Below are positions 1-64,000 of a stretch of DNA of 64,000 bases, piece after piece; the stretch's first letter is position 1, and each line of letters begins with the position of its first letter. Under the pieces are notes generated by a model that was not told the DNA's origin, made no database searches, and saw only the letters and a list, made by a program, of their open reading frames with translations. Position numbers and translations under genes: made by a program. Source of the DNA: Prochlorococcus marinus str. MIT 9201 (GTDB taxonomy: Bacteria > Cyanobacteriota > Cyanobacteriia > PCC-6307 > Cyanobiaceae); the NCBI RefSeq assembly GCF_000759955.1, contig NZ_JNAL01000007.1, forward strand, positions 1 to 64,000, in the 5' to 3' direction.

Positions 1-1
1 A

Positions 2-1525
2 CAGATAGGTAGCGATATAGATGGAGAAGCAGCTGAAGACTCTTTAGGTTACTCAGTCAGCATCTCTCCTGACGGAACTACAGTAGCTGTTGGTGCTGTT
101 TTCAACGACGACAATGGTTCTAATAGTGGCCATGTGCGTATTTATGAAAATAACAATGGAACCTGGACAAAAATTGGTGGAGACATAGATGGAGAAGCCT
201 CGAATGACTTCTCAGGGTTTTCAGTTAGCTTGTCATCAGATGGTTCTATCGTTGCTATTGGTGCTGCCTACAATGACGACAATGGTTCTAATAGTGGCCA
301 TGTTCGTATTTATAAAAATGAGAATGGAACCTGGACAAAAGTTGGAGATGATATTGAGGGAGAGGCTAGTGGTGACCAATCAGGTATCTCTGTAAGTCTT
401 TCTGCAGATGGATCTACTGTTGCCATCGGTGCCTCCCAAAATGATGAGAATGGTAATGCTAGTGGCCATGTTCGTGTTTTTCATAATGTAAGTGGTAGTT
501 GGACGCAGATTGCTTCTGACATTAATGGAGAAGCAGCGGGTGACCAATCAGGTATCTCAGTAAGTCTCTCTGCTGATGGATCTACTGTTGCAGTTGGTGC
601 TCATTTAAATGATGGAACGGGTACAAGTGCCGGTCATGTTCGTGTTTACGAAAGTACTGGCACAACAGGTCTCTCATTTACAACATTAGTTGATGGAATT
701 GTTGAGGGGGTCGAGTATACATCTTCATCTGGAATAACTGGTTTAACAACCAAAGAGGGTTACTTTAACTATTTATTTGGAGATGAAGTTAGTTTCAGTA
801 TTGGTAATGTTTCTTTGGGATCTGTTTCTTCAGAAGATTTAGCTTCTGGCAACATATTCTTACAAGATATCGCGGATGTTGAACGAACAAATCTAAACGA
901 TGAATATGTTGAAAATATGGCTGTATTCCTTCAGTCATTAGATGAAAATCATGATGCTAGCGATGGCATCACAATAACTGAAGAAACCAGAGATCTTCTC
1001 TCTAATGTTGATTTAGATCTAAGAACAGCTACGGAAGAGGATGTTAAAGATGTTATTAGGGAAGTTGGAGGAACCTATATCAATGAATCTCAAGCAATGA
1101 TGCACGTTCAAGATATGTTAATCAAATATACTGATCTAACAGATGATGACTTTGAAATTCATCAGCCTGATAATGACTTTTTAACTGAAGAGTTAAATAC
1201 TAATTTGAGTGACTATGATCCAATTACTGGGTTATATGATTCGGAGGATATTCTGCAAGAAAGTAATCCTGAAGATTCAATTATCTCTGAGGAAGTAGAT
1301 ATAATTACAAACTATTCTCCTGAGCTTCAAATTGAAGATGATGGAATTCAAGGAGATCAAATTACTCGTAAAATATTTGAGAAAACCCAAGATCTGGAAA
1401 TTTCATTAAAACGCGATATCGATGAATTTGATTTGATGAATGGACAGAATAATAGTGCAATTGATCCTCTTAATGAAGAACTTGTTATTTTAAGCGAGAG
1501 TGAGGCTGATCCAATAAATCTTTAA
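2..1525 (+). CDS. Repeat-rich surface/secreted protein with FG-GAP-like units, 5' truncated by window edge
   Basis: The frame is open from the first bases, so the true start lies outside the window. The N-terminal 220 or so residues are four near-identical 56-residue units with the pattern DI.GEA..D.SG.SVS.S.DGS.VA.GA..ND..G...GHVR.Y, which resembles FG-GAP/beta-propeller blades seen in bacterial surface proteins. After the repeats comes a module beginning VDGIVEGVEYT (G.TG.T..G.F.Y..G..V.F.IG..LG), then an acidic region with LQSLDE and DGITI, and a very acidic tail rich in E, D, S and N. No membrane anchor or RTX nonapeptides are visible in the part present. A secreted or cell-surface role is inferred from the repeat type; ligand and function are unknown. 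Confidence 0.8.
   Translation, partial: QIGSDIDGEAAEDSLGYSVSISPDGTTVAVGAVFNDDNGSNSGHVRIYENNNGTWTKIGGDIDGEASNDFSGFSVSLSSDGSIVAIGAAYNDDNGSNSGHVRIYKNENGTWTKVGDDIEGEASGDQSGISVSLSADGSTVAIGASQNDENGNASGHVRVFHNVSGSWTQIASDINGEAAGDQSGISVSLSADGSTVAVGAHLNDGTGTSAGHVRVYESTGTTGLSFTTLVDGIVEGVEYTSSSGITGLTTKEGYFNYLFGDEVSFSIGNVSLGSVSSEDLASGNIFLQDIADVERTNLNDEYVENMAVFLQSLDENHDASDGITITEETRDLLSNVDLDLRTATEEDVKDVIREVGGTYINESQAMMHVQDMLIKYTDLTDDDFEIHQPDNDFLTEELNTNLSDYDPITGLYDSEDILQESNPEDSIISEEVDIITNYSPELQIEDDGIQGDQITRKIFEKTQDLEISLKRDIDEFDLMNGQNNSAIDPLNEELVILSESEADPINL
5..676 (+). repeat. Four tandem 168-bp coding repeats
   Basis: Units begin at 5, 173, 341 and 509, exactly 168 bp apart, each encoding a 56-aa beta-propeller-like blade. 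Units 2-3 and 3-4 share long near-identical stretches (for example GDQSGISVSLSADGSTVA is present in both units 3 and 4). The array probably continues upstream of the window. Exact period and high identity suggest recent tandem duplication. Confidence 0.9.
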
Positions 1526-1533
1526 ATTCTTTT

Positions 1534-2400
1534 TTAATTAGATAAATTTGATGATTTAATTATTTCCCATGCTTCTGAGGCACTGTCTGCATATTCAAAA
1601 AGATTTAAGTGTTGATCAGAAATTAATCCCATATCCGCTAAATATTCAAAGTTAATTAACTTTTCCCAATATTCTTTTCCAAAAAGGATGATTGGTATTT
1701 TATTTTTCATCCCTGTTTGACGGAGTGTAAGTAGTTCAAATAATTCATCTAAAGTTCCAAAACCTCCAGGGAAAAAAACAGCTGCTAATGATCTCATCAC
1801 AAAATGGATCTTTCTTAATGCAAAATAATTAAATTTAAAGCAGAGCCCTGGAGTTATAAAAGCATTGGGGATTTGTTCATTAGGGAGACTGATATTCAAC
1901 CCTATAGACTTACAATTTGCTTCAAAAGCTCCTCTATTAGCAGCCTCCATAATTCCTGGACCTCCACCAGTTACTATCACATGAGAATTACAGGATTTAC
2001 TTTGATTATTAATTGAAGCAAGTTTAGAAAACTCTCTTGCGGATTGATAATAGTGACTCATTGATAGTAAATTTTCTAATCTATTTAACTTTCGTTTATG
2101 CAATACTGATGAAGGATTTTTTTTAATTAACTTTTTTATATCTTCAATTTTCTCTTTTGTTTTTGATTCCTCGGTAATACTTGCGCCACCAAAAATTATT
2201 ATGGTTGAAAGAATATTATTTTCTTCTAGTATTAAATCTGGTTTTGTAATTTCAAGCAGCATTCTGACTCCGCGCATTTCATTTCTGCTGAGCATATTAA
2301 TATCTTCATGAGCCAACTTGTATGTATCAGAATTAATAATCAAATTAAGATTTTTTGAATTATTAATTTCAGGTGAAAGCCTCTTTTTTGTTTTGTTCAT
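1534..2400 (-). CDS. LOG family / TIGR00730-type Rossmann nucleotide-binding protein
   Basis: About 288 aa with the LOG-family hallmarks: GGGPGIMEAANRGA near residue 150 and the catalytic-type PGGFGTLDELFE motif near residue 220. Many members are cytokinin-activating phosphoribohydrolases or nucleotide 5'-monophosphate hydrolases once mislabelled lysine decarboxylases. The N-terminal extension of about 100 residues before the Rossmann core is typical of the longer cyanobacterial form. I chose ATG at 2400, one base after the stop of the upstream gene; a TTG at 2409 is the alternative. It is probably co-transcribed with the cupin-like gene upstream. Substrate specificity is not readable from sequence. 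Confidence 0.85.
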   Translation of the reverse strand: MNKTKKRLSPEINNSKNLNLIINSDTYKLAHEDINMLSRNEMRGVRMLLEITKPDLILEENNILSTIIIFGGASITEESKTKEKIEDIKKLIKKNPSSVLHKRKLNRLENLLSMSHYYQSAREFSKLASINNQSKSCNSHVIVTGGGPGIMEAANRGAFEANCKSIGLNISLPNEQIPNAFITPGLCFKFNYFALRKIHFVMRSLAAVFFPGGFGTLDELFELLTLRQTGMKNKIPIILFGKEYWEKLINFEYLADMGLISDQHLNLFEYADSASEAWEIIKSSNLSN

Positions 2401-2401
2401 A

Positions 2402-2920
2402 TCAAACAAGGGTCTTTACTTTTCTTCCTAGTGGATTAAAACGGAATCTTTTAACTTGATTATTTTCATAAATCCAATAAACAGGTGGACTTTTTCTTGC
2501 CTTAATTAAACTTATTTTGTCTAATTTTTGTGGGATGAATTCTTTAGCTGGATCAAAAAATTTATCTCTTTTTGGTTGATTTAAAACAATACTACCTTCT
2601 TTCCCAGAGATTGATCTGTGATAAGTACCAATAGGAATTTCTAGTGCTCCCATTGATCTATTTAAATAAATCACATGATGGGGTTCATCCCATGAAGGAT
2701 TTATTAAAACAAATGTTCTTTCTCCATTAATAACTAAATTGTAATCAACTTGATGATTGTGAACGTAATATTGTTCATCTTTAAAATTATCTGGAGGAGA
2801 TATAGCCTCCCCTGAATGCATAACTACATCACAACCATTAGATGAATCTATACCTGCATCAAAAAATGTTACTTTTGGAGTCTCTCTGAAAATTGTTGTT
2901 GGCATGAATTTTAATTTCAT
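2402..2920 (-). CDS. Cupin-fold (RmlC-like) hypothetical protein
   Basis: 172 aa. The centre reads YYVHNHQVDYNLVINGE, then IPIGTYHRSISG further on. A His-rich strand followed by a G.Y.HR strand is the cupin two-motif pattern, so a small beta-barrel with a metal or sugar site is likely. Similarity to dTDP-sugar 3,5-epimerase-type cupins is possible, but no catalytic set is clear. It is the first gene of a two-gene minus-strand unit with the LOG-family gene. ATG start; no signal peptide. Confidence 0.6.
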   Translation of the reverse strand: MKLKFMPTTIFRETPKVTFFDAGIDSSNGCDVVMHSGEAISPPDNFKDEQYYVHNHQVDYNLVINGERTFVLINPSWDEPHHVIYLNRSMGALEIPIGTYHRSISGKEGSIVLNQPKRDKFFDPAKEFIPQKLDKISLIKARKSPPVYWIYENNQVKRFRFNPLGRKVKTLV

Positions 2921-2993
2921 AGTTCAACCTCTCATTAAAGAATTTATAAATATTTTTAGAATTTATAAGCTACGAAAAACGATTAATGAATAG

Positions 2994-3140
2994 TCAGTTA
3001 CAACAAACTAAACAATCTTCTTTAGTTGGGTAATCTTGACATTCTCTCTTAAAAGTTCCTTCTAAAACTTCTAATTTATTCACATAATCAAGATCTCGTA
3101 GATCTTTTTTGGGAACTGTAAATTGTGTTTGAAGTTTCAT
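2994..3140 (-). CDS. 48-aa hypothetical protein with Cys-rich C-terminus
   Basis: ATG preceded by a strong Shine-Dalgarno (GGAGGG, 5 nt spacing). The protein begins MKLQTQFTVPKKDL and ends ECQDYPTKEDCLVCCN, with four Cys in the last 16 residues. Soluble, no membrane span. Function unknown; Cys clustering suggests metal binding or a redox role (inference). Confidence 0.6.
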   Translation of the reverse strand: MKLQTQFTVPKKDLRDLDYVNKLEVLEGTFKRECQDYPTKEDCLVCCN

Positions 3141-3153
3141 TTTTCCCTCCTAA

Positions 3154-3255
3154 TTAAAACTGTTTTTTAAAGCCATCCCATGTTTGAGAAAATCTTAATC
3201 CTATATAAGAAACTAAAATCACCCAGAATAGAATCTCTATAGTTAAATTTGTCAT
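3154..3255 (-). CDS. 33-aa single-span membrane peptide (paralogue A)
   Basis: ATG with GGAGG 8 nt upstream. One hydrophobic segment, EILFWVILVSYIGLR, followed by a short polar tail ending GFKKQF. It has exactly the same length and pattern as the peptide at 16278-16379 (17 of 33 positions identical by eye), so the pair is a genuine small-protein family. Function unknown; size and topology resemble accessory subunits of thylakoid complexes, but I cannot assign it. Confidence 0.65.
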   Translation of the reverse strand: MTNLTIEILFWVILVSYIGLRFSQTWDGFKKQF

Positions 3256-3341
3256 CTGATTGTCCTCCTTTCTATCTGACTATGCTTTAGTACGGATGAT
3301 ATATAAAAATCAAGCGTAAGAATACTTAAAAAGATAAAGTA

Positions 3342-3494
3342 TTAATCGCAGAAAATTTTGCAATGGTTATTACTGGGATGCAATTCGCATTCATTATTCC
3401 AGTAAGTTTCAAGTTCTTTTGACTTAATATCGTATGAGAGATCTTTTGTATCCAAGTCCATTTCTTGGATAGTAAATGTGTCGTTTAGTGCCAT
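3342..3494 (-). CDS. 50-aa hypothetical protein
   Basis: I chose the internal ATG at 3494 (MALNDTFTIQEMDL) because AGAGGT lies about 8 nt upstream; an in-frame start at 3599 would add 35 residues. Acidic, soluble, ending NECELHPSNNHCKIFCD with three Cys and two His near the C-terminus. It lies in the same minus-strand group as the two small genes downstream. Function unknown. Confidence 0.55.
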   Translation of the reverse strand: MALNDTFTIQEMDLDTKDLSYDIKSKELETYWNNECELHPSNNHCKIFCD

Positions 3495-3867
3495 AAGACT
3501 TACCTCTTGACTACACTTATGTTCTAATTCATTTAAATAGTAAATCTCAAGTTTTATGTGTGCGGTTAGAGGAACAAAATTGTACGGATTAAGGATCAAA
3601 AAAGACTCTCAAAGTAAAAATAAATACCAGAAAAATATTTTTAATAGTTTTGATTTAATTTTAAAAAAAGTTTGGGTTAATTTTGAGTAAATTTTGGGTG
3701 AAAAAATTGAATCATTCAGATCCGAATTAACACTAAATATAGCTATTTTTAATTAGAAAAAACTTTTCTTCCAAGAATTTAAAAAATAATTGAATTTGGT
3801 AGGAAAAACTACATCATTTCAAAATTTCCTAAATAATTTGTAGATATAAAATCTTATTTACTTAATT

Positions 3868-3996
3868 ATGGAATTCGCTAAAAAATTTATGACCGAAAAA
3901 GCTGAAAAGCTTAACGGCAAAGCTGCAATGCTCGGAATGTTTGCTCTTTTTGGGGCTTACTATTTTACTGGTCAAATTTTGCCAGGTATTTTTTGA
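3868..3996 (+). CDS. hli: High-light-inducible protein (Hli/SCP), 42 aa
   Basis: The single Lhc-like helix motif E-K-x-NGKAAMLGMFALFGAYY is followed by the Prochlorococcus-type tail FTGQILPGIF. Glu and Asn of the helix are the expected chlorophyll ligands. Hli proteins sit in the thylakoid, bind chlorophyll and carotenoid, and protect photosystems and newly made pigment proteins under excess light. The gene is monocistronic with a terminator right after it (4019-4047). An opposite-strand open frame over this region is a shadow. Confidence 0.92.
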   Translation: MEFAKKFMTEKAEKLNGKAAMLGMFALFGAYYFTGQILPGIF

Positions 3997-4018
3997 AAAA
4001 GAACTCTTTTTGTTTTTT

Positions 4019-4047
4019 GGGGCTTGATAAGTCCCTTTTTTATTTTT
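4019..4047 (+). terminator. Rho-independent terminator after hli
   Basis: GGGGCTT-gat-AAGTCCC can form a 7-bp stem (one G-T pair) followed by TTTTTT, 22 nt after the hli stop. Its tail overlaps the end of the convergent small gene. Confidence 0.75.
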
Positions 4048-4210
4048 CTTTATTTGGATTCTTTTTTGTAGAATCCAAATCACATTTTTCTACGCATTCT
4101 TCTAGAGAATTTTCTGAAGAACTCTTTATTTCGCAACTACGAAGACAATCATAAAAAGCATACTTGGGATCTAATTCATTTTTGAATTGCTTATTTCTAA
4201 AAGTATTCAT
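4040..4210 (-). CDS. 56-aa twin CX3C small protein
   Basis: ATG at 4210 with GGGAG upstream. The core is Y-x-x-CLRSC, a 12-residue spacer, then EECVEKC: two CX3C motifs as in disulfide-stabilised helical hairpins. The tail is Lys/Asn-rich. The gene at 20612-20770 shows the same twin motif with an 8-residue spacer. It starts 2 nt after the stop of the gene at 4213-4320. Function unknown; metal or disulfide chemistry is inferred. Confidence 0.6.
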   Translation of the reverse strand: MNTFRNKQFKNELDPKYAFYDCLRSCEIKSSSENSLEECVEKCDLDSTKKNPNKEK

Positions 4211-4212
4211 AG

Positions 4213-4320
4213 TTAAACTCCCTTTGTTTTTTTTTCTAGTTGATTAATTAATTTGTCCAACCATAAAGTGTTATTAATCTTTTTTGTTTTTTTAAAGTAT
4301 TTCGTTTTGTATGTACTCAT
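4213..4320 (-). CDS. 35-aa basic hypothetical peptide
   Basis: ATG at 4320; very Lys-rich (MSTYKTKYFKKTKK) with a C-terminal helix WLDKLINQLEKKTKGV. It ends 2 nt before the twin CX3C gene starts, so the two are probably translated from one mRNA. No strong Shine-Dalgarno. Function unknown. Confidence 0.4.
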   Translation of the reverse strand: MSTYKTKYFKKTKKINNTLWLDKLINQLEKKTKGV

Positions 4321-4550
4321 GAAGTTAAACCTCAATCTGTCAGACTAACCTACATTTGATAATTAAAATACTCAAGAGCAAAAATACTGGTTATGAATAT
4401 AGTGAAATATTTTAAGAAGGTTTATTCAATAAACGATCTTAGCCTAAAAATCTATTTTCATTAGATACAAAAAGTAGGGTTTCAAGTTGACTCTTATTTA
4501 ATAAATTTATTTATTTGATTTATTAAGTAAACATATGCAAAATTAGTATT

Positions 4551-4979
4551 TTGTATTTAAATAAATTAAAACTTAAAAGCTTGGCATTTTATAAATTTTT
4601 GAGAATAAATAATCAACAAATACTTAGATTCATTTTATCTGGATTAATTGCGTCAATTATTAATTTTATTTCTTATAGATCTTTATATTTGCTTTTCAAT
4701 AATATATTATTTGCCTCTATATCAGGTTATTGCATAGGAATACTAATTTCTTTTATTTTTGGAAAATTATGGGTTTTTAAAAATAGTAATGGGCAACCTT
4801 TAGTAAAATCTTTTTCTTTATTTTGCTTGATCTACTTTTTGGGAGGAATAGAAATGTCATTAGTAATTTTATTTATAAATCAATTAATTGATAACTATAA
4901 AATCGCTTGGTTATTTGGCGCATTGATTGGATCAATAAATAATTACTTAGGATCTAAATACCTTTCATTTAAGAAATAA
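4551..4979 (+). CDS. GtrA-family membrane protein
   Basis: 142 aa with four predicted membrane helices (about residues 25-45, 50-75, 85-108, 115-135) and the family-like FILSGLIASIINFISYRSLY and KLWVFKNS segments. GtrA proteins are thought to flip polyprenyl-phosphate-linked sugars for surface glycan modification. TTG start at 4551, as no ATG fits. It stands next to a GT2 and a GT39 enzyme on the opposite strand, which completes a GtrA/GtrB/Gtr-transferase-like set. Confidence 0.8.
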   Translation: MYLNKLKLKSLAFYKFLRINNQQILRFILSGLIASIINFISYRSLYLLFNNILFASISGYCIGILISFIFGKLWVFKNSNGQPLVKSFSLFCLIYFLGGIEMSLVILFINQLIDNYKIAWLFGALIGSINNYLGSKYLSFKK

Positions 4980-5004
4980 ATTATATTTCACAAATAAATT
5001 ATTT

Positions 5005-6096
5005 TTAAATATCTGAAACTAAATAAATTAAACAGACTTTAAGAAGTTTTAAGCCATCAATCCATCTTGATATATTCGGAGCACCTGATTGTCTCGCATA
5101 GTACCTAACTGGATAATTGAGTATTTTAATGTTATTATTTGCAGCTTCAAAAATAATTGTAAAATCACCAAATGGATCAGATTTGGATTCCCAACTTCCA
5201 TTTTTTTTCATAAGATTAAAAAACTTCCTTGAAAATACTTTTGTTCCACATAGTGAATCAGATACCTGTTTATTAATTAGGATTGATATAAATATTGCAA
5301 AACATCTGTTACCAATATAATTTGCCCATCTCATTGCATTTTTCTCCATTGGAAAAGTAGTACGAGAGCAATTAATTAGTATATTTTCATTTTTATTTGA
5401 CTCCATTATTGCGGCAATACTGTCATCAATATCTACAGTAAAATCAGCATCTACTATTGCTAATGTTTCCCCTGAGGAAATATTGCAGCCCTCTACAACG
5501 GCATTCTTTTTACCTTTACCACTTTGCCTTAAGAGAAAAATTTTAAAAGAATCAGAGAACCTTTCTTTTAACTCTTCTAGCATAGAAAAAGTATTGTCTT
5601 TACTATTACCTTCGACAAAAATAATCTCAATTTTGTTAGACAATTTTTTGAATTTATTTAATGCTTTAATAAAAAGTTGCTTATTACCTTCTTCATTTCT
5701 TGCAGGAATAATTATTGAAATTAATTGCTCAGAATTCTTTTCAATGTATTTATAAAAAACTATCTCTAACTCATATGCTAGATGTTTGATGATTGGTAAT
5801 TTACGAAAAATGTTTTTTAATTTTTGTGGGATTTGGTGTGTTGGGATAGGGGTTAATTTTTTTGCTTTCCATCTAATGGATCTGTAGTTATAAATTTCTG
5901 CTAAAGATTCAATATCACATAATGTAATTCTTGGACTATTTGTGGTCTCCTTAAAAATTCTGGAATCTAACCTTAACCATCTTGATATTGGTTCCCAAGT
6001 ATTCCCTCTAACTTTAATAGAAATAAATTGGCCTTCATCTTTGAATAATTGGTGTAGTTGATTATTTGTTAAATTCCAAGTATTAAAAGACTGCAT
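5005..6096 (-). CDS. GT2 glycosyltransferase (polyprenyl-phosphate sugar transferase type) with N-terminal extension
   Basis: 363 aa. From about residue 125 the GT-A fold is clear: ISIIIPARNEEGNK, VEGNSKDNT, GKGKKNAVVEGC and the metal-binding IVDADFTVD, then SDSLCGTKVFSR. This matches dolichol/undecaprenyl-phosphate mannose or glucose synthase-like enzymes that make the lipid-linked donor for GT39 transferases. Residues 1-120 are not glycosyltransferase. They resemble the C-terminal end of the methyltransferase fused to GT2 in some cyanobacteria, with no SAM-binding motif left, so it may be a remnant (inference). It lies 40 bp from the GT39 gene and is probably co-transcribed with it. Confidence 0.82.
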   Translation of the reverse strand: MQSFNTWNLTNNQLHQLFKDEGQFISIKVRGNTWEPISRWLRLDSRIFKETTNSPRITLCDIESLAEIYNYRSIRWKAKKLTPIPTHQIPQKLKNIFRKLPIIKHLAYELEIVFYKYIEKNSEQLISIIIPARNEEGNKQLFIKALNKFKKLSNKIEIIFVEGNSKDNTFSMLEELKERFSDSFKIFLLRQSGKGKKNAVVEGCNISSGETLAIVDADFTVDIDDSIAAIMESNKNENILINCSRTTFPMEKNAMRWANYIGNRCFAIFISILINKQVSDSLCGTKVFSRKFFNLMKKNGSWESKSDPFGDFTIIFEAANNNIKILNYPVRYYARQSGAPNISRWIDGLKLLKVCLIYLVSDI

Positions 6097-6136
6097 TAAA
6101 CTATATAATTTCTATAAGAAATTTTATTATAGCTAA

Positions 6137-7690
6137 TCACTTTTTTAAAATTAATTTCCAAGGTTTTAAAGTATCATTTTCATATAAAATATCGTACGAC
6201 TTATCGTTTATTTCCTTATCCAAATAATTGCTAGACCACGCTAATTCACCTGGCATTAACTCACCAATATTATTAAACCCCTCTCCAAGATTAGGAGTTA
6301 ATATAGAAATTTTTATTATTTTTGAATGTGACTCTGTATTGGTTATTCCACTTTTATCAATTTTGATATTTTGATTTTTGACAATATCAAGGGAAGAAAC
6401 GTATTCCATTGTTTCTCTTAACTCTCTTGATCTATCAGTGAATAATCCTGATCCCAGTAGAAATGAAGTAAGTAGATAAGGACCAATTATCAGAATTATT
6501 AAAACATTTTTGAAATTAGTTTTATTATTTAGAAATGACCAACATAATCCAAACAAAATAAATCCTAAAAATAGATATGAATTTTCCTTAAAGTTAAGAC
6601 TAGTAACGTTATTAAATAAAAAATAGTATAAACAAGCGAAGGAAATTAAAAATAGTGGAATTATTCTTGAGGTTATAAAAATAAAAGTCGACTTGTAAAT
6701 TCTTGAGTTAAATAAATATTTGATACCTAAGAAACTATTTAGGGTCAATATTGAGGATATTTGCAGAGGGTAATATGGCGTTTTTGTAGAAAAAAGGCTT
6801 ATTGTAAGTATGAAAGTTAAAGGGAAAAAAGTAAGGATAAATTTCTGATCTTTATTGTCTGATTTATTAAAAATTATTCCAATTATTGAGAAAATACTCC
6901 ATGGCAAGAATGTTATTGGGATGTTCCAAAAATAATAATAGAAAGGATTGGAAAAGTTATTTTTATTTGAGAGATTTGTGAATTTCTCAAATAAATGGAA
7001 AATAATATTTTTATTTAAATATGGGTCTATAGATATACTCCAAATCAAATATGGAATAAAACCTATTAATAATCCCAACCAGAAAAATTTTGTGAGGAAT
7101 AATTTTTTTTTGATAAATAAATATGGCAATAAAGATATTAGAGGTGCAGCAACTAGAAAAGTTTTCATCATAAAAGCTAAACCAATCCAAATTCCAAAAA
7201 GTAAAATATATAGTTTGTTATCTCTGCTTTTGATTTTTACTAATGAAAATATCCCAATAGTTACTAAACTGGAAAAAATAATATCCTGAGTAGCTAAGTG
7301 GGAATAATCAAACCATAAATAAGTAGTAGAAAGTATGAGAGGAGATACAAGTGCATATTTTTTATCAATTAATTCTTCATGCAATTTATAAGTTATGAAT
7401 AACATTACTATCGCAGCTAAAGTCGTTGGTAAATATGCCCAAAATATATTTCTTCCAAAGATTTCTTGTGATTTTGCGATTAAAAACTGTAATCCTATAG
7501 TTCTATCCAATGTATAGTTGTCAAACCACAAAGGTACAGTCCAATTACCTTTATCTAGTATCCACCTTGCCTGAAGTGCGTAAAATCCCTCGTCATAAGC
7601 TATGTAACTTCTTTTGCCAAAATAAAAAATTACAGGAAAAAAAATAAATAGTTTTAAAAAAAATTTTAACTTAAAGATTATATTGATCAT
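6137..7690 (-). CDS. GT39/ArnT-like dolichyl/undecaprenyl-phosphate glycosyltransferase
   Basis: 517 aa with about 11-12 hydrophobic spans. The first loop carries YDEGFYALQARWIL, where Asp-Glu is the conserved catalytic region of PMT/ArnT enzymes, followed by W..P..L...... repeats. The C-terminal 90 residues are a soluble domain. The enzyme should transfer a sugar from a polyprenyl-phosphate donor to protein or lipid on the periplasmic side. Together with the adjacent GT2 (donor synthesis) and GtrA (flipping) this forms a surface-modification set. The acceptor is not known. Confidence 0.8.
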   Translation of the reverse strand: MINIIFKLKFFLKLFIFFPVIFYFGKRSYIAYDEGFYALQARWILDKGNWTVPLWFDNYTLDRTIGLQFLIAKSQEIFGRNIFWAYLPTTLAAIVMLFITYKLHEELIDKKYALVSPLILSTTYLWFDYSHLATQDIIFSSLVTIGIFSLVKIKSRDNKLYILLFGIWIGLAFMMKTFLVAAPLISLLPYLFIKKKLFLTKFFWLGLLIGFIPYLIWSISIDPYLNKNIIFHLFEKFTNLSNKNNFSNPFYYYFWNIPITFLPWSIFSIIGIIFNKSDNKDQKFILTFFPLTFILTISLFSTKTPYYPLQISSILTLNSFLGIKYLFNSRIYKSTFIFITSRIIPLFLISFACLYYFLFNNVTSLNFKENSYLFLGFILFGLCWSFLNNKTNFKNVLIILIIGPYLLTSFLLGSGLFTDRSRELRETMEYVSSLDIVKNQNIKIDKSGITNTESHSKIIKISILTPNLGEGFNNIGELMPGELAWSSNYLDKEINDKSYDILYENDTLKPWKLILKK

Positions 7691-7729
7691 TATTTCTTAA
7701 CTTATTTTATTTATTGATTTAATTGTAAT

Positions 7730-7972
7730 TTACCAAACTACTTTTGTTCGCCTCCAGCCTTGTTCTAAAAACTTTTTCCATTCCTCTCTTGCTTTATCTA
7801 TCTTCAGTTCTTCTCTTGTGGTCATAACTGGAGGTTGTTCTCCAAAAATTCCAGTAATTTTTCCAGAGTCAATGAACATATATTCAAAGAATTTATCTTT
7901 GTTATGCTTGTTTTTATGGAATCTTTTTACTTTTGACCTATTGGAGTTTATAAGCCAATATTCTTCACCCAT
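7730..7972 (-). CDS. DUF1651-like small protein
   Basis: 80 aa. Begins MGEEYWLINSNRSKVKRFH and ends with REEWKKFLEQGWRRTKVVW, the W..L...GW..T..W ending I associate with the picocyanobacterial DUF1651 family. Soluble, basic. Its ATG overlaps the stop of the gene at 7965-8090 by 8 nt (ATGGGTGA). Last gene of a five-gene overlapping chain. Function unknown. Confidence 0.65.
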   Translation of the reverse strand: MGEEYWLINSNRSKVKRFHKNKHNKDKFFEYMFIDSGKITGIFGEQPPVMTTREELKIDKAREEWKKFLEQGWRRTKVVW

Positions 7973-8090
7973 CTAATCTATCTGCATAATCTCTTAAAAC
8001 TTCAGCCATCTTTTTAGGTGGAATTTCAGTTTGATATTCTCTACATAAATCAAAAAATTTATCCAAGAAATCTTTCAAAGAAGAGGACAT
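7965..8090 (-). CDS. 41-aa hypothetical protein
   Basis: ATG at 8090; helical, starting MSSSLKDFLDKFFDLCREYQ and ending EVLRDYADRLDG. It overlaps the next gene by 8 nt, which points to translational coupling. No membrane span. Function unknown. Confidence 0.55.
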   Translation of the reverse strand: MSSSLKDFLDKFFDLCREYQTEIPPKKMAEVLRDYADRLDG

Positions 8091-8100
8091 GAAAATTTAA

Positions 8101-8196
8101 TTAGCGTTTCATTTTAAAAGTAATATAAGCAAATCCACCAAGCAAGAAAAGACTTAATATTCCATAGGTAATTGCTATGCCATACATATGGGTCAT
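8101..8196 (-). CDS. 31-aa single-span membrane peptide
   Basis: MTHMYGIAITYG followed by ILSLFLLGGFAYITF and a KMKR tail: one transmembrane helix with positive-inside tail. The start overlaps the previous gene's stop in an ATGA, so it is probably translationally coupled. Size recalls accessory subunits of membrane complexes; no specific match recognised. Confidence 0.55.
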   Translation of the reverse strand: MTHMYGIAITYGILSLFLLGGFAYITFKMKR

Positions 8197-8333
8197 TTAT
8201 TTAAAAATATATAAGCGGAATATAAATAAACTAAGAAAATTCCAATAGCTATAAAACTTCCATAAATTAGAAAGTTCCAAATTCTAGACAATTTGGTTTC
8301 TTTGAATTCTTGTTCTTCTTTTTGATTAATCAT
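8193..8333 (-). CDS. 46-aa single-span membrane protein
   Basis: A charged N-terminus (MINQKEEQEFKETK) precedes one long hydrophobic helix (IWNFLIYGSFIAIGIFLVYL). It overlaps both neighbours by ATGA junctions: start with the gene at 8330-8446, stop with the gene at 8101-8196. Function unknown. Confidence 0.6.
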   Translation of the reverse strand: MINQKEEQEFKETKLSRIWNFLIYGSFIAIGIFLVYLYSAYIFLNK

Positions 8334-8446
8334 TTAATTTGTTTTTCTTTTCTGGCAGCATTCCCTTTGGCTCTTAGTACTAGGGTTATTGTCAGAGCAG
8401 TACTAAGTATTACAACATCAATTAAAAGGTGAGGTGAAATATTCAT
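8330..8446 (-). CDS. 38-aa single-span membrane protein, first of overlapping chain
   Basis: MNISPHLLIDVVILSTALTI gives one transmembrane helix, followed by a basic tail RAKGNAARKEKQIK. Its TGA overlaps the ATG of the next gene. No clear Shine-Dalgarno. It is the promoter-proximal member of the chain 8446 to 7730. Function unknown. Confidence 0.55.
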   Translation of the reverse strand: MNISPHLLIDVVILSTALTITLVLRAKGNAARKEKQIK

Positions 8447-8530
8447 TAGTTGTTCAATTAAATAAGAATAGCCATTGTTGTTTCATCTATAAATCTTTTA
8501 TTCATTAAAAAAATTCTTTCCTATTTTTTG

Positions 8531-8660
8531 ATGGAAAATCAATTAAAAAAATTTAAGGAAGAAGGGGCTAAAAATATCCCCTCTTGGTGAAACTCTTCAA
8601 AAGAATCACCATAATTATTTTACTTTGGAAGATGCAAAATATAAAAAATTAAATAATTAA
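8531..8660 (+). pseudogene. Possible frameshifted small gene
   Basis: An ATG-started frame (MENQLKKFKEEGAKNIPSW) stops after 19 codons at a TGA. One frame over, the reading continues as LGETLQKNHHNYFTLEDAK to a TAA at 8658-8660. Joined, the two halves would make a plausible soluble protein of about 43 aa. Either a real single-base loss or a chance pair of short frames. Confidence 0.3.
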
Positions 8661-8670
8661 AATTAAGAAT

Positions 8671-8880
8671 TTAAGCTGCCTTTTTAAAAGGGTTCATATT
8701 TTTTAAAAAGTTATTACCTTTTTGATCTCTCATTTTTCTATATCTTTGATTTATCTCCAAGATATATTTCCTAGCTTTTTTATCACTTTCAATTTTTTGT
8801 TTTCGAAGTCGCAAAGTCCTTAAATCCTCTATTGACATAAGGCCATCATATTTTTTGGAATTAGAATGGTCAAATTGCAT
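8671..8880 (-). CDS. 69-aa basic hypothetical protein
   Basis: Starts MQFDHSNSKKYDGLMSIEDL; the middle is a long charged helix (LRLRKQKIESDKKARK..) and the end is NPFKKAA. No membrane span or Cys. Rich in Lys/Arg, so nucleic acid or ribosome contact is possible, but that is only inference. An internal ATG (MSIEDL) is an alternative start. Confidence 0.5.
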   Translation of the reverse strand: MQFDHSNSKKYDGLMSIEDLRTLRLRKQKIESDKKARKYILEINQRYRKMRDQKGNNFLKNMNPFKKAA

Positions 8881-9587
8881 CAGTTTAAGAAATTAACTAT
8901 CTTCTATAAGTGCCAGATTAACAGCCACATTTTTATTTGCAATAGAGAAAATTAACCAACTTAACTTAAATAACTTACTTAATATTTAATTCAGCTATTA
9001 AATTAATAAATATAAAACCTTCAAATAAAAAACTTTCTAAATTCAAGAAAAACTTTTGATTGAATTAGAAGGAACTTCTACTGATAACAATGATGCACCA
9101 TAATGAGATTCAGCTGATCTTATTAGTAACCAGTAAAAAAAGTTAACTAAAGCTTTCTCCACGAGGATTTAGTAACTAATCTACGTAACCTTATAAATTC
9201 TGTAATAGCAATATACCAAATAAATTTATTAAGCAATCAAGATATTTGTCTCAAAGCATGGATTTATGTCAATTACAAAAAAAATTTAACCCCAGGCTTT
9301 AGGCAGCGGACTAAATCCTCGTGGAGTATTGGACTTTAGCCCGCTCTATTTTTTTAGCAAAATAAAAAAGGCACTGCAATGAGGCTGAGCAACCAATTAC
9401 TATATTCAATTCTGAATTGGACTTTATCGGTTAATTAAATCAAGAGCATCTGAGCTTACCTTAGTGTTATTTATTGTATAAGCATGCTACGAGACTTTAG
9501 TTATATCAATAGATTCAGTATTTTTGCTCATTGATATATTTATTCTTGGAATAATATCATTATTGATGCCTGAAGGAGGTTTTAATT
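8881..9587. other. About 700-bp gene-poor stretch with an inverted repeat and a hairpin
   Basis: No convincing coding frame. It holds a perfect 17-bp inverted repeat (CTCCACGAGGATTTAGT at 9157-9173 and its complement at 9310-9326) and a strong hairpin at 9305-9345. The remainder is AT-rich and featureless to my eye. Confidence 0.5.
9305..9352 (+). terminator. Terminator-like hairpin, possible 3' end of a small RNA
   Basis: AGCGGACTAAA (9305-9315) pairs with TTTAGCCCGCT (9335-9345) at 10 of 11 positions, followed by CTATTTTTTTA. No gene ends just upstream on the plus strand, so this may end an untranslated RNA that starts between about 9160 and 9280. Confidence 0.5.
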
Positions 9588-9680
9588 TTGAAAAAAATAA
9601 TCAAATTTTTTAAATTATTTAAAAGAAGAATTGATATTCTTAGTGCAGAAGCTCAATTAGAATTTATATTGGAAAATTAA
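9588..9680 (+). CDS. 30-aa hypothetical peptide, TTG start
   Basis: A textbook AGGAGGT lies 7 nt before TTG at 9588, which decides the start. The product is basic then acidic: MKKIIKFFKLFKRRIDILSA and EAQLEFILEN. It is followed 2 nt later by the next small gene, suggesting co-translation. Function unknown. Confidence 0.5.
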   Translation: MKKIIKFFKLFKRRIDILSAEAQLEFILEN

Positions 9681-9682
9681 TA

Positions 9683-9829
9683 ATGGCATTCCCTCATTGC
9701 CCTATTTGTCTGGCATTAGCATTTATTTCAGTTTTTATTGGAGTTACGCGTAGTTATATGTCCTTTATTCTTTTTATGGAGTTCATGAGAGAAGAATCCA
9801 ATTTAAAATTGCAGTTGATTTCCAATTAA
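9683..9829 (+). CDS. 48-aa single-span membrane protein
   Basis: MAFPHCPICLALAFISVFIG contains a CPIC motif leading into a transmembrane helix, then FILFMEFMREESN. ATG 2 nt after the previous stop. A CxxC at the membrane face could bind metal or be redox-active (inference). It ends 3 nt before the -35 of the riboswitch promoter. Confidence 0.5.
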   Translation: MAFPHCPICLALAFISVFIGVTRSYMSFILFMEFMREESNLKLQLISN

Positions 9830-9832
9830 TAG

Positions 9833-9861
9833 TTGACATCTAAGTATAAATACTTTATAAA
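9833..9861 (+). promoter_or_regulatory. Consensus-like sigma70 promoter
   Basis: TTGACA at 9833-9838, 17-nt spacer, TATAAA at 9856-9861. Expected transcription start is near 9868. It drives the structured leader and 33-aa peptide gene that follow. The spacer contains the dyad TAAGTATAAATACTT. Confidence 0.7.
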
Positions 9862-9867
9862 TAAAGT

Positions 9868-9881
9868 GTAGTAAATACTAC
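9868..9881 (+). promoter_or_regulatory. NtcA-type box (GTAN8TAC) at the transcription start
   Basis: GTAGTAAATACTAC fits GTA-N8-TAC exactly and is a perfect dyad. Its place just downstream of the -10 would make NtcA a repressor here, as known for the glutamine synthetase inactivating factor genes (gifA/gifB) in other cyanobacteria. Site recognition is from sequence; the regulatory sign is inference. Confidence 0.55.
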
Positions 9882-9885
9882 AAAA

Positions 9886-9955
9886 TCGTCCGATCTACCA
9901 TCTGATAGACCGCAGTAAGACTCAAGCCATAGGACGGGGACTTGGGCATTTTCAG
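9886..9955 (+). ncRNA. Probable glutamine riboswitch (glnA / Downstream-peptide class)
   Basis: Outer stem P1 is CGTCC (9887-9891) with GGACG (9932-9936). Inside lie a TCTA..TAGA hairpin, then CGCAGTAAG, carrying the AGTA of the conserved E-loop region, and GCCATAGGACG on the 3' side. This order (CGTYC, hairpin, AGTA, GGRACG) is that of the glnA and Downstream-peptide RNAs, which bind glutamine. Downstream, CTCAAG (9921-9926) can pair with CTTGGG (9941-9946), giving an alternative fold close to the AGGAG before the peptide start. Genes under this riboswitch class encode GS inactivating factors or tiny peptides, which fits the 33-aa gene here. Confidence 0.65.
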
Positions 9956-9965
9956 GAGCTGCATC

Positions 9966-10067
9966 ATGGTTAACATGTATTTCAATGGAAAGTCATTCGT
10001 ATATTGTAGAAAACAAGAAGAAAAGGCAATAAAGTTAAAATATAGAGGTTCAACTTACTTAAAATAG
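9966..10067 (+). CDS. 33-aa DUF4278/PirA-like peptide under a glutamine riboswitch
   Basis: ATG with AGGAG 8 nt upstream. The peptide starts MVNMYFNGKSFVYCRK and ends IKLKYRGSTYLK; the L-x-YRG-x-x-Y ending is the signature I associate with DUF4278 peptides. In Synechocystis the related PirA binds PII and tunes arginine synthesis when nitrogen rises. Here the consensus promoter, NtcA box, riboswitch and peptide are contiguous, which supports a nitrogen-status role. Function is inferred from family and context. Confidence 0.65.
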   Translation: MVNMYFNGKSFVYCRKQEEKAIKLKYRGSTYLK

Positions 10068-10287
10068 AGTTTGGTATTTATAGAAGTTTTTTAAATTAGC
10101 ATTCGTTGATACCTTATAAGAAAAACTTATTGCGATGATATTTTTTGCCTATTTAAAAAAATATTTATTCGTATATTTCGTAACTAGAAACTAATTTAGA
10201 AGTAACTAGTTTGTAATCAGATTTCTAAAAGGTTATGCAACCTATTTCTGAAGAACTTTATAAAAAAATAGTTGAGAGTTCAAAAAA

Positions 10288-10362
10288 ATGAAAAAATTGC
10301 TTATTGCTTTATTAGCTTTTGATATAGGCGTTAGTCTTTCTAAAGTTTATATTTTTACCTAA
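10288..10362 (+). CDS. 24-aa hydrophobic peptide (uncertain)
   Basis: MKKLLIALLAFDIGVSLSK looks like one membrane helix or signal-like segment. Its ATG overlaps the TGA of an 18-codon frame beginning at 10235 (MQPISEELYKKIVESSKK), an ATGA junction like those at 8.1-8.4 kb. Very short, so it could be chance. Confidence 0.3.
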   Translation: MKKLLIALLAFDIGVSLSKVYIFT

Positions 10363-10436
10363 AAATAAAATATTTAAGTAAAAAAGAAGTGATTTTAAAA
10401 AAAATTAGTTATAGTGGTCGAATATTAATATTTAGA

Positions 10437-10568
10437 ATGCAAACTATAGTTAATTCATTCAATAAATTATTACCTGTCGGTAAGAAGGTTAAAAAATATT
10501 TACCCTTTTTTATTGGATTTAAGTTACTAACATTTACTGGCTTTCTTACTTATATAATGAATCGTTAG
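10437..10568 (+). CDS. 43-aa single-span membrane protein
   Basis: MQTIVNSFNKLLPVGKKVKK is amphipathic and basic; FFIGFKLLTFTGFLTYIM is one transmembrane helix. ATG start, no strong Shine-Dalgarno. The next small gene begins 37 nt downstream. Function unknown. Confidence 0.45.
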   Translation: MQTIVNSFNKLLPVGKKVKKYLPFFIGFKLLTFTGFLTYIMNR

Positions 10569-10605
10569 AGGTATTATCTTTTTATAAAATTTAATTTAAG
10601 ATCTG

Positions 10606-10800
10606 GTGAGTAAAGAAGAACGAATTAAAAGACTTAAGTCAATGACAAGTATGCAAAGGCAAGAATTGATATTAAAGAAGATGAAAGAGAAAGGAATAGA
10701 GGTAGGCAGCGGAATCCCTAATAAAAAATACGATAATAAAGAGGTTTATGAACTAATTCATATTGCAAATTGCTTCCCAGAATTAAGAGAAAATAAATAA
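10606..10800 (+). CDS. 64-aa hypothetical protein, GTG start
   Basis: Starts MSKEERIKRLKSMTSMQRQE: a charged helical protein with a G-rich turn (VGSGIPNKKYDNKEVYEL) and Cys near the end. Soluble. GTG is the only start upstream of the first long helix. Function unknown. Confidence 0.5.
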   Translation: MSKEERIKRLKSMTSMQRQELILKKMKEKGIEVGSGIPNKKYDNKEVYELIHIANCFPELRENK

Positions 10801-10830
10801 AAAATATTTGGGCTTCTTAAATTAAGTTTT

Positions 10831-11211
10831 TTATTTTGGTGACCTTAATGCAGCAATAATTAATCCACCTATTAATCCAAGATTCATAAACACCGCTCTT
10901 TGATGGAAAGGGAAAAAATGAAAAATTATTGTTGTTGGTATAAGAAAAAGCAATAAAAATATTGAACCTATTTTTTGGTTTTCTCCAAAGATAAAAAATC
11001 CAGAACCCAGTATAAGGCATATAATCGCGCCAACTAATAGAACAGATGCAATTGGATCAGGAATCCCTTTTGAAGAAATATATTCAACAGTTCTTTCAAA
11101 ACCTTTTATTTTCCCTGGTATAGCTGAGATAAATATCGTAGAGATTGCTACTCTTGAAAAAAAATCTAGAAAAGATTTGAAACTTTTATTTGCAAAAATA
11201 GTATTTTTCAT
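10831..11211 (-). CDS. DoxX-family membrane protein
   Basis: 126 aa with four hydrophobic helices. The N-terminus, FFSRVAISTIFISAIPGKIKGFERTVEYISSKGIP, matches the DoxX pattern (R...g..fi..g..K......t..y....giP). DoxX proteins are four-helix membrane proteins linked to redox and thiol stress, with poorly defined chemistry. Stands alone; a second DoxX gene is at 37464. Confidence 0.75.
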   Translation of the reverse strand: MKNTIFANKSFKSFLDFFSRVAISTIFISAIPGKIKGFERTVEYISSKGIPDPIASVLLVGAIICLILGSGFFIFGENQKIGSIFLLLFLIPTTIIFHFFPFHQRAVFMNLGLIGGLIIAALRSPK

Positions 11212-11403
11212 GGATTTATTATAAGAAAAAATTTTATTTGGTTAAAAAATATTTAAATAGTCTTGAAAACATTAATATTTTTTACAAGTAAGTTACTTTT
11301 AAAAAAGTCTTTTTAATAAATTTCTATCCTCTAAAGGGATTTAAGAATACTTTGAAAATGTGTTTTTAATTTTATGCAATAATGTATTTAACTTAAATTA
11401 AAA

Positions 11404-11880
11404 ATGTTTAAGAAATTACTTTTAACTTTTTTTTTACTTTTTAGTTCCTTCATAATTATTTACCCCTCAAAAAAAGAAACTACTAATTTATTAGATTATT
11501 GTTATTCCTTTGAAAAAATACTTGCTAGAAATTCCTTAGAAAAAAATAACAAAGAGTCAAATATGTTAAAGAACTTTGCAAAAGATGTCACTTTTTTTGG
11601 TACTAACAAAACTAAAGGAGCTTTAGTTAATAAAGCAATTGCTCAATATAAAAGTTCCAAAAAATTTTTTATTATAACGTTCGTTCCTGATGAATTTTAT
11701 TGCTTGGCAGGTTATTGGATTGAGGTGGTTTATCCAGGAGTCTTTAAATCGATTATCTATCAGAAAAGTAAACAAAAAATTAATCAATACAAGGATGTTA
11801 AAAAAGAAGTAGATGAATTTATTAAAGACATTAATTTAGAATATAAATTTATAAAAAAGGAAATTAACGATCTCCTCTAG
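11404..11880 (+). CDS. Hypothetical exported protein
   Basis: 158 aa. Residues 1-21 (MFKKLLLTFFLLFSSFIII) form a signal or anchor, followed by a mixed domain with Cys near positions 33 and 100 (..FYCLAGYWIEVVYPGVF..). The C-terminus is a Lys-rich helix. ATG start after an AT-rich leader. No family recognised. Confidence 0.6.
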   Translation: MFKKLLLTFFLLFSSFIIIYPSKKETTNLLDYCYSFEKILARNSLEKNNKESNMLKNFAKDVTFFGTNKTKGALVNKAIAQYKSSKKFFIITFVPDEFYCLAGYWIEVVYPGVFKSIIYQKSKQKINQYKDVKKEVDEFIKDINLEYKFIKKEINDLL

Positions 11881-11983
11881 AAAAATTAAGAATCTTTTAA
11901 TAGAGTATTTGATCTAATTTTATAAAATTCTAAGCTTCTTGATTAATTGATTAGTTTTTATAGAAAAAAATATTTATAATTTA

Positions 11984-12139
11984 TCATTTTGACTTTCTTG
12001 TGCCACCATAAGAATAATTATTATGTTTAGAAATAATATTCCAACATTCTTTACAACAAAAAATCCAGTTCTTATGAATTATGGATTTAACCCTGAAGTG
12101 GATTTTATCTGACTTGTCGCATAAATCACATTTTTTCAT
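11984..12139 (-). CDS. 51-aa zinc-ribbon-like protein
   Basis: MKKCDLCDKSDKIHFRVK supplies one CxxC knuckle and IFCCKECWNIISKH a second (CCxxC), enough for a Zn site. The tail is NNYSYGGTRKSK. Small Zn-ribbon proteins of this layout occur across cyanobacteria, but I know no function. No Shine-Dalgarno seen. Confidence 0.55.
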   Translation of the reverse strand: MKKCDLCDKSDKIHFRVKSIIHKNWIFCCKECWNIISKHNNYSYGGTRKSK

Positions 12140-12223
12140 TCATTTGAAATTTTGCTAAAGAATTCTGAATATACAAAAAGTTTTAATTTCTAATATTCAC
12201 GAATATGTTTTTATAATGTCATT

Positions 12224-12290
12224 ATAAATAAGCACTCCTCATTTACTGAAGCAAAGCAGTGGTCCTGAAGAGTGCCCTTGTTAATGTAAA
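12224..12290 (+). ncRNA. Candidate structured small RNA
   Basis: TATAAT at 12212-12217 gives a start near 12224. GCACTCCTCA (12232-12241) pairs with TGAAGAGTGC (9 of 10), enclosing an ACTG/CAGT inner stem. The GC-rich hairpin stands out in AT-rich, non-coding DNA. The 3' end and any partner are unclear. Confidence 0.4.
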
Positions 12291-12475
12291 GGTGAAAATT
12301 TTTTGAAAATTTCTGGCCTTTAAAATTTGTATTTTAAGAAATATTCTTTCCTATAAATTAAATTTATCCAATTACAAATTGCTTCGGATTATACATTCAA
12401 AGAAGAACTTTAAAAAGAAACTCACAGATTAATAAGAAACGTTCTTACTATGAAAAATGATTTATTTACATAACT

Positions 12476-12616
12476 ATGAACATCTATTTATTTTGGATAT
12501 TGTTTTTGGCTTTATGGGCAATTGTTCCCTTAATGATTATAAAAGGTAGAACTGACGAAGCACCTAAAATTAAGACTTCCCCAGAAGTTAAAAGTAAGAA
12601 AAAAGGCTGGTTTTAA
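12476..12616 (+). CDS. 46-aa single-span membrane protein
   Basis: MNIYLFWILFLALWAIVPLM is one transmembrane helix. It is followed by a charged soluble tail (KGRTDEAPKIK..) ending KSKKKGWF. The aromatic C-terminal tripeptide and short length fit an accessory thylakoid subunit, but none recognised. Confidence 0.55.
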   Translation: MNIYLFWILFLALWAIVPLMIIKGRTDEAPKIKTSPEVKSKKKGWF

Positions 12617-12864
12617 TAAATAATTTTTGAAGTCAATTAATTATCTGCGAGTTAAATATTTTTTATGATATCTAATTCTTACTATTTAACTTCGATTGAA
12701 AATGGATCTTTAATTCATAATTATTTAGAATTTCTTTTTTAAGTGAAAAAAGATAAAATTAAATTACTGAAATGTTATTTACATTAATCACCACAAAATT
12801 ATAAATCTTTACTTAATTAATTCATAGATCTAAAATTATCTTGAAAAACTGAAACTCAAAATAA

Positions 12865-13542
12865 ATGTCTGAGATAAAAACACCTTGGGGTTCAATATCT
12901 ACAAAAGTTAGTTTATTCCCGATTTACTATCTAATATTTATTTATGGTTTTGTCTATATATTACCTTTTGGCAAGAATTTAATTGGAATAACTTGGTTTG
13001 ATTTATTGAAAAAAGAAGATGGGCCTTTGGAATGGCTACAGTTTGGTCAATTTTTTATTTCTTCTTTAATGGGCTTCTATATTTACCTTAAGTCTCAAAA
13101 AAAGAGATCAATAAATTCATGGGTATTGTTGCTTTTAAGTTTATTTTGCCTCCTAATCTCTGCTGAAGAAATCAGTTGGGGTGAGCGAATTACTGGCTTT
13201 ACATTGAATTCAGTTACAGATTTGAGCATCCAGGGTGAGACAAATTTTCATAATCTTCCTTTTTTTCATAATATTCTTCTTGATCCACTCTTACATGTTT
13301 TATGTATATTTTTAGGTTGGGTGGGATGGAGAAAATGGCCTAATTTAAGTTCTTTGCCAAGTAGGGAGTATAGCTTATATTTTTTATTGGTATCTTTATT
13401 TTTTGCTTATTATGATATTTCTTGGGCTTCAACAGTTCCACATATAAGAAATGATCAAGAAATTTTTGAATTTCTTTTATCTACAGGAATCTTTTTGCAT
13501 TTTTGGCGGAATTTCAAATTTTCAAGAAAATCTAAGAAATAA
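12865..13542 (+). CDS. Hypothetical six-span membrane protein
   Basis: 225 aa with about six hydrophobic segments. Polar landmarks: FDLLKKEDGPLEWLQF after the first helix and LISAEEISWGERI between helices 3 and 4, where two Glu and a Trp in a membrane-edge motif look functional. C-terminus basic (FSRKSKK). I recognise similar cyanobacterial proteins only as uncharacterised. Confidence 0.65.
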   Translation: MSEIKTPWGSISTKVSLFPIYYLIFIYGFVYILPFGKNLIGITWFDLLKKEDGPLEWLQFGQFFISSLMGFYIYLKSQKKRSINSWVLLLLSLFCLLISAEEISWGERITGFTLNSVTDLSIQGETNFHNLPFFHNILLDPLLHVLCIFLGWVGWRKWPNLSSLPSREYSLYFLLVSLFFAYYDISWASTVPHIRNDQEIFEFLLSTGIFLHFWRNFKFSRKSKK

Positions 13543-13608
13543 CCTGCAGGAGATATTTGAATACTTTTCCAAAAAAAATTTAAATATTAATTGTTTTATT
13601 TTTAAAAA

Positions 13609-14808
13609 TTAAATAGATGTTTTTCTTAAAAAATAAAATCCACCAACCAGTGAAATTAATACTGGAGACCAAGCTGCAATTATTGGAGGAAGTAATCCTT
13701 TAACTCCAAAAGAACTGCATAAAAATGAAATAACATAATAAACCAATATCAGAATAATACTCAATCCGAAACCCTGACTTTTTGAGGATCTTAAATTAGA
13801 CTGAGACCCCAAAATGCTGCCAATCAATCCAAAAACCAAACATGCACAAGGCAAGGTGAATTTTTCTTGAATTCGAACTTGAATCTTTCTAATTTCTTTA
13901 AGGTCTCCTATCTTCTTATATATTCTTTCTGCATCTAATGCTTCTTTTAAAGACATGTCGCTTGCATCCTTTGGGACTTTTGCTAGATCCAATGGCCCCT
14001 CAACGAAAGGATATTCATATTGTTTGAATTTAATACTTGTTGTTTGACCAATAGAGTTAGTTGAAACAAGACTTCCATCTTTGAATAACCAAGATGAATT
14101 CTTTTTATTAAAGATTGCATCATTTGCAGTAAGGATCTGCTTTATATTTTCTCTTGAAAAGTCTAAAACTGTAACTTCCTTCAAAATATTGTTTTCAAAA
14201 CGAGAAGCATAGAAAATGTGAGTCAAGTATGTATTTTTTTTAGTTGGTGTATTATTGGTTTTAATTCTAGATCCCTTTCTAGAAAAGATAATATTGTTTC
14301 TACCTTTTTGATTATTAAAAGAACTTCCTATTCCGGATCTTAATGTTGATTCTGCTAGCTTATTACTGGTAGGCACTAAATTATCATTGAAATAAAAAGT
14401 TAATCCTGTCATAAATATTGAAATCATAATTGCTGGAGCTATTATCCGAGCCGTTGTAATCCCTAATGACTTTAGAGCTAACAATTCAGAGTTAGCTGAT
14501 AGTTTCCCATAAGATAATAGTGTGGATAATAAGACAGCCATTGGAAACGAGAGAACTAAAAAGCTAGGAAGGCTATAAATTAGTGCTTGAAAAGCTTGTA
14601 ATATAGGTAATCCATACTCAACTATTTTTCTAATCAAATCAAACATTACCCCCACCGAGAGAGAAATCACGGTGAAAGCTGAAATGGCAAATATCATAGG
14701 TGGTATTATTTGCCCTAATAACCATCTATCAATTAAAGAAATTGAATACCAAGGAGTAATTATTTTGTAAATAGTTTTTTTTAATTTTGATTGACTTGAA
14801 AGTTTCAA
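13609..14808 (-). CDS. LptF/LptG (YjgP/YjgQ) family permease
   Basis: 399 aa: three N-terminal helices (DRWLLGQIIPPMIFAISAF.. onward), a periplasmic beta-jellyroll from about 125 to 285, and three C-terminal helices. These permeases are the membrane half of the LptB2FG ABC exporter that extracts LPS from the inner membrane. Typical length is 350-400. It fits the lpx and bamA genes at 56-61 kb. A single LptF/G-like gene, as here, is common in cyanobacteria. Confidence 0.85.
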   Translation of the reverse strand: MKLSSQSKLKKTIYKIITPWYSISLIDRWLLGQIIPPMIFAISAFTVISLSVGVMFDLIRKIVEYGLPILQAFQALIYSLPSFLVLSFPMAVLLSTLLSYGKLSANSELLALKSLGITTARIIAPAIMISIFMTGLTFYFNDNLVPTSNKLAESTLRSGIGSSFNNQKGRNNIIFSRKGSRIKTNNTPTKKNTYLTHIFYASRFENNILKEVTVLDFSRENIKQILTANDAIFNKKNSSWLFKDGSLVSTNSIGQTTSIKFKQYEYPFVEGPLDLAKVPKDASDMSLKEALDAERIYKKIGDLKEIRKIQVRIQEKFTLPCACLVFGLIGSILGSQSNLRSSKSQGFGLSIILILVYYVISFLCSSFGVKGLLPPIIAAWSPVLISLVGGFYFLRKTSI

Positions 14809-14958
14809 AAGAAGTTTATTTAATTTGTACTTTTTTTATTGCATTATAAAATATCAATGATTTAGAAACAAAATAAGAATTGTATGAGGTTAAAAAAAAA
14901 TTTATATATGCTTGCATTAAAGTAAATAATTTGTTTTTCTTAAAGAAAGAATATATTA

Positions 14959-15072
14959 ATGAAAAATAAAACTTTATTAAACGAATGTAAATGCATTCAT
15001 TGTCAAAAGAAATTGGAGCAAATTAATAATTCACGATCATATTGGAGTAAGGTATGTTTAAGTAAAATTTAA
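14959..15072 (+). CDS. 37-aa Cys-containing peptide
   Basis: MKNKTLLNECKCIHCQKKLE carries C-x-C-x-x-C, with a further Cys in WSKVCLSKI. Compact spacing suggests metal binding. ATG start 150 bp upstream-divergent from the LptF/G gene. Function unknown. Confidence 0.45.
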   Translation: MKNKTLLNECKCIHCQKKLEQINNSRSYWSKVCLSKI

Positions 15073-15197
15073 CCCAGTTTTTATTAAAACTTTTTAAATT
15101 AATAAATAATCCTAAACTATTGACACTCTCCATAAATTTATAGATAAATAATAAAGTTGAGAGTTTCTTTTTTAATTTTTTTTTAAATCTACTACAG

Positions 15198-15299
15198 TTA
15201 CTTAACTTTCTGATTTCTTTTGTAGATTCTATTTTCTCTATTTAAAAGAAAAAGAATAATAAAAATAAAAAACGGAATAAGTATATAGTCTAAAGACAT
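15198..15299 (-). CDS. 33-aa single-span membrane peptide
   Basis: MSLDYILIPFFIFIILFLL is one long helix, followed by a basic tail (NRENRIYKRNQKVK). ATG start. Similar in size to the 33-aa family at 3154 and 16278 but without the EI.FW..L..Y.G.R signature. Function unknown. Confidence 0.45.
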   Translation of the reverse strand: MSLDYILIPFFIFIILFLLNRENRIYKRNQKVK

Positions 15300-15752
15300 A
15301 TATTTTATTTAGCCTACTTTCTTTTTAGCAATAATATTAATTCTTGTCAGTCTTTTAGATTAATTCCAAAAAGAATTTAATTTAAAAGATATCTATATAA
15401 ATATTGTGTTTGCTTGATTTTGAAATTAAAAGAGCTTGCAGGTATCCCACCGGCAAGCTCATGACGAACGAGTTAAATTCAGATTTTCTGATCTTAACCA
15501 ACTAAGCACTTCCTAAATGCTTTTCTTATAATAATGAGTAAAATTACTTAGTGTGAGTATAAATGCTCATTCGAGCGATTTACATTTACATTAATTAGTA
15601 AAATAAACTTTAATATCTATTAATTAATCAATTTCTTGCCAAAAATGGCACACCTCACTTATCTAACAAGTGGTTATAAGAGGGAAGATCTATTTATTAG
15701 TTTACAAAAGTTAATAATTATGTTACTTTTATTAATAATTATTTCTTATTAA
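15300..15752. other. Gene-free stretch upstream of hli
   Basis: No coding frame seen. It contains the strong hairpin at 15432-15460, a dyad GAGTATAAATGCTC near 15554, and TTTACAAAAGTTAATA at 15701-15716. The last resembles an imperfect HLR1 high-light element (direct KTTACA repeats) ahead of the hli gene. Confidence 0.4.
15432..15460. ncRNA. GC-rich hairpin, possible part of a small RNA
   Basis: GAGCTTGC pairs perfectly with GCAAGCTC, and inside it GGT pairs with ACC around ATCCC. It is isolated in non-coding AT-rich DNA with no T-tract on the plus side, so it is not a simple terminator. Either strand could be transcribed. Confidence 0.4.
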
Positions 15753-15959
15753 ATGTCAAATTCAGGTGTCACAAATGAATCAGGTGGAAGACAAAATATG
15801 TTCCCTTCTGAAACCAGACCTTATATAGATGAATCTGTATCATATGAAGGGTATCCTCAAAATGCAGAAAAAGTAAATGGCAGATGGGCTATGGTGGGTT
15901 TCGTTGCACTATTAGGTGCTTACATAACAACAGGTCAAATAATTCCAGGAATTTTTTGA
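15753..15959 (+). CDS. hli: High-light-inducible protein (Hli), 68 aa
   Basis: The N-terminal 38 residues are polar (MSNSGVTNESGGRQNMFPSE..), followed by EKVNGRWAMVGFVALLGAYI and the tail TTGQIIPGIF. E, N and R of the helix are the pigment-binding and salt-bridge residues of the Lhc superfamily. Thylakoid photoprotection role by family. A weak HLR1-like element lies about 40 bp upstream. Confidence 0.92.
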   Translation: MSNSGVTNESGGRQNMFPSETRPYIDESVSYEGYPQNAEKVNGRWAMVGFVALLGAYITTGQIIPGIF

Positions 15960-15999
15960 CCAATTCTTGTTTTTTTCTCAGTTATAATTTAAATATTGA

Positions 16000-16128
16000 T
16001 TAATTTAATTTCGAAAATAAAAAAAACCAAATAAAAGTTATTGCGTTAAGGCTAAATATTATTCCAAGAAATAAATAAGCAAATTTCTTGTCAATAAAAG
16101 CTGTATCAGACTCAAGCTTTACCCTCAT
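16000..16128 (-). CDS. 42-aa single-span membrane protein
   Basis: A charged N-terminus (MRVKLESDTAFIDKK) precedes one helix (FAYLFLGIIFSLNAITFIWF) ending FSKLN. ATG start. It is convergent with the hli at 15753. Function unknown. Confidence 0.5.
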   Translation of the reverse strand: MRVKLESDTAFIDKKFAYLFLGIIFSLNAITFIWFFLFSKLN

Positions 16129-16277
16129 AAAATTTAATAATTTTTTTGGTTAAGATACCACTTTTTATGATCAAATTCAGTATTCAAAAAGAATTTGCCA
16201 TAGTTAATAACTTCTTAATATTCACTTTAATTTAAAGATTATTAACTTTTTTTATTTTTTTTAGCTGGGTAAGTCTT

Positions 16278-16379
16278 TTAATATTGTTGTTTAAACCCTT
16301 TTTTTGTTTTAGTTATTCTTGCGCCAACATAAATAACTAAAGTTAGCCAAAATACAATTTCCAATCCTAGATTTACCAT
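16278..16379 (-). CDS. 33-aa single-span membrane peptide (paralogue B)
   Basis: ATG with GGAGGA 8 nt upstream. MVNLGLEIVFWLTLVIYVGA then RITKTKKGFKQQY. It aligns without gaps to the peptide at 3154-3255: shared N-L-x-x-EI-x-FW-x-x-LV-x-Y-x-G-x-R and G-F-K-x-Q. Conserved length and Shine-Dalgarno make both real genes. Probably an accessory membrane subunit; partner unknown. Confidence 0.65.
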   Translation of the reverse strand: MVNLGLEIVFWLTLVIYVGARITKTKKGFKQQY

Positions 16380-16534
16380 GACATTCTCCTCCATTTACAT
16401 AAAATCACTCTAAATCTAATTTAATTTGTTCGGTAGAGTTTTTATACTGATTTTTAATTTATTTAAGATAGCTAGTTCAATATTTTAAGTCTCAAATTTT
16501 TAAGGAAATTAAATTATTAAGTAAAATAAAACAA

Positions 16535-16570
16535 AACAAAAAAAAAAGAACTAAATTTTTAATTTAGTTC
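16535..16570 (-). terminator. Terminator for the tandem hli genes
   Basis: GAACTAAATT pairs with AATTTAGTTC (10 bp, 16548-16570); on the minus strand it is followed by a run of T (the A-tract at 16539-16547). It sits 22 nt after the stop of the second hli. Confidence 0.75.
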
Positions 16571-16591
16571 TTCATATGAATTTTTAAAATT

Positions 16592-16732
16592 TTAGATAAA
16601 CCCAGGAATTATTTGACCTGTTGTTAGATATGCTCCAACAAGAGCTACAAAACCTAACATGGCAAACCTACCATTTAGCTTTTCAGCAACAATCTTTTCT
16701 TTCTCTATAGTTTTAGGTTCATTATTTTTCAT
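16592..16732 (-). CDS. hli: High-light-inducible protein (Hli), 46 aa
   Basis: MKNNEPKTIEKEKIVAEKLN then GRFAMLGFVALVGAYLTTGQ and the end IIPGFI: the Hli helix and tail. It starts in a TAATG junction, overlapping the stop of the upstream hli by one base, so the two are translationally coupled. A longer frame through both genes is out of phase with the upstream hli and not real. Confidence 0.9.
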   Translation of the reverse strand: MKNNEPKTIEKEKIVAEKLNGRFAMLGFVALVGAYLTTGQIIPGFI

Positions 16733-16839
16733 TAGAACCATCCAGGAATAATTTGACCAGTTGTTACGTAAGCGCCAACTGCCGCTACGAAACCTAACAT
16801 TGCTGCCCAACCGTTAAAACGTTCTGCTTCTGGAGTCAT
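16732..16839 (-). CDS. hli: High-light-inducible protein (Hli), 35 aa
   Basis: The shortest Hli here: MTPEAERFNGWAAMLGFVAA then VGAYVTTGQIIPGWF. It is almost only the pigment-binding helix plus tail. First of the tandem pair. Upstream on the minus strand TTTACATTGATAAATA resembles the imperfect HLR1-like motif before the hli at 15753. Confidence 0.9.
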   Translation of the reverse strand: MTPEAERFNGWAAMLGFVAAVGAYVTTGQIIPGWF

Positions 16840-17089
16840 TTTTAGATTAAATAATTTGTAAACAAATATAACATATTTATTTATCAATGTAAACTAAATG
16901 ATCATAAAAATTGCTAAAAAACAAATTTTTTATCATTTGCGTGACAAATCTGTATCAGGAATTACTAAAATTTAAAAATATGATTACAGGAGCTGATTAT
17001 CATATATTTGCAAAAAAAAAAACTATAAATCACAGCTTTTTTTGAGTAATGAAATCCTCGTTTAGAGGCAATTTAACTTAAAATAAATT

Positions 17090-17123
17090 AAGAGTCAGCT
17101 AGTAGGGATACAGGCTGACTCTT
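17090..17123. other. Strong intergenic hairpin
   Basis: AAGAGTCAGC and GCTGACTCTT are perfect 10-bp arms around a 14-nt loop. A smaller CCTC-GAGG hairpin lies just upstream (17056-17068). No T-tract follows, so a small RNA or a weak terminator from the minus side are both possible. Confidence 0.4.
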
Positions 17124-17198
17124 TAAAAATAAAGATTTGAAAAAAATAGTTTTTAAAGTTAAATTTTTGCTATTAATAAATTAAATATTTATAAACTA

Positions 17199-17363
17199 AT
17201 GTCTTTTGCAACTTATTTCATGCACCTAATTTTTGTAAGTATTCCTTCACTTCTAAGTTCTGATTTAATACTTTATTTAGTGCCCGCTTTGACAGTTTCC
17301 ATATTATTCTTTAGCTTAAAAATAATGTTTTTTAACGCTCCGAAATTAAGAAAAGCTAAATAA
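17199..17363 (+). CDS. 54-aa two-span membrane protein
   Basis: MSFATYFMHLIFVSIPSLL and LILYLVPALTVSILFFSLK are two hydrophobic segments; the end is NAPKLRKAK. ATG start; no Shine-Dalgarno. Function unknown. Confidence 0.5.
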   Translation: MSFATYFMHLIFVSIPSLLSSDLILYLVPALTVSILFFSLKIMFFNAPKLRKAK

Positions 17364-17407
17364 AAAAATGGAATTTATAACAATTATTTATCTGATTCCA
17401 AATTCTT

Positions 17408-18037
17408 TTGATCTTAGATAATAGGCTATTTTTTTCGGCTACTCAACGAAATAAAGGTTGTATTGGAGATGTACTATCTAGAATTATAAAAAAAAATCGT
17501 TCAATATTGGAAATCGGAAGTGGAAGTGGTGAGCATGGAGTATTCTTTCAAAAACGTTTTCCTGAAATAATTTGGCAAACAACTGATCCAGATTTACTGC
17601 ATAGAAAAAGTATAACTTCTTGGATTGAGTATGAAAAATTAAATAAGATAATGCCCCAACCTCTTGAGCTCGATGTAGAGAATACTCCTTGGAAAATTCC
17701 ATTAAAGTTGACCAGTTCCATACAAGGTATTGTTTCCATAAATATGATTCATGTAGCCAAGTGGAATTGTACGATATCTCTTTTTAAGGGGGCAGGAGAA
17801 TTACTTAAGAAAGGACAATTTTTGATAATATATGGCCCATTTAAAATTGGTAATAAGCATATAAGTCAAAGTAATTATTTATTTGATAACGCATTAAAAA
17901 TTCAAAATGATTGTTGGGGTATTAGAAATATTGAGGAAGTTAGTAATGAAGCGAAAAAAGCTGGTTTTTCTCAAGAAGATATTATTAGGATGCCAGCAAA
18001 TAATTTTTCAATAATCTATAGAAAAGTTGTTTTTTAG
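17408..18037 (+). CDS. DUF938 class I SAM-dependent methyltransferase
   Basis: 209 aa. SILEIGSGSGEHGVFFQKRF is the SAM-binding motif I, then TTDPDLLHRKSI and the DUF938-typical PQPLELDVENTPW; SINMIHVAKW follows. The substrate is unknown for the family. TTG start, as an in-frame stop lies just upstream and no ATG precedes the conserved RLFFSATQRNKG. Confidence 0.8.
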   Translation: MILDNRLFFSATQRNKGCIGDVLSRIIKKNRSILEIGSGSGEHGVFFQKRFPEIIWQTTDPDLLHRKSITSWIEYEKLNKIMPQPLELDVENTPWKIPLKLTSSIQGIVSINMIHVAKWNCTISLFKGAGELLKKGQFLIIYGPFKIGNKHISQSNYLFDNALKIQNDCWGIRNIEEVSNEAKKAGFSQEDIIRMPANNFSIIYRKVVF

Positions 18038-18085
18038 ATCAACCTCAAATATCAATACTCTTTAAAAGATTATTTTAATAACTCA

Positions 18086-18247
18086 TTATCCTGAAAGCTT
18101 TCTACTCCACTCTTTATGCTTTTCATCTAAATCTGAAACTTTATCTCCTAAACTCAATTGTTTTTCTAATAGTTCCACTTTTGTAAGTGTTATTTTCTCT
18201 GAATAAAATTTAATAGGTTGCTTACCATGCAAGTTGTCGCCACTCAT
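18086..18247 (-). CDS. 53-aa hypothetical protein
   Basis: MSGDNLHGKQPIKFYSEKIT followed by a helical charged end (LLEKQLSLGDKVSDLDEKHK). Its ATG overlaps the TGA of an 18-codon frame (MTYAETYPKNTVDYEVFL, from 18300), another ATGA junction. Soluble. Function unknown. Confidence 0.5.
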   Translation of the reverse strand: MSGDNLHGKQPIKFYSEKITLTKVELLEKQLSLGDKVSDLDEKHKEWSRKLSG

Positions 18248-18352
18248 AAAAAAACTTCATAATCAACAGTATTTTTAGGATAAGTTTCAGCATATGTCAT
18301 ATTCTTTTATATTTTTTTCGGATTTGTGTAAATTAATGTGATAAAAAAGCTT

Positions 18353-19534
18353 CTACTCATATGTTTTTAAACCTTTCTTATTGTAAGAGGATTGCCAGAT
18401 GTAAATTCCTTTATTGATTTCTAGTTTCACAGCAACACAATTGCATGCAATATTCCAAAGGGCTTTGTGGATTGGATCAGGATTAAAAAGATATGCCTTT
18501 TTAAATGCTTTTTTGATTAAGATAGTTGCTTTTTTGGCATGATAATGAGGGATGGTTGGACAGACATGATGAACGACATGACTAGAACCTATATTATGGT
18601 GGAGAAAATTAAGGATTTTACCGTATGGCCTGTCAATTGATAGAAATGCTCCTCTCATAAATGAAAATTCCTTATTTGATAGATGTGGTACATCTGAATC
18701 CGTATGATGAAGCCATGTATAAACTACTAACCAACAGTTAACTACTAACAAAGGACCAAAATACAAAGCAAATACTGGAAATAGTCCATACTTAAAAATA
18801 AAATAAAATATACTTAGTAATGTTACAGCGACTCCGATATCTGATATCCAAACTTTTTTTGTCCATATTGATGGCCATAATGCTCTTGAAAATGGTTTGA
18901 TTGGCCAAAAATGATTTGAAGTTCCATATTTTAGCCCTCCAGTACTTCCTGTAAGTAAATAAGCAGGCCAGCCAAATATTAGATGTAAAACAAGTTGAAG
19001 AATTCCGTAATTTTTCTTACCTAAGGAATTTGAAAAATTCAATTCTTTTTCCCCGCCAACCTTCTCTGTAACTCCATTTCCATTGATGACTAAAGGTACA
19101 TGAGTTTCACCATTAGTTACATTATTTGTGAATCGATGATGAACGGCATGAGAACGCTGCCATGAAAAATAAGGAACTAGTAGTAATGAATGAAGTAAAT
19201 ATCCAATTATGGTTTCTAAAGTCTTGTTTTTAGAGAATGCGCCATGCCCACATTCATGGGCAATGACCCAGAAACCCATTGCTGTTGTACCTGATAGTAA
19301 TGAGTAAATTATCCAAATTGGGATCATTTTTGGAGTAAATGGAATAGATAATCCTATTGCAACCACTATTGATTGAATAAAAGCTGATTGTAAGAGATAC
19401 CTCAAAGAAGTTTTGGTATCGCAATTTAAATATTGATCTGGAATAACATCCTTAAATTCTTTTATGCTTGGAACGTCTTTATTCTCTATTGCAAGCGCAC
19501 GGCCTTTGAGGCCTGAAAATTTTATATTACTCAA
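18353..19534 (-). CDS. desA: Membrane fatty-acid desaturase, delta-12 (DesA) type
   Basis: 393 aa with the three His boxes: HECGHGAF near residue 93, HAVHHRFTNN near 130 and HVVHHVCPTIPHY near 315, which bind the di-iron centre. Two pairs of membrane helices separate them. DesA puts a double bond at delta-12 of lipid-linked C18/C16 chains in thylakoid membranes and helps cold and light tolerance. Box 3 (HVVHH) favours delta-12 over delta-9. A second, more divergent desaturase is at 21215. Confidence 0.85.
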   Translation of the reverse strand: MSNIKFSGLKGRALAIENKDVPSIKEFKDVIPDQYLNCDTKTSLRYLLQSAFIQSIVVAIGLSIPFTPKMIPIWIIYSLLSGTTAMGFWVIAHECGHGAFSKNKTLETIIGYLLHSLLLVPYFSWQRSHAVHHRFTNNVTNGETHVPLVINGNGVTEKVGGEKELNFSNSLGKKNYGILQLVLHLIFGWPAYLLTGSTGGLKYGTSNHFWPIKPFSRALWPSIWTKKVWISDIGVAVTLLSIFYFIFKYGLFPVFALYFGPLLVVNCWLVVYTWLHHTDSDVPHLSNKEFSFMRGAFLSIDRPYGKILNFLHHNIGSSHVVHHVCPTIPHYHAKKATILIKKAFKKAYLFNPDPIHKALWNIACNCVAVKLEINKGIYIWQSSYNKKGLKTYE

Positions 19535-19788
19535 ATGTTTTTTAGGTTAGAGTTTGGTTAAATAAAAATTAATTTACATATACCTATTATCCATCACAGG
19601 ATCTAATTATAAAAATAATGTATAGTTTGTCTTTTTCAATAGGATTTTAATAGAGGAAGTTTATCTGCGAATTTAATAATCTTATTCATATATTTCTAGG
19701 CTATTTTTTTATCGAAATCTCAAAATTTATAAATGTATTTAGTTTTCTCCGTCCCTTTGTCTTTTTTCTTATTTGAAGCTTATTTAAT

Positions 19789-19920
19789 TCAAAGACCGCG
19801 AATATATCTCTTTGAAATCTCTGTTCTTTTGCGTGGTTTGACTAAAATTGGTAGAACAATAACTCCTACAGTAAAAAGACAAATTGGAGCTACAACCATA
19901 AATATAGATTCTAATGACAT
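19789..19920 (-). CDS. 43-aa single-span membrane protein
   Basis: MSLESIFMVVAPICLFTVGV then IVLPILVKPRKRTEISKRY: one long helix and a very basic tail. I prefer this ATG frame to two longer overlapping frames on either strand, because composition and topology match the other small membrane genes here. Function unknown. Confidence 0.5.
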   Translation of the reverse strand: MSLESIFMVVAPICLFTVGVIVLPILVKPRKRTEISKRYIRGL

Positions 19921-20109
19921 GATCAAAAGTTGATTTTATTAATAAATAGCAGTATTTCTTTTTAACGTCATGCGTATTTATATCTATTTTGGAGAATTGC
20001 TTCACAACTTCAATAAATTATTAAGCAAAAAAGAAAAAAAGATTAAAAAAAATCGATTTTTTAGAAACCTACCTTAAATTTTCAAATAATTTAAAGACCA
20101 AATTAATTC

Positions 20110-20250
20110 ATGAATGAAGAAAAAAAATGGATGCTAATTACCTATTATTGTCCAACTCATGGCGATACAGGTATTGCTAATCCCATTGAAATAACAAAAA
20201 AAGAAATTAGTCGACAACTTTCAAAAAAAGACAGTGATCCTGAAAGATAA
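20110..20250 (+). CDS. 46-aa hypothetical protein with CPTHGDTG motif
   Basis: MNEEKKWMLITYYCPTHGDT then GIANPIEITKKEI and a Lys/Ser-rich end. The C-P-x-H-G motif could hold a metal. Soluble. ATG start; no Shine-Dalgarno. Function unknown. Confidence 0.5.
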   Translation: MNEEKKWMLITYYCPTHGDTGIANPIEITKKEISRQLSKKDSDPER

Positions 20251-20466
20251 TTATTTGATAAATCTAAATACTGTGGAATGGTCATTAAATCTTGATTGAA
20301 AGCTTATAAATAAAGTATTAATAACGTCCAGCACCTTTGTTGCTGTTGAGCGAGCAGTACTACTAAGTTAATAAAAAGTAATTTTGCAATCTAATCTTCC
20401 TTTAATCTGAAGAAAATTAAGCTAATTCAAATTTTTAAATTAAAAAAACTATATCATTAAAAATTT

Positions 20467-20619
20467 CTAAATATGTTCAGAATCGCAGGTTAAATCACAT
20501 TGTTTAAGATCATTTGATGATAACTTTTCTAAAATCCTTAACATATCAATTTCAGAAAGTTCTCCGTTAGAATTCCATTTTAAAGTTGTTTTCCTTTGAG
20601 GTGAATTTTTTTTATTCAT
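20467..20619 (-). CDS. 50-aa hypothetical protein
   Basis: MNKKNSPQRKTTLKWNSNGE, then SEIDMLRILEKLSSNDLK and a Cys pair in KQCDLTCDSEHI (C-x3-C). ATG overlaps the end of the twin CX3C gene upstream by 8 nt; the GGGGGAGG stretch in that gene's tail provides the Shine-Dalgarno. One CX3C links it to the same small-protein group. Confidence 0.55.
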   Translation of the reverse strand: MNKKNSPQRKTTLKWNSNGELSEIDMLRILEKLSSNDLKQCDLTCDSEHI

Positions 20620-20770
20620 TTTGATCCTCCCCCTTTAAATGCACTTCTAAGCAACGAGTTATACATTCTTGATGACCATCCACAATACTGCATTCAGTGA
20701 TACATTCAAAATATGAATTAATAGAATCTATGTCTGTATTCTGGTTGGTAGATGCAAATGAATCATTCAT
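20612..20770 (-). CDS. 52-aa twin CX3C small protein
   Basis: From ATG at 20770: MNDSFASTNQNTDIDSINSY, then FECITECSIVDGHQECITRC: two CX3C motifs 8 residues apart. Same architecture as the 56-aa gene at 4040-4210. A TTG at 20821 would add 17 residues. Overlaps the next gene by 8 nt. A disulfide-linked helical hairpin is the likely fold (inference); function unknown. Confidence 0.6.
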   Translation of the reverse strand: MNDSFASTNQNTDIDSINSYFECITECSIVDGHQECITRCLEVHLKGEDQNE

Positions 20771-21058
20771 AATATTGGTATATTTATTTGAAATAGAGAT
20801 ATAGCACGAAATAATGTTCAATAATTTAATTTATTAAGTGAATTAGAAAAAAATAAGTATTATTTACTAAATTAATATCCGACCTAATTTACTTTCAAAA
20901 ACGTAAAAATAGATTGCTTTAAAAAGATAAAAAACAAAAATATTGATTATTTAATATAAATTTTTTATAAAGTAAAATTAAGAAAAATCAGCATAAAGAC
21001 TGATTTACTTTTTAGTAATTTAGTTGGATGATAAATAAGTACACTTTTAAATTTTCAA

Positions 21059-21211
21059 ATGAAATCAGTAATTAATTGGCTTTCGAAAATGTTAGAGAGT
21101 ATGGCAAATGCCTTTATGCATCCTTTAAAGAATGACTTGCCTCCATCCATTGGAGCACATGCATATAGCAGTATTCCTCTAAAAAGAAAATTTAGAAGAA
21201 GGTTAAATTAA
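21059..21211 (+). CDS. 50-aa hypothetical protein
   Basis: MKSVINWLSKMLESMANAFM, then HPLKNDLPPSIGAHAYSSIP and a very basic end KRKFRRRLN. An amphipathic N-terminal helix plus basic tail suggests peripheral membrane or RNA binding (inference). Ends 3 nt from the convergent desaturase. Confidence 0.5.
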   Translation: MKSVINWLSKMLESMANAFMHPLKNDLPPSIGAHAYSSIPLKRKFRRRLN

Positions 21212-21214
21212 GTA

Positions 21215-22321
21215 TTAATTTATTGGAATTAATTTTTCATTTTTATTATCCCAAATAATGTATTTAAAGCAGTTTGAAAGTTCGCTTAATTTTAAAAACT
21301 TTGATTGATGAAGCAAATGAATATTTGCATTATGGCAATCTCTTAAGTTGTAATTTGGAATTCTTTCAGAAAGATGATGAATGCTGTGGAAAGATATGTC
21401 TGCTAAAAACCAATTTAGCCAATTAGGGATATCTAAATTGCTACTACCCAATATTGCTCCATCTACGATATCCCAGTTTTTTGTATTTTTAGCATATGAA
21501 TCTTTATAGTTATGCTGTACGAAAAAAACACATATTAAAATTGCAGCTGATAGAGTTAAAACTATGGAATAAAATGATAAGAAAAAAACCAACCCAAACC
21601 ATTTGCACATAAAAATCCAACCCAATATTACTACAATATTATTTACTATTAATTCAAATAATTCACTAAAATTATTTCCATAATCTGAAAATGGCGGCTT
21701 AAATCTTGAATTAATTACTAAAAGTTTGGATATTTCTTTATTTTTTATTTTGAAAAAAGTTTCTTTCACTAAATCTAGAGTGAAATTAAATATTATAATA
21801 ATCAGTCCTAATCTGGGCTTTAAAACTAAGTAATAAAAGCCACCAGGGAAAAGCATTATCCAATTTCGACTGACTTTATAGAAAAATTGCTCTCTTTTTG
21901 AAAGTGAATTATAGTCATCAAGACTTAAAACGTCGATGGGACCTTTGTAAATTTGCCAATTACCATTGTTTCTATGATGAAATGCATGATCAATTGACCA
22001 TGATTTCTGGGGAATGCCATTTACTAAACCAAGTAAAAATCCAAAAAAGCGATTTAATTTACGTTTTGTAAAAAGAGAATTATGACCGCAATCGTGCATT
22101 AATGAAAATGTTCTAGAAGAGAAAAGCGTAAGAAGACAAATAATTGGGATCAGTAAGAAACCTTTTGTTAATAATGAAAAAGGATGAATTATTATTTGGT
22201 ACAAAATTAACCAAATAGAAATTATTGGAAGTATGGTACAAATAATTTGATAAAAAGCTCTAAAATTATCTCTTTTTAGAAATGGCTTGATTAAAAAATC
22301 ATTTCTATTTACTTTGAGCAT
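21215..22321 (-). CDS. Fatty-acid desaturase family protein
   Basis: 368 aa with His boxes HDCGHNSLF near residue 76, HAFHHRNNGNW near 114 and HSIHHLSERIPNY near 318, plus FFVQHNYKDSY before the third box. This is the DesA-like/omega desaturase group, but the spacing and inserts differ clearly from the desA at 18353, so a different substrate position is likely. Membrane di-iron enzyme of lipid metabolism. Confidence 0.8.
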   Translation of the reverse strand: MLKVNRNDFLIKPFLKRDNFRAFYQIICTILPIISIWLILYQIIIHPFSLLTKGFLLIPIICLLTLFSSRTFSLMHDCGHNSLFTKRKLNRFFGFLLGLVNGIPQKSWSIDHAFHHRNNGNWQIYKGPIDVLSLDDYNSLSKREQFFYKVSRNWIMLFPGGFYYLVLKPRLGLIIIIFNFTLDLVKETFFKIKNKEISKLLVINSRFKPPFSDYGNNFSELFELIVNNIVVILGWIFMCKWFGLVFFLSFYSIVLTLSAAILICVFFVQHNYKDSYAKNTKNWDIVDGAILGSSNLDIPNWLNWFLADISFHSIHHLSERIPNYNLRDCHNANIHLLHQSKFLKLSELSNCFKYIIWDNKNEKLIPIN

Positions 22322-22402
22322 ATTTTCTTGTTTTTTTAATGAATATAATGGATATTAAAAGTATTTATTATTAATTTAATAATATAATATTCTTAATTAA
22401 TA

Positions 22403-22558
22403 CTAAAGAATAAATTCCTTAGACATTGTTCTCAATTGGTCTAGATTTAATCTCTCTAAGTAATTCTTGAAATCATTAAGATTCTTAGTTGATTCAGAAT
22501 CTTTAATCTCATAAAGAAGGCTATTAGAAATTAATTCAATAAGATGATCTTTATCCAT
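22403..22558 (-). CDS. 51-aa hypothetical protein
   Basis: MDKDHLIELISNSLLYEIKD, then NDFKNYLERLNLDQLRTMSK: two soluble helices, acidic. ATG start. It may be co-transcribed behind the desaturase or with the gene at 22642. Function unknown. Confidence 0.5.
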   Translation of the reverse strand: MDKDHLIELISNSLLYEIKDSESTKNLNDFKNYLERLNLDQLRTMSKEFIL

Positions 22559-22641
22559 AACCACTTATAGACCATAATTCTTGTTTTAAAAATTAAGGTC
22601 TTGAATTCGAGATGGTTAAGTCATTTTTATAAAAATAATTT

Positions 22642-22860
22642 TTATAAATTTTTTAAATCTTGTTCTATTTTTTCTAATCTCTCATTTAATTCTTTTTGTT
22701 CCTTAATTAAGGCTTTTTTCTTCTCTGAAAGCTCTCTATTTAATGGTGAATTGAAATATTTTTGATATGTGACAAAAAAAACTGCTACTGCTACTGCAAT
22801 TCCAAGAGCTCCAATGATTAAAATTGGAGAAGAGGGAAAGTCATAAAATGGGATTGACAA
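22642..22860 (-). CDS. 72-aa membrane-anchored coiled-coil protein
   Basis: One helix (ILIIGALGIAVAVAVFFVTY, residues about 13-32) and then a heptad-like charged helix (ELSEKKKALIKEQKELNERL). TTG start, as an in-frame stop lies 9 nt upstream. Tail-out topology with a coiled coil suggests oligomerisation. Function unknown. Confidence 0.6.
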   Translation of the reverse strand: MSIPFYDFPSSPILIIGALGIAVAVAVFFVTYQKYFNSPLNRELSEKKKALIKEQKELNERLEKIEQDLKNL

Positions 22861-23073
22861 TGTTATTTAATAAAATTCAATTCTAGCTATCTCTTAAACT
22901 AAAAAATGAGTAATTAATACTTATTTTCTGAGAAACTTTATATTTAATCATTTAAGTTATTATGCCTTAATAAATATTGAGGTTTACCCTTAATTAATTT
23001 TATAAGAATAAGTAATTTTACAGCTGTCAAAAAATGTTTAACTAATAATGATTAGATAAGTAAATATTTTTTT

Positions 23074-23391
23074 ATGAAAAAAATTATAAATAAAAAGTTT
23101 AATAAAAATGAGCCATGGTTTAAATGGTTAACGCGAGAATTTAATTCTTTTGAGGCTTTTCAGGATTTCGACTCAGGTAAAAATCCAGAAGATGTTGCTG
23201 ATGACTTTATTTCTAGTAATAGTAGTGCTATTTCAGAAGTCCTAGAGAATTTTGATGAAGATGATAAAGATACACTCGATCAGTTTCTTAAATTAACCGA
23301 ATGCGAAATGCATGTTTTTAAAATTCTTGAAAAACAATTAAGTTTAAGAAAAAAGGTAAGATTTGTAGATTTTAAAAAAAGAAAAAAATAA
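23074..23391 (+). CDS. 105-aa hypothetical protein, paralogue of 33852
   Basis: Acidic helical protein: PWFKWLTREF near the N-terminus, then ENFDEDDKDTLDQFLKLTEC and EMHVFKILEKQL. The segment D-x-L-x-x-F-x-KL-x-E-x-E-x-H-x-x-K also occurs in the 88-aa protein at 33852-34118, as does the W-F-x-W start. The C-terminal Lys-rich tail is unique to this copy. Function unknown. Confidence 0.6.
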   Translation: MKKIINKKFNKNEPWFKWLTREFNSFEAFQDFDSGKNPEDVADDFISSNSSAISEVLENFDEDDKDTLDQFLKLTECEMHVFKILEKQLSLRKKVRFVDFKKRKK

Positions 23392-23402
23392 AGATTTAAT
23401 TT

Positions 23403-23738
23403 TTATATAAGTTTATTTTTACCATTTCCGGTCTTGCCAAATCCTAACCAGATGAACCATAAGATCCATCCGAAAACGGGTATTAAATTTATAAAGATCC
23501 ATTTCCAATCCTTTCCAAAATCTCTAATTCTTCTTATATCAATTGCTATTTGAGGCAAAATGCAAACTATTCCATAAGCATTGAAACCAAAAGTCTTTAC
23601 AAATATTGGGATAGTAAGGAAAGAAATTATAAGATTCGCTAATTGAACGAACCACCAGTCGGTTCGTGATGTGAATCCTTTGAAGTCTGTAGCTTTAACC
23701 CAAAACTCTTTATATGCATTTAAAAAGTGATTAAGCAT
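23403..23738 (-). CDS. DUF805 family membrane protein
   Basis: 111 aa. FLNAYKEFWVKATDFKGFTS then RTDWWFVQLAN is the R..ywwf start of DUF805 (YhaH-like), and RRIRDFGKDWKWIFINLIPV its R..D.g.sgw pattern. Three to four helices; ends FGKTGNGKN. Inner-membrane protein of unknown role. Confidence 0.8.
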   Translation of the reverse strand: MLNHFLNAYKEFWVKATDFKGFTSRTDWWFVQLANLIISFLTIPIFVKTFGFNAYGIVCILPQIAIDIRRIRDFGKDWKWIFINLIPVFGWILWFIWLGFGKTGNGKNKLI

Positions 23739-23806
23739 AAATTAAAAATTAAAAGAATTCAATATGATCGATTTAATATTCAATTTATCAAAATGTTATT
23801 AATTTA

Positions 23807-23971
23807 CTAAATAGGATCAAATAAATTCATATCATTTGAATCTTGCTTTGGGATCTCATCTTGATTTGGTAATGAACAGAATCCGTCTTTGCAAATCATC
23901 TTATCTTTTGCAATACCTGTAGATTCTGAGAATATATTTTTGTTATTGTCATTTGAGGTTTCTTTCAGCAT
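23807..23971 (-). CDS. 54-aa hypothetical acidic protein
   Basis: MLKETSNDNNKNIFSESTGI, then DKMICKDGFCSLPNQDEIPK with a C-x4-C pair. Very polar and probably disordered outside the Cys loop. ATG start. A plus-strand open frame over it is a shadow. Function unknown. Confidence 0.5.
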   Translation of the reverse strand: MLKETSNDNNKNIFSESTGIAKDKMICKDGFCSLPNQDEIPKQDSNDMNLFDPI

Positions 23972-24394
23972 TTATATAAAAATTAAATCCAATATTAAAT
24001 TAATAACTCAATTTATTTTGATAAGCAACAAAATGATATTAATTATTTATTTACTTTTTTTGATTTGGCAAGTCTCTCCAAAATAGCGCCATGATATAAA
24101 TGAATAAAGATATAGAACAAATATAAAGTAAAGAATTTAGATGCATGTTTATTTATTGAAGAAAATTCTAAGAGAGGACCTTTCCAAAAAAAGGATTATT
24201 AAGGTTGGTAATTTTTAACGTATTAATCTATTGAATTCTAGTATTTGTTAAAGTTTTTTTATGATTTTCCCAATTTTTCATAGGAAAAAGTTTTTGAATA
24301 TTAGTTATGTACTTTTTTAGTTAGGAAAACTTATAAATCTAATAGTTAAGTCAATCAAATAAAAATTCTACATTTATAAATTTTTTTGTGATAG

Positions 24395-24535
24395 TTAAAT
24401 TCTATCTTTTTTTATTTCTGTTAAAGCTTTTCTACCTTCTTTAAGGGTTCTTAAGACAAGCCAGGAGAGAGAAAAAATGATAAGAATGGTAAGTATTATT
24501 AAAGAAATTAAAGTGGTATCGATATTATCAGCCAA
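24395..24535 (-). CDS. 46-aa single-span membrane protein, TTG start
   Basis: MADNIDTTLISLIILTILII, FSLSWLVLRTLKEGRKALTE: one helix with a basic cytoplasmic tail. Only a TTG fits the start. Function unknown. Confidence 0.45.
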   Translation of the reverse strand: MADNIDTTLISLIILTILIIFSLSWLVLRTLKEGRKALTEIKKDRI

Positions 24536-24585
24536 AATATTTTAACCCTATATAAAGGTTTTAAAATTTAAAATTCAATATAATA

Positions 24586-24765
24586 TCAAACGTTAGATTT
24601 AGAGTAAGCAGGAATAAGCATTCCCCCATCTTGGTCGTCATTATCGTCATCAAACCCTCCTCCAAGGATTAACTCTATGATTACAAGTAAAGCAATGGGA
24701 TAAAGACACCATAGTATTGCTATAAAAGGGCTTACAGAGGAAGAAGCTGGGTATAAATCTGTCAT
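24586..24765 (-). CDS. 59-aa single-span protein with acidic DDQDGG tail
   Basis: MTDLYPASSSVSPFIAILWC, one helix (YPIALLVIIELILGGG), then DDDNDDQDGGMLIPAYSKS. The Asp-rich D-D-Q-D-G-G-x-L-I stretch is also in the protein at 25906-26040. The acidic tail could bind divalent cations. ATG start. Function unknown. Confidence 0.6.
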   Translation of the reverse strand: MTDLYPASSSVSPFIAILWCLYPIALLVIIELILGGGFDDDNDDQDGGMLIPAYSKSNV

Positions 24766-25047
24766 TTAGTGATACTAATCTAAAGAAACAACAATTGTGG
24801 ATACTTTGGGTAGTGTAATTCGATATTTCTATACATATTCTGTAAAAACGTTTTTCTGTCGTATGAATAGATCTTCTGCATCTATTGATATTTTATTCTT
24901 CAATATGAATTTGAATAATAATTTTCTTAAACCTACTTAAAAACCAATAATGACATAATGAATCGCTCAATTGTTATTTTTTATACTTAACAATAATTGT
25001 ACAATTTTGATTCAAAAACTATTATTTATCTTGATTTTATAAATTTT

Positions 25048-25179
25048 ATGTTCTCTTTCACTTTTGATCCTTTGGCTGCGATATTTGGTATATCAGGAAT
25101 TGTAGGCTTCTTTTTCTTCGTTTCTGCTGCTAAGGGAACTTCAAGTATCAATACAAAACCAAAAAAGGAATTAGATTAG
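25048..25179 (+). CDS. 43-aa single-span membrane protein
   Basis: I take ATG at 25048 (MFSFTFDPLAAIFGISGIVG) over an upstream TTG at 24997. One helix (IVGFFFFVSAAKG) and a polar tail (NTKPKKELD). Size and topology resemble minor photosystem or NDH-1 subunits, but I do not recognise which. Confidence 0.5.
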   Translation: MFSFTFDPLAAIFGISGIVGFFFFVSAAKGTSSINTKPKKELD

Positions 25180-25245
25180 ATCTTATACAGTTAGAAAAAC
25201 TAAACTGAGATTTTATATCTAGTAACTTTAAAAGGCTTGTAATTC

Positions 25246-25416
25246 TTACTTATTCCATTGTTTAGAAATAAACTCAAGAAAATCTTTTAGGTCCTCTTCA
25301 GGACAATTTGTTTGTTTTTGTAAATCAATGCAAATTTGTTTTATATTTTCATAGGCCTTTTTTACTATTTCATTTTTTTCGATAACCTCAAAATATTCTT
25401 GATCAGTAAAAGGCAT
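25246..25416 (-). CDS. 56-aa hypothetical protein
   Basis: MPFTDQEYFEVIEKNEIVKK then YENIKQICIDLQKQTNCPEE and a C-terminal helix: a small soluble three-helix protein. ATG with GGGGAAA-type weak ribosome site. Function unknown. Confidence 0.5.
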   Translation of the reverse strand: MPFTDQEYFEVIEKNEIVKKAYENIKQICIDLQKQTNCPEEDLKDFLEFISKQWNK

Positions 25417-25508
25417 AGTATTATTTCCCCTTTTGAAAATTATGTATTAACTATATTTTATCTGTATTGACTTAACAATGAAGAAAGAAAAAATCTTTAT
25501 TATTACAT

Positions 25509-25784
25509 TTAGCTACCCAATCGATAATGTTTTTTCATACTCTTGGTTACTTCCCATTCGCAGAAAAGTCCAGCAGGAAACTCAACTAGATCTCCAGCTT
25601 TAATTACATAAATGTCACCGTTTTGCATACTTATTTTCGCTTGCCCTTCAATAATTAAGCAAATTTCCTTATCATAGTAATTCCAATGAAATTTACTTGG
25701 TTCACATTCCCAAATAGGCCAACTTTTTATTCCATACTGAATTATTGTGCTTGCACTACAAGGAGAAGTGATTTGAACTTTCAC
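25509..25784 (-). CDS. Cupin_3-type (DUF861) small protein
   Basis: 91 aa, one cupin domain. SWPIWECEPSKFHWNYYDKE, then CLIIEGQAKI (motif 1) and GDLVEFPAGLFCEWEV (motif 2) match the DUF861/EutQ-like cupins. Metal ligands are reduced, so binding rather than catalysis is possible. Such proteins are widespread in cyanobacteria without known role. ATG start. Confidence 0.75.
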   Translation of the reverse strand: MKVQITSPCSASTIIQYGIKSWPIWECEPSKFHWNYYDKEICLIIEGQAKISMQNGDIYVIKAGDLVEFPAGLFCEWEVTKSMKKHYRLGS

Positions 25785-25905
25785 GAAATATTTTGAATAT
25801 AAATTTTTTATATCTTACAAAAAAAAGAAATTTTTATTTTCGAGAATGTGTATTTGTTTACTGTCTTTTATTTTTTTTGGTTTACTATAAAAAAAACTTA
25901 AATTC

Positions 25906-26040
25906 ATGGATGAGCTCTCTGTATTGTCAATTTCATTATCTATAGCTTCTTTAGGGATATTTTTTTTATTTTTCGCGTCAAATGATGATGATGACCAAGA
26001 TGGAGGTAAGTTGATTAAATCATTCCAAAGAATTAATTAA
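25906..26040 (+). CDS. 44-aa single-span protein with DDQDGG tail
   Basis: MDELSVLSISLSIASLGIFF then LFFASNDDDDQDGGKLIKSF: one helix followed by the same acidic motif as the 59-aa protein at 24586. ATG start. It overlaps the convergent gene at 26037 by 4 nt. Function unknown. Confidence 0.55.
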   Translation: MDELSVLSISLSIASLGIFFLFFASNDDDDQDGGKLIKSFQRIN

Positions 26041-26159
26041 TTCCATGTAAAAAAAACATTTGATATAGATTTATAAACTACAAAGCCTGCATAAATGCAG
26101 CTTAGGAAAATAACATAAACTTCCCATGCGCCAAGTCTCTTTTTCTTTAAAATTTTCAT
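26037..26159 (-). CDS. 40-aa single-span membrane protein
   Basis: A basic start (MKILKKKRLGAWEVYVIF) leads into one helix (VIFLSCIYAGFVVY), ending SNVFFTWN. ATG start. Function unknown. Confidence 0.5.
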   Translation of the reverse strand: MKILKKKRLGAWEVYVIFLSCIYAGFVVYKSISNVFFTWN

Positions 26160-26236
26160 TTTTCATATTGTTTATAAGCTAATTTTATTTAATATGATTT
26201 TTCTTAACATGAGTATTTTTTACATTAACTCAGGGA

Positions 26237-27109
26237 TTAAAGAATTATTAATGTCAAGCCTAAAAATAAAAAACAAGTAAAAAATATAATTTTTTTTGTA
26301 ATTTCTCTTTCCTCATTCTTAGCAAAAAGTAATGAGATTACTGGAGATGTGCTTAATAAAGCCCATCCTATTCCTATGGGAAGGGATTTAAATACAATTT
26401 GTTGTAGCAATATTCCTAAATTGGTTCCAAGAAGTATTGAAAGCAAGAATCTTTTTTGTTGTTTTTTTTCCATATTTTTTAAGAAAAAATTAAGCTTAAA
26501 TCCTTTTAGAGTAATCAAAAAAATTATTGCACCTAATAATCTTATCTCAGTTGTAAGGAGAGGAGATAAATTGCTTTGAAGGAAAACCATTCTTGAAAAA
26601 AGACCTCCAATTACAGCACATAAAACTGATAAAAAAGGAAAAGTAAAAATTTTAAAACTATTTTTTTCTGAGAAATGCAAATTTGCGTGTTTAAAATCGT
26701 TTTCTTTTTTGAGAATTATGAAAAGCGAAATCGATACTATGATTATTCCAATCCATGATTTAGGTGTTAAATTTTCATTAATAAAAATTTCTCCTGATAA
26801 AGCAGCCATTAAGGGAGAAAGAGTTTCTATAGATAAAGTTTTTCTTGTGCCAATTGTTTGTAATGACTTTAGGTAGAAAGTATCACCTAAACCAATACCT
26901 ATTATTCCACTAATTAGTAAGATAAATATATATTTTAATTCAGTTGCAGGAAAAAGATTGATTAAGGCAGGTATAAAAACTACAAAGGCTATTATATTTT
27001 TTATTAAATTAATATCTATTGATTTATATTTTTGAGTTTGCGAGCGCCAAATAAAGCATGCAAAAGTCCAAGATGTAGCGGCGCCAAAAGCAGAAAGGAT
27101 TCCAATCAA
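26237..27109 (-). CDS. EamA/DMT-superfamily transporter
   Basis: 290 aa with ten helices in two EamA repeats. Landmarks: GIIGIGLGDTFYLKSLQTIG, TLSPLMAALSGEIF..E.LTP.SWIG in repeat 1, and IGIGWALLSTSPVISLLFAK in repeat 2. Such proteins export metabolites, often amino acids or nucleotide sugars; substrate cannot be told. TTG start, as no ATG precedes the first helix. Confidence 0.8.
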   Translation of the reverse strand: MIGILSAFGAATSWTFACFIWRSQTQKYKSIDINLIKNIIAFVVFIPALINLFPATELKYIFILLISGIIGIGLGDTFYLKSLQTIGTRKTLSIETLSPLMAALSGEIFINENLTPKSWIGIIIVSISLFIILKKENDFKHANLHFSEKNSFKIFTFPFLSVLCAVIGGLFSRMVFLQSNLSPLLTTEIRLLGAIIFLITLKGFKLNFFLKNMEKKQQKRFLLSILLGTNLGILLQQIVFKSLPIGIGWALLSTSPVISLLFAKNEEREITKKIIFFTCFLFLGLTLIIL

Positions 27110-27129
27110 AACGAATAATTTTTAGAAAT

Positions 27130-27228
27130 TTATTTTACAAATTGTGTGAATACTAAAAAGAATACATAAAAAAGAATCAATATGCCTGGTAAATACTGAA
27201 TTAATGATTTGAAATTATTTGGCTTCAT
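27130..27228 (-). CDS. 32-aa single-span membrane peptide
   Basis: MKPNNFKSLIQYLPGILILF then YVFFLVFTQFVK: one helix after an amphipathic start. ATG start. Function unknown. Confidence 0.45.
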   Translation of the reverse strand: MKPNNFKSLIQYLPGILILFYVFFLVFTQFVK

Positions 27229-27255
27229 ATTTACTAAAAAAATAATTTATTAATT

Positions 27256-27492
27256 TTAAACAGTTTTTTTATTACTAGGGTATAAACTTTCTAACTTCTT
27301 TCTTCTTTCAACTTTCGCATTAATTCTTTCTTCTTTTTCTTTTTTCTTGATCTCATCATTTATCTTGTTTTGTCTATATCCAAACCAAAGTAGAACCCAA
27401 ATAACAGAAGTTATTAAGAGAAGAGCTGTATATTGGCCTGTCATAGGAAAACTGGCCTCAGAATATTTAACGTAAGAAAATATTGAACTCAT
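27256..27492 (-). CDS. 78-aa single-span membrane protein
   Basis: TGQYTALLLITSVIWVLLWF is one helix near residue 20-38, followed by a highly charged helix (NKINDEIKKKEKEERINAKV). Topology is N-out, long basic tail in. ATG start. Function unknown. Confidence 0.6.
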   Translation of the reverse strand: MSSIFSYVKYSEASFPMTGQYTALLLITSVIWVLLWFGYRQNKINDEIKKKEKEERINAKVERRKKLESLYPSNKKTV

Positions 27493-27642
27493 TTAATAAA
27501 GTTAAAGCATAAAAATAACGACTGCGTTGATTTCTTTTAGAAATTTAAAAAATTAGTTAATTGCAGCTATTTATTATGTAGTTTTATAGTTTTTGGAGTA
27601 ATTTTTCTTTGTAACTCCTTGCTATTATCAAATTGAAGCATA

Positions 27643-28890
27643 TTGAATAATAAGTTTTTGGAACCTTTTGATTTGGCAGTCGTAGGAGGAGGTGCAGCTG
27701 GTTTTATGACAGCAATTACTGCTGCTGAACATGGAGTAAAAAGGATAATAATTCTTGAAGGCACTTCAAAACTTATGGAGAAAGTAAGGATTAGTGGAGG
27801 TGGAAGATGTAACGTCACTAATGCGACATGGATACCGAATGAACTAGTTGATAATTACCCCAGAGGTGGAATTCAGCTCTTGGAATCATTTAATCGTTTT
27901 GCAGCTGGAGATGTATATGATTGGTTTGAGAAAAAAGGGTTAAAATTAAAAATTGAGGAAGATCTAAGAGTATTCCCAACGTCTAATTCTTCTTCAGATG
28001 TTATTGATTGTTTGAGAAAAAGTGCTTTATCAAAAAACGTAGAGATATTAACAAAATTTTTTGTAAAAGAAATTTCAAAAACTCCAGATAATATATTCAA
28101 TATTTTTAGTCTTAAAAAAGCAAAGGTAATTTCAAAAAATATTGCACTTTCAACTGGAGGTAATCCAAGCGGATATAAGTTAGCTCAGAATCTTGGACAT
28201 AAAATTGTTAAACCCGTACCATCGCTTTTTACTTTTTCAACACAAGAACCAAATTTGGATGAATGTAGTGGGGTATCGATAAAGGACATAGATATAGAAA
28301 TTAAATTAAACAATAAGAATTTTCAAAATAGAGGCGATTTACTAATAACTCATTGGGGTTTCAGTGGGCCAGCAGTATTAAAACTTTCATCCATTGCAGC
28401 AAGGGAACTTTATAGCCAAAAATATAAATTTAACCTAATTATCAAATGGTCTTCCTTAAGTTATGAGGACTTAAAAGAAAAAGTTAATTATTTAAGATTA
28501 AATAAAGGCAAGGTAAATCTAATTAACAGTAGACCTGTTCCACTATTAACAAAAAGATTATGGATTTTTTTATTGAAGAAAATAGGTATTGGTAAAGAGA
28601 AAAAGTGGGCTGATTTACTGGCGGATGAAAGGGAGAAAATGATAAATATTCTAATGAGGGATAAATATATAATTTCGGGCAAAGGTCCATTTGGAGAGGA
28701 ATTTGTAACTTCCGGAGGCGTAAAAATTAATGAAGTTAATTTTAAAAGTATGGAGAGCTTAATTTGTCCAGGGTTATTTTTTTCTGGAGAAGTTTTGGAT
28801 GTTGATGGGATTACAGGTGGATTTAATTTTCAACATTGTTGGACAAGTGGATGGATCGCTGGGATGGCAGTCTCAAAGTTAAATCATTAA
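27643..28890 (+). CDS. HI0933-family NAD(P)/FAD-dependent oxidoreductase
   Basis: 415 aa. FDLAVVGGGAAGFMTAITAA is the FAD Rossmann motif, then KVRISGGGRCNVTN, the family signature, and GEVLDVDGITGGFNFQHCWT with SGWIAG at the C-terminus. The family includes BaiN-like flavin reductases and the so-called aminoacetone oxidases; substrate here is unknown. Length is normal. TTG start at 27643; no suitable ATG exists before the Rossmann strand. Confidence 0.85.
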   Translation: MNNKFLEPFDLAVVGGGAAGFMTAITAAEHGVKRIIILEGTSKLMEKVRISGGGRCNVTNATWIPNELVDNYPRGGIQLLESFNRFAAGDVYDWFEKKGLKLKIEEDLRVFPTSNSSSDVIDCLRKSALSKNVEILTKFFVKEISKTPDNIFNIFSLKKAKVISKNIALSTGGNPSGYKLAQNLGHKIVKPVPSLFTFSTQEPNLDECSGVSIKDIDIEIKLNNKNFQNRGDLLITHWGFSGPAVLKLSSIAARELYSQKYKFNLIIKWSSLSYEDLKEKVNYLRLNKGKVNLINSRPVPLLTKRLWIFLLKKIGIGKEKKWADLLADEREKMINILMRDKYIISGKGPFGEEFVTSGGVKINEVNFKSMESLICPGLFFSGEVLDVDGITGGFNFQHCWTSGWIAGMAVSKLNH

Positions 28891-28892
28891 AT

Positions 28893-28937
28893 AATAAATT
28901 AATAAGTAATAAATCAGTAAGTAACAAATCAATAAGT
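28893..28937 (+). repeat. Three 15-bp imperfect tandem repeats
   Basis: AATAAATTAATAAGT, AATAAATCAGTAAGT and AACAAATCAATAAGT follow each other directly, 3 nt after the flavoprotein stop. Probably a small slippage array in the 3' region. Confidence 0.75.
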
Positions 28938-29021
28938 TTATCTTTTTTTTATTAAGTATTAGACGGAAAAAGTTTTTTGAAGAAACTTTAATTTTAAAGT
29001 TTTAATTATTGGTGAAGATTA

Positions 29022-29771
29022 ATGCAGAATCTTGTATCAAAAAAAGAAGAAGAGGAAAGAAGATTAAAAGCTTTAGCAGAATATAGAATTTTGGGAACCA
29101 AGCCAGAATCATGCTATGACGATATTACAAAAATTGCTGCTACAACCTGTAATGTGCCTATTTCTTTAATGACTTTGGTAGACAAAGATAAACAATGGTT
29201 TAAATCCAAAATAGGACTTCAAATATCAGAAACTAGAAGAGATTGGTCTTTTTGTACCCATGCAATAAAAGAAAATAGTCCATTAATTATCCATGATGCT
29301 TTCCAAGATGAAAGATTTATAAATAATCCATTGGTAACAGGAGACCCCAAGATTCGTTTTTATGCAGGTTTTCCCCTTAGAAATAGTGATGGTAATAAAC
29401 TTGGTACTCTTTGTGTAATAGATAGAAAGCCAGGCAATCTAACTACACAACAATTCAATATTATGGAATTATTATCCAAGCAAATAGTTTCATTTTTAGA
29501 GCTTAGAAAAAAGTCATTGAACTTGCTAGAGGCATTGTCTAACTTGCACAAACAGGAAGGTATTTTATCTGTCTGTTCATATTGCAGAGAAGTGAAAAAT
29601 AAGGAGGGCGATTGGATGCATTTAGAAAAATATCTTTCGAAAATTAGTGATATTAGATTTAGTCATGGGGTTTGTGATAATTGTATGGAAAAACATTTCC
29701 CAGATGTAATCGAAGTATGGAATAAAAAGGATTTTTTTGAAGATGGCCAGAAAAGGTATTTAGAGTCTTAG
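29022..29771 (+). CDS. GAF-domain protein with C-terminal Cys4 module
   Basis: 249 aa. A GAF domain fills residues 20-165 (EYRILGTKPESCYDDITKIA.., LVDKDKQWFKS, FCTHAI, YAGFPLRNSDGNKLGTLCVI). After a short helix comes CSYCREVKNKEGDWMHLEKY and SHGVCDNCMEKHFPD, a two-CxxC module also found at the end of some GAF and response-regulator proteins. No kinase, GGDEF or HTH domain follows, so output is probably through the Zn-like module or partner binding. Cytoplasmic sensor, ligand unknown. ATG start. Confidence 0.75.
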   Translation: MQNLVSKKEEEERRLKALAEYRILGTKPESCYDDITKIAATTCNVPISLMTLVDKDKQWFKSKIGLQISETRRDWSFCTHAIKENSPLIIHDAFQDERFINNPLVTGDPKIRFYAGFPLRNSDGNKLGTLCVIDRKPGNLTTQQFNIMELLSKQIVSFLELRKKSLNLLEALSNLHKQEGILSVCSYCREVKNKEGDWMHLEKYLSKISDIRFSHGVCDNCMEKHFPDVIEVWNKKDFFEDGQKRYLES

Positions 29772-29858
29772 ATTTAATACCTTGCTTTTAAGTTATTAAT
29801 TTATTTCTAAACAAATTCTTCATTTGGGGGTTAGGATTGTATAAATTTTGACTTGAAC

Positions 29859-30344
29859 ATGTTATTAGGAACTTTATTAACAGGTGAAATTGCTAAAAGT
29901 GCATTAGTAGCATATGTTCATTATTTAGGAATTATCTTGTGTTTCGGTTCTCTTTTGTTTGAAAGATTGACTCTCAAAGTAGATCTTAATAGAAATGAGA
30001 CTATCTCAATGATAATTGCTGATGTGGTTTATGGTTTGGCAGGAGTTGCAATATTAGTTACTGGAATTTTGCGTGTTAAGTATTTTGGTCAAGGAGGTGA
30101 TTTCTATACAGGTAACCCTGTGTTTTGGATAAAGGTTTCTCTTTACATTTTGGTTGGATTACTTTCTTTGTACCCAACAACAACATATATCTTGTGGGCT
30201 ATTCCATTAAGTAAGAATAAATTACCTGAAATATCTGAGAATCTAGTTAAGAGGTTCAGACTTATCATCACTACTGAATTAGTAGGCTTTGCAACAATAC
30301 CATTTTTTGCAACTCTTATGGCTAGAGGTGTAGGTTTAGGTTGA
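29859..30344 (+). CDS. DUF2214 family membrane protein
   Basis: 161 aa with four helices: SALVAYVHYLGIILCFGSLL, VVYGLAGVAILVTGILRVKY, a third near 100 and a fourth near 140. The H-Y-x-G..FG..L.E start and GILRV..F..G..FY..NP..W.K fit DUF2214. His at helix 1 might bind haem (inference). I take ATG at 29859; a TTG 6 nt upstream is also possible. Its TGA overlaps the next start. Confidence 0.75.
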   Translation: MLLGTLLTGEIAKSALVAYVHYLGIILCFGSLLFERLTLKVDLNRNETISMIIADVVYGLAGVAILVTGILRVKYFGQGGDFYTGNPVFWIKVSLYILVGLLSLYPTTTYILWAIPLSKNKLPEISENLVKRFRLIITTELVGFATIPFFATLMARGVGLG

Positions 30345-30877
30345 AAAATTTATTTCTAGAAAGAAATTGTTTAATAAGTGCTAACAAACTATATAGATGG
30401 AGTTTAAGTTATAAGATTTCTAAATCTACAAAAGAAATTATTTTCATAGGTTTAAATCCCTCATTATCGGATGAAGTTTTTTTGGATAATACAACAAAAA
30501 AGATAATCAAAATTTCGAAAAACAATAATTATGGAAAAGTAAAATTAATAAATCTATTTGCTCTTATTGCAAGCAAACCAGAAAAACTTTTTAATCACAA
30601 AAATCCTGTGGGTCATCTAAACAATAACCATATTAATAAAAACTTAAAACAATGGTCAGAAAATAAAAATTGTGATTTATGGTTAGGTTGGGGTAACAAA
30701 GGGAAATTTCTTAATAGAAATAAAAAAATATCAAAAAAAATAATGCAATATAACTCAATTAGGAAAAATAATTTTGATAATCCTCTTGGACCGCTTTTAA
30801 TTAAGAAAACAATCAAAGATAATCCAATACATCCTCTATACTGTTCTGATAATTCGATCCTCCAATCTTATTTTTAG
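30341..30877 (+). CDS. DUF1643 family protein
   Basis: 178 aa. YRWSLSYKISKSTKEIIFIG then LNPSLSDEVFLDNTTKKIIK and VKLINLFALIASKPEKLFNH are the DUF1643 landmarks; WLGWGNKGKFLNRNKKI follows. It may be distantly related to uracil-glycosylase-like folds, function unknown. TTG start in a TTGA overlap with the DUF2214 gene, so coupled. Confidence 0.8.
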   Translation: MKNLFLERNCLISANKLYRWSLSYKISKSTKEIIFIGLNPSLSDEVFLDNTTKKIIKISKNNNYGKVKLINLFALIASKPEKLFNHKNPVGHLNNNHINKNLKQWSENKNCDLWLGWGNKGKFLNRNKKISKKIMQYNSIRKNNFDNPLGPLLIKKTIKDNPIHPLYCSDNSILQSYF

Positions 30878-30959
30878 GTAGTAAGGCTCAAATGCAAACC
30901 AGTATTTTTAGCTATTCCATTAAATATGTGTTAATTTCTATTTTTTAAGTTAACCTTAT

Positions 30960-31088
30960 ATGAAAATTTCAAAGCAACTAAATAAACTAAAAAACTTGAA
31001 TGTTGAGGCAGAAAAATGTTCTACGAGAGAAGAAGCAAAAAAAATAATTAATAAAGCAAATAAAGCACAAAGTAAAATTAACAAATAA
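30960..31088 (+). CDS. 42-aa Lys-rich hypothetical protein
   Basis: MKISKQLNKLKNLNVEAEKC then STREEAKKIINKANKAQSKI: two basic helices. ATG start. Possibly nucleic-acid binding by charge alone. Function unknown. Confidence 0.45.
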   Translation: MKISKQLNKLKNLNVEAEKCSTREEAKKIINKANKAQSKINK

Positions 31089-31174
31089 ATAAAAAGTAAT
31101 TTCACTTATTCATAATTTATAATTTTCAAAATATTTAATTTACACAAATACACCATATTTATTTCTTAGTATTT

Positions 31175-31906
31175 ATGTCTTTGAAAATAATTAAAATAAG
31201 GAAATCTTACGAAAGATTTAGATCGACTAGAGAATGGCTAAATTCGATGCATTCATTTTCTTTCGCAGAGCATAGAGATCCAAAATGGGATAATTTTGGG
31301 AAAATTAGAGTTATAAACGAAGATATTATTTCTCCTAATGCAGGATTTAATACACATTCTCATGCAAATATGGAAATAATTACTGTTGTAACAAAAGGAG
31401 CAATAACTCATAGAGACTCTTTAAATAATCTTGGAAAAATTCACAAAGATGAAGTACAAGTTATGTCTGCTGGTACTGGAATCTCTCATAGCGAGAAGAA
31501 TGAAGAAAATGAGACCTGTAAGTTGTTCCAGATTTGGATATACCCTCAAAAAGAAAATATCAACCCCCGATATGATCAAATTTCATTAAATGAAAAGTTG
31601 TGGGATAATCTTATTTTTAATTACAAAGACGTAAAAAATAATAAGCTTTTTCTAAATCAAAGTATCTCTTTATGGCGTTGTAAATATAAGCCAATTAAAG
31701 AAAAAAAATTGCCATTAAAAATAGATAAATATAATTGGATACAAATAATAGAAGGTAATCTTTTATTAAAAAGTAAAGACTCCAAATCAAATATATGTCT
31801 CGAATCAGGAGATGGCTTGGGTTTTGAAGTTAATTATTATGATGATGTCTCTATAGATACTGAAAAAGACCTAGATTTTCTCTTATTTTCGATGCCTTCC
31901 TTGTAA
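31175..31906 (+). CDS. Pirin family protein (YhhW-like)
   Basis: 243 aa bicupin. FSFAEHRDPKWDNFGKIRVI, FNTHSHANMEIITVVTKGAI and GTGISHSEKNEENE supply the pirin His/Glu metal site. Some pirins have quercetin 2,3-dioxygenase activity; the physiological role in cyanobacteria is unknown. Length normal. ATG start. Confidence 0.85.
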   Translation: MSLKIIKIRKSYERFRSTREWLNSMHSFSFAEHRDPKWDNFGKIRVINEDIISPNAGFNTHSHANMEIITVVTKGAITHRDSLNNLGKIHKDEVQVMSAGTGISHSEKNEENETCKLFQIWIYPQKENINPRYDQISLNEKLWDNLIFNYKDVKNNKLFLNQSISLWRCKYKPIKEKKLPLKIDKYNWIQIIEGNLLLKSKDSKSNICLESGDGLGFEVNYYDDVSIDTEKDLDFLLFSMPSL

Positions 31907-31920
31907 TTTATGTGTTACTT

Positions 31921-32235
31921 TTACCCATCAACTCCTTTATTAAAAGCATTTAAGGCTTGCAAGGCCATATTAAGGTGAACTTCCATAGCACCAAGAGCAA
32001 TTAAAGAATTCGGTGATCTATCTTTTAGTAAATTTTCTTTTCTTTTTGATAACTCATTAACTACTTTCTTAGTTGAAGCTTCCCAAGTGTTTATTAACTC
32101 TTCAAATTCTCTTTTTTCGGAACTTTCTATTTCTGCTAATTCATCAGAAAAATGAGAATCCTTTTGTGCCTTAAGCATCAAGTAACTTAATTTTTTATGA
32201 CTTATTGCTTGAGGTAAATTGTTAGATTCACTCAT
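31921..32235 (-). CDS. 104-aa helical hypothetical protein
   Basis: All-helical: MSESNNLPQAISHKKLSYLM, FEELINTWEASTKKVVNELS, and ALGAMEVHLNMALQALNAFN. Convergent with the pirin gene. No Cys or membrane span. I recognise it only as a conserved picocyanobacterial type. Confidence 0.6.
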   Translation of the reverse strand: MSESNNLPQAISHKKLSYLMLKAQKDSHFSDELAEIESSEKREFEELINTWEASTKKVVNELSKRKENLLKDRSPNSLIALGAMEVHLNMALQALNAFNKGVDG

Positions 32236-32238
32236 TAC

Positions 32239-32335
32239 TTACAGTAAACTTATAATAAAAATCTAACTAATTAAGTGAATATTTGCTAGGGGGAGACGGT
32301 TGTGATGACCGACCTGAAAATTACGAAAAGATACT
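32239..32335. other. GC-rich hairpin between murD and upstream gene
   Basis: CGGT-tgtgatg-ACCG (32297-32311), flanked by AGGGGGA and ACCT, forms a small stable hairpin 25 nt before the murD stop end. No T-tract on either side, so its role is unclear. Confidence 0.3.
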
Positions 32336-33751
32336 TTAACAAAAAATGGATTTATTAACCTTTAATTTTTCACTTATTAGTTTCTTGAAATAATCTCCAC
32401 GCTCTTCATAATTTTTAAATTGATCAAAACTAGAGCATGAAGGTGAGAATAATAATGTTCCACCTCTATTATTTTGTAAATAATGAAAAACAAAATTTAA
32501 AAGCTCTTTTAATTCTGAAAATTCAAAAATATTTTTTTTAAATCCTTCATTAATGAGCGCCATTTTTAGGACTTTTGAGCTTTCTCCAAAAAGGAAAACA
32601 CATTTAACTTTTTCCTTTAAAACTTTTATCCACTCACTATATTTATTCCCTTTTAATCTACCCCCAGCAATTATTATTATTTGACCTTCAATTGAATTGA
32701 TACCTGCAATAGATGAGTCAAAATTTGTAGCTTTACTATCATTAATTATTTCTAAATCATTATTTTTATAAATTGTTTCCATCCTATGAGGTAATTGTTT
32801 GTATTTAGATAAAGAATCTTTAATCTTCTTCCCAGATAATCCAACTTTTCTAGCTGCTGCAATTACCAATAAAAGATTTTGAAGATTATGCATTCCTTTT
32901 AAAGAAAAATGTTCAAGTTTGAATAATTTCTTTCCTCTCTCAACAATGTATGCTTGATCATCTATCCAATAATCGCATTGAATAAAATTTGATTTATCTA
33001 AACTAGTTGTTATCCAAACTCCACTTGATAGCGAACTGTAGTGATCTCTAAGATTTTTATCGTCATAATTATAAATTCTAAAATCAGATTTTTCTAGCAA
33101 GCTTTTTTTTATGTTGAAATAGTTTTCAAGTGTTTTATGTCTTTCAATATGATCTTCTGTGAAGGTTGTCCATATTCCAATATTAGGCTTTACTTCTGGA
33201 GATATTTCTATTTGATAACTGCTTAATTCAGCTACAATCCAATCAATTTTTTCATGTTTTTTTGAGTGAGCATATTTACATAAAGGTGTACCAATATTTC
33301 CAGCAAAAGGAGCATATAATCCAGTATCACAGAGTATATGGCTTATTAGATGAGTAACAGTAGTCTTGCCATTTGTGCCAGTAATACCTATCCAATTTGT
33401 GTCTTTTAAAATTTCCCATGCAACATTAATTTCTCCAATTACTTTAATTCCCTTTTTTTTTAATTCAATAATAGTTATATGGTCATAAGGTATTGATGGA
33501 CTTACAACAACAGATTCGATCTCTTTCACAAAAGGTTGAATTTCTTCAAATACAAATTCTTTATTTAGAGAAACTACTATATTAAGCTCTTCTAATTCTG
33601 TTTTTCTTTCTAAGAATTCTATCCCATCTTTACTTTCCCAAACAATTACTCTCTTATTGATGCTTCTCAAATACTTGGCAGCCCAAAATCCAGATTTACC
33701 TAATCCAATTACAAGATTAATATTTCCTTTACAAGAATGATTATCTATCAT
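32336..33751 (-). CDS. murD: UDP-N-acetylmuramoyl-L-alanine:D-glutamate ligase
   Basis: 471 aa. [20 protein letters not shown] is the N-terminal Rossmann domain, [19 protein letters not shown] the Mur-ligase P-loop, and [20 protein letters not shown] then KATN the C-terminal domain signature. MurD adds D-Glu to UDP-MurNAc-Ala in cytoplasmic peptidoglycan synthesis. I choose ATG at 33751; a TTG at 33799 would add 16 residues. Usual length for MurD. Confidence 0.93.
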
Positions 33752-33851
33752 TAAATTTATAATTGCATTTATATTAATTGTGTTTAAGGGGTAATTCAAT
33801 CATGAGATCTTTCTTCAGTATTTATAGTATTTGCCAAAGAAAAGTTGATTA

Positions 33852-34118
33852 ATGGAAGAAAATACTGCAAAATATTGGTTCTCTTGGTTTTATGAAAAGT
33901 GGGAGAAAAATGCTCCAGGTGAATTAATTGAAAAGGGTTTAACTCCGTCTCAGATCGCTGAGCGCTTTGTTAATGAAAACCATGATAGTTTTATTAAATT
34001 GTCAAAAAAAATTGATGAAAAAAATTATGATGCCTTAACAGAATTTATGAAACTCTCAGAGAGCGAATTACATATCTTGAAGTATTTTCTAAAGTTAGTA
34101 AAAATGAAAAATTTATAA
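33852..34118 (+). CDS. 88-aa hypothetical protein, paralogue of 23074
   Basis: AKYWFSWFYEKWEKNAPGEL, then ERFVNENHDSFIKLSK and YDALTEFMKLSESELHILKY. Shares the helical core and W-F-x-W start with the 105-aa protein at 23074. Divergent from murD; its end overlaps the convergent SDR gene by 6 nt. Function unknown. Confidence 0.65.
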   Translation: MEENTAKYWFSWFYEKWEKNAPGELIEKGLTPSQIAERFVNENHDSFIKLSKKIDEKNYDALTEFMKLSESELHILKYFLKLVKMKNL

Positions 34119-35042
34119 GAAGATACTAAGTATTTCAAGACTTTTTTCCCATAAATTTTTTCTTTCTTTTTTATTCATAGCGAAAGGAGAAGTAGGGGAT
34201 AGTTTTGGATGACCTCTGAAATTAAATCTAGGACCATAATGGTCACCTCCTCTTGCATCTGGTGAAGTAGCTGCAAAAAGTTGAGGTAAAGCACCCATCT
34301 CAGCAGTTTGAAAAATAGGGCTAAATAATTCCAAAGAGAAAATTTCTAATGGACTAGGGTTAGGTTTTTGAGCAGTAAAGAGATTTGTTTTTGCAATTCC
34401 GGGGTGAGCAGCTAAAGAAAGTATATTTTTGTGCTTTAAGTTTTCATTTAGTTCCATAGCAAACATTACATTTGCCAATTTGCTATTGGAGTAAGATTCC
34501 CATTTGTTGTAATAGTTCTCAGCTTTAAGATTTTTCCAACCAACTTTGCCAAAAAATTGTGCTCCAGAAGTAACCGTCACTATTCTAGATTCTTCTTTTT
34601 TTTCAATAATTGGAAGTAGCTTTAGGGTCAAAAGCATGTGAGCTAGATGATTAACTGCAAATTGTATTTCATATCCCTGGGCACTAAGAGTTTTAGGCGG
34701 ATGCATAATGCCAGCATTATTAATTAGTAAATCCAAATTTTCAAAATTATCAAAAATTTTGGACTGAACTTCAGCAATATTTTTTAAATCTGACAAATCT
34801 AATTCTAAAGGTGTAAATAATCCTTCTGGATTAAGACCTTTAAGTTTTTTGATAGTTTGATTAGCTTTTTCGAGCGATCTACAAGCTATAACAACATGAG
34901 CATTTTTTTCTGCTAAGGCCTTTGCAGTGTAGTATCCAAGACCACTATTCGCACCAGTAATTAGCGCTGTTTGCCCTGTAAGGTTTGGAATATTAGATGT
35001 TTCCCAGTTAGAGATTTTAGGTCTTGAAAAAGTGGCAGTCAT
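34113..35042 (-). CDS. Short-chain dehydrogenase/reductase (retinol-dehydrogenase-like)
   Basis: 309 aa. TALITGANSGLGYYTAKALA binds NAD(P), NNAGIM is the classic motif, and VTVTSGAQ with YSNSKLANV provide the Ser-Tyr-Lys catalytic set. Closest in style to protochlorophyllide-reductase-like and retinol-dehydrogenase-like SDRs; no POR-specific Cys set is visible. Substrate unknown. Upstream lies a perfect dyad ATACTG-gaaat-CAGTAT (35102-35118). Confidence 0.85.
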   Translation of the reverse strand: MTATFSRPKISNWETSNIPNLTGQTALITGANSGLGYYTAKALAEKNAHVVIACRSLEKANQTIKKLKGLNPEGLFTPLELDLSDLKNIAEVQSKIFDNFENLDLLINNAGIMHPPKTLSAQGYEIQFAVNHLAHMLLTLKLLPIIEKKEESRIVTVTSGAQFFGKVGWKNLKAENYYNKWESYSNSKLANVMFAMELNENLKHKNILSLAAHPGIAKTNLFTAQKPNPSPLEIFSLELFSPIFQTAEMGALPQLFAATSPDARGGDHYGPRFNFRGHPKLSPTSPFAMNKKERKNLWEKSLEILSIFL

Positions 35043-35149
35043 TTATTAATCCTTCAAATTGCTTTGGAATTTAACCAAAATTAATTACTTTTCCACTGTA
35101 AATACTGGAAATCAGTATCGTGAGCTCTTTTTGAAGGTACTATTGAATA

Positions 35150-35899
35150 TTATTTTTCAATTGCATATTGCCATTCGTTATTTTGAGATAAACTTTTCTC
35201 TCTAAGTAACTGTAATTTCCTACTATTTATTTTTATAACTATCCCATTAGTTGGATACTTCGCAAATATTTTTTTCTCTAACCAATTTTTTTTATATATT
35301 TGGATTTCGCTTGTATGATTTGTGAAGTAACTGTCAGGGGTGCTGAAGCCACATTTTTTAAGATAGTTAAGGGTTTCGTATTGATTAAGTCTTCCATTAA
35401 GTATTTGGAAACAGCAAAAGCGGAGACTTTCTCCAATCCCTTTCTTATCATTGAGGTATTTTCTTGTAATTCTTTGGGAAATGCCGGCAACTTGGTTTGT
35501 AGCGTATAGTTCACCTCTAATTTGAAAATCTCGTTTGATAGGAATACAATCGGGGACATTTTTAATTTGTTTAATTTTGCTTGAGACATCAATTCCTTTT
35601 TTTGTAATAGCTTTATTAAACTTGCCATCTATATATCTAATTGCAATAGCACAGCCATCAATTTTTGGTTGAATACTTAATCTTGTTTTTGTTAATAAAC
35701 TTTCCAAAAATTCTTTATAGTTTTCCTTGGCTAATTTTGGCAAAAGTTTATTACTTTTTTGATTAAAGTAGTCAGGCTCTGGATCAACAGGAATAAAGAG
35801 CTTTTCAAGTTGCTTAAATGCATCATCCGAAATTATGCCTTCACCTATTCTGTATTGTTCATCTAGATACTTAACATCTCTCACTAATAAATTATTCAT
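35150..35899 (-). CDS. Stand-alone NAD+-dependent DNA ligase adenylation domain
   Basis: 249 aa. YLDEQYRIGEGIISDDAFKQ is a short domain Ia. PKIDGCAIAIRY carries the nucleotidyl-accepting Lys (KxDG), IRGELYA is motif III, GIVIKINSRKL motif IV and WQYAIEK motif V. The OB fold, zinc finger, HhH and BRCT parts of a LigA (about 670 aa) are absent, and the C-terminus ends cleanly after motif V. All adenylation motifs are intact, so it is not obviously decayed. It could act in RNA or DNA end repair, or only adenylate a partner. Confidence 0.75.
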   Translation of the reverse strand: MNNLLVRDVKYLDEQYRIGEGIISDDAFKQLEKLFIPVDPEPDYFNQKSNKLLPKLAKENYKEFLESLLTKTRLSIQPKIDGCAIAIRYIDGKFNKAITKKGIDVSSKIKQIKNVPDCIPIKRDFQIRGELYATNQVAGISQRITRKYLNDKKGIGESLRFCCFQILNGRLNQYETLNYLKKCGFSTPDSYFTNHTSEIQIYKKNWLEKKIFAKYPTNGIVIKINSRKLQLLREKSLSQNNEWQYAIEK

Positions 35900-36175
35900 A
35901 ATAATTTTGATAAGTATTTAAAAATCTTTCAGAAAAAATCATTTAAACAATGATTTAAAAATTAAAATTAGATCTAAAGAGTAATTGACAACTAAATATC
36001 CTCCTACGCAGGGAGCGATTTAAGAGTATAAAATGTACTGATAAAGCGTTTAAATTAAATACTTCAATCAAACATATTTACTTAAGTGTGGAATATTAAA
36101 TTTTAAGGATTAATTTGCAGGAAAATTTTGGGAATTCTATCAATACAAAAAAAAATTTTTTAAAGTTATTAGAAA

Positions 36176-37330
36176 ATGTCATTTTTATTAAAAGCTCAAA
36201 ATACCTGGGAAAATTTTGCGAAATACAAAATTAATGATTATGCAAAATTAAGAAATTTTGATTTTGGACCAAATGACGAAAGTTCAGTTTCAAAATTATC
36301 GCCTTTCATTACTCATAGAATATTATCGGAATATGATCTGATTTACGATATTAAAAGTAAGTACAAAATCAAAAATTCAACTAAATTTGTTGAAGAAATA
36401 TTTTGGAGAGTTTACTGGAAAGGGTGGATGGAAAATAGACCTAAAGTTTGGAGAAATTTTATTTTAGAAAACAATCTCGATTTTGATTATGAGCTATATG
36501 AAAGTGCAATTAATGGCAATACAGAATTAGATTTTTTTAATTCTTGGGTCCATGAATTAAAACAGTACAACTATTTGCATAACCATACAAGAATGTGGTT
36601 TGCGAGTACTTGGATATTTAATTTAGGCCTCCCATGGCAATTGGGAGCAAAGTTTTTCTTTAAATATCTTTTTGATGGAGATGCTTCATCTAATCTCCTT
36701 AGCTGGAGATGGGTCGGAGGATTGCAAACGAAGGGAAAACAATATCTTTTTTCATCATCAAACCTCAGAAAGTTTTCAAATAATAGATTTAATGTAGAAA
36801 AAATAAGTAATCAACAAATTTTTCTTGAAGAATCTAATCAAATACCATTTGAAGATGGTATTTATAAAAATGATATGGATCCTAAATCAGATAATCTGAT
36901 TATGTTCGAAAATGATCTGCACCTTGCAACCCTTAAAAATTTACTTCCAAGCTATAAAAAAGTATTTATTATCCTTTTAAGAAATGAACAAAGACAAATT
37001 AAATTGTCTGAATCTGTTTTGAAATTTAAACAAGATTTGGTCTCTGAATTTGTAGAGCAATTTGATAATGTTGAACAGATTGATCCTTATTCACTGGAAA
37101 ATACTTTTAAAAATACCAACGAAATAGACATTATTTATCCTGGAGTGGGAGAAAATTATGATTTCATAACTGATTTTAAAAATTTACACCATAAAAAAAT
37201 TTTTAATCTTGTGAGGGATGAAGATTTATTTGCTTGGAAATTTGCTAAAAGAGGTTTTTTTAAATTTAAAGAAAATATTCCAAAAATAAATCAGAGAATA
37301 TTAGAAAATTTTTCAAAAAATAATTTTTAA
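36176..37330 (+). CDS. Photolyase/cryptochrome-like flavoprotein with apparently permuted domains
   Basis: 384 aa. Residues about 35-215 match the photolyase FAD domain: SKLSPFITHRIL, FVEEIFWRVYWKGWM, LHNHTRMWFASTWIF and FKYLFDGDASSNLLSWRWVG then GLQTKGKQYL. The alpha/beta (antenna) domain normally comes before this. Here an alpha/beta-like region follows it instead (LIMFENDLHLATLKNLLPSY, IDIIYPGVGENYD, VRDEDLFAWKFAKRGFF). The FAD-site Arg, Trp and Asp-rich residues are kept, so flavin binding is likely. Role in repair or light sensing is open. ATG start. Confidence 0.72.
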   Translation: MSFLLKAQNTWENFAKYKINDYAKLRNFDFGPNDESSVSKLSPFITHRILSEYDLIYDIKSKYKIKNSTKFVEEIFWRVYWKGWMENRPKVWRNFILENNLDFDYELYESAINGNTELDFFNSWVHELKQYNYLHNHTRMWFASTWIFNLGLPWQLGAKFFFKYLFDGDASSNLLSWRWVGGLQTKGKQYLFSSSNLRKFSNNRFNVEKISNQQIFLEESNQIPFEDGIYKNDMDPKSDNLIMFENDLHLATLKNLLPSYKKVFIILLRNEQRQIKLSESVLKFKQDLVSEFVEQFDNVEQIDPYSLENTFKNTNEIDIIYPGVGENYDFITDFKNLHHKKIFNLVRDEDLFAWKFAKRGFFKFKENIPKINQRILENFSKNNF

Positions 37331-37463
37331 ATTAGTTGAATTGCTAATCAGAAAAAACCTTTTTGTAAGTAAGTATAAATACTTATTTAGGCGCGACTTT
37401 TGCTCTTTAATCCACGATGGATACTGTGACTAGTTATTTTTACTTAAGGATAATTTTTTTATA

Positions 37464-38015
37464 GTGCTTTCAACAATTCTTACCAAGTCGTTTAGCAAAG
37501 ATACTGCTTTATTAATTCTTAGAGTTATAACTGGGACTGTTCTTATTCATCATGGTTATGAAAAATTAGCAAATATAGAAAATTTCGCTGATGCTTTTGT
37601 AAGGCCATTACACCTCCCATTCCCGATATTTTTGTCATACATAGCGGCATTCTCAGAAATAGGTGGTAGTTGGTTACTAATTATCGGCTTAGCCACAAGA
37701 TTTGGAGCTTTGGCAATTGTTGGAACAATTTCTGTTGCTATATACCATGCTCTTGTTACTTCAGGTTTTAATATTTTCTTACTAGAGCTTTTACTTTTGT
37801 ATTTCGCTTCAGCAACTTCAATCGCATTAACAGGTCCTGGTGATTTCTCTTTAGATGAAGTGATTATCAGAATTTTGAAATCAGATGATGAGGAAGTAAT
37901 TATACCTTCAACAAAAGCAAAACTTTCCAAGCAAGTTGAAGTTAAAGAAGAAACTAATAAAGTTGGCTTATTTCAATTTTTACAAGCTAACATACTCTCA
38001 GATACTTCAAGCTAA
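37464..38015 (+). CDS. DoxX-family membrane protein
   Basis: 183 aa. ALLILRVITGTVLIHHGYEK, AFSEIGGSWLLIIGLATRFG and LLLYFASATSIALTGPGDFS are DoxX landmarks, with four helices and a 45-residue charged C-terminal tail. GTG start. A dyad TAAGTATAAATACTTA lies about 90 bp upstream and may be part of the promoter. Redox or thiol-stress link by family only. Confidence 0.8.
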   Translation: MLSTILTKSFSKDTALLILRVITGTVLIHHGYEKLANIENFADAFVRPLHLPFPIFLSYIAAFSEIGGSWLLIIGLATRFGALAIVGTISVAIYHALVTSGFNIFLLELLLLYFASATSIALTGPGDFSLDEVIIRILKSDDEEVIIPSTKAKLSKQVEVKEETNKVGLFQFLQANILSDTSS

Positions 38016-38180
38016 CTTTTTAGGATAAAGATTATTGATTAGCTCTAACCTTTTTCGATAATTGTTTCTCTTCTCAATTTTTATCTTAATTGTTGCTTCA
38101 GAAAGACTTATAAATAGCCCTATAGCTGTAACCCAAGATAAAAAAATAAAAGGGTTTTCTGGAATTTCTGAGAAATTCAT
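38007..38180 (-). CDS. 57-aa single-span membrane protein
   Basis: MNFSEIPENPFIFLSWVTAI then GLFISLSEATIKIKIEKRNN: one helix and a basic tail ending LYPKKLA. Overlaps the 3' end of the DoxX gene by 9 nt on the other strand. ATG start. Function unknown. Confidence 0.5.
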   Translation of the reverse strand: MNFSEIPENPFIFLSWVTAIGLFISLSEATIKIKIEKRNNYRKRLELINNLYPKKLA

Positions 38181-38254
38181 ATGAATAATACTTCTTTTTT
38201 AAAACTGACTGATCACTATATGTTTTTCAACCTAAATATACAAATTAGAAATAT

Positions 38255-38806
38255 TTAAGGATTAATTTCAACTTTTTCCCATTTTTTAATCTTTTCCCAA
38301 AGATATCGTTTATGAACAGGCTGTTCTAATTTAAGAAGATCTACTGAATCGATTTCAAAATTTAGAACTACAAAATTTTCTGACTTGGTCAGATTGGATA
38401 ATCTTTCATAAGTAGATTGGACTTTTGGGTTAATTTTCTCTCCAGGAGATCCCCAAAACCAAGAAGATTTTGATTTTTCTGATAATAAATCCCAATAATT
38501 TTTGTTATCACTTAATTCATGTATTTTTCCTTTGAATCTATATTGTGATTTGGTTTTCAAAAAGAACCATAGTATTTCTGCATTAGGGTTAGATTTTAAA
38601 TGCCCAATTTTTTCACTTCTTCTATCTGTAAAAATAATCATTGAACTATCTTTATGCCATCCTCTAAAAACAACTGTTCTTAATCTTGGCTCATTTTCTT
38701 CGCTGACTGTTGCAAGCTGTATCCATCTATTAGAGGGTGATTTACCCTCTTTTTTTCTAGAAGATTTTAAATCTTGCCTCCAACTGGGTAAGTTGTTATC
38801 AAGCAT
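38255..38806 (-). CDS. Pyridoxamine 5'-phosphate oxidase-like flavin-binding protein
   Basis: 183 aa. WIQLATVSEENEPRLRTVVF, RGWHKDSSMIIFTDRRSEKI and AEILWFFLKTKSQYRFKGKI form the FMN-binding split barrel of the Alr4036-type PNPOx group. C-terminal YLWEKIKKWEKVEINP. FMN-dependent activity likely, substrate unknown. Its start overlaps the end of the upstream membrane-protein gene by 8 nt. Confidence 0.82.
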   Translation of the reverse strand: MLDNNLPSWRQDLKSSRKKEGKSPSNRWIQLATVSEENEPRLRTVVFRGWHKDSSMIIFTDRRSEKIGHLKSNPNAEILWFFLKTKSQYRFKGKIHELSDNKNYWDLLSEKSKSSWFWGSPGEKINPKVQSTYERLSNLTKSENFVVLNFEIDSVDLLKLEQPVHKRYLWEKIKKWEKVEINP

Positions 38807-39416
38807 TTAATTTAGGCAATATAAGACCACTTTTCTTTTTGTATTCTTCGAATGAATCATATTTTGAGAGCGATTTATCTTTTTTTATCATTCTTGGTAG
38901 AAAAACTATAGAGAAAAATATTGCAAGAATTACTAATGGAATGAAACTCATTGAAAGTATGGCAAATGATAGATAAATTAGTATTTCTCCTAGATAGTTT
39001 GTATTTCTTATGTTTTTGAAAAATCCTTCTTTAATCAGATCTTTTTTTAATTTAAGAGAAAAATATTTTTGGGCATCACTAGCAAAGTGTAAAAACACAC
39101 CAATTATATTTATAGATACAGAAGCAGCTATTACGATATTTGGAACAGATTTCTGAGATGAGATAAGAATGTAGGGAGCAACCCAATAACTTCCAAGGAA
39201 AATAAAACCAGTAACTGAAGTTAAAAAATTGATATTTTCTTTAAAATAAGGATCTGGGAATATCTTTTCTTTTAGAAGCCAAAGTAATCCATAAGTACCA
39301 TGCAGAGCTAAATAAACATAAGGAGCTATTGCAAAATTATCAAAAAAAATCATAAGACCTATTACTACAAATGCAGTAAGCCCCTTATGCAGATTAATTA
39401 TTTGATTAAGTTTCAT
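38799..39416 (-). CDS. DUF1295/isoprenylcysteine methyltransferase-like membrane protein
   Basis: 205 aa with about six helices. The C-terminal part LIKEGFFKNIRNTNYLGEIL then IYLSFAILSMSF and FEEYKKKSG fits the R.PNY.Ge...(W/Y) and Y..Y...t cores of the steroid-reductase/ICMT superfamily. Likely a SAM- or NADPH-using membrane enzyme; reaction unknown. ATG start. Confidence 0.7.
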   Translation of the reverse strand: MKLNQIINLHKGLTAFVVIGLMIFFDNFAIAPYVYLALHGTYGLLWLLKEKIFPDPYFKENINFLTSVTGFIFLGSYWVAPYILISSQKSVPNIVIAASVSINIIGVFLHFASDAQKYFSLKLKKDLIKEGFFKNIRNTNYLGEILIYLSFAILSMSFIPLVILAIFFSIVFLPRMIKKDKSLSKYDSFEEYKKKSGLILPKLNA

Positions 39417-39484
39417 CTTTTTTTAATAATCTAAAAAATGAAATTATTTTCTGTGGATATAACCTAGGTCGTCAAAAGTTTGAA

Positions 39485-39556
39485 TGGGCGATACTGGATT
39501 CGAACCAGTGGCCACTACCGTGTCGAGGTAGTGCTCTACCACTGAGCTAATCGCCC
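39485..39556 (-). tRNA. trnV-GAC: tRNA-Val (anticodon GAC)
   Basis: All arms pair: acceptor GGGCGAT/ATCGCCC, D stem GCTC/GAGC, anticodon stem CTACC/GGTAG with loop TCGACAC, T stem ACTGG/CCAGT with TTCGAAT. Discriminator A; CCA not encoded. Anticodon GAC reads GUC/GUU valine codons. The base before the anticodon (position 33) is C here, where U is nearly universal. Confidence 0.95.
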
Positions 39557-39605
39557 AAATTGAAGAATTTTGAATCCCCCTTATAAGAAAATAGCAGGTT
39601 GCGTT

Positions 39606-40397
39606 TCATTTTCTAAGTAATTTAACCTTCCATCTTTCTCTTTTGGTTATTTCTAAATTTAGAATTTCGATAAATCCTTTATTTTCAAGTTCTAGTTTGT
39701 CGCCAATTTTTAGATTAATAGTTGGCTTATTAACTTTGCTTCCATTTAATCTGAGCATTCCATTTTCTATCCTTTCAATGATTTTGGTTCGTGATACCCT
39801 AAAACCAGCTGAAGCTATAGCATCTAATCTTGTTGAAGCCTCTACTGTATTAACAAGTTTTTTTGATCTTCCAGAGGGTATTTGTAATTCATCTATACTT
39901 ACTAAATTAATTTTTACTTTTACGTCTCTTAAATAAAAAATTTTTTCATCTAGATGCTGAATATCTAAATTATCAACTATCCCTTGTGCCCCCCTATCCC
40001 CAATAGTCCATATATCTCCAACTTTTATTTGATTTACCCCATTCTCAATCAAGAGGGATCTAAAGTCGTCTTGTGTAGCATTATCAAATAAAAAATTGCC
40101 ATTAATTTTTATCCCTTGAGCCGGAAAATTTCTTTTTAGCGCATCCTCTTCAGGAATATTATCTCCTCTAAAGCAAGCTATCCTAGATCTTTGAGAAGCG
40201 GAGAATCCTCCATAAACAAAAAATTTAAAATCATTTAAATTTTCAAAATCTTTTAAAATCTCTTCGCAAACATAAGTTGAATTAAACCCAGTCCAATAAA
40301 TTTCCCAGTGTTTGTAAGCTAAGTTGGCAATATTAATTAATTCCTCAGTTTCTTTTTTGTAGTTTGAATTTGTTAAGATTTCTTTTAAGTCAATCAT
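39606..40397 (-). CDS. Photosystem II S4-domain protein (YlmH family)
   Basis: 263 aa. WTGFNSTYVCEEILKDFENL and FFVYGGFSASQRSRIACFRG are YlmH landmarks; STRLDAIASAGFRVSRTKII and GDKLELENKGFIEI are the C-terminal S4 RNA-binding domain. Cyanobacterial members are labelled photosystem II S4 domain protein and are linked to PSII biogenesis or ribosome rescue. It begins one base after the stop of the gene upstream. Confidence 0.82.
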   Translation of the reverse strand: MIDLKEILTNSNYKKETEELINIANLAYKHWEIYWTGFNSTYVCEEILKDFENLNDFKFFVYGGFSASQRSRIACFRGDNIPEEDALKRNFPAQGIKINGNFLFDNATQDDFRSLLIENGVNQIKVGDIWTIGDRGAQGIVDNLDIQHLDEKIFYLRDVKVKINLVSIDELQIPSGRSKKLVNTVEASTRLDAIASAGFRVSRTKIIERIENGMLRLNGSKVNKPTINLKIGDKLELENKGFIEILNLEITKRERWKVKLLRK

Positions 40398-40964
40398 TTA
40401 TCCTTCTAAAAAAATTATATCTTTTGCTTCTGATTGTTTTATCAAAGCCCATGGTAATTCAGCACCAATTTGATTTTCAAGTAGAACAAGCCATTTACCT
40501 TCTTTATTTAAATTAATAATTGATCTCAACTCTTTATTCCTATTGATGTTGATACTTGCAGACGAAACGGAACTACCTAAATATCCTGAACCCATTCCTA
40601 AAAGACCTCCAATTAAGGATTCACCGATGTTATTCAAACCAAGAAAACTGAAAGTAGATAAATTTGTCATATTAGAAAAAGCTATTCCAGCTATAAAACC
40701 AAATGGCATTAGCCATCTACTCATTTCTTTTTGTCTAATCTTTCTATCAAGTTTAGGATTTAAAATTCTTATATCTTCAAAATTTTGAGATTTGAATAAG
40801 ATATTTGCTTTCGCATTTAGCGATTCTTTTTCATCTGATGATATTTTCTCACTTATTGGTGGGATCAAAATAGCTTCAGAGAGCATTACTGATTTTTCTT
40901 TGAAAACTTCAAATAGTTGGATACATTTATCAATGTCTTCAAATATCACAATACTTTTAGTCAA
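40398..40964 (-). CDS. Conserved hypothetical protein with Gly-rich central segment
   Basis: 188 aa. KSIVIFEDIDKCIQLFEVFK at the N-terminus, then PFGFIAGIAFSNMTNL and SLIGGLLGMGSGYLGSSVSS, a Gly-zipper-like pair of hydrophobic segments, and GKWLVLLENQIGAELPWALI. Membrane association is likely. It abuts the S4 gene directly, suggesting an operon. Function unknown. Confidence 0.65.
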   Translation of the reverse strand: MTKSIVIFEDIDKCIQLFEVFKEKSVMLSEAILIPPISEKISSDEKESLNAKANILFKSQNFEDIRILNPKLDRKIRQKEMSRWLMPFGFIAGIAFSNMTNLSTFSFLGLNNIGESLIGGLLGMGSGYLGSSVSSASININRNKELRSIINLNKEGKWLVLLENQIGAELPWALIKQSEAKDIIFLEG

Positions 40965-41063
40965 ATTTCAATCCTCAAATGTTTGTGTGTTATTCAAATT
41001 AATAAAATAAGATACATACACTATAGATTAAGTTAAAGTAAAAGATTAAAGAACCAATCTTAA

Positions 41064-42650
41064 ATGACAAAAGTTCTCATTACAGATCCAATTGATCAAA
41101 CAGGAATCGATATTCTTTCACAAGTTGCTCAGGTTGATCAGAAGATAGGGATCTCAGACTCTGAGTTAGCTTCCATTATTAAAGATTATGATGCTTTAAT
41201 GATTCGCTCTGGGACCCAAGTGACTGAAGAAATTATTAACTCTTCAAGTAAACTAAGAATTATTGGAAGAGCAGGAGTTGGGGTTGATAATGTAGATGTT
41301 AAAGCTGCTACTCAAAAAGGAGTTCTTGTTGTGAATTCTCCAGGAGGTAACACAATAGCTGCTGCTGAACATACTATAGCTATGATGTTGGCTTTATCTA
41401 GACATATTCCAATTGCGAATAGTAGTACTTTGTCAGGTAAATGGGAAAGAAAGAAATTTGTTGGTAATGAGCTTTATAAGAAAAAATTAGGTGTAGTAGG
41501 TTTAGGCAAAATTGGTGCTCATGTAGCGAAAGTTGCTAATGCATTAGGAATGGAAGTTTACGGATATGATCCTTTCGTTTCAACTGAAAGAGCTCAACAA
41601 ATACAAGTTAAACTATTCGAACTAGAGGATTTATTCAAACAATCTGATTATGTAACTTTGCATTTGCCTCGCACACCACAGACAGAGAATTTAGTAAATA
41701 TTGACGTCCTTAAAAGTATGAAAAGTAGTGCAAAATTAATTAATTGTGCTCGAGGAGGCTTAATTGATGAAGAGGCTTTAGCAGAAGCTTTAAATAAATC
41801 ATTGATTGAAGGTGCTGCAATAGATGTTTTTTCTAAAGAACCTTTGGAATCTAATTCACCACTTTTGAAGGTTGAAAAGAATCTTATCCTTACTCCACAT
41901 CTAGGAGCATCTACTCGGGAAGCACAAAAAAATGTAGCTGTTGATGTTGCAGAACAAATAAGAGATGTTTTGCTTGGTTTATCTGCTAGAACTGCAGTAA
42001 ATATTCCAGGTTTGAGTCCTGATATTATGGATAGCCTAAAACCTCATTTGCAGTTGGCGGAAACAATGGGTCTGCTTATAAGCCAGCTTTCTGGTGGGCA
42101 GATACATAAACTAGAAGTAAAGCTTCAAGGTGAATTTGTTCAACATCCTTCTCAGCCTTTAATAATAGCTAGTCTAAAAGGTCTCCTAAGTAAAGCTTTG
42201 GGAGATAGGATTAATTATGTGAATGCCTCGCTAGAAGCAGATTCAAGAGGTATTTCGGTAGTAGAGAATAAAGATGAGGCAAGACCTGAATTTGCTAGTG
42301 GGTCGCTTCAGTTAACCACTTATGGTGATAATGGCGACCATAGCGTTGCAGGAAGCATTTTTGCTGATGGGGAATTAAGAATTATTAGTATTGATCAATA
42401 CCCAGTTAATGTATCGCCAAGTAGATATATGTTGGTTACTAGGCACAGAGATATGCCAGGCATTATTGGCAAGCTTGGGTCTTTATTAGGTAGCAACAAT
42501 GTAAATATTGCCTCAATGCAAGTTGGTCGCAAAATTGTTAGAGGGGAAGCTGTTATGGTCCTAAGTATTGATGATCCAATACCTAATAAGCTGCTTGATA
42601 CCATTATTGAAGTAGATGGGATTACCAACGCTAATCCAGTTACTTTGTGA
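41064..42650 (+). CDS. serA: D-3-phosphoglycerate dehydrogenase
   Basis: 528 aa, long form. NAD site GVVGLGKIGAHVAKVANALG near residue 143, catalytic Arg in CARGGLIDEEALAEAL, Glu in DVFSKEPL and His in TPHLGAST. The allosteric substrate-binding domain follows and an ACT domain ends the protein (RHRDMPGIIGKLGSLLGSNN). First step of the phosphorylated serine pathway; the ACT domain implies serine or ligand control. ATG start. Confidence 0.95.
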   Translation: MTKVLITDPIDQTGIDILSQVAQVDQKIGISDSELASIIKDYDALMIRSGTQVTEEIINSSSKLRIIGRAGVGVDNVDVKAATQKGVLVVNSPGGNTIAAAEHTIAMMLALSRHIPIANSSTLSGKWERKKFVGNELYKKKLGVVGLGKIGAHVAKVANALGMEVYGYDPFVSTERAQQIQVKLFELEDLFKQSDYVTLHLPRTPQTENLVNIDVLKSMKSSAKLINCARGGLIDEEALAEALNKSLIEGAAIDVFSKEPLESNSPLLKVEKNLILTPHLGASTREAQKNVAVDVAEQIRDVLLGLSARTAVNIPGLSPDIMDSLKPHLQLAETMGLLISQLSGGQIHKLEVKLQGEFVQHPSQPLIIASLKGLLSKALGDRINYVNASLEADSRGISVVENKDEARPEFASGSLQLTTYGDNGDHSVAGSIFADGELRIISIDQYPVNVSPSRYMLVTRHRDMPGIIGKLGSLLGSNNVNIASMQVGRKIVRGEAVMVLSIDDPIPNKLLDTIIEVDGITNANPVTL

Positions 42651-42668
42651 AGTTTCTTGTCCTAGTTA

Positions 42669-43580
42669 ATGGCAATTAAAGATTGGTATAAACTAACTTT
42701 TCTGATAGAAAGTGATTCAGAAGAAATTATTATTTGGAAATTAAATGAGCTGGGAATATTTAGTTTTTCATTTGAATATTTAATTAAAAATGAAAATAAA
42801 AAAGAAGTGAATATATGGCTTCCAATTGATGATTGGGGCGAGAGTTCTAGAAATGGCTTTGAAAAAATAATTAGCAAACTTCTAAACATTAATGCTCCCA
42901 AGAATCAATTTTTTGACTGGAGTATAATTAAAGAGGAGGATTGGTTGACGAGCTGGAAGCAATATTGGGCACCTGAATTAGTAGGAAATCATTTTTTAAT
43001 ATTGCCTTGTTGGATAAATCTAAATGAAAAATTTAAAGATAAGCAAATTATAAAAATTGATCCTGGAGCAGCCTTTGGTACAGGAAGTCACCCTTCGACT
43101 TATCTTTGTCTCGAAAAAATGGAGAATATTGTATTCTCTGATAAAAAGATTTTAGATATTGGGAGTGGTAGCGGGATTTTGAGTGTTGCCGCAAGATTGC
43201 TCGGTGCTAAAGAGGTTTGTGCAGTGGATAATGATTATTTAGCTATAAATTCAACTAACTCTAATTTTCAACTAAATTTCGGTAATTTAAAAAACTTAAA
43301 TACATATTTGGGATCTTTTAATGAGGTAATTTTAAAAAATCAACTTAAAGAATTTGATGTTGTTTTATGCAATATTCTTGCTGAAGTAATAAAAGAAATG
43401 ATTCCAAATATTTATGAGTGCTTGAGTAATAATGGAGAAGTCATTTTCAGTGGAATTCTGAATTCACAAAAAGATGAAATTATAAAAATATTAATCCAGA
43501 ATGACTTGAAATTAATAGATGTATCAACTAGAAAAGATTGGGCATGCATTTCTGCTCAAAAAACCAGCGATAAAACCTAA
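42669..43580 (+). CDS. prmA: Ribosomal protein L11 methyltransferase
   Basis: 303 aa. [20 protein letters not shown] is the PrmA signature, [20 protein letters not shown] the SAM motif, then CNILAEVI (NILA motif). It trimethylates ribosomal protein L11. It starts 18 nt after serA and is probably co-transcribed. The N-terminal substrate domain is present but divergent. Confidence 0.92.
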
Positions 43581-43714
43581 GTATAAGTTTTTCTTATAGA
43601 TACTCTTCAATACATTGTATTGTGTCATTTTTTACTTCAAAATCTCACATATCGACCTAATCGATGTTAAAAATGTAATTGATAGGTATTAATTACCAAC
43701 AATTTTTTATTTAA

Positions 43715-44014
43715 ATGGCTTCTTACAAAGTTACACTCATCAGCGAAGGTGAAGGTCTCAATTCAACTATTGAAGTGCCTGATGACCAATACATCCTCGA
43801 TGCGGCGGAAGAACAAGGTATAGACCTTCCTTATTCCTGTAGAGCTGGAGCATGTTCAACATGTGCTGGAAAAGTTACTTCAGGTAGTGTTGATCAATCA
43901 GATCAAAGTTTCTTGGATGACGACCAATTAGAAGCTGGTTTTGTTCTTACTTGTGTTGCTTACCCAACATCTGACGTAACAATTACAACTCATGCTGAGG
44001 AAGAATTGTACTAA
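43715..44014 (+). CDS. petF: Plant-type [2Fe-2S] ferredoxin
   Basis: 99 aa. [11 protein letters not shown] supplies three cluster Cys and LTCVAYP the fourth (C-x4-C-x2-C..C). Acidic surface typical of photosynthetic ferredoxin, which takes electrons from PSI to FNR, nitrite reductase and others. Monocistronic, with its own terminator. ATG start. Confidence 0.96.
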
Positions 44015-44059
44015 TTATAAAAAATTAACTTTTCTAAGTTGATTATTGATTATTTCTCT

Positions 44060-44089
44060 GTCACCCTCTATGAAGGTGGCTTTTTTTTT
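44060..44089 (+). terminator. Rho-independent terminator after petF
   Basis: GTCACC (44060-44065) pairs with GGTGGC (44075-44080), followed by nine T. It lies 45 nt after the petF stop and 5 nt before the next gene's start. Confidence 0.85.
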
Positions 44090-44093
44090 GTAA

Positions 44094-44462
44094 ATGGATA
44101 AATTTGAATTTTTCAAGACTGGCAGTGTTCAATCAAGTTATGGAGGTCAGTACAGTTATAAGGTAATTGGACCATGTTGCAGACTTTATGATAGGGAGGA
44201 GTTACCTTGGCCCTGCTCAAGGCTTGCTTGGAGGAGTAAGGAGCCTAGTTGGAGAAGAATAGGTTCTAGGTTCGTTGCTGATATGGCTTCAAGAAAATGC
44301 CCATCTTACTCAGTGCAGATTTTTGAGCCTGGATCAAAACCTGTTGAGACTGTAATAACTCTTTTTTCAAAGAAATTTTCCTCTGATATACAAGAATGGT
44401 GGTACAGCAAAAAGCCAGGCTCAAGGAAGCCTGGCAATATCTACCCATCTGAAGTTAATTAG
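44094..44462 (+). CDS. Conserved cyanobacterial hypothetical protein
   Basis: 122 aa. YKVIGPCCRLYDREELPWPC then SRLAWRSKEPSWRRIGSRFV: Trp-, Arg- and Cys-rich. No membrane span. The start follows the petF terminator at once, so it may depend on read-through or its own promoter inside petF's end. Function unknown. Confidence 0.65.
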   Translation: MDKFEFFKTGSVQSSYGGQYSYKVIGPCCRLYDREELPWPCSRLAWRSKEPSWRRIGSRFVADMASRKCPSYSVQIFEPGSKPVETVITLFSKKFSSDIQEWWYSKKPGSRKPGNIYPSEVN

Positions 44463-44470
44463 ATTAAATA

Positions 44471-45019
44471 TTAGGCTTTTGGTTTAGGAGGTGTGTAACC
44501 TTTTAGGCCAGAACATTCTAGGCTATCGGCTGTATTTACTCCTGTCTGTGAATTAGTACCTGTTGCTCTCTCGCAAAGTGATTTTCTTGTCTTTAAATCA
44601 AGGTTTGCGTCAGTAAAGTCTGCTCCATCAATAATTGCACCATCAAAAACACTTTTCATTAGCTCACCATTAGTAAGATTCGCATCTGTAAAATCAGCAT
44701 TATCAAAGCGTGTTGCATAAGCAATAAGGTCCTTCATATTGGCTCCTTTAAAACTAGAGTTTTTTGCAGTTGTTACACTCATATATGCGCCTTGAAGATT
44801 AGCTTCTCCTAAATCTTGATTAGATAAATCATATTTAACATATTCAGTATTATGAAGGTCAGCACCGTGAAGATCATCTTTTAATACGTCAACTGATGAA
44901 GGATCACTTGGATATAGTGCATTTGCAGAGATTGGATTAATAAGTAAACCAATAATTAACGGAAGAAAAATAAATAGTCTTTTACAAGACTTATGTAGTG
45001 ATGAAAAAATAGAAACCAT
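44471..45019 (-). CDS. Lumenal pentapeptide-repeat protein
   Basis: 182 aa from ATG at 45019 (MVSIFSSLHKSCKRLFIFLP), chosen because it gives a normal signal peptide ending SANA. An ATG at 45073 adds 18 residues. Pentapeptide repeats (A-D/N-L/F-x-x) run from about residue 60 to 145: DLHGADL, LGEANLQGA, DNADFTDANL, DGADFTDANL. Likely exported to the thylakoid lumen; right-handed quadrilateral helix fold. Function unknown. Confidence 0.8.
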   Translation of the reverse strand: MVSIFSSLHKSCKRLFIFLPLIIGLLINPISANALYPSDPSSVDVLKDDLHGADLHNTEYVKYDLSNQDLGEANLQGAYMSVTTAKNSSFKGANMKDLIAYATRFDNADFTDANLTNGELMKSVFDGAIIDGADFTDANLDLKTRKSLCERATGTNSQTGVNTADSLECSGLKGYTPPKPKA

Positions 45020-45105
45020 TTCGATCAACATCAATATAGAAAACCTAAGACTATTATTCCATGGGTTGGTCATTTACGACCCTTCTTCTCACGAACTGTT
45101 GCAGT

Positions 45106-46044
45106 TTATTTTATTTCTGCCGTTAGAAAATCTTTTGCAAGGTGAGTATTTGGGAAAACTTTCTGAGCCTCTTTAAGCAAATCGCTTGGCGTAATTGGAT
45201 TTTTATTGGTGTACCTTGGACTTAAATGAGTAATAATTAATTTTTTTGTATTAGATAATAGTGCTGTTTTGGCAGCCATTATTGTTGTGGAATGTAATTT
45301 TTCGTAGGCCATGCTTTCATCTTCTTGAGAAAATGTTGATTCATGTACAAGTAAATCAGCATTTTTCGATAGTGCAACAGCTGATTCGCTAAAGACTGTA
45401 TCTGTGCAATAAACAAAACTTTCACCCCCTCTAGGAGGTCCACAAAATTCTTTCCCATCAAATGTTCTACCATCAGCTAAAACGACTTTTTTCCCTTGTT
45501 GCAGTTCTGAATAGATTGGCCCTGGTGCTATTTTTAAAGACTCTGCTTTTTTTACATCAAATATACCTGGCTTATCTTTTTCACTAACTCGATAACCATA
45601 AGCAGGAATTTTATGTTTAAGGCAGGCGCAATTTACTTGTATTTTGTCGTTTTCAAATAAAATTTTATTTTCTGATGCAAAATTTTCAACTTCTATAAAA
45701 TGCAGTGGAAAGGATAATTTGCAAAAACTACTACTAAGTGCAGAATTTATAAAACTTCTTAGTCCTGAAGGGCCATAAATTTCTATCCCCTTACTATTGC
45801 CTGATAAACCTAAAGTAGCTAAAAGGCCAGGTAAACCATAAATATGGTCCCCATGCATATGTGTGATAAATATTTTTTTGATTTGTGAAGATTTAATTTT
45901 GCTTTTGATTATTTGATGCTGCGTTCCCTCTCCACAGTCAAAAAGCCAAACTTCTGAAGATTGTGAAAGTTTTAGAGCTAAGGCTGAAACATTTCTAGTT
46001 AATGAAGGGACTCCAGAACTTGTTCCTAGGAAGGTGATATTCAC
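45106..46044 (-). CDS. rnz: Ribonuclease Z
   Basis: 312 aa metallo-beta-lactamase fold. FITHMHGDHIYGLPGLLATL carries HxHxDH; later VYCTDT, LLVHESTF and ITHLSPRY give the other metal ligands. It removes tRNA 3' trailers, consistent with tRNA genes lacking encoded CCA as at 39485. ATG start, length normal. Confidence 0.92.
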   Translation of the reverse strand: MNITFLGTSSGVPSLTRNVSALALKLSQSSEVWLFDCGEGTQHQIIKSKIKSSQIKKIFITHMHGDHIYGLPGLLATLGLSGNSKGIEIYGPSGLRSFINSALSSSFCKLSFPLHFIEVENFASENKILFENDKIQVNCACLKHKIPAYGYRVSEKDKPGIFDVKKAESLKIAPGPIYSELQQGKKVVLADGRTFDGKEFCGPPRGGESFVYCTDTVFSESAVALSKNADLLVHESTFSQEDESMAYEKLHSTTIMAAKTALLSNTKKLIITHLSPRYTNKNPITPSDLLKEAQKVFPNTHLAKDFLTAEIK

Positions 46045-46132
46045 TTATTATGATATTTTTGTTTTTATATCTGGATTAAATCTAGACTTTTAGTCAAACT
46101 AAGGCAAATTAAGAATTTGTTTTTCAAACAAA

Positions 46133-47308
46133 GTGATACTTCAATTAAAAAAAAATTATAGTAAATTTTGTCTGATTAGTATTTTATTTTTTTGTATTTT
46201 TAAGAGTGAATCTGTTTTTGCTTTTGAAGAACCAATAATTAGAGTTTTGATATCAAAAAACAACAATATAAGGATAAGATCAGATAAATCAATTCCTTTA
46301 ATCATAAAGGGTAAAAATTTCTCAAATAAAAAAATTAAAGGTTTAACTTTGGAAAATGAGAAAAATAGAGCAATCCTATATTTTGATAAGAATAAACAAA
46401 AAAAATATGACTTAAAAAGTAATCAACAATTTCAAGTTAGATCTTCTGATAGAAGAGGTATTTGGGTAGGTCAAAAAAGATTTTCTGGCAAACTAAATCT
46501 CTTTTTAATTGATTCTGAGATATTCGTAGTTAATGTTTTAGGTATTGAAAAATATTTAAGTAGTGTGGTTGGTTCAGAGATGCCAACGAAATGGCCCATA
46601 GAAGCATTGAAAGCTCAAGCAATAGCTTCTAGAACTTATGCTTTAAAGCAAAAGGGTAATATACTTTTTGACATTGATTCTACGCAGAGAAATCAAGTTT
46701 ATAACGGTTTGGAGTCAAGAACTTATAAAACTACAAGAGCAGTTAGAAGTACAAGATCTTTAGTTTTGACCTATAAAAATAAATTAATTAATGCATTGTT
46801 TCACAGTAGCTCAGGTGGCATTACAGAAAATAGTCAAGATGTATGGAAGAATAAATATCCATATTTATCAAGTGTTAAAGATTTTGATAAAAGGAGTCCA
46901 AAATTTAAATGGCAAAAAAAATTTACAAGTAAAGAATTAAAAAAATTGTTCCCAAATATTGGAGGAATAAAAAATATAGAGATCCTAAATATAACTAATA
47001 CTGGGAGGGTGAAAAATGTGAGACTTGTTGGGGCTTATGGTTCTGATCAAATGTCAGGAGTAGATTTAAGAAAAAGATTAGGCCTAAATAGTAATCTTGT
47101 GAGATTTAAATTTATAGGAGATGAAACTAATAATAAATTTCCTATGAAAAGAAATTTAATAGTTTTTGGACAGGGGTCTGGACATGGAGTCGGAATGAGC
47201 CAATGGGGGGCTAAATATATGGCTTCTAAAGGTCAAAAAGCTGAAAAAATATTAAAGCATTTCTATAGGGGTATACAGATTAAACCTTTTAGAAGAGATT
47301 TTCTATAA
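46133..47308 (+). CDS. SpoIID/LytB-domain exported protein
   Basis: 391 aa, GTG start. Signal-like helix at residues 10-30, then the SpoIID domain: GIEKYLSSVVGSEMPTKWPI, EALKAQAIASRTYAL and FGQGSGHGVGMSQWGAKYMA with LKHFYRGI. In spore formers SpoIID is a glycan-strand lytic transglycosylase; cyanobacterial homologues probably act on peptidoglycan. Divergent from rnz. Confidence 0.85.
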   Translation: MILQLKKNYSKFCLISILFFCIFKSESVFAFEEPIIRVLISKNNNIRIRSDKSIPLIIKGKNFSNKKIKGLTLENEKNRAILYFDKNKQKKYDLKSNQQFQVRSSDRRGIWVGQKRFSGKLNLFLIDSEIFVVNVLGIEKYLSSVVGSEMPTKWPIEALKAQAIASRTYALKQKGNILFDIDSTQRNQVYNGLESRTYKTTRAVRSTRSLVLTYKNKLINALFHSSSGGITENSQDVWKNKYPYLSSVKDFDKRSPKFKWQKKFTSKELKKLFPNIGGIKNIEILNITNTGRVKNVRLVGAYGSDQMSGVDLRKRLGLNSNLVRFKFIGDETNNKFPMKRNLIVFGQGSGHGVGMSQWGAKYMASKGQKAEKILKHFYRGIQIKPFRRDFL

Positions 47309-47310
47309 AA

Positions 47311-48237
47311 TTATTTAGCGTTAAGGACTAATTTTGGGTTTATATTAGTTTGTTCTTTATTTAGGAATCCAATCCCAAGTAGGGTTTGTTTTTTATCTAT
47401 TACTTTTATAGGCTTTTTATAATCAAAAGATTTGCTTTCCTTAAAGTAATTAATATCAACTTTAATTGCTCTTCCTGTTTGCCAAAAATTGATTTGTTCT
47501 TCATTTCTTAAGACAAATGATGAAATATGATTAAGAGCAGAAATTGTTGGAATAATAAAATTTTTCGACTCCCCTCCCTCTTTTTTTCCTTTTTCGATAT
47601 CAGATATCTTTACTGAGTGTTGTTCATCAAAGCCACAAGCTGAAATTCTTTTTAGTTGTAGAAGGCAACCTTCGGAATTAAGAATTTCTCCTAAATCTCT
47701 TGCAATTGCTCTTATATACGTGCCAGCTGAACATTTGATTTTTATTTCTATTATTCCGTTTATTTGGTCCCATTTCATTAAAATCAGTTCGTCTATTTTT
47801 ACTTCTCTTGGTGCTATTTCAAAAATTTCATTCCTGAATGATTTTTTATAAGCTTTCTCACCATTGACGTGCACACTGGATACTTTCGGCGGAATTTGTT
47901 TAATAATTCCTCTAAATCTGCCTAGGTATTGGTCTAATTTTTTATCGCTGATTTTAGGCCAACTTTTTTGATTAATTATCTCTCCGTGAATATCATCAGT
48001 CTTAGTTCTTATCCCTAATTTAATTTGTCCTATGTAAGTTTTATCCTGAGGAAGATATTGAATAAATCTTGTTGCACTGCCTACAGCGATTGGTAATGTC
48101 CCTGTAACTTCTGGGTCAAGTGTTCCTGTGTGCCCGACCTTTTTTATATTTAGTAACTTCCTTATTTGTTTAACACAATCATGAGAGGTACAGCCTTTAT
48201 CTTTATTAATTACTAAGAATCCATCTTTAGTTTCCAT
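47311..48237 (-). CDS. truB: tRNA pseudouridine-55 synthase
   Basis: 308 aa. [20 protein letters not shown] and [20 protein letters not shown] with the catalytic Asp in [21 protein letters not shown]-like [15 protein letters not shown] later. Modifies U55 in the T loop of all tRNAs. ATG start; ends 2 nt from the convergent SpoIID-like gene. Confidence 0.94.
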
Positions 48238-48313
48238 TTTTAATATTAAGAATACTTTGAGAAAGATTTATGAACATTCTATGATTTTGGTATTGGAAAT
48301 TTAGAATAAGAAA

Positions 48314-49054
48314 TTGAAAAACAATAATTCTATTTTAAAAGAGTTTTTAGACAATGCTTTTAATTTGAAATCACATTTAATGGAATACTTATCTATTAGA
48401 GAGTGTGATTTAGATGGGTTTCTTGCAAATGCAAAGATGAATTTAGCTAATTCACATCCTGGGGACTCTTTAAATAATGTTTCAGATTTTTATACTGAAA
48501 TTGTAGGAGATATGCATGTAGCTGATTTGGCTGCTTGGCATATAACAAGTAGGGATTACATCGCTGACACTTTAAAACTTCAACAGAGATTTTCTAGAGA
48601 TTTAGTTTTGGATTTTGGAGGAGGTATTGGCACGCATGCCTTAGCTAACGCTATGTCTTCAAAAGTTGAGCATGTTTTTTTTGTAGATATTAATCAAACA
48701 AATAGAAATTTTGTTGAATACAGGGCTAAGAAATTAGGAGTCGAAAAAAAACTTACTTTTTGCAAAACGATTCAAGAAACTCAAAATTTGAAATTTGATA
48801 CGATAGTTTGTCTTGATGTTTTGGAACATCTTGCAGATCCAGCTTCTCAAATTAATAATTTCAGTGAGATTATGGATAGTAATTCTATTGCTCTATTCAA
48901 TTGGTATTTCTACAAAGGAGATAAGAATGAATATCCATTTCATATCGATGACAGCCAAATTGTTGAAAAGTTTTTTAAAACTCTTCAATCACAATTTTTA
49001 GAGGTATTTCATCCTATTCTTATTACTACTAGAGCTTATAAGAAAATCAGATAA
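48314..49054 (+). CDS. SAM-dependent methyltransferase
   Basis: 246 aa. [20 protein letters not shown] is SAM motif I, FFVDIN motif II and [16 protein letters not shown] motif IV. The N-terminal 90 residues are a helical extension. Substrate unknown. TTG start. Its 3' end overlaps the convergent rpmA by 8 nt. Confidence 0.78.
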
Positions 49055-49307
49055 CTATATTAACTCTTTTTCTATTTCTTAAATTTCTTTTAATGCTATC
49101 AAAACTTACTGTACCTTCTTTTAATGCAAAAAGTGTGTCATCTTTGCCTTTACCAACATTATTTCCTGGCAAAAATGATGTACCTCTTTGGCGAATTAAA
49201 ATTGATCCAGCAGTTACTTTTTCTCCACCATAAGCTTTAACACCAAGTCTTTTGGAATTCGAATCTCGACCGTTTCTTGTAGAACCTGTTCCCTTTTTAT
49301 GTGCCAT
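49047..49307 (-). CDS. rpmA: 50S ribosomal protein L27
   Basis: 86 aa. Starts [20 protein letters not shown] and continues [20 protein letters not shown] with [19 protein letters not shown], the L27 core near the peptidyl-transferase centre. No N-terminal propeptide. Follows rplU by 9 nt. Confidence 0.97.
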
Positions 49308-49316
49308 TAGAAAAGT

Positions 49317-49754
49317 TTAATTTGTTGATTTTTCGGATTTGGGTTTAGTTTCCTTTTTAACAGTTTCTTTTTTTGAAGAAGACTTAGGAGCTACTTTACC
49401 TTTTGAAATAGATTTTACCATAACTCTTGTAAGTTCTTGTCTATGGCCCATTTTTCTTCTTGTCTTTTTTTTTGGACGCATTTTGTATACAAGAATTTTC
49501 TTATCTCTTTTATGGGAAACTACTTCTAATTCAATTTTTGCATCCTGAACATAAGGTTTTCCAACGGTGATAGAGTCTTTGTCTTTTAAAAGTAAAACTT
49601 TTTCTAGTGTTATTTTGTCTTTCTCTTTTGCATTTAACCTATCTATATCATAGTATCTATCCACCTCGAACCAAAATTGCTGACCTGAAGTTTCTGCTAT
49701 TGCATACAATTCATTACTTTTAGAATTGTTTGGAGAGTTTTTAGAATTTGTCAT
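49317..49754 (-). CDS. rplU: 50S ribosomal protein L21
   Basis: 145 aa. YAIAETSGQQFWFEVDRYYD and KPYVQDAKIELEVVSHKRDK with MRPKKKTRRKMGHRQELTRV are L21. Extra tails: a Ser/Asn-rich N-terminus and a C-terminal Lys/Ser extension after residue 115. Heads the rplU-rpmA operon, divergent from kaiB. Confidence 0.95.
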   Translation of the reverse strand: MTNSKNSPNNSKSNELYAIAETSGQQFWFEVDRYYDIDRLNAKEKDKITLEKVLLLKDKDSITVGKPYVQDAKIELEVVSHKRDKKILVYKMRPKKKTRRKMGHRQELTRVMVKSISKGKVAPKSSSKKETVKKETKPKSEKSTN

Positions 49755-49897
49755 AAAAAGAAGACGCTATTAGGCTCAAATTTATAATTTGATTAAGCCA
49801 AATTAGCAATCATATAGTTTGTTTATTTTCTTATTTTGTAGTGTAATAAGTCAAGGGTTATATTTAAATTTTTTTTAACAATTAAGGAACCATAACA

Positions 49898-50215
49898 ATG
49901 GCAGCAAGAAAAACATATATTTTAAAACTCTATGTTGCTGGAAATACTCCTAATTCAATGAGAGCACTAAATACTTTAAGAGAAATTTTAGAAAATGAGT
50001 TTAAAGGGGTTTATGCCTTGAAGGTTATAGATGTACTTAAGCAACCGCAACTTGCAGAGGAAGATAAAATTTTGGCTACCCCAACCTTAGCGAAAATTTT
50101 ACCTCCACCAGTTAGAAGAATAATTGGTGACCTCTCTGATAGAGAGAAAGTTTTAATTGGTTTAGATCTACTTTTTGATGAATTAACTGAAACTGAATAT
50201 AGTGGAGATAAGTAA
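49898..50215 (+). CDS. kaiB: Circadian clock protein KaiB
   Basis: 105 aa. [20 protein letters not shown] then [40 protein letters not shown]: the fold-switching thioredoxin-like KaiB. AAGGAA upstream of ATG. It binds phospho-KaiC; here no kaiA lies upstream. kaiC follows 71 nt later, so they are one operon. Confidence 0.97.
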
Positions 50216-50286
50216 CATATAGAAAACTTTTTATAATTAAAAATAAACTGAATTTATTTTTATATTGGTTTCTTTAGAACAAAACT

Positions 50287-51816
50287 ATGAAAGATAAGAA
50301 ATTTGGCAAATCAAATAAAATGCAAGTACAAAAATTACCTACGGGAATAGAAGGCTTTGATGATGTTTGTAGGGGCGGATTACCTGTATCTAGAAGTACA
50401 CTTGTTAGTGGTACATCTGGAACTGGTAAAACTGTTTTTTCTTTGCAATATCTACACCATGGAATTTGTAACTTTGATGAACCAGGGATCTTTGTCACAT
50501 TTGAGGAGTCACCTTTAGATATTATTAGGAATGCTGCAAGTTTTGGTTGGGACTTACAAGAATTAATTGATCAAAATAAACTTTTTATCTTGGATGCTTC
50601 TCCTGACCCTGATGGTCAGGATGTTGCTGGTAACTTTGACTTATCTGGTCTTATTGAGAGAATTAGTTATGCGATTAGGAAATATAAGGCTAAAAGAGTT
50701 GCAATTGATTCTATAACTGCCGTATTTCAACAATATGATGCCATTTATGTTGTTAGAAGAGAAATATTTAGATTGATAGCAAGATTAAAAGAAATAGGTG
50801 TGACCACAGTTATGACTACAGAAAGGGTTGATGATTACGGACCAATTGCAAGATATGGAGTAGAAGAATTCGTATCCGATAATGTTGTCTTATTAAGAAA
50901 TGTTTTAGAGTCAGAAAAGAGAAGAAGAACTTTAGAAGTTTTGAAGTTAAGAGGCACTGTTCATATGAAAGGCGAATATCCATTTACGATGGGAATGGAT
51001 GGTATAAGCGTGTTTGCTCTTGGTGCAATGAGATTAACGCAGAGATCCTCAAATATTAGAATTAGTTCTGGAGTTAAAGATCTTGATGATATGTGTGGCG
51101 GAGGATATTTTCAAGATTCCATCATCCTTGCTACAGGAGCTACTGGAACAGGTAAGACAATGTTGGTATCAAAATTTGTCGAAGATGCGTACAATAACAA
51201 TGAAAGAGCAATACTTTTCGCATATGAAGAATCTAGGGCTCAACTGCTTAGGAATGCAACTAGTTGGGGCATAGATTTTGAAAAGATGGAAAGTGATGGC
51301 TTGTTAAAAATTATTTGTGCATATCCTGAATCAACTGGTTTAGAAGACCACTTGCAAATTATAAAAACACAAATTAATCAATTTAAACCAAAAAGAATGG
51401 CAATTGATTCTCTCTCTGCATTAGCCAGAGGTGTAAGTTTGAATGCATTTAGACAGTTTGTTATTGCAGTTACTGGTTATACAAAACAAGAGGAGATAGC
51501 TGGCTTTTTTACTAACACTGCTGAAGAATTTATGGGAAGCCATTCTATAACCGACTCTCACATCTCAACAATTACGGATACTATTTTATTACTCCAATAT
51601 GTAGAAATAAAAGGCGAAATGGCAAGAGCTTTAAATGTTTTTAAAATGCGCGGATCATGGCATGATAAACGAATAAGAGAATTTATAATCACAAATAAGG
51701 GACCAGAAATAAAAGATTCTTTCTCTAATTTTGAACAAATTTTTAGTGGTGCTCCTCATAGAGTTATTCCCGATCAAAATGTTCAAAATGTTTTTAAGGG
51801 ATTAGAAAATAACTAG
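50287..51816 (+). CDS. kaiC: Circadian clock ATPase/kinase KaiC
   Basis: 509 aa double RecA-like protein. CI P-loop GTSGTGKT with Lys48, CII P-loop GATGTGKT with Lys290; catalytic Glu pairs in VTFEES and FAYEES. The autophosphorylation pair is Ser427-Thr428 in DSHISTITD (equivalent to S431/T432 of Synechococcus elongatus). The C-terminal tail that binds KaiA is about six residues shorter and ends QNVQNVFKGLENN. Convergent with nblS, overlapping by 4 nt. Confidence 0.97.
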   Translation: MKDKKFGKSNKMQVQKLPTGIEGFDDVCRGGLPVSRSTLVSGTSGTGKTVFSLQYLHHGICNFDEPGIFVTFEESPLDIIRNAASFGWDLQELIDQNKLFILDASPDPDGQDVAGNFDLSGLIERISYAIRKYKAKRVAIDSITAVFQQYDAIYVVRREIFRLIARLKEIGVTTVMTTERVDDYGPIARYGVEEFVSDNVVLLRNVLESEKRRRTLEVLKLRGTVHMKGEYPFTMGMDGISVFALGAMRLTQRSSNIRISSGVKDLDDMCGGGYFQDSIILATGATGTGKTMLVSKFVEDAYNNNERAILFAYEESRAQLLRNATSWGIDFEKMESDGLLKIICAYPESTGLEDHLQIIKTQINQFKPKRMAIDSLSALARGVSLNAFRQFVIAVTGYTKQEEIAGFFTNTAEEFMGSHSITDSHISTITDTILLLQYVEIKGEMARALNVFKMRGSWHDKRIREFIITNKGPEIKDSFSNFEQIFSGAPHRVIPDQNVQNVFKGLENN

Positions 51817-53894
51817 GTAATTTCACTAATTCCAGATTTTGTAAAAGCATTTCCATTATTAATAGCTTTTGTCAATAATTCGTCTTTATCTGTTTGAGCT
51901 AAAGCTAAATCAAACCAGAAGGTTGTGCCTACACCTAATTCACTAGCCATACGAATCTCTCCACCATGCTTTTCAATTATTCCTCGCACAATAGATAATC
52001 CAAGACCTGTTCCTTGCTCAGTATGCACTGCATTTTCTACTCTATAAAAACGATCAAATATCTTCTCTTGATCAGCCTGAGAAATTCCTGAACCTGTATC
52101 AGCAATCTCAATTCTTACTCTTGGTAACGGTGAAACTAACTCACATTGAGGTGCTTCATCATTGTTTTTACTGGGAGGGAAAGCAGGGCAGGAATCCGGC
52201 CAAGTATAAGCTCTTATGATTAATGTGCTGTTTTTTGGACTAAATTTCAATCCATTACCTAGCAAATTATCAAAAACTTGTAATAGTAAATCAAAATTTC
52301 CAAGAATTGGAGGAATAGTTTCTTCTATATCATGAGCTAATGAAACATTCTTTTCTGTAGCATTAAGCCTGTAATTTCTAAGAGCCTGTTCAATTGCTGG
52401 TTTTATATCCATTTGCTCCAGTTGAATTATTTTCCCAGACTCTAGTCTTGACAAATCTAATACATCATTTACGAGTCTTGTTAACCTATCAGTTTCTGAA
52501 TTTGCAATTCCCAAAAATTCGATTTGTTCTTCATCAGAAAGCTGATCTTTTAAATCATGTAGAGTTTCTACATAGCTTTTGATGTTAAAAAGCGGTGTTC
52601 TTAATTCGTGGGAAACATTACTAATAAACCTGTTTTGCGCTGCGTTAAGTTCCACTTCTCTTGTTAAATCTTGAATTGTTACAGCAATTCCTTTTAATTC
52701 AACTTTGTTTGTATCTAAAACTGATTGCAAAACAATTCTTAAAGTTCTTGGTGGTTCTCCTAAACTAAATCTTAAATCGTCTTTCTCTTTTTCCCTGTTT
52801 AATATGGATTCTATATTTGTATGAAGGTCGTTAGATAAAATTTCCGGGATTTCATTTAAAAAATATTTACCTTCTAAGAATCTTCCTTCCCAACGAAATA
52901 ATCTTTTAGCTGTTGGATTAGTAAGTACAATCTTGCCTTGTGAGTCCAATAATATTGCACCATCAGCCATTGTAGCTATTAGGGATTGTTGCTTTATTTG
53001 AGCCGCCTTAAGTTCTTCAATATTAGCCTCGTCATAATTTTCTAACTGAGTAGCCATGCGGTTAAATCCATTCAAAAGTTCTCCCAAATCACCCGTCATA
53101 GGTAAAGAAATTCTTGATTTGAAGTTCCCTTTTGAAATTTCTCTGACACCTCTTACTAACTCTCTTACAGGTCTAGTGATTGTGAGTGCATTGAATACAG
53201 CTCCAAGGATTACTAAAACCCAAATAGAAATAAAAACTGCTATTGTTACTTCCCTTGTTAGTGCAGCACTAGCCAATGCTTTTTTATTAGGTGTAACTCC
53301 TAAAGCTAAAGTTCCAAGATATTTACCTTTCCACAACATTGGTACGAATACATCTGTCACTTGACCTTGAGGTGTCGCATGCTGTCGAACTAAAGGGAAT
53401 TGCGGTCTTTTCTTTAATTCTGATGGAAGTTTTAATCTTCTGGTTAACTGGAACTGACTATCTGAACTTGTTGGTGTTGCGCTTATCGGAATTCCTAGTT
53501 GAACGATGTCTTCTGCATCAGTAAAGAATATGTAACGGAGATTTCTACTTGATCTCCAAAACTTTTCAGCAACATTTGAAATTTCTTTTTTTTGGTTATT
53601 AGCAACTAATTCTGTGACATTCCCCGACAGCAATAATCCAAGATCTCTAGCGTATCTAGTATCATTCATCCCTGCATCTTTTTGGATACTATTTAGTGCA
53701 AAAAACGTTATGCCTGTCATTAAGAGGCTTACAACAAGAGTTGCTATCGCTAACAATTTTGTTCTTAAACTAAAACCGCTCCACCAAGAGAGAAGTCTAT
53801 TAGCCCAATAGTTATTATCAATATCTTCACTACCAATATCTTCATTATCAATGATTTCATATCCTCTTCTAATTCTATTATTGGTATCTCCCAT
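51813..53894 (-). CDS. nblS: Sensor histidine kinase NblS (Hik33/DspA)
   Basis: 693 aa. A membrane helix at about 40-65, periplasmic sensor region, second helix at 215-235, HAMP, PAS (LIATMADGAILLDSQGKIVL), HisKA with SNVSHELRTPLFNIKSYVET and HATPase with DRFYRVENAVHTEQGTGLGL. NblS controls high-light and stress genes, including hli, through RpaB in cyanobacteria. Gene order kaiC-nblS-purD supports the call. The hli genes in this window are likely targets (inference). Confidence 0.92.
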   Translation of the reverse strand: MGDTNNRIRRGYEIIDNEDIGSEDIDNNYWANRLLSWWSGFSLRTKLLAIATLVVSLLMTGITFFALNSIQKDAGMNDTRYARDLGLLLSGNVTELVANNQKKEISNVAEKFWRSSRNLRYIFFTDAEDIVQLGIPISATPTSSDSQFQLTRRLKLPSELKKRPQFPLVRQHATPQGQVTDVFVPMLWKGKYLGTLALGVTPNKKALASAALTREVTIAVFISIWVLVILGAVFNALTITRPVRELVRGVREISKGNFKSRISLPMTGDLGELLNGFNRMATQLENYDEANIEELKAAQIKQQSLIATMADGAILLDSQGKIVLTNPTAKRLFRWEGRFLEGKYFLNEIPEILSNDLHTNIESILNREKEKDDLRFSLGEPPRTLRIVLQSVLDTNKVELKGIAVTIQDLTREVELNAAQNRFISNVSHELRTPLFNIKSYVETLHDLKDQLSDEEQIEFLGIANSETDRLTRLVNDVLDLSRLESGKIIQLEQMDIKPAIEQALRNYRLNATEKNVSLAHDIEETIPPILGNFDLLLQVFDNLLGNGLKFSPKNSTLIIRAYTWPDSCPAFPPSKNNDEAPQCELVSPLPRVRIEIADTGSGISQADQEKIFDRFYRVENAVHTEQGTGLGLSIVRGIIEKHGGEIRMASELGVGTTFWFDLALAQTDKDELLTKAINNGNAFTKSGISEIT

Positions 53895-53898
53895 GACC

Positions 53899-55230
53899 TT
53901 AATTCTCCTTTGAAAAGTTTTTTCTCACTTGATGACCAATATCATTTCTAAAATAAATACCATTAAAATTAATTTCTTTTAAATTTTTGTATGCTTTTTT
54001 AAAAACTAAATCGAAATCTTTATCTTGGCATACAACACTCAAGACTCTTCCTCCATCAGTCAATAATTCTCCATTTTTACTTAAAGAGGTACCAGAGTCG
54101 AAAATTTGACAATTTAAAGAATCAATATTTCCTATTTTAATTGGAAAGCCTGTTTTGTATTCATGAGGGTAACCCTTTGAGGTTGCTATTACACAACCAC
54201 TTACTTTATCTGTAGTATCAATTGTTTCAGAACCTGTTAAATTTCCCATTGAGCATTTTTCTAAAAGAAATACAAAATTCTGATCCATCAAAGGCATAAT
54301 TGTTTGGCATTCTGGATCACCAAATCTGCAGTTATATTCTATTACTTTGGGACCAGACTTTGTGATCATTAAGCCAAAATAAATTACACCCTTATAGTCA
54401 ATATTTTTTTTATTTAGTTCATCTATTGTAGGTTCTATTATCTCCTTAACTATTCGACTAAGGACATCTTTTGTTATTAGTGGAGCAGGAGAATAAGCCC
54501 CCATTCCTCCTGTATTTGGACCTTTATCTTCCTCCATAAGACGTTTATGATCTTGAGCAGTTGGAAGTAATATAAATTTCTCGCCATCACATAAAGCAAA
54601 AACTGAAACTTCTGGGCCTTCAATTTTTTCCTCTAAAACTATTACATTACCAGAGTCACCAAATTTACCACTGAAGATTAATTCTGCTGCTTTGAAACAT
54701 TCATCTTTTGAATCAGGAATAAAAACACCTTTACCTGAAGCTAGACCATCGGCTTTCACCACCAATGGAATAGATGATGAATAGATAACCTTTTTGGCTT
54801 CTTTTAAAGAATTAACTTTCCAAAAGTTTGCGGTTGGTATATTTGCATCTTGCATAAATTCTTTGGCCCAAGATTTGCTATATTCAAGTTTTGCTCCATC
54901 TTTACCAGGGCCAAATACTTTAAAACCTTTTTTGCGAAGAAAATCGGCTAATCCATTTGCTAAGGCTATTTCGGGTCCTATTACAATTAAATCTATTTTT
55001 AAAGAGTTAAGCTTCTCTAATAAATCATTTTTATTTTTTATATCAATTTTGATTCTTTCACATTTATTTATTCTTTCTGATCCAGCGTTACCAGGGATTA
55101 AGTAAACTTTTTTTACTAATTCATTCTTTTGTATAGCCCAAGCCAAGGAATTTTCTCTCCCGCCATTTCCAATTACTAAAATATTTTTTAATTTGTTAGG
55201 GTTTTTAGAAATTGTTGAATTAATACTCAT
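53899..55230 (-). CDS. purD: Phosphoribosylamine-glycine ligase
   Basis: 443 aa. ILVIGNGGRENSLAWAIQKN at the start, then LVVKADGLASGKGVFIPDSK (ATP grasp), EDKGPNTGGMGAYSPAP and ITKSGPKVIEYNCRFGDPEC, the PurD signature. Second step of purine synthesis. It lies 4 nt after nblS ends upstream on the same strand, i.e. nblS follows purD. Divergent from purC across a 136-bp region. Confidence 0.95.
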   Translation of the reverse strand: MSINSTISKNPNKLKNILVIGNGGRENSLAWAIQKNELVKKVYLIPGNAGSERINKCERIKIDIKNKNDLLEKLNSLKIDLIVIGPEIALANGLADFLRKKGFKVFGPGKDGAKLEYSKSWAKEFMQDANIPTANFWKVNSLKEAKKVIYSSSIPLVVKADGLASGKGVFIPDSKDECFKAAELIFSGKFGDSGNVIVLEEKIEGPEVSVFALCDGEKFILLPTAQDHKRLMEEDKGPNTGGMGAYSPAPLITKDVLSRIVKEIIEPTIDELNKKNIDYKGVIYFGLMITKSGPKVIEYNCRFGDPECQTIMPLMDQNFVFLLEKCSMGNLTGSETIDTTDKVSGCVIATSKGYPHEYKTGFPIKIGNIDSLNCQIFDSGTSLSKNGELLTDGGRVLSVVCQDKDFDLVFKKAYKNLKEINFNGIYFRNDIGHQVRKNFSKEN

Positions 55231-55281
55231 AAAATATGAATTTTGAAGGTTATGAGGTTTTGATAAATAATCAGTTAAAAT

Positions 55282-55309
55282 GAAGTCAACTATTAGATAG
55301 GTTGACTTC
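55282..55309. promoter_or_regulatory. Perfect 9-bp dyad between purD and purC
   Basis: GAAGTCAAC-tattagatag-GTTGACTTC. It lies 52 nt before the purD start and 57 nt before the purC start. A shared operator for a purine regulator or a small hairpin in the purC leader are both possible. Confidence 0.45.
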
Positions 55310-55366
55310 TTATAAATATGTTAATTAAAGATAGTACTTTTAGTAATCAAATGAGGTCTTAAATTT

Positions 55367-56095
55367 ATGAATAATAAATATGACTTGATTTATGAAGGTA
55401 AAGCAAAAAAAGTATTTTCTCATGCCGAAGCAGATAAAGTAATAATTGAATTTAAGGATGACGCTACTGCTTTTAATGCTTTAAAAAAAGCTAAATTTGA
55501 AGGGAAGGGCAAACTTAATTGCCTTATAAGTGCAAGAATTTTTGAACTTCTTATTAAGAACAAGATTTCAACTCATTTTATTAAACTTGAAAATGAAAAT
55601 ACGATGATTGCACAAAAAATTAAAGTAATTCCCTTGGAAATTGTTCTGAGAAATATTGCTTATGGCTCTCTATGTAAACAAACGACTATAAAACCTGGTA
55701 CTGTCCTAGCAAAACCATTAATTGATATTTATCTTAAAAATGATGAACTGAATGATCCGCTAATTACAAAAGATAGAATTGAGTTAATGAACATATTAGA
55801 ATCTAAAGACTTAGATTTAATAATAGATTTAACTTTAAAAATTAATAAAATCCTGAAAAGTTTTTTTAAAAATATTCATCTTCAACTTGTAGATTTCAAG
55901 TTGGAGTTTGGTTATGACTTAAAAAAGAATATATTACTTGGAGATGAAATAAGTCCTGATAATTGCAGACTTTGGGATCTTAATCAAAATAATGATACAA
56001 TTGTAAGTCTAGACAAAGACAGATTTAGAAATGATTTAGGTGGTCTAATTGAAGCTTATAGTGAAATTAACCGAAGAATAAATGACTTCATTTAA
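55367..56095 (+). CDS. purC: Phosphoribosylaminoimidazole-succinocarboxamide synthase
   Basis: 242 aa. LIYEGKAKKVFSHAEADKVI at the start, KVIPLEIVLRNIAYGS, and LVDFKLEFGYDLKKNILLGD with EISPDNCRLWD, the SAICAR synthetase signature. Cytoplasmic step of purine synthesis. ATG start. Confidence 0.95.
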   Translation: MNNKYDLIYEGKAKKVFSHAEADKVIIEFKDDATAFNALKKAKFEGKGKLNCLISARIFELLIKNKISTHFIKLENENTMIAQKIKVIPLEIVLRNIAYGSLCKQTTIKPGTVLAKPLIDIYLKNDELNDPLITKDRIELMNILESKDLDLIIDLTLKINKILKSFFKNIHLQLVDFKLEFGYDLKKNILLGDEISPDNCRLWDLNQNNDTIVSLDKDRFRNDLGGLIEAYSEINRRINDFI

Positions 56096-56133
56096 TTGAA
56101 AAAATGCTTTATTTACCATAATCAAAAAATACT

Positions 56134-58266
56134 ATGCAAAAACACTTTTTAAGATTTAGTTATCTTTTTACAAATATTGCTTTTTATCCCTTGATTTTGA
56201 TATCAAATCATTCAGAATTAGCCGCTAAGTATTTGCAAAATGATATTAAGAAGTCAATTAAAACTTTAGAAATAAATAATACCAACATAGGTTTTTTGCA
56301 AAGTCTAGATACTGATAAACAGAAAAACTTCTTTATTGCAGAAAATACAGAAAATATCAATGAAGAAAGTGTGCTTATCTCAGAAATAATTATCGAAGGT
56401 TGGGAAAACCATCCTGAAGGTAGAAAACTTGAATTGGCTGCCTATGATTCTATGAGTATCAAGCCAGGAAGTATTGTTGATAATCAAACTTTAAATCAAG
56501 ATTTAAAAGCAATATATGCAAGTGGTTGGTTTTCAGGGGTTCAAATAAAGTCTCAAGAGGGCCCATTGGGAGTCAGGTTAATCGTTAATGTAGTGCCTAA
56601 TCCAATTTTGAAGAAAGTTAAACTTAGACCAGAAAACTCTGTTATCTCAAGTACATACGTAGATAAAATTTTTAACAATTTTTATGGTACAACTCTTAAC
56701 CTAAATGAACTTCAAAATAAGATTGCAATAATAAAAAAACGTTACGAAATCGAAGGTTATTCTTTAGCTAGAATTAATGGCCCAGATAGAATTTCTGAAA
56801 ACGGGATAGTTACATTAAATGTAACTGAAGGGATTGTATCTGATATAAAGTTGAGGTTCATCGGATCAGATGGTGAATCTTTGAAGGATGGAAAACCGAG
56901 AAAAGGAAAAACAAAAGACTGGGTCATAAAAAGAGAATTAAAAACTCAACCTGGCACCATTTTTAACAGAAAAATTTTGGAAGCTGATATTGGTCGGCTC
57001 TATGCAACATCATTATTTGATGATGTAAAGGTCTCTCTTGGTCCTGATAAGTTAAATCCGGGTAAAGTCATAATTTTTCTAGATTTGAGCGAGCAAAGAA
57101 CAGGCTCTCTAACTGGTGGCCTTGGTTATAGCAATAGTTCAGGTATCTTTGCCTCACTTGGTCTGCAAGAAACGAATGCACTAGGTAGAGCATGGTCCAC
57201 TAATCTCAACTTAAATTTCGGAGAATATTCAACTACCTACAATTTTTCTTTATCTGATCCTTGGATTAAAGGAGATAAACATAAAACTTCCTTTAGAACA
57301 AATATTTTTCTGAGTAGAGATTATCCGCAAGAGTTTAAAAGTGAAGATAATGGACGTATATACGCTGTAGATGATACAAATACCTCAACTTCGGATAGTT
57401 TTTCATCAATAGTCTTAGAAAAAACAGGTGGTGGATTCTCTTTCTCAAGGCCTCTCAATGGTGGAGATACATTTAAGCCAGCTAAATGGAGAGTTCTTGC
57501 AGGAATGAATTTTAAGAAAGTAAAGATGATTGATGGTAGTGGTAACAAAAAACCATATGGTGATATGACGCCAACCTCAGGAAATATTAACGATATTATA
57601 TGTATTGGATTTACTCCAAATGAGGGGACATGTCCTGAAGAAAATACTTTGGTAAGTGTTATTGCAAGTACGTCTAGAAATAATTTGAATAATTCTGCAA
57701 ATCCAACCTCAGGAAATAAATTTACCTTTGGTACTGAACAGTTTGTTTCGATGGGAGAAAATTCTCCAACTTTCAATAGAATGAGAGCTTCATATTCATT
57801 TTTTATACCAACAAAATTGATAAATTTAACCAAAGCATGTAGGTCAAGTAATGCTGCTAGTGAAGATTGTCCTCAAGCAATTGGTTTTCAATTTAAGACA
57901 GGAACTATTCTTGGTGAATTGCCTCCTTACGAAGCATTTTGTATGGGGGGTACATCATCTGTTAGAGGTTGGGGATCTTGTGATTTAGGTGTAAGTAAAA
58001 GTTTTGTCGAAAGTACTGTGGAATATAGATTTCCAGTTTGGAGAATGATATCAGGAGCTTTATTTGTTGATGCAGGGAGTGATTTAGGCTCTCAAAAGGA
58101 CGTCCCAGGGAAGCCTGGTAAATTATTGCAGAAATCAGGCTCTGGTTTTTCGCTTGGAGGGGGAGTGGGAGTGAAAACGCCAATTGGGCCGTTGAGATTT
58201 GATGTTGCAAGTAAGGACCTGTCCGGAGAATGGAGATATACACTTGGAGTTGGATGGAAGTTTTAA
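56134..58266 (+). CDS. bamA: Outer-membrane protein assembly factor BamA (Omp85)
   Basis: 710 aa. Signal-like N-terminus (about 30 residues), POTRA domains from about 85 to 325 (LISEIIIEGWENHPEGRKLE.., LKKVKLRPENSVISSTYVDK.., VSDIKLRFIGSDG..) and a 16-strand barrel ending YTLGVGWKF with terminal Phe. The barrel has GGTSSVRGWG in the place of the VRGF/Y core motif. Inserts outer-membrane proteins. lpxC follows at once: head of an envelope operon. Confidence 0.93.
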   Translation: MQKHFLRFSYLFTNIAFYPLILISNHSELAAKYLQNDIKKSIKTLEINNTNIGFLQSLDTDKQKNFFIAENTENINEESVLISEIIIEGWENHPEGRKLELAAYDSMSIKPGSIVDNQTLNQDLKAIYASGWFSGVQIKSQEGPLGVRLIVNVVPNPILKKVKLRPENSVISSTYVDKIFNNFYGTTLNLNELQNKIAIIKKRYEIEGYSLARINGPDRISENGIVTLNVTEGIVSDIKLRFIGSDGESLKDGKPRKGKTKDWVIKRELKTQPGTIFNRKILEADIGRLYATSLFDDVKVSLGPDKLNPGKVIIFLDLSEQRTGSLTGGLGYSNSSGIFASLGLQETNALGRAWSTNLNLNFGEYSTTYNFSLSDPWIKGDKHKTSFRTNIFLSRDYPQEFKSEDNGRIYAVDDTNTSTSDSFSSIVLEKTGGGFSFSRPLNGGDTFKPAKWRVLAGMNFKKVKMIDGSGNKKPYGDMTPTSGNINDIICIGFTPNEGTCPEENTLVSVIASTSRNNLNNSANPTSGNKFTFGTEQFVSMGENSPTFNRMRASYSFFIPTKLINLTKACRSSNAASEDCPQAIGFQFKTGTILGELPPYEAFCMGGTSSVRGWGSCDLGVSKSFVESTVEYRFPVWRMISGALFVDAGSDLGSQKDVPGKPGKLLQKSGSGFSLGGGVGVKTPIGPLRFDVASKDLSGEWRYTLGVGWKF

Positions 58267-59103
58267 GTGTTTTCTTGGCCTTCTAATTATGATTCTTGCT
58301 ATACATTAGCTGGTGTTATATCCAGAGAAGGTATAGGACTGCATAGTGGAGAAAAAACGAGAGTTAGAATTTCTTCTTATGAGAAAGAAGGTTATTATGT
58401 CTCTTTCAGGGACAATCCTAACGAGATTTTTAAGCTAACTCAAGATTTAATTGGGAGTACGATGCTTTGCACGGCGGTTAAGTTAGGAAGTAGAAATCTA
58501 TATACTATTGAACATTTATTATCTTCAATGGCTGGGTGTGGTTTAAGTTATATACATATTGAGGTTGATGGAAAAGAGATCCCTCTTCTAGATGGATCAG
58601 CAATTCAGTGGGTTAAAGAATTTGAAGCAGTAGGGATTAAAAAAGCACCTAAACCAGATAATTTTTTTCGAGAGATAAATAAATCAATAATCTTAAATAA
58701 AGAAGGCTCAGTTATAGCAGCTACTCCTTCTGAAAAAACTACAATTATATCTACCATAAGTTTTTCCTATAAAGCAATTGGAAATCAAACTTTTGTTATT
58801 GATCTAAATCCAAAAAGTTTTGTTGAAATGATTGCTCCAGCAAGAACATTTGGTTTTAAGGATCAATTTCAAGAGTTAAGTGAACTTGGACTAATAAAAG
58901 GAGGTAGTTTAGAAAATGCTCTTGTTTGCGATGGTGATGAATGGGTTAATCCACCATTAAGATTTGATAATGAACCAATAAGACATAAAATTTTAGACCT
59001 AATTGGGGACTTGGCTTTGGTAGGGTTACCTAGGGCTCAAATTTTAGTTTATAAGGGATCGCATTCTTTAAATGCTTTATTGGCCTCATCGCTAAAAATT
59101 TAA
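58267..59103 (+). CDS. lpxC: UDP-3-O-acyl-N-acetylglucosamine deacetylase
   Basis: 278 aa. GTG starts directly after the bamA stop. [20 protein letters not shown] and EIPLLDGSA hold Zn/catalytic residues, and [15 protein letters not shown] gives the HxxxD metal site. Committed step of lipid A synthesis. Normal length. Confidence 0.95.
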
Positions 59104-59120
59104 TTCAATCTTTAATTGTT

Positions 59121-59579
59121 TTGGAAAAAAAATTATCAAGTGAAAATAATCAGCTCTCCTCAGAGCAAATACTAGGCTTATTACCTCACAGATATCCTTT
59201 TGCTCTTGTGGATAAAGTAATAGAGAATATCCCTGGGGAGAGGGCCGTCGCAATAAAGAATGTAACTTTAAATGAGCCTCAATTTCAAGGGCATTTTCCT
59301 GAAAGGCCCCTGATGCCTGGAGTTCTTATAGTTGAATCAATGGCTCAAGTTGGCGGAATAATAGTAACTCAAATGCCTGATCTACCCAAAGGACTTTTCG
59401 TTTTTGCGGGAATCAATAATGTTAAATTCAGAAAACCTGTTGTGCCTGGAGATCAATTGATAATTTCTTGTGAATTATTAAGTATTAAAAGACATAGATT
59501 TGGCAAGGTTAAGGGTGAGGCACACGTCGATGGAAAGTTGGTATGTGCTGGAGAATTAATGTTCTCATTAGTTGATTAG
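59121..59579 (+). CDS. fabZ: 3-hydroxyacyl-ACP dehydratase
   Basis: 152 aa. [20 protein letters not shown] with the active-site His and [20 protein letters not shown] with the catalytic Glu. Hot-dog fold, fatty-acid elongation. TTG start. It sits between lpxC and lpxA as in many bacteria, balancing acyl supply for lipid A. Confidence 0.95.
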
Positions 59580-59583
59580 TGAT

Positions 59584-60426
59584 ATGGAGAATAAAAATAG
59601 TAAATTTAACTCAAGTTTTAGTGGTGTAAAGGTTCACCCCAATGCTTTTGTTGATCCAAGTGCCGAATTACATGATGGGGTCACTATCTCTCAAGGAGCA
59701 ATTATTGGTCCTTATGTAACCATCGGGAAAGGAACTGAAATAGGTCCTAATGCAGTTATTAATGGAAGAACTAAAATTGGTATAAATAATAGAGTTTTCC
59801 CAAATGTTTTTATAGGCTTGGATCCTCAGGATCTTAAATATAAAGGGGCTTCTACCGAAGTTGTTATTGGAGATAATAATACTTTTAGAGAATGCGTAAC
59901 TATTAATAAGGCAACTAATGAAGGAGAAAAAACTATTATTGGCAATAATAATTTGTTAATGGCTTATACCCATATAGGACATAATTGTGAACTTGGTAAT
60001 AGGATAGTTTTATCAAATAGTGTTCAAGTAGCAGGTCATGTAAAAATTGAAGATAAGGCTATCATTGGAGGCTGTTTAGGTATTCATCAATTTGTACACA
60101 TTGGATATTTAGCAATGATCGGAGGAATGACTAGAGTAGATAGAGATGTACCTCCTTTTTGTTTGGCTGAAGGACATCCAGGAAGATTGAGAGGTTTGAA
60201 TAGGATTGGAATTAAAAGAAGTGGTTTGATGGAAAACAAAGATTTTGACTTAAAGTTACTTCAAAGTACTTGGAATCTCCTTTTTAAATCTAGTGATGTG
60301 ATTTCCAATACATTAGAAAAGGCAATGAAAGGAGAATTAGATCTTTCCTCTTCAAAATTATGTAATTTTTTAAAAGAATCAATATCAAAGGAAAGACGCG
60401 GACCAATGCCAGTTGTGAATTTATGA
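59584..60426 (+). CDS. lpxA: UDP-N-acetylglucosamine O-acyltransferase
   Basis: 280 aa from ATG at 59584 (a TTG at 59572 overlaps fabZ). Left-handed beta-helix hexapeptide repeats from residue 12; HIGHNCELGNRIVLSNSVQV contains the catalytic His region. First step of lipid A synthesis. Its TGA overlaps the lpxB ATG (ATGA). Confidence 0.94.
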   Translation: MENKNSKFNSSFSGVKVHPNAFVDPSAELHDGVTISQGAIIGPYVTIGKGTEIGPNAVINGRTKIGINNRVFPNVFIGLDPQDLKYKGASTEVVIGDNNTFRECVTINKATNEGEKTIIGNNNLLMAYTHIGHNCELGNRIVLSNSVQVAGHVKIEDKAIIGGCLGIHQFVHIGYLAMIGGMTRVDRDVPPFCLAEGHPGRLRGLNRIGIKRSGLMENKDFDLKLLQSTWNLLFKSSDVISNTLEKAMKGELDLSSSKLCNFLKESISKERRGPMPVVNL

Positions 60427-61601
60427 ATAAAAAGATATTTATAAGTACTGGAGAAGTTTCTGGAGATTTGCATGGAAGTTTGTTATCAAAAGCATTATTA
60501 GATGAGGCAAAAAAAAAATCTATAGATTTAGAAATTTGTGGACTAGGTGGGGACAGGATGAAGAAAGAAGGTGTGAAAATTTTACAAGATACTACATCCA
60601 TAAGTGCAATTGGGATTTGGGAGGCTTTACCTCTTATTCTTCCAACAATAATAATTCAAAGAAGATTTTATAAATTACTAAAAAAATATCCTCCAGACTG
60701 CTTGATTTTGATAGATTATATGGGTCCTAATATAAAAATTGGAATTAAATTAAAAAGATCGAAGACTAGAATTCCAATTTTTTACTACATTGCTCCTCAA
60801 GAGTGGGCTTGGAGGGTAGGAAATAATACTACAACAAATTTAATAAATTTTTCTGATAAGATTTTTGCGATTTTCAAAAAAGAAGCAGCATTCTATAAAA
60901 AAAGGGGTGGAAATGTTTTGTGGGTTGGACATCCAATGATTGATTTGACTAAAAAACTTCCTTTAAAGAAAGATTCTCGAACTATTCTGAACCTTAGACC
61001 AAATCAAAACATACTACTTTTAATGCCCGCATCAAGGTCTCAAGAATTGAAATATATACTACCTACTTTTATGCTGGTGGCCAGAAAATTACAACAAAAA
61101 TATCCAAATTTAATTGTCTATATTCCCTCCTGTAGGAAAGTTTTTGATGAAAGATTCAAAAAGGCCTTCAGAAAATATCAAGTTAAAGGTAAAGTGATTT
61201 CTCAAGAAGATAACGCAAGATTAAAGCCTTATATTTATTCGCTTACAAAAATTGCTCTTTGCAAATCTGGGACAGTTAATATGGAATTAGCTTTATATGG
61301 AATCCCGCAGATTGTTGGATATAGAGTAAGTAAGGTAACTGCTTTTATTGCTAAAAAAATTCTCAATTTCAAAGTAAGATTTATTTCTCCTGTGAATTTG
61401 TTAGTCAATAGATTTGTTATCCCTGAATTTGTACAAAGGGAGTTTGATGAAAAGAAAATTTATTATAAATCTTGCAGAATTCTTGAAGAAAAGTCAGAAA
61501 AAATAAAGATTAACAAAGGTTATGCTTTTTTAAAAAAAGAGTTAGGCGAAGAGGGTGTAGTTAAAAGAGCTGCAAAAGAGATTATTAATTCTATTATTTG
61601 A
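60423..61601 (+). CDS. lpxB: Lipid A-disaccharide synthase
   Basis: 392 aa GT19. IFISTGEVSGDLHGSLLSKA, DYMGPNIKIGIKLKRSKTRI, YYIAPQEWAWRVG and LALYGIPQIVGYRVSKVTAF are LpxB landmarks. Joins UDP-diacyl-GlcN with lipid X at the inner membrane face. Translationally coupled to lpxA. Confidence 0.95.
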   Translation: MNKKIFISTGEVSGDLHGSLLSKALLDEAKKKSIDLEICGLGGDRMKKEGVKILQDTTSISAIGIWEALPLILPTIIIQRRFYKLLKKYPPDCLILIDYMGPNIKIGIKLKRSKTRIPIFYYIAPQEWAWRVGNNTTTNLINFSDKIFAIFKKEAAFYKKRGGNVLWVGHPMIDLTKKLPLKKDSRTILNLRPNQNILLLMPASRSQELKYILPTFMLVARKLQQKYPNLIVYIPSCRKVFDERFKKAFRKYQVKGKVISQEDNARLKPYIYSLTKIALCKSGTVNMELALYGIPQIVGYRVSKVTAFIAKKILNFKVRFISPVNLLVNRFVIPEFVQREFDEKKIYYKSCRILEEKSEKIKINKGYAFLKKELGEEGVVKRAAKEIINSII

Positions 61602-61616
61602 ACTTATAATAAAAAA

Positions 61617-62219
61617 ATGAAATATTTTTTACCTCTAATAATTGCTCTTTCAATATTAATTAACCCTGCAAACGCTTTTGCAGGGGAAATGCTTCTTGCA
61701 GGTGGTTGTTTTTGGTGTTTAGAACATGATTTAGAGTCCTTAAAGGGGATAAATTTTGTACAAAGTGGCTATTCAGGAGGAGATTTACAAAATCCTAGCT
61801 ATGAAAATCATGAAGGGCATCAGGAAGTGGTTTTGGTCAATTATGATTCTCAATTAGTAAGCTTACCTGAGATACTTAGGCTCTATTTGAGAAATATTGA
61901 TCCTCTTGATGGTAAGGGACAATTTTGTGATCGTGGAGATTCTTACAGGCCGGTGATCTTTTACAAAGATTCAACAGAGAAAAGTGATGCAGAAAATGCA
62001 CTTATTTCGGCCTCTAATGAACTGAAAGTGCCACTAGAAAAGATATCAGTAGAACTAAAATCGAAAGGTCAATTTTGGTTGGCTGAAGATTATCATCAGG
62101 ATTTTGCTGAGAGAAATGAATTAAAATATAAGTTCTATAGATTTTCATGTGGGAGAGATCAGAGGTTGGATAAGCTATGGGGAGATAACGCAAGATCAAC
62201 AAATCTTTGGGTTGAATAA
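61617..62219 (+). CDS. msrA: Peptide-methionine (S)-S-oxide reductase with signal peptide
   Basis: 200 aa. A signal peptide occupies residues 1-22 (ALSILINPANAFAG), then LAGGCFWCLEHDLESLKGIN with the catalytic Cys in GCFWC (GCFWG in most MsrA), QSGYSGGD, and EGHQEVVLVNYD. Export implies repair of oxidised Met in the periplasm or lumen. 15 nt after lpxB. Confidence 0.92.
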   Translation: MKYFLPLIIALSILINPANAFAGEMLLAGGCFWCLEHDLESLKGINFVQSGYSGGDLQNPSYENHEGHQEVVLVNYDSQLVSLPEILRLYLRNIDPLDGKGQFCDRGDSYRPVIFYKDSTEKSDAENALISASNELKVPLEKISVELKSKGQFWLAEDYHQDFAERNELKYKFYRFSCGRDQRLDKLWGDNARSTNLWVE

Positions 62220-62231
62220 TTTTAAATATAA

Positions 62232-63704
62232 TTATTTATTTTTAATCCATTGAACAAGAGTTTTAACTCCAAAACCTGTCGCACCTGATGGATTAATACC
62301 CTTATTCTTATCAGTCCAACAAGTTCCAGCTATGTCGATGTGAGCCCATTTTATCTTTTTATCAAAGAATTCCTCTAAAAACAAAGCAGCAGTTATTGAC
62401 CCACCTGCTCTGGGACCTGTATTTTTCATATCAGCTATATGAGACTTTAACCCTTCTTTATACGATTTTTGTAAAGGCATTTGCCATAATTCTTCTCCAG
62501 CCTGGGCTGATGCAGCTTTTAGATCATTTGCTAGATCATTATTATTGCTCCAGAATCCAGCTACATCATTCCCTAATGCAACAACAATAGCTCCTGTTAA
62601 AGTGGCGAGGTCTATTATTGAATCTGGTTTTAAATTGGATGCATAAGTTAAAGCATCAGCTAATGTGAGTCTACCCTCAGCATCAGTATTATTAATTTCA
62701 ATTGTCTTACCATTAGATGCTTTAACTACATCTCCCGGATGTACTGCAGATCCATTGATCATGTTTTCGCAAGCTGCCACAATAAAGTGTATTTCGAGTC
62801 CCTTTGGTTTTATTGCTCCAAGTGCTTTTGCTGCTCCTAAAACTGCAGCGCTCCCGCCCATATCATATTTCATCATTTCAATTTGAGAGGCTCCTACTTT
62901 CAAGTTGTATCCTCCAGAATCAAAGGTTAAACCCTTTCCGACAAGAGCAATTTTTTCTTTTACTGGACCCTCTGACTTCAAAGTAAGATGTATAAATTTA
63001 GGATCTAGATCAGAACCTTTTGCTACAGCTAAATATGCTCCCATTCCTAAATCTTCACATTCTTTTGCCTCTAAAATTTTTACTTCTAAACCATGATCTT
63101 TAGCTATTTGAGAAGCTTGTATAGACATTTCCTGGGGCGTAAGACTATTTGGAGGTGCGGCCACAAGTCTTCTGGCAAGTTCAACACCTTCACATATTTT
63201 TTCTGTCTCTTCAAAGCTAATATTCTCAGATTTTTTTAAATTCAAGAACTCTATTTCTTTAAGAACTTTCTTTTCATCTTTTTTCTTATTGAATCTATTG
63301 TCCTTATAGGCAGATAATCTGGCTAACTCTGCTAATTGATGTATTTCTAGTTGTGAATTTATTAGTTCCCAAGGTAGCAAGATGCTAATTTTTTCATTTT
63401 TATCAACAGTATTCCTTATTAGATTTCCTATGGAGTTTTCTATATCACTTTTATTGAGGTCTTTTGTTTTGCCAAGACCAACTATGATTAAAGTCTCTAA
63501 TTTTTGATCTAAAAATTCAAAGCTTAAAGTTTTTCCTTTTTCTCCTTTGAATTTTTTTTGAGTAACTTTTTTTTGTAATAATTTTGGGTCAATAACAAAT
63601 GTTATGTTTTCAAGTTGGCTCGCAATTTCTTCCTCTAAAACTCCAAAAATTAATGAAGCACCTTGCCAGTTTTCTAGATTTTTTTGGAATGTGGAAAATT
63701 GCAT
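62232..63704 (-). CDS. pepA: Leucyl aminopeptidase (M17, PepA)
   Basis: 490 aa. [20 protein letters not shown] with metal ligands and [17 protein letters not shown], the M17 signature; KMKYDMGG-type loop present as [20 protein letters not shown]. Di-metal cytoplasmic peptidase. Convergent with msrA. Confidence 0.95.
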
Positions 63705-63727
63705 TTGTAAAGAGATTTAATTAACTT

Positions 63728-64000
63728 TTAGTTGTTTGTGAAAGTAGTTGCCCACCTATTTCGAGTTTCTTTATTAAAAGGTGGTAACCATAAATATATC
63801 AGTTGCTGTTCTAATTTACGTCTTAATTTTACTTCTTTAGGTACATCTAAGAAGAAACGAATATCTTGGTGACTTGAGAGGTTGTTATGAGATAGGGCTT
63901 CTTTATAGTTTATGAGGTAATTTTTACAGTCATGTTCCCCCTTCCATCTTTTATTTGCTGAATTTGTTTCTCCTATATAGAGGATGATTTTTGAACTTCC
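63728..64000 (-). CDS. GIY-YIG nuclease-type protein, 5' truncated by window edge
   Basis: The last 90 codons are present. SSKIILYIGETNSANKRWKG corresponds to the second half of the GIY-YIG domain (YIG then R.. W..H), followed by a helical end LRRKLEQQLIYLWLPPFNKE. The start lies beyond base 64000. Related proteins in cyanobacteria are of unknown function. It ends 24 nt upstream of the pepA start region on the same strand. Confidence 0.7.
   Translation of the reverse strand, partial: GSSKIILYIGETNSANKRWKGEHDCKNYLINYKEALSHNNLSSHQDIRFFLDVPKEVKLRRKLEQQLIYLWLPPFNKETRNRWATTFTNN

Follow-up and report, generated by a model that had tools for sequence, protein, structure and literature searches.

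The two arms of a 17-bp inverted repeat in Prochlorococcus marinus MIT 9201 are best read as parts of a small RNA (sRNA) and of its target, both encoded on the minus strand, with the sRNA blocking the translation of a 39-aa protein; we place the probability of this reading at about 0.65. The repeat lies in the window, that is, the whole 64,000-nucleotide stretch of DNA that was analyzed (contig NZ_JNAL01000007.1, positions 1 to 64,000). The reading is built on a conserved gene, a hairpin, a complementarity, and a shared promoter pattern, all of which can be read in the sequence, and from these we infer transcription, the RNA ends, repression, cutting, and a physiological role.

In the proposed mechanism, the sRNA, about 70 nt long, would be transcribed from a promoter of its own, starting near 9346, and would fold into a hairpin that exposes the loop CUCCACGA. 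This loop would contact UCGUGGAG, a stretch that includes the GTG start codon, in the mRNA whose 39-aa product is encoded directly downstream. The contact would grow into 17 bp of pairing over the start codon, so that translation would be blocked, and cleavage of the duplex may follow. The same genome has a second sRNA copy that could act likewise in trans. The sRNA would thus probably hold back the production of this uncharacterised protein.

The inverted repeat and the gene in its left arm

Positions 9157-9173 and 9310-9326 of the window are perfect 17-bp reverse complements with 136 nt between them, as a sequence-only reading had described. It is the only 17-bp inverted repeat within 400 nt in the window, against a mean of 0.05 and a maximum of 1 in 20 dinucleotide shuffles, and a chance origin is unlikely. 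The same reading placed the right arm in a separate 11-bp hairpin with a T-tract. The arm does lie within a local hairpin (9305-9345; plus strand, AGCGGACTAAA / TTTAGCCCGCT), but the plus strand pairs only 10 of the 11 positions and has one A.C mismatch. The T-tract is likewise present in the window (T7 at 9349-9355) but is not a conserved feature, since solo copies of the hairpin have TTTAAAAAAATAGC and some others TTTATATTTATAGC. A simple terminator scan, which covers only loops of 3-8 bases, reported no terminator at 9000-9450.

The repeat had also been described as having no gene around it, which does not hold: a 39-aa open reading frame with a GTG start (VEKALVNFFYWLLIRSAESHYGASLLSVEVPSNSIKSFS; 9162-9043, minus strand) begins within the left arm. 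The arm itself (9157-9173, minus strand) is the predicted target region, ACTAAATCCTCGTGGAG, and spans -11 to +6 of the GTG. A putative -10 element (TGC-TATTAC, 9210-9202) and a leader of about 33 nt would precede the gene on the same strand (together 9163-9210).

Among 62 extracted copies of the gene, which were selected through the 17-mer with at most two mismatches, 58 were open to 38-47 aa and four were shortened; the start codon was GTG in all save one ATG and one TTG. The median pN/pS was 0.28 (1586 pairs from 72 sequences, each with at least eight differences), and 88% of the pairs fell below 0.5; one displayed pair had 0.61. Variability at codon positions 1, 2, and 3 was 0.043, 0.034, and 0.119, the third being the most variable. 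Judged by these patterns, the gene is conserved in Prochlorococcus and under purifying selection. The protein search matched 22 of 40 genomes, namely 22 of the 25 of the genus and none of the 15 others. No match to the protein was found in Pfam, PHROGs, or NCBIfam (E up to 0.1), nor in PDB sequences (E up to 1), and neither the protein nor the DNA matched the phage collection. The protein appears to lack a typical membrane helix, because its Kyte-Doolittle maximum over 19 residues is only 0.64 (1.98 over 11 residues).

The small protein also has a second paralog (MEKSFLNFIYWILVKSAESYYGDS...; MED4 form MQKPFVNFLYWLLEKSAESYYGDS...), seen at L211, L212, L215, L216, and L033:6205-6336; in MED4 it lies directly downstream of the first small-protein gene. 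The hairpin leader was absent at the four second-paralog loci that were read (L211, L212, L215, and L216).

Strand and putative promoter of the right-arm hairpin

The predicted sRNA occupies 9277-9346 on the minus strand and would end in a run of eight U (9284-9277); its ends are inferred, and its strand is assigned from mismatches and fold energies. Its hairpin (9305-9345, minus strand) has an 11-bp stem with a UCC/GGA extension and carries CUCCACGA in the loop; the covariance model R1 matches 9303-9371. The right arm, 9310-9326, corresponds to the predicted antisense segment CUCCACGAGGAUUUAGU.

Copies of the hairpin fall into three classes: those next to the small gene (B), solo ones (C), and those at other places (D). 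A first sorting by script gave 48, 83, and 23 distinct copies, respectively. The copies within one class are related, so the following counts are not independent. Stem cells that are A.C on the plus strand and G.U on the minus strand outnumbered the reverse by 42 to 5 (B), 166 to 3 (C), and 13 to 1 (D), and the minus-strand fold was the more stable in 39 of 50, 83 of 86, and 13 of 23 cases. Paired cells amounted to 88.6% on the plus strand (32 rows) and 96.4% on the minus strand (38 rows, with six diverged or further copies added), and the consensus fold energies were -8.8 and -15.7 kcal/mol. The distinct 60-mers that precede the hairpin on the minus strand contain the pattern TTG-N18-GCTA in 36 of 45 (B), 64 of 70 (C), and 21 of 21 (D) cases, whereas shuffles had it in 11 of 900, 2 of 1400, and 2 of 420; it ended exactly 10 nt before the GCGG of the hairpin in 32, 63, and 19 of these 60-mers. 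The agreement across classes at different loci is a stronger point than the counts within any class.

We read TTG-N18-GCTA as a putative promoter with a -35 element, a 17-bp spacer, and an extended -10 (TGC-TAAAAA). In the window these would be TTGCAG (9379-9374), a spacer ending in TGC, and TAAAAA (9356-9351), together 9351-9379 on the minus strand; a strict sigma-70 scan reported no promoter at 9000-9450. Mismatches, fold energy, and the shared promoter pattern all point to transcription of the right-arm hairpin from the minus strand.

The sequence-only reading had proposed a small RNA or attenuator on the plus strand, for which the hairpin and T-tract would serve as the terminator. The seven T after the hairpin in the window agree with this, and the 17-bp helix can form on that strand (-43.0 kcal/mol), but the conserved A.C mismatch, the lower degree of pairing, the fold weaker than that of the minus strand, and the loss of the T-tract from solo and other copies make it very improbable. 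What survives of the proposal is a small RNA with mutually exclusive pairings, on the opposite strand and with a different logic. An sRNA or decoy on the plus strand, in which the right-arm hairpin would share the orientation of the left arm, was also rejected, because the plus-strand mismatches become G.U pairs on the minus strand and the conserved TAGCA is the TGCTA of the extended -10. Small open reading frames in the right arm (such as VEYWTLARS and MDFSPLY) were set aside by eye, since their frames are not kept and their stops vary between copies.

Covariation in related strains, which had been named as a check, was not above shuffles in either the 32-row plus or the 38-row minus alignment. 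This is mainly because the element hardly varies; the 17-mer served as bait for many of the copies, so that its own constancy is partly by choice.

Predicted pairing, copies, and co-occurrence with the gene

The segment CUCCACGAGGAUUUAGU is perfectly antisense over 17 nt to the start region, and a second copy of the sRNA hairpin in the same genome, on contig C5, is complementary to the target over 20 nt. The computed duplex of the neighbouring copy with the mRNA leader had an energy of -48.9 kcal/mol, whereas 300 shuffles averaged -26.7 and reached -44.6 kcal/mol at the lowest; for the C5 copy the energy was -44.8 kcal/mol, and its 300 shuffles averaged -21.7 with a minimum of -37.0 kcal/mol. 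Eight bases of the antisense segment lie in the loop with an open probability of at least 0.95, and the target region folds partly paired within its own leader.

Across 77 distinct small-gene loci, the target was exact in 58, had only changes that keep a wobble pair in six, had a breaking change in 12, and belonged to another paralog in one. Against the consensus sRNA, no clear compensation was seen for the 12 breaking changes. The MED4 target has one C-to-T change that keeps a G.U pair. The sRNA copy in L272 keeps its stem through G.U pairing and can pair with its target except for one end base, the copies in L269 and L275 carry uncompensated changes, and the neighbouring sRNA copies in G243, G062, and G280 look decayed. 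The 11-mer ATCCTCGTGGA was searched in 10 genomes with up to one mismatch; among the matches listed, exact ones occurred only at known copies, and the number of one-mismatch rows was similar to that of the reversed control pattern.

In relatives, the stretch is present along its length with 80-89% identity. With up to two mismatches, the 17-mer matched 135 of the 151 genomes of the genus, a figure that includes chance and coding matches; the reversed control pattern gave 0-2 matches per genome. In a first set, model R1 matched 31 of 37 Prochlorococcus genomes and 0 of 23 others. Across the order, it matched 40 of the 42 genomes that are listed under the genus and 0 of the remaining 108, 90 of which are unlisted and were placed outside the genus by the kinship order of the rows. 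The single exact 17-mer among viral contigs (L199) was rejected as a viral carrier, as it reads by eye like a DNA polymerase gene; among the matches listed, one in Desulfobacteraceae (L160) seems to be a chance match.

The sRNA and its target do not always adjoin. In MED4, the sRNA copy (770,251-770,319) and the target (775,791) are 5.5 kb apart, and this separation, together with the C5 copy on another contig, implies that the pairing would act in trans. A switch or attenuator in cis, as the sequence-only reading had it, cannot be the general mechanism, because the two parts also occur far apart. A cis switch on the minus strand would have transcripts from the sRNA promoter read through into the small gene, with a leader that adopts either the local hairpin or the 17-bp helix hiding the start codon. 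The two parts are indeed on the same strand, 130 nt apart, and the computed fold of the minus stretch contains the 17-bp helix (-52.5 kcal/mol), as does that of a long leader, so that a read-through transcript in the window could still fold in the way first described. Given the kilobases or contigs that separate the parts in several genomes, and the eight-U run and separate -10-like site that lie between them, we regard such a switch as improbable.

A near-identical protein gene (E < 1e-13) was found in 37 of the 42 near-complete genomes of the genus, two of which (G129 and G163) have only interrupted copies of the type-1 protein gene. All 37 also matched the sRNA model, some of them imperfectly (G221, for instance, has a changed loop). 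Of the 40 genomes with the sRNA, three (G159, G064, and G279) had no near-identical protein, and two genomes (G022 and G127) had neither, G127 having the second paralog only. A hand calculation that treats the genomes as independent, which they are not, puts the probability of such a split at about 0.012.

The arms might instead be a relic of an inverted duplication of the leader hairpin, in which case the complementarity would be inherited and unused and the sRNA, if made, would have other targets or none. Both hairpins share ACTAAA/TTTAGT stems, and the three genomes that retain the sRNA without the near-identical protein, as well as the breaking changes in 12 of 77 targets, fit such an origin. 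It sits poorly with the constancy of the 17 nt across unlinked loci whose other loop bases vary (partly a search bias), with the 37 of 37 co-occurrence, and with the confinement of exact ATCCTCGTGGA sites to known copies in 10 genomes, among the matches listed. We consider a relic unlikely.

Solo copies that were inspected sit downstream of a gene of unknown family. A conserved protein of 120-132 aa is encoded upstream of solo hairpins at L042:392-757, L093:2668-3030, L020:2478-2876, and L217:1738-2121. Four of these proteins had no Pfam match, so a ribbon-helix-helix label for the gene, a sequence impression, was not used. In G010, a tandem repeat (L031:1705-1827; period 57, 2.2 copies) lies between the small gene and the sRNA copy. 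Diverged hairpin copies with an altered loop (CTCCACGAAGGATTAGT and CTCCACGTAGGATTAGT) were found at L228:939-1008 (MED4 1,350,538-1,350,607) and L270:256-325; the MED4 one adjoins an hli-like gene. The diverged hairpin is perhaps a paralogous sRNA with another target.

Comparison with known systems and genomic surroundings

FinP-traJ and CopA-CopT are loop-loop antisense RNA systems, whose RNAs are encoded opposite their targets on plasmids. The present pair resembles them in its complementary hairpins and in a predicted loop seed over the translation start region; it differs in that the sRNA lies at a separate chromosomal site.

The arrangement also resembles type I toxin-antitoxin pairs such as ZorO-OrzO, TisB-IstR-1, and ShoB-OhsC in having a protein of fewer than 60 aa (39 aa here), an sRNA gene close by (here the class B copy), and, by sequence, 17-20 nt of perfect complementarity to the mRNA. 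ZorO-OrzO has 18 nt of complementarity and works without Hfq (PMC3919570), and TisB-IstR-1 has 21 nt (PMC4147584). The sRNAs of these systems are divergently encoded and bind away from the start site, whereas the present sRNA gene either precedes its target on the same strand or is unlinked to it, and the antisense segment covers the start codon. Unlike the type I toxins, the 39-aa protein seems to have no typical membrane helix. By analogy with ZorO-OrzO and TisB-IstR-1, the sRNA may repress its target like a type I antisense RNA, with the protein as a candidate toxin. A genus-wide module similar to toxin-antitoxin systems, in which the antisense RNA masks the start codon and extra unlinked RNA copies are kept as safeguards, is a tentative extension that we think rather doubtful.

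Prochlorococcus has very few regulatory proteins, and Hfq is missing in most strains; the 2008 survey found none of the seven then-known toxin-antitoxin families in it and proposed Yfr6/Yfr14 and Yfr8/Yfr9 as candidates (PMC2518516). If the protein were toxic, the pair would be a type I toxin-antitoxin system in a genus where none of those seven families was found in 2008. Because the DNA alone reveals the predicted sRNA together with its likely target and precisely where the two would pair, a direct test would be simple.

Like Yfr8-21 (PMC2518516), the element is a short, conserved intergenic RNA of the same genus. The MED4 table in it, which covers Yfr8-21, has no entry at 770,251-770,319 or 1,350,538-1,350,607; beyond these RNAs, the sRNA may already be annotated under another name. 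No Rfam family scored above its gathering threshold for the sRNA, and the lone match below threshold, to a snoRNA model, reached 19.3 bits where the cut-off is 100 and seems to be a chance match. The motif strings appeared in no paper of the literature searched, and the element was absent among the matches listed for small proteins, conserved hairpins, and type I toxin-antitoxin systems in Prochlorococcus.

Yfr20, a light-responsive sRNA, and two hli genes lie in the window within 7 kb of the small gene and sRNA locus. Yfr20 and the two hli-like genes (NGR.AM motif) correspond to 15433-15522 (minus), 15753-15959 (plus), and 16592-16813 (minus). The relative G015 is taken as MED4 because its Yfr20 lies at 1336435-1336523, the same place as in the 2008 account, which assigns the MED4 Yfr20 to genomic island 5 (PMC2518516). 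A Glutamine-II riboswitch (Rfam RF01704, 55.7 bits) is present at 9884-9946 (plus) before a short open reading frame, 0.5 kb from the sRNA locus, and a DUF1651 protein (PF07864, E 4.4e-15) is encoded at 7730-7972 (minus).
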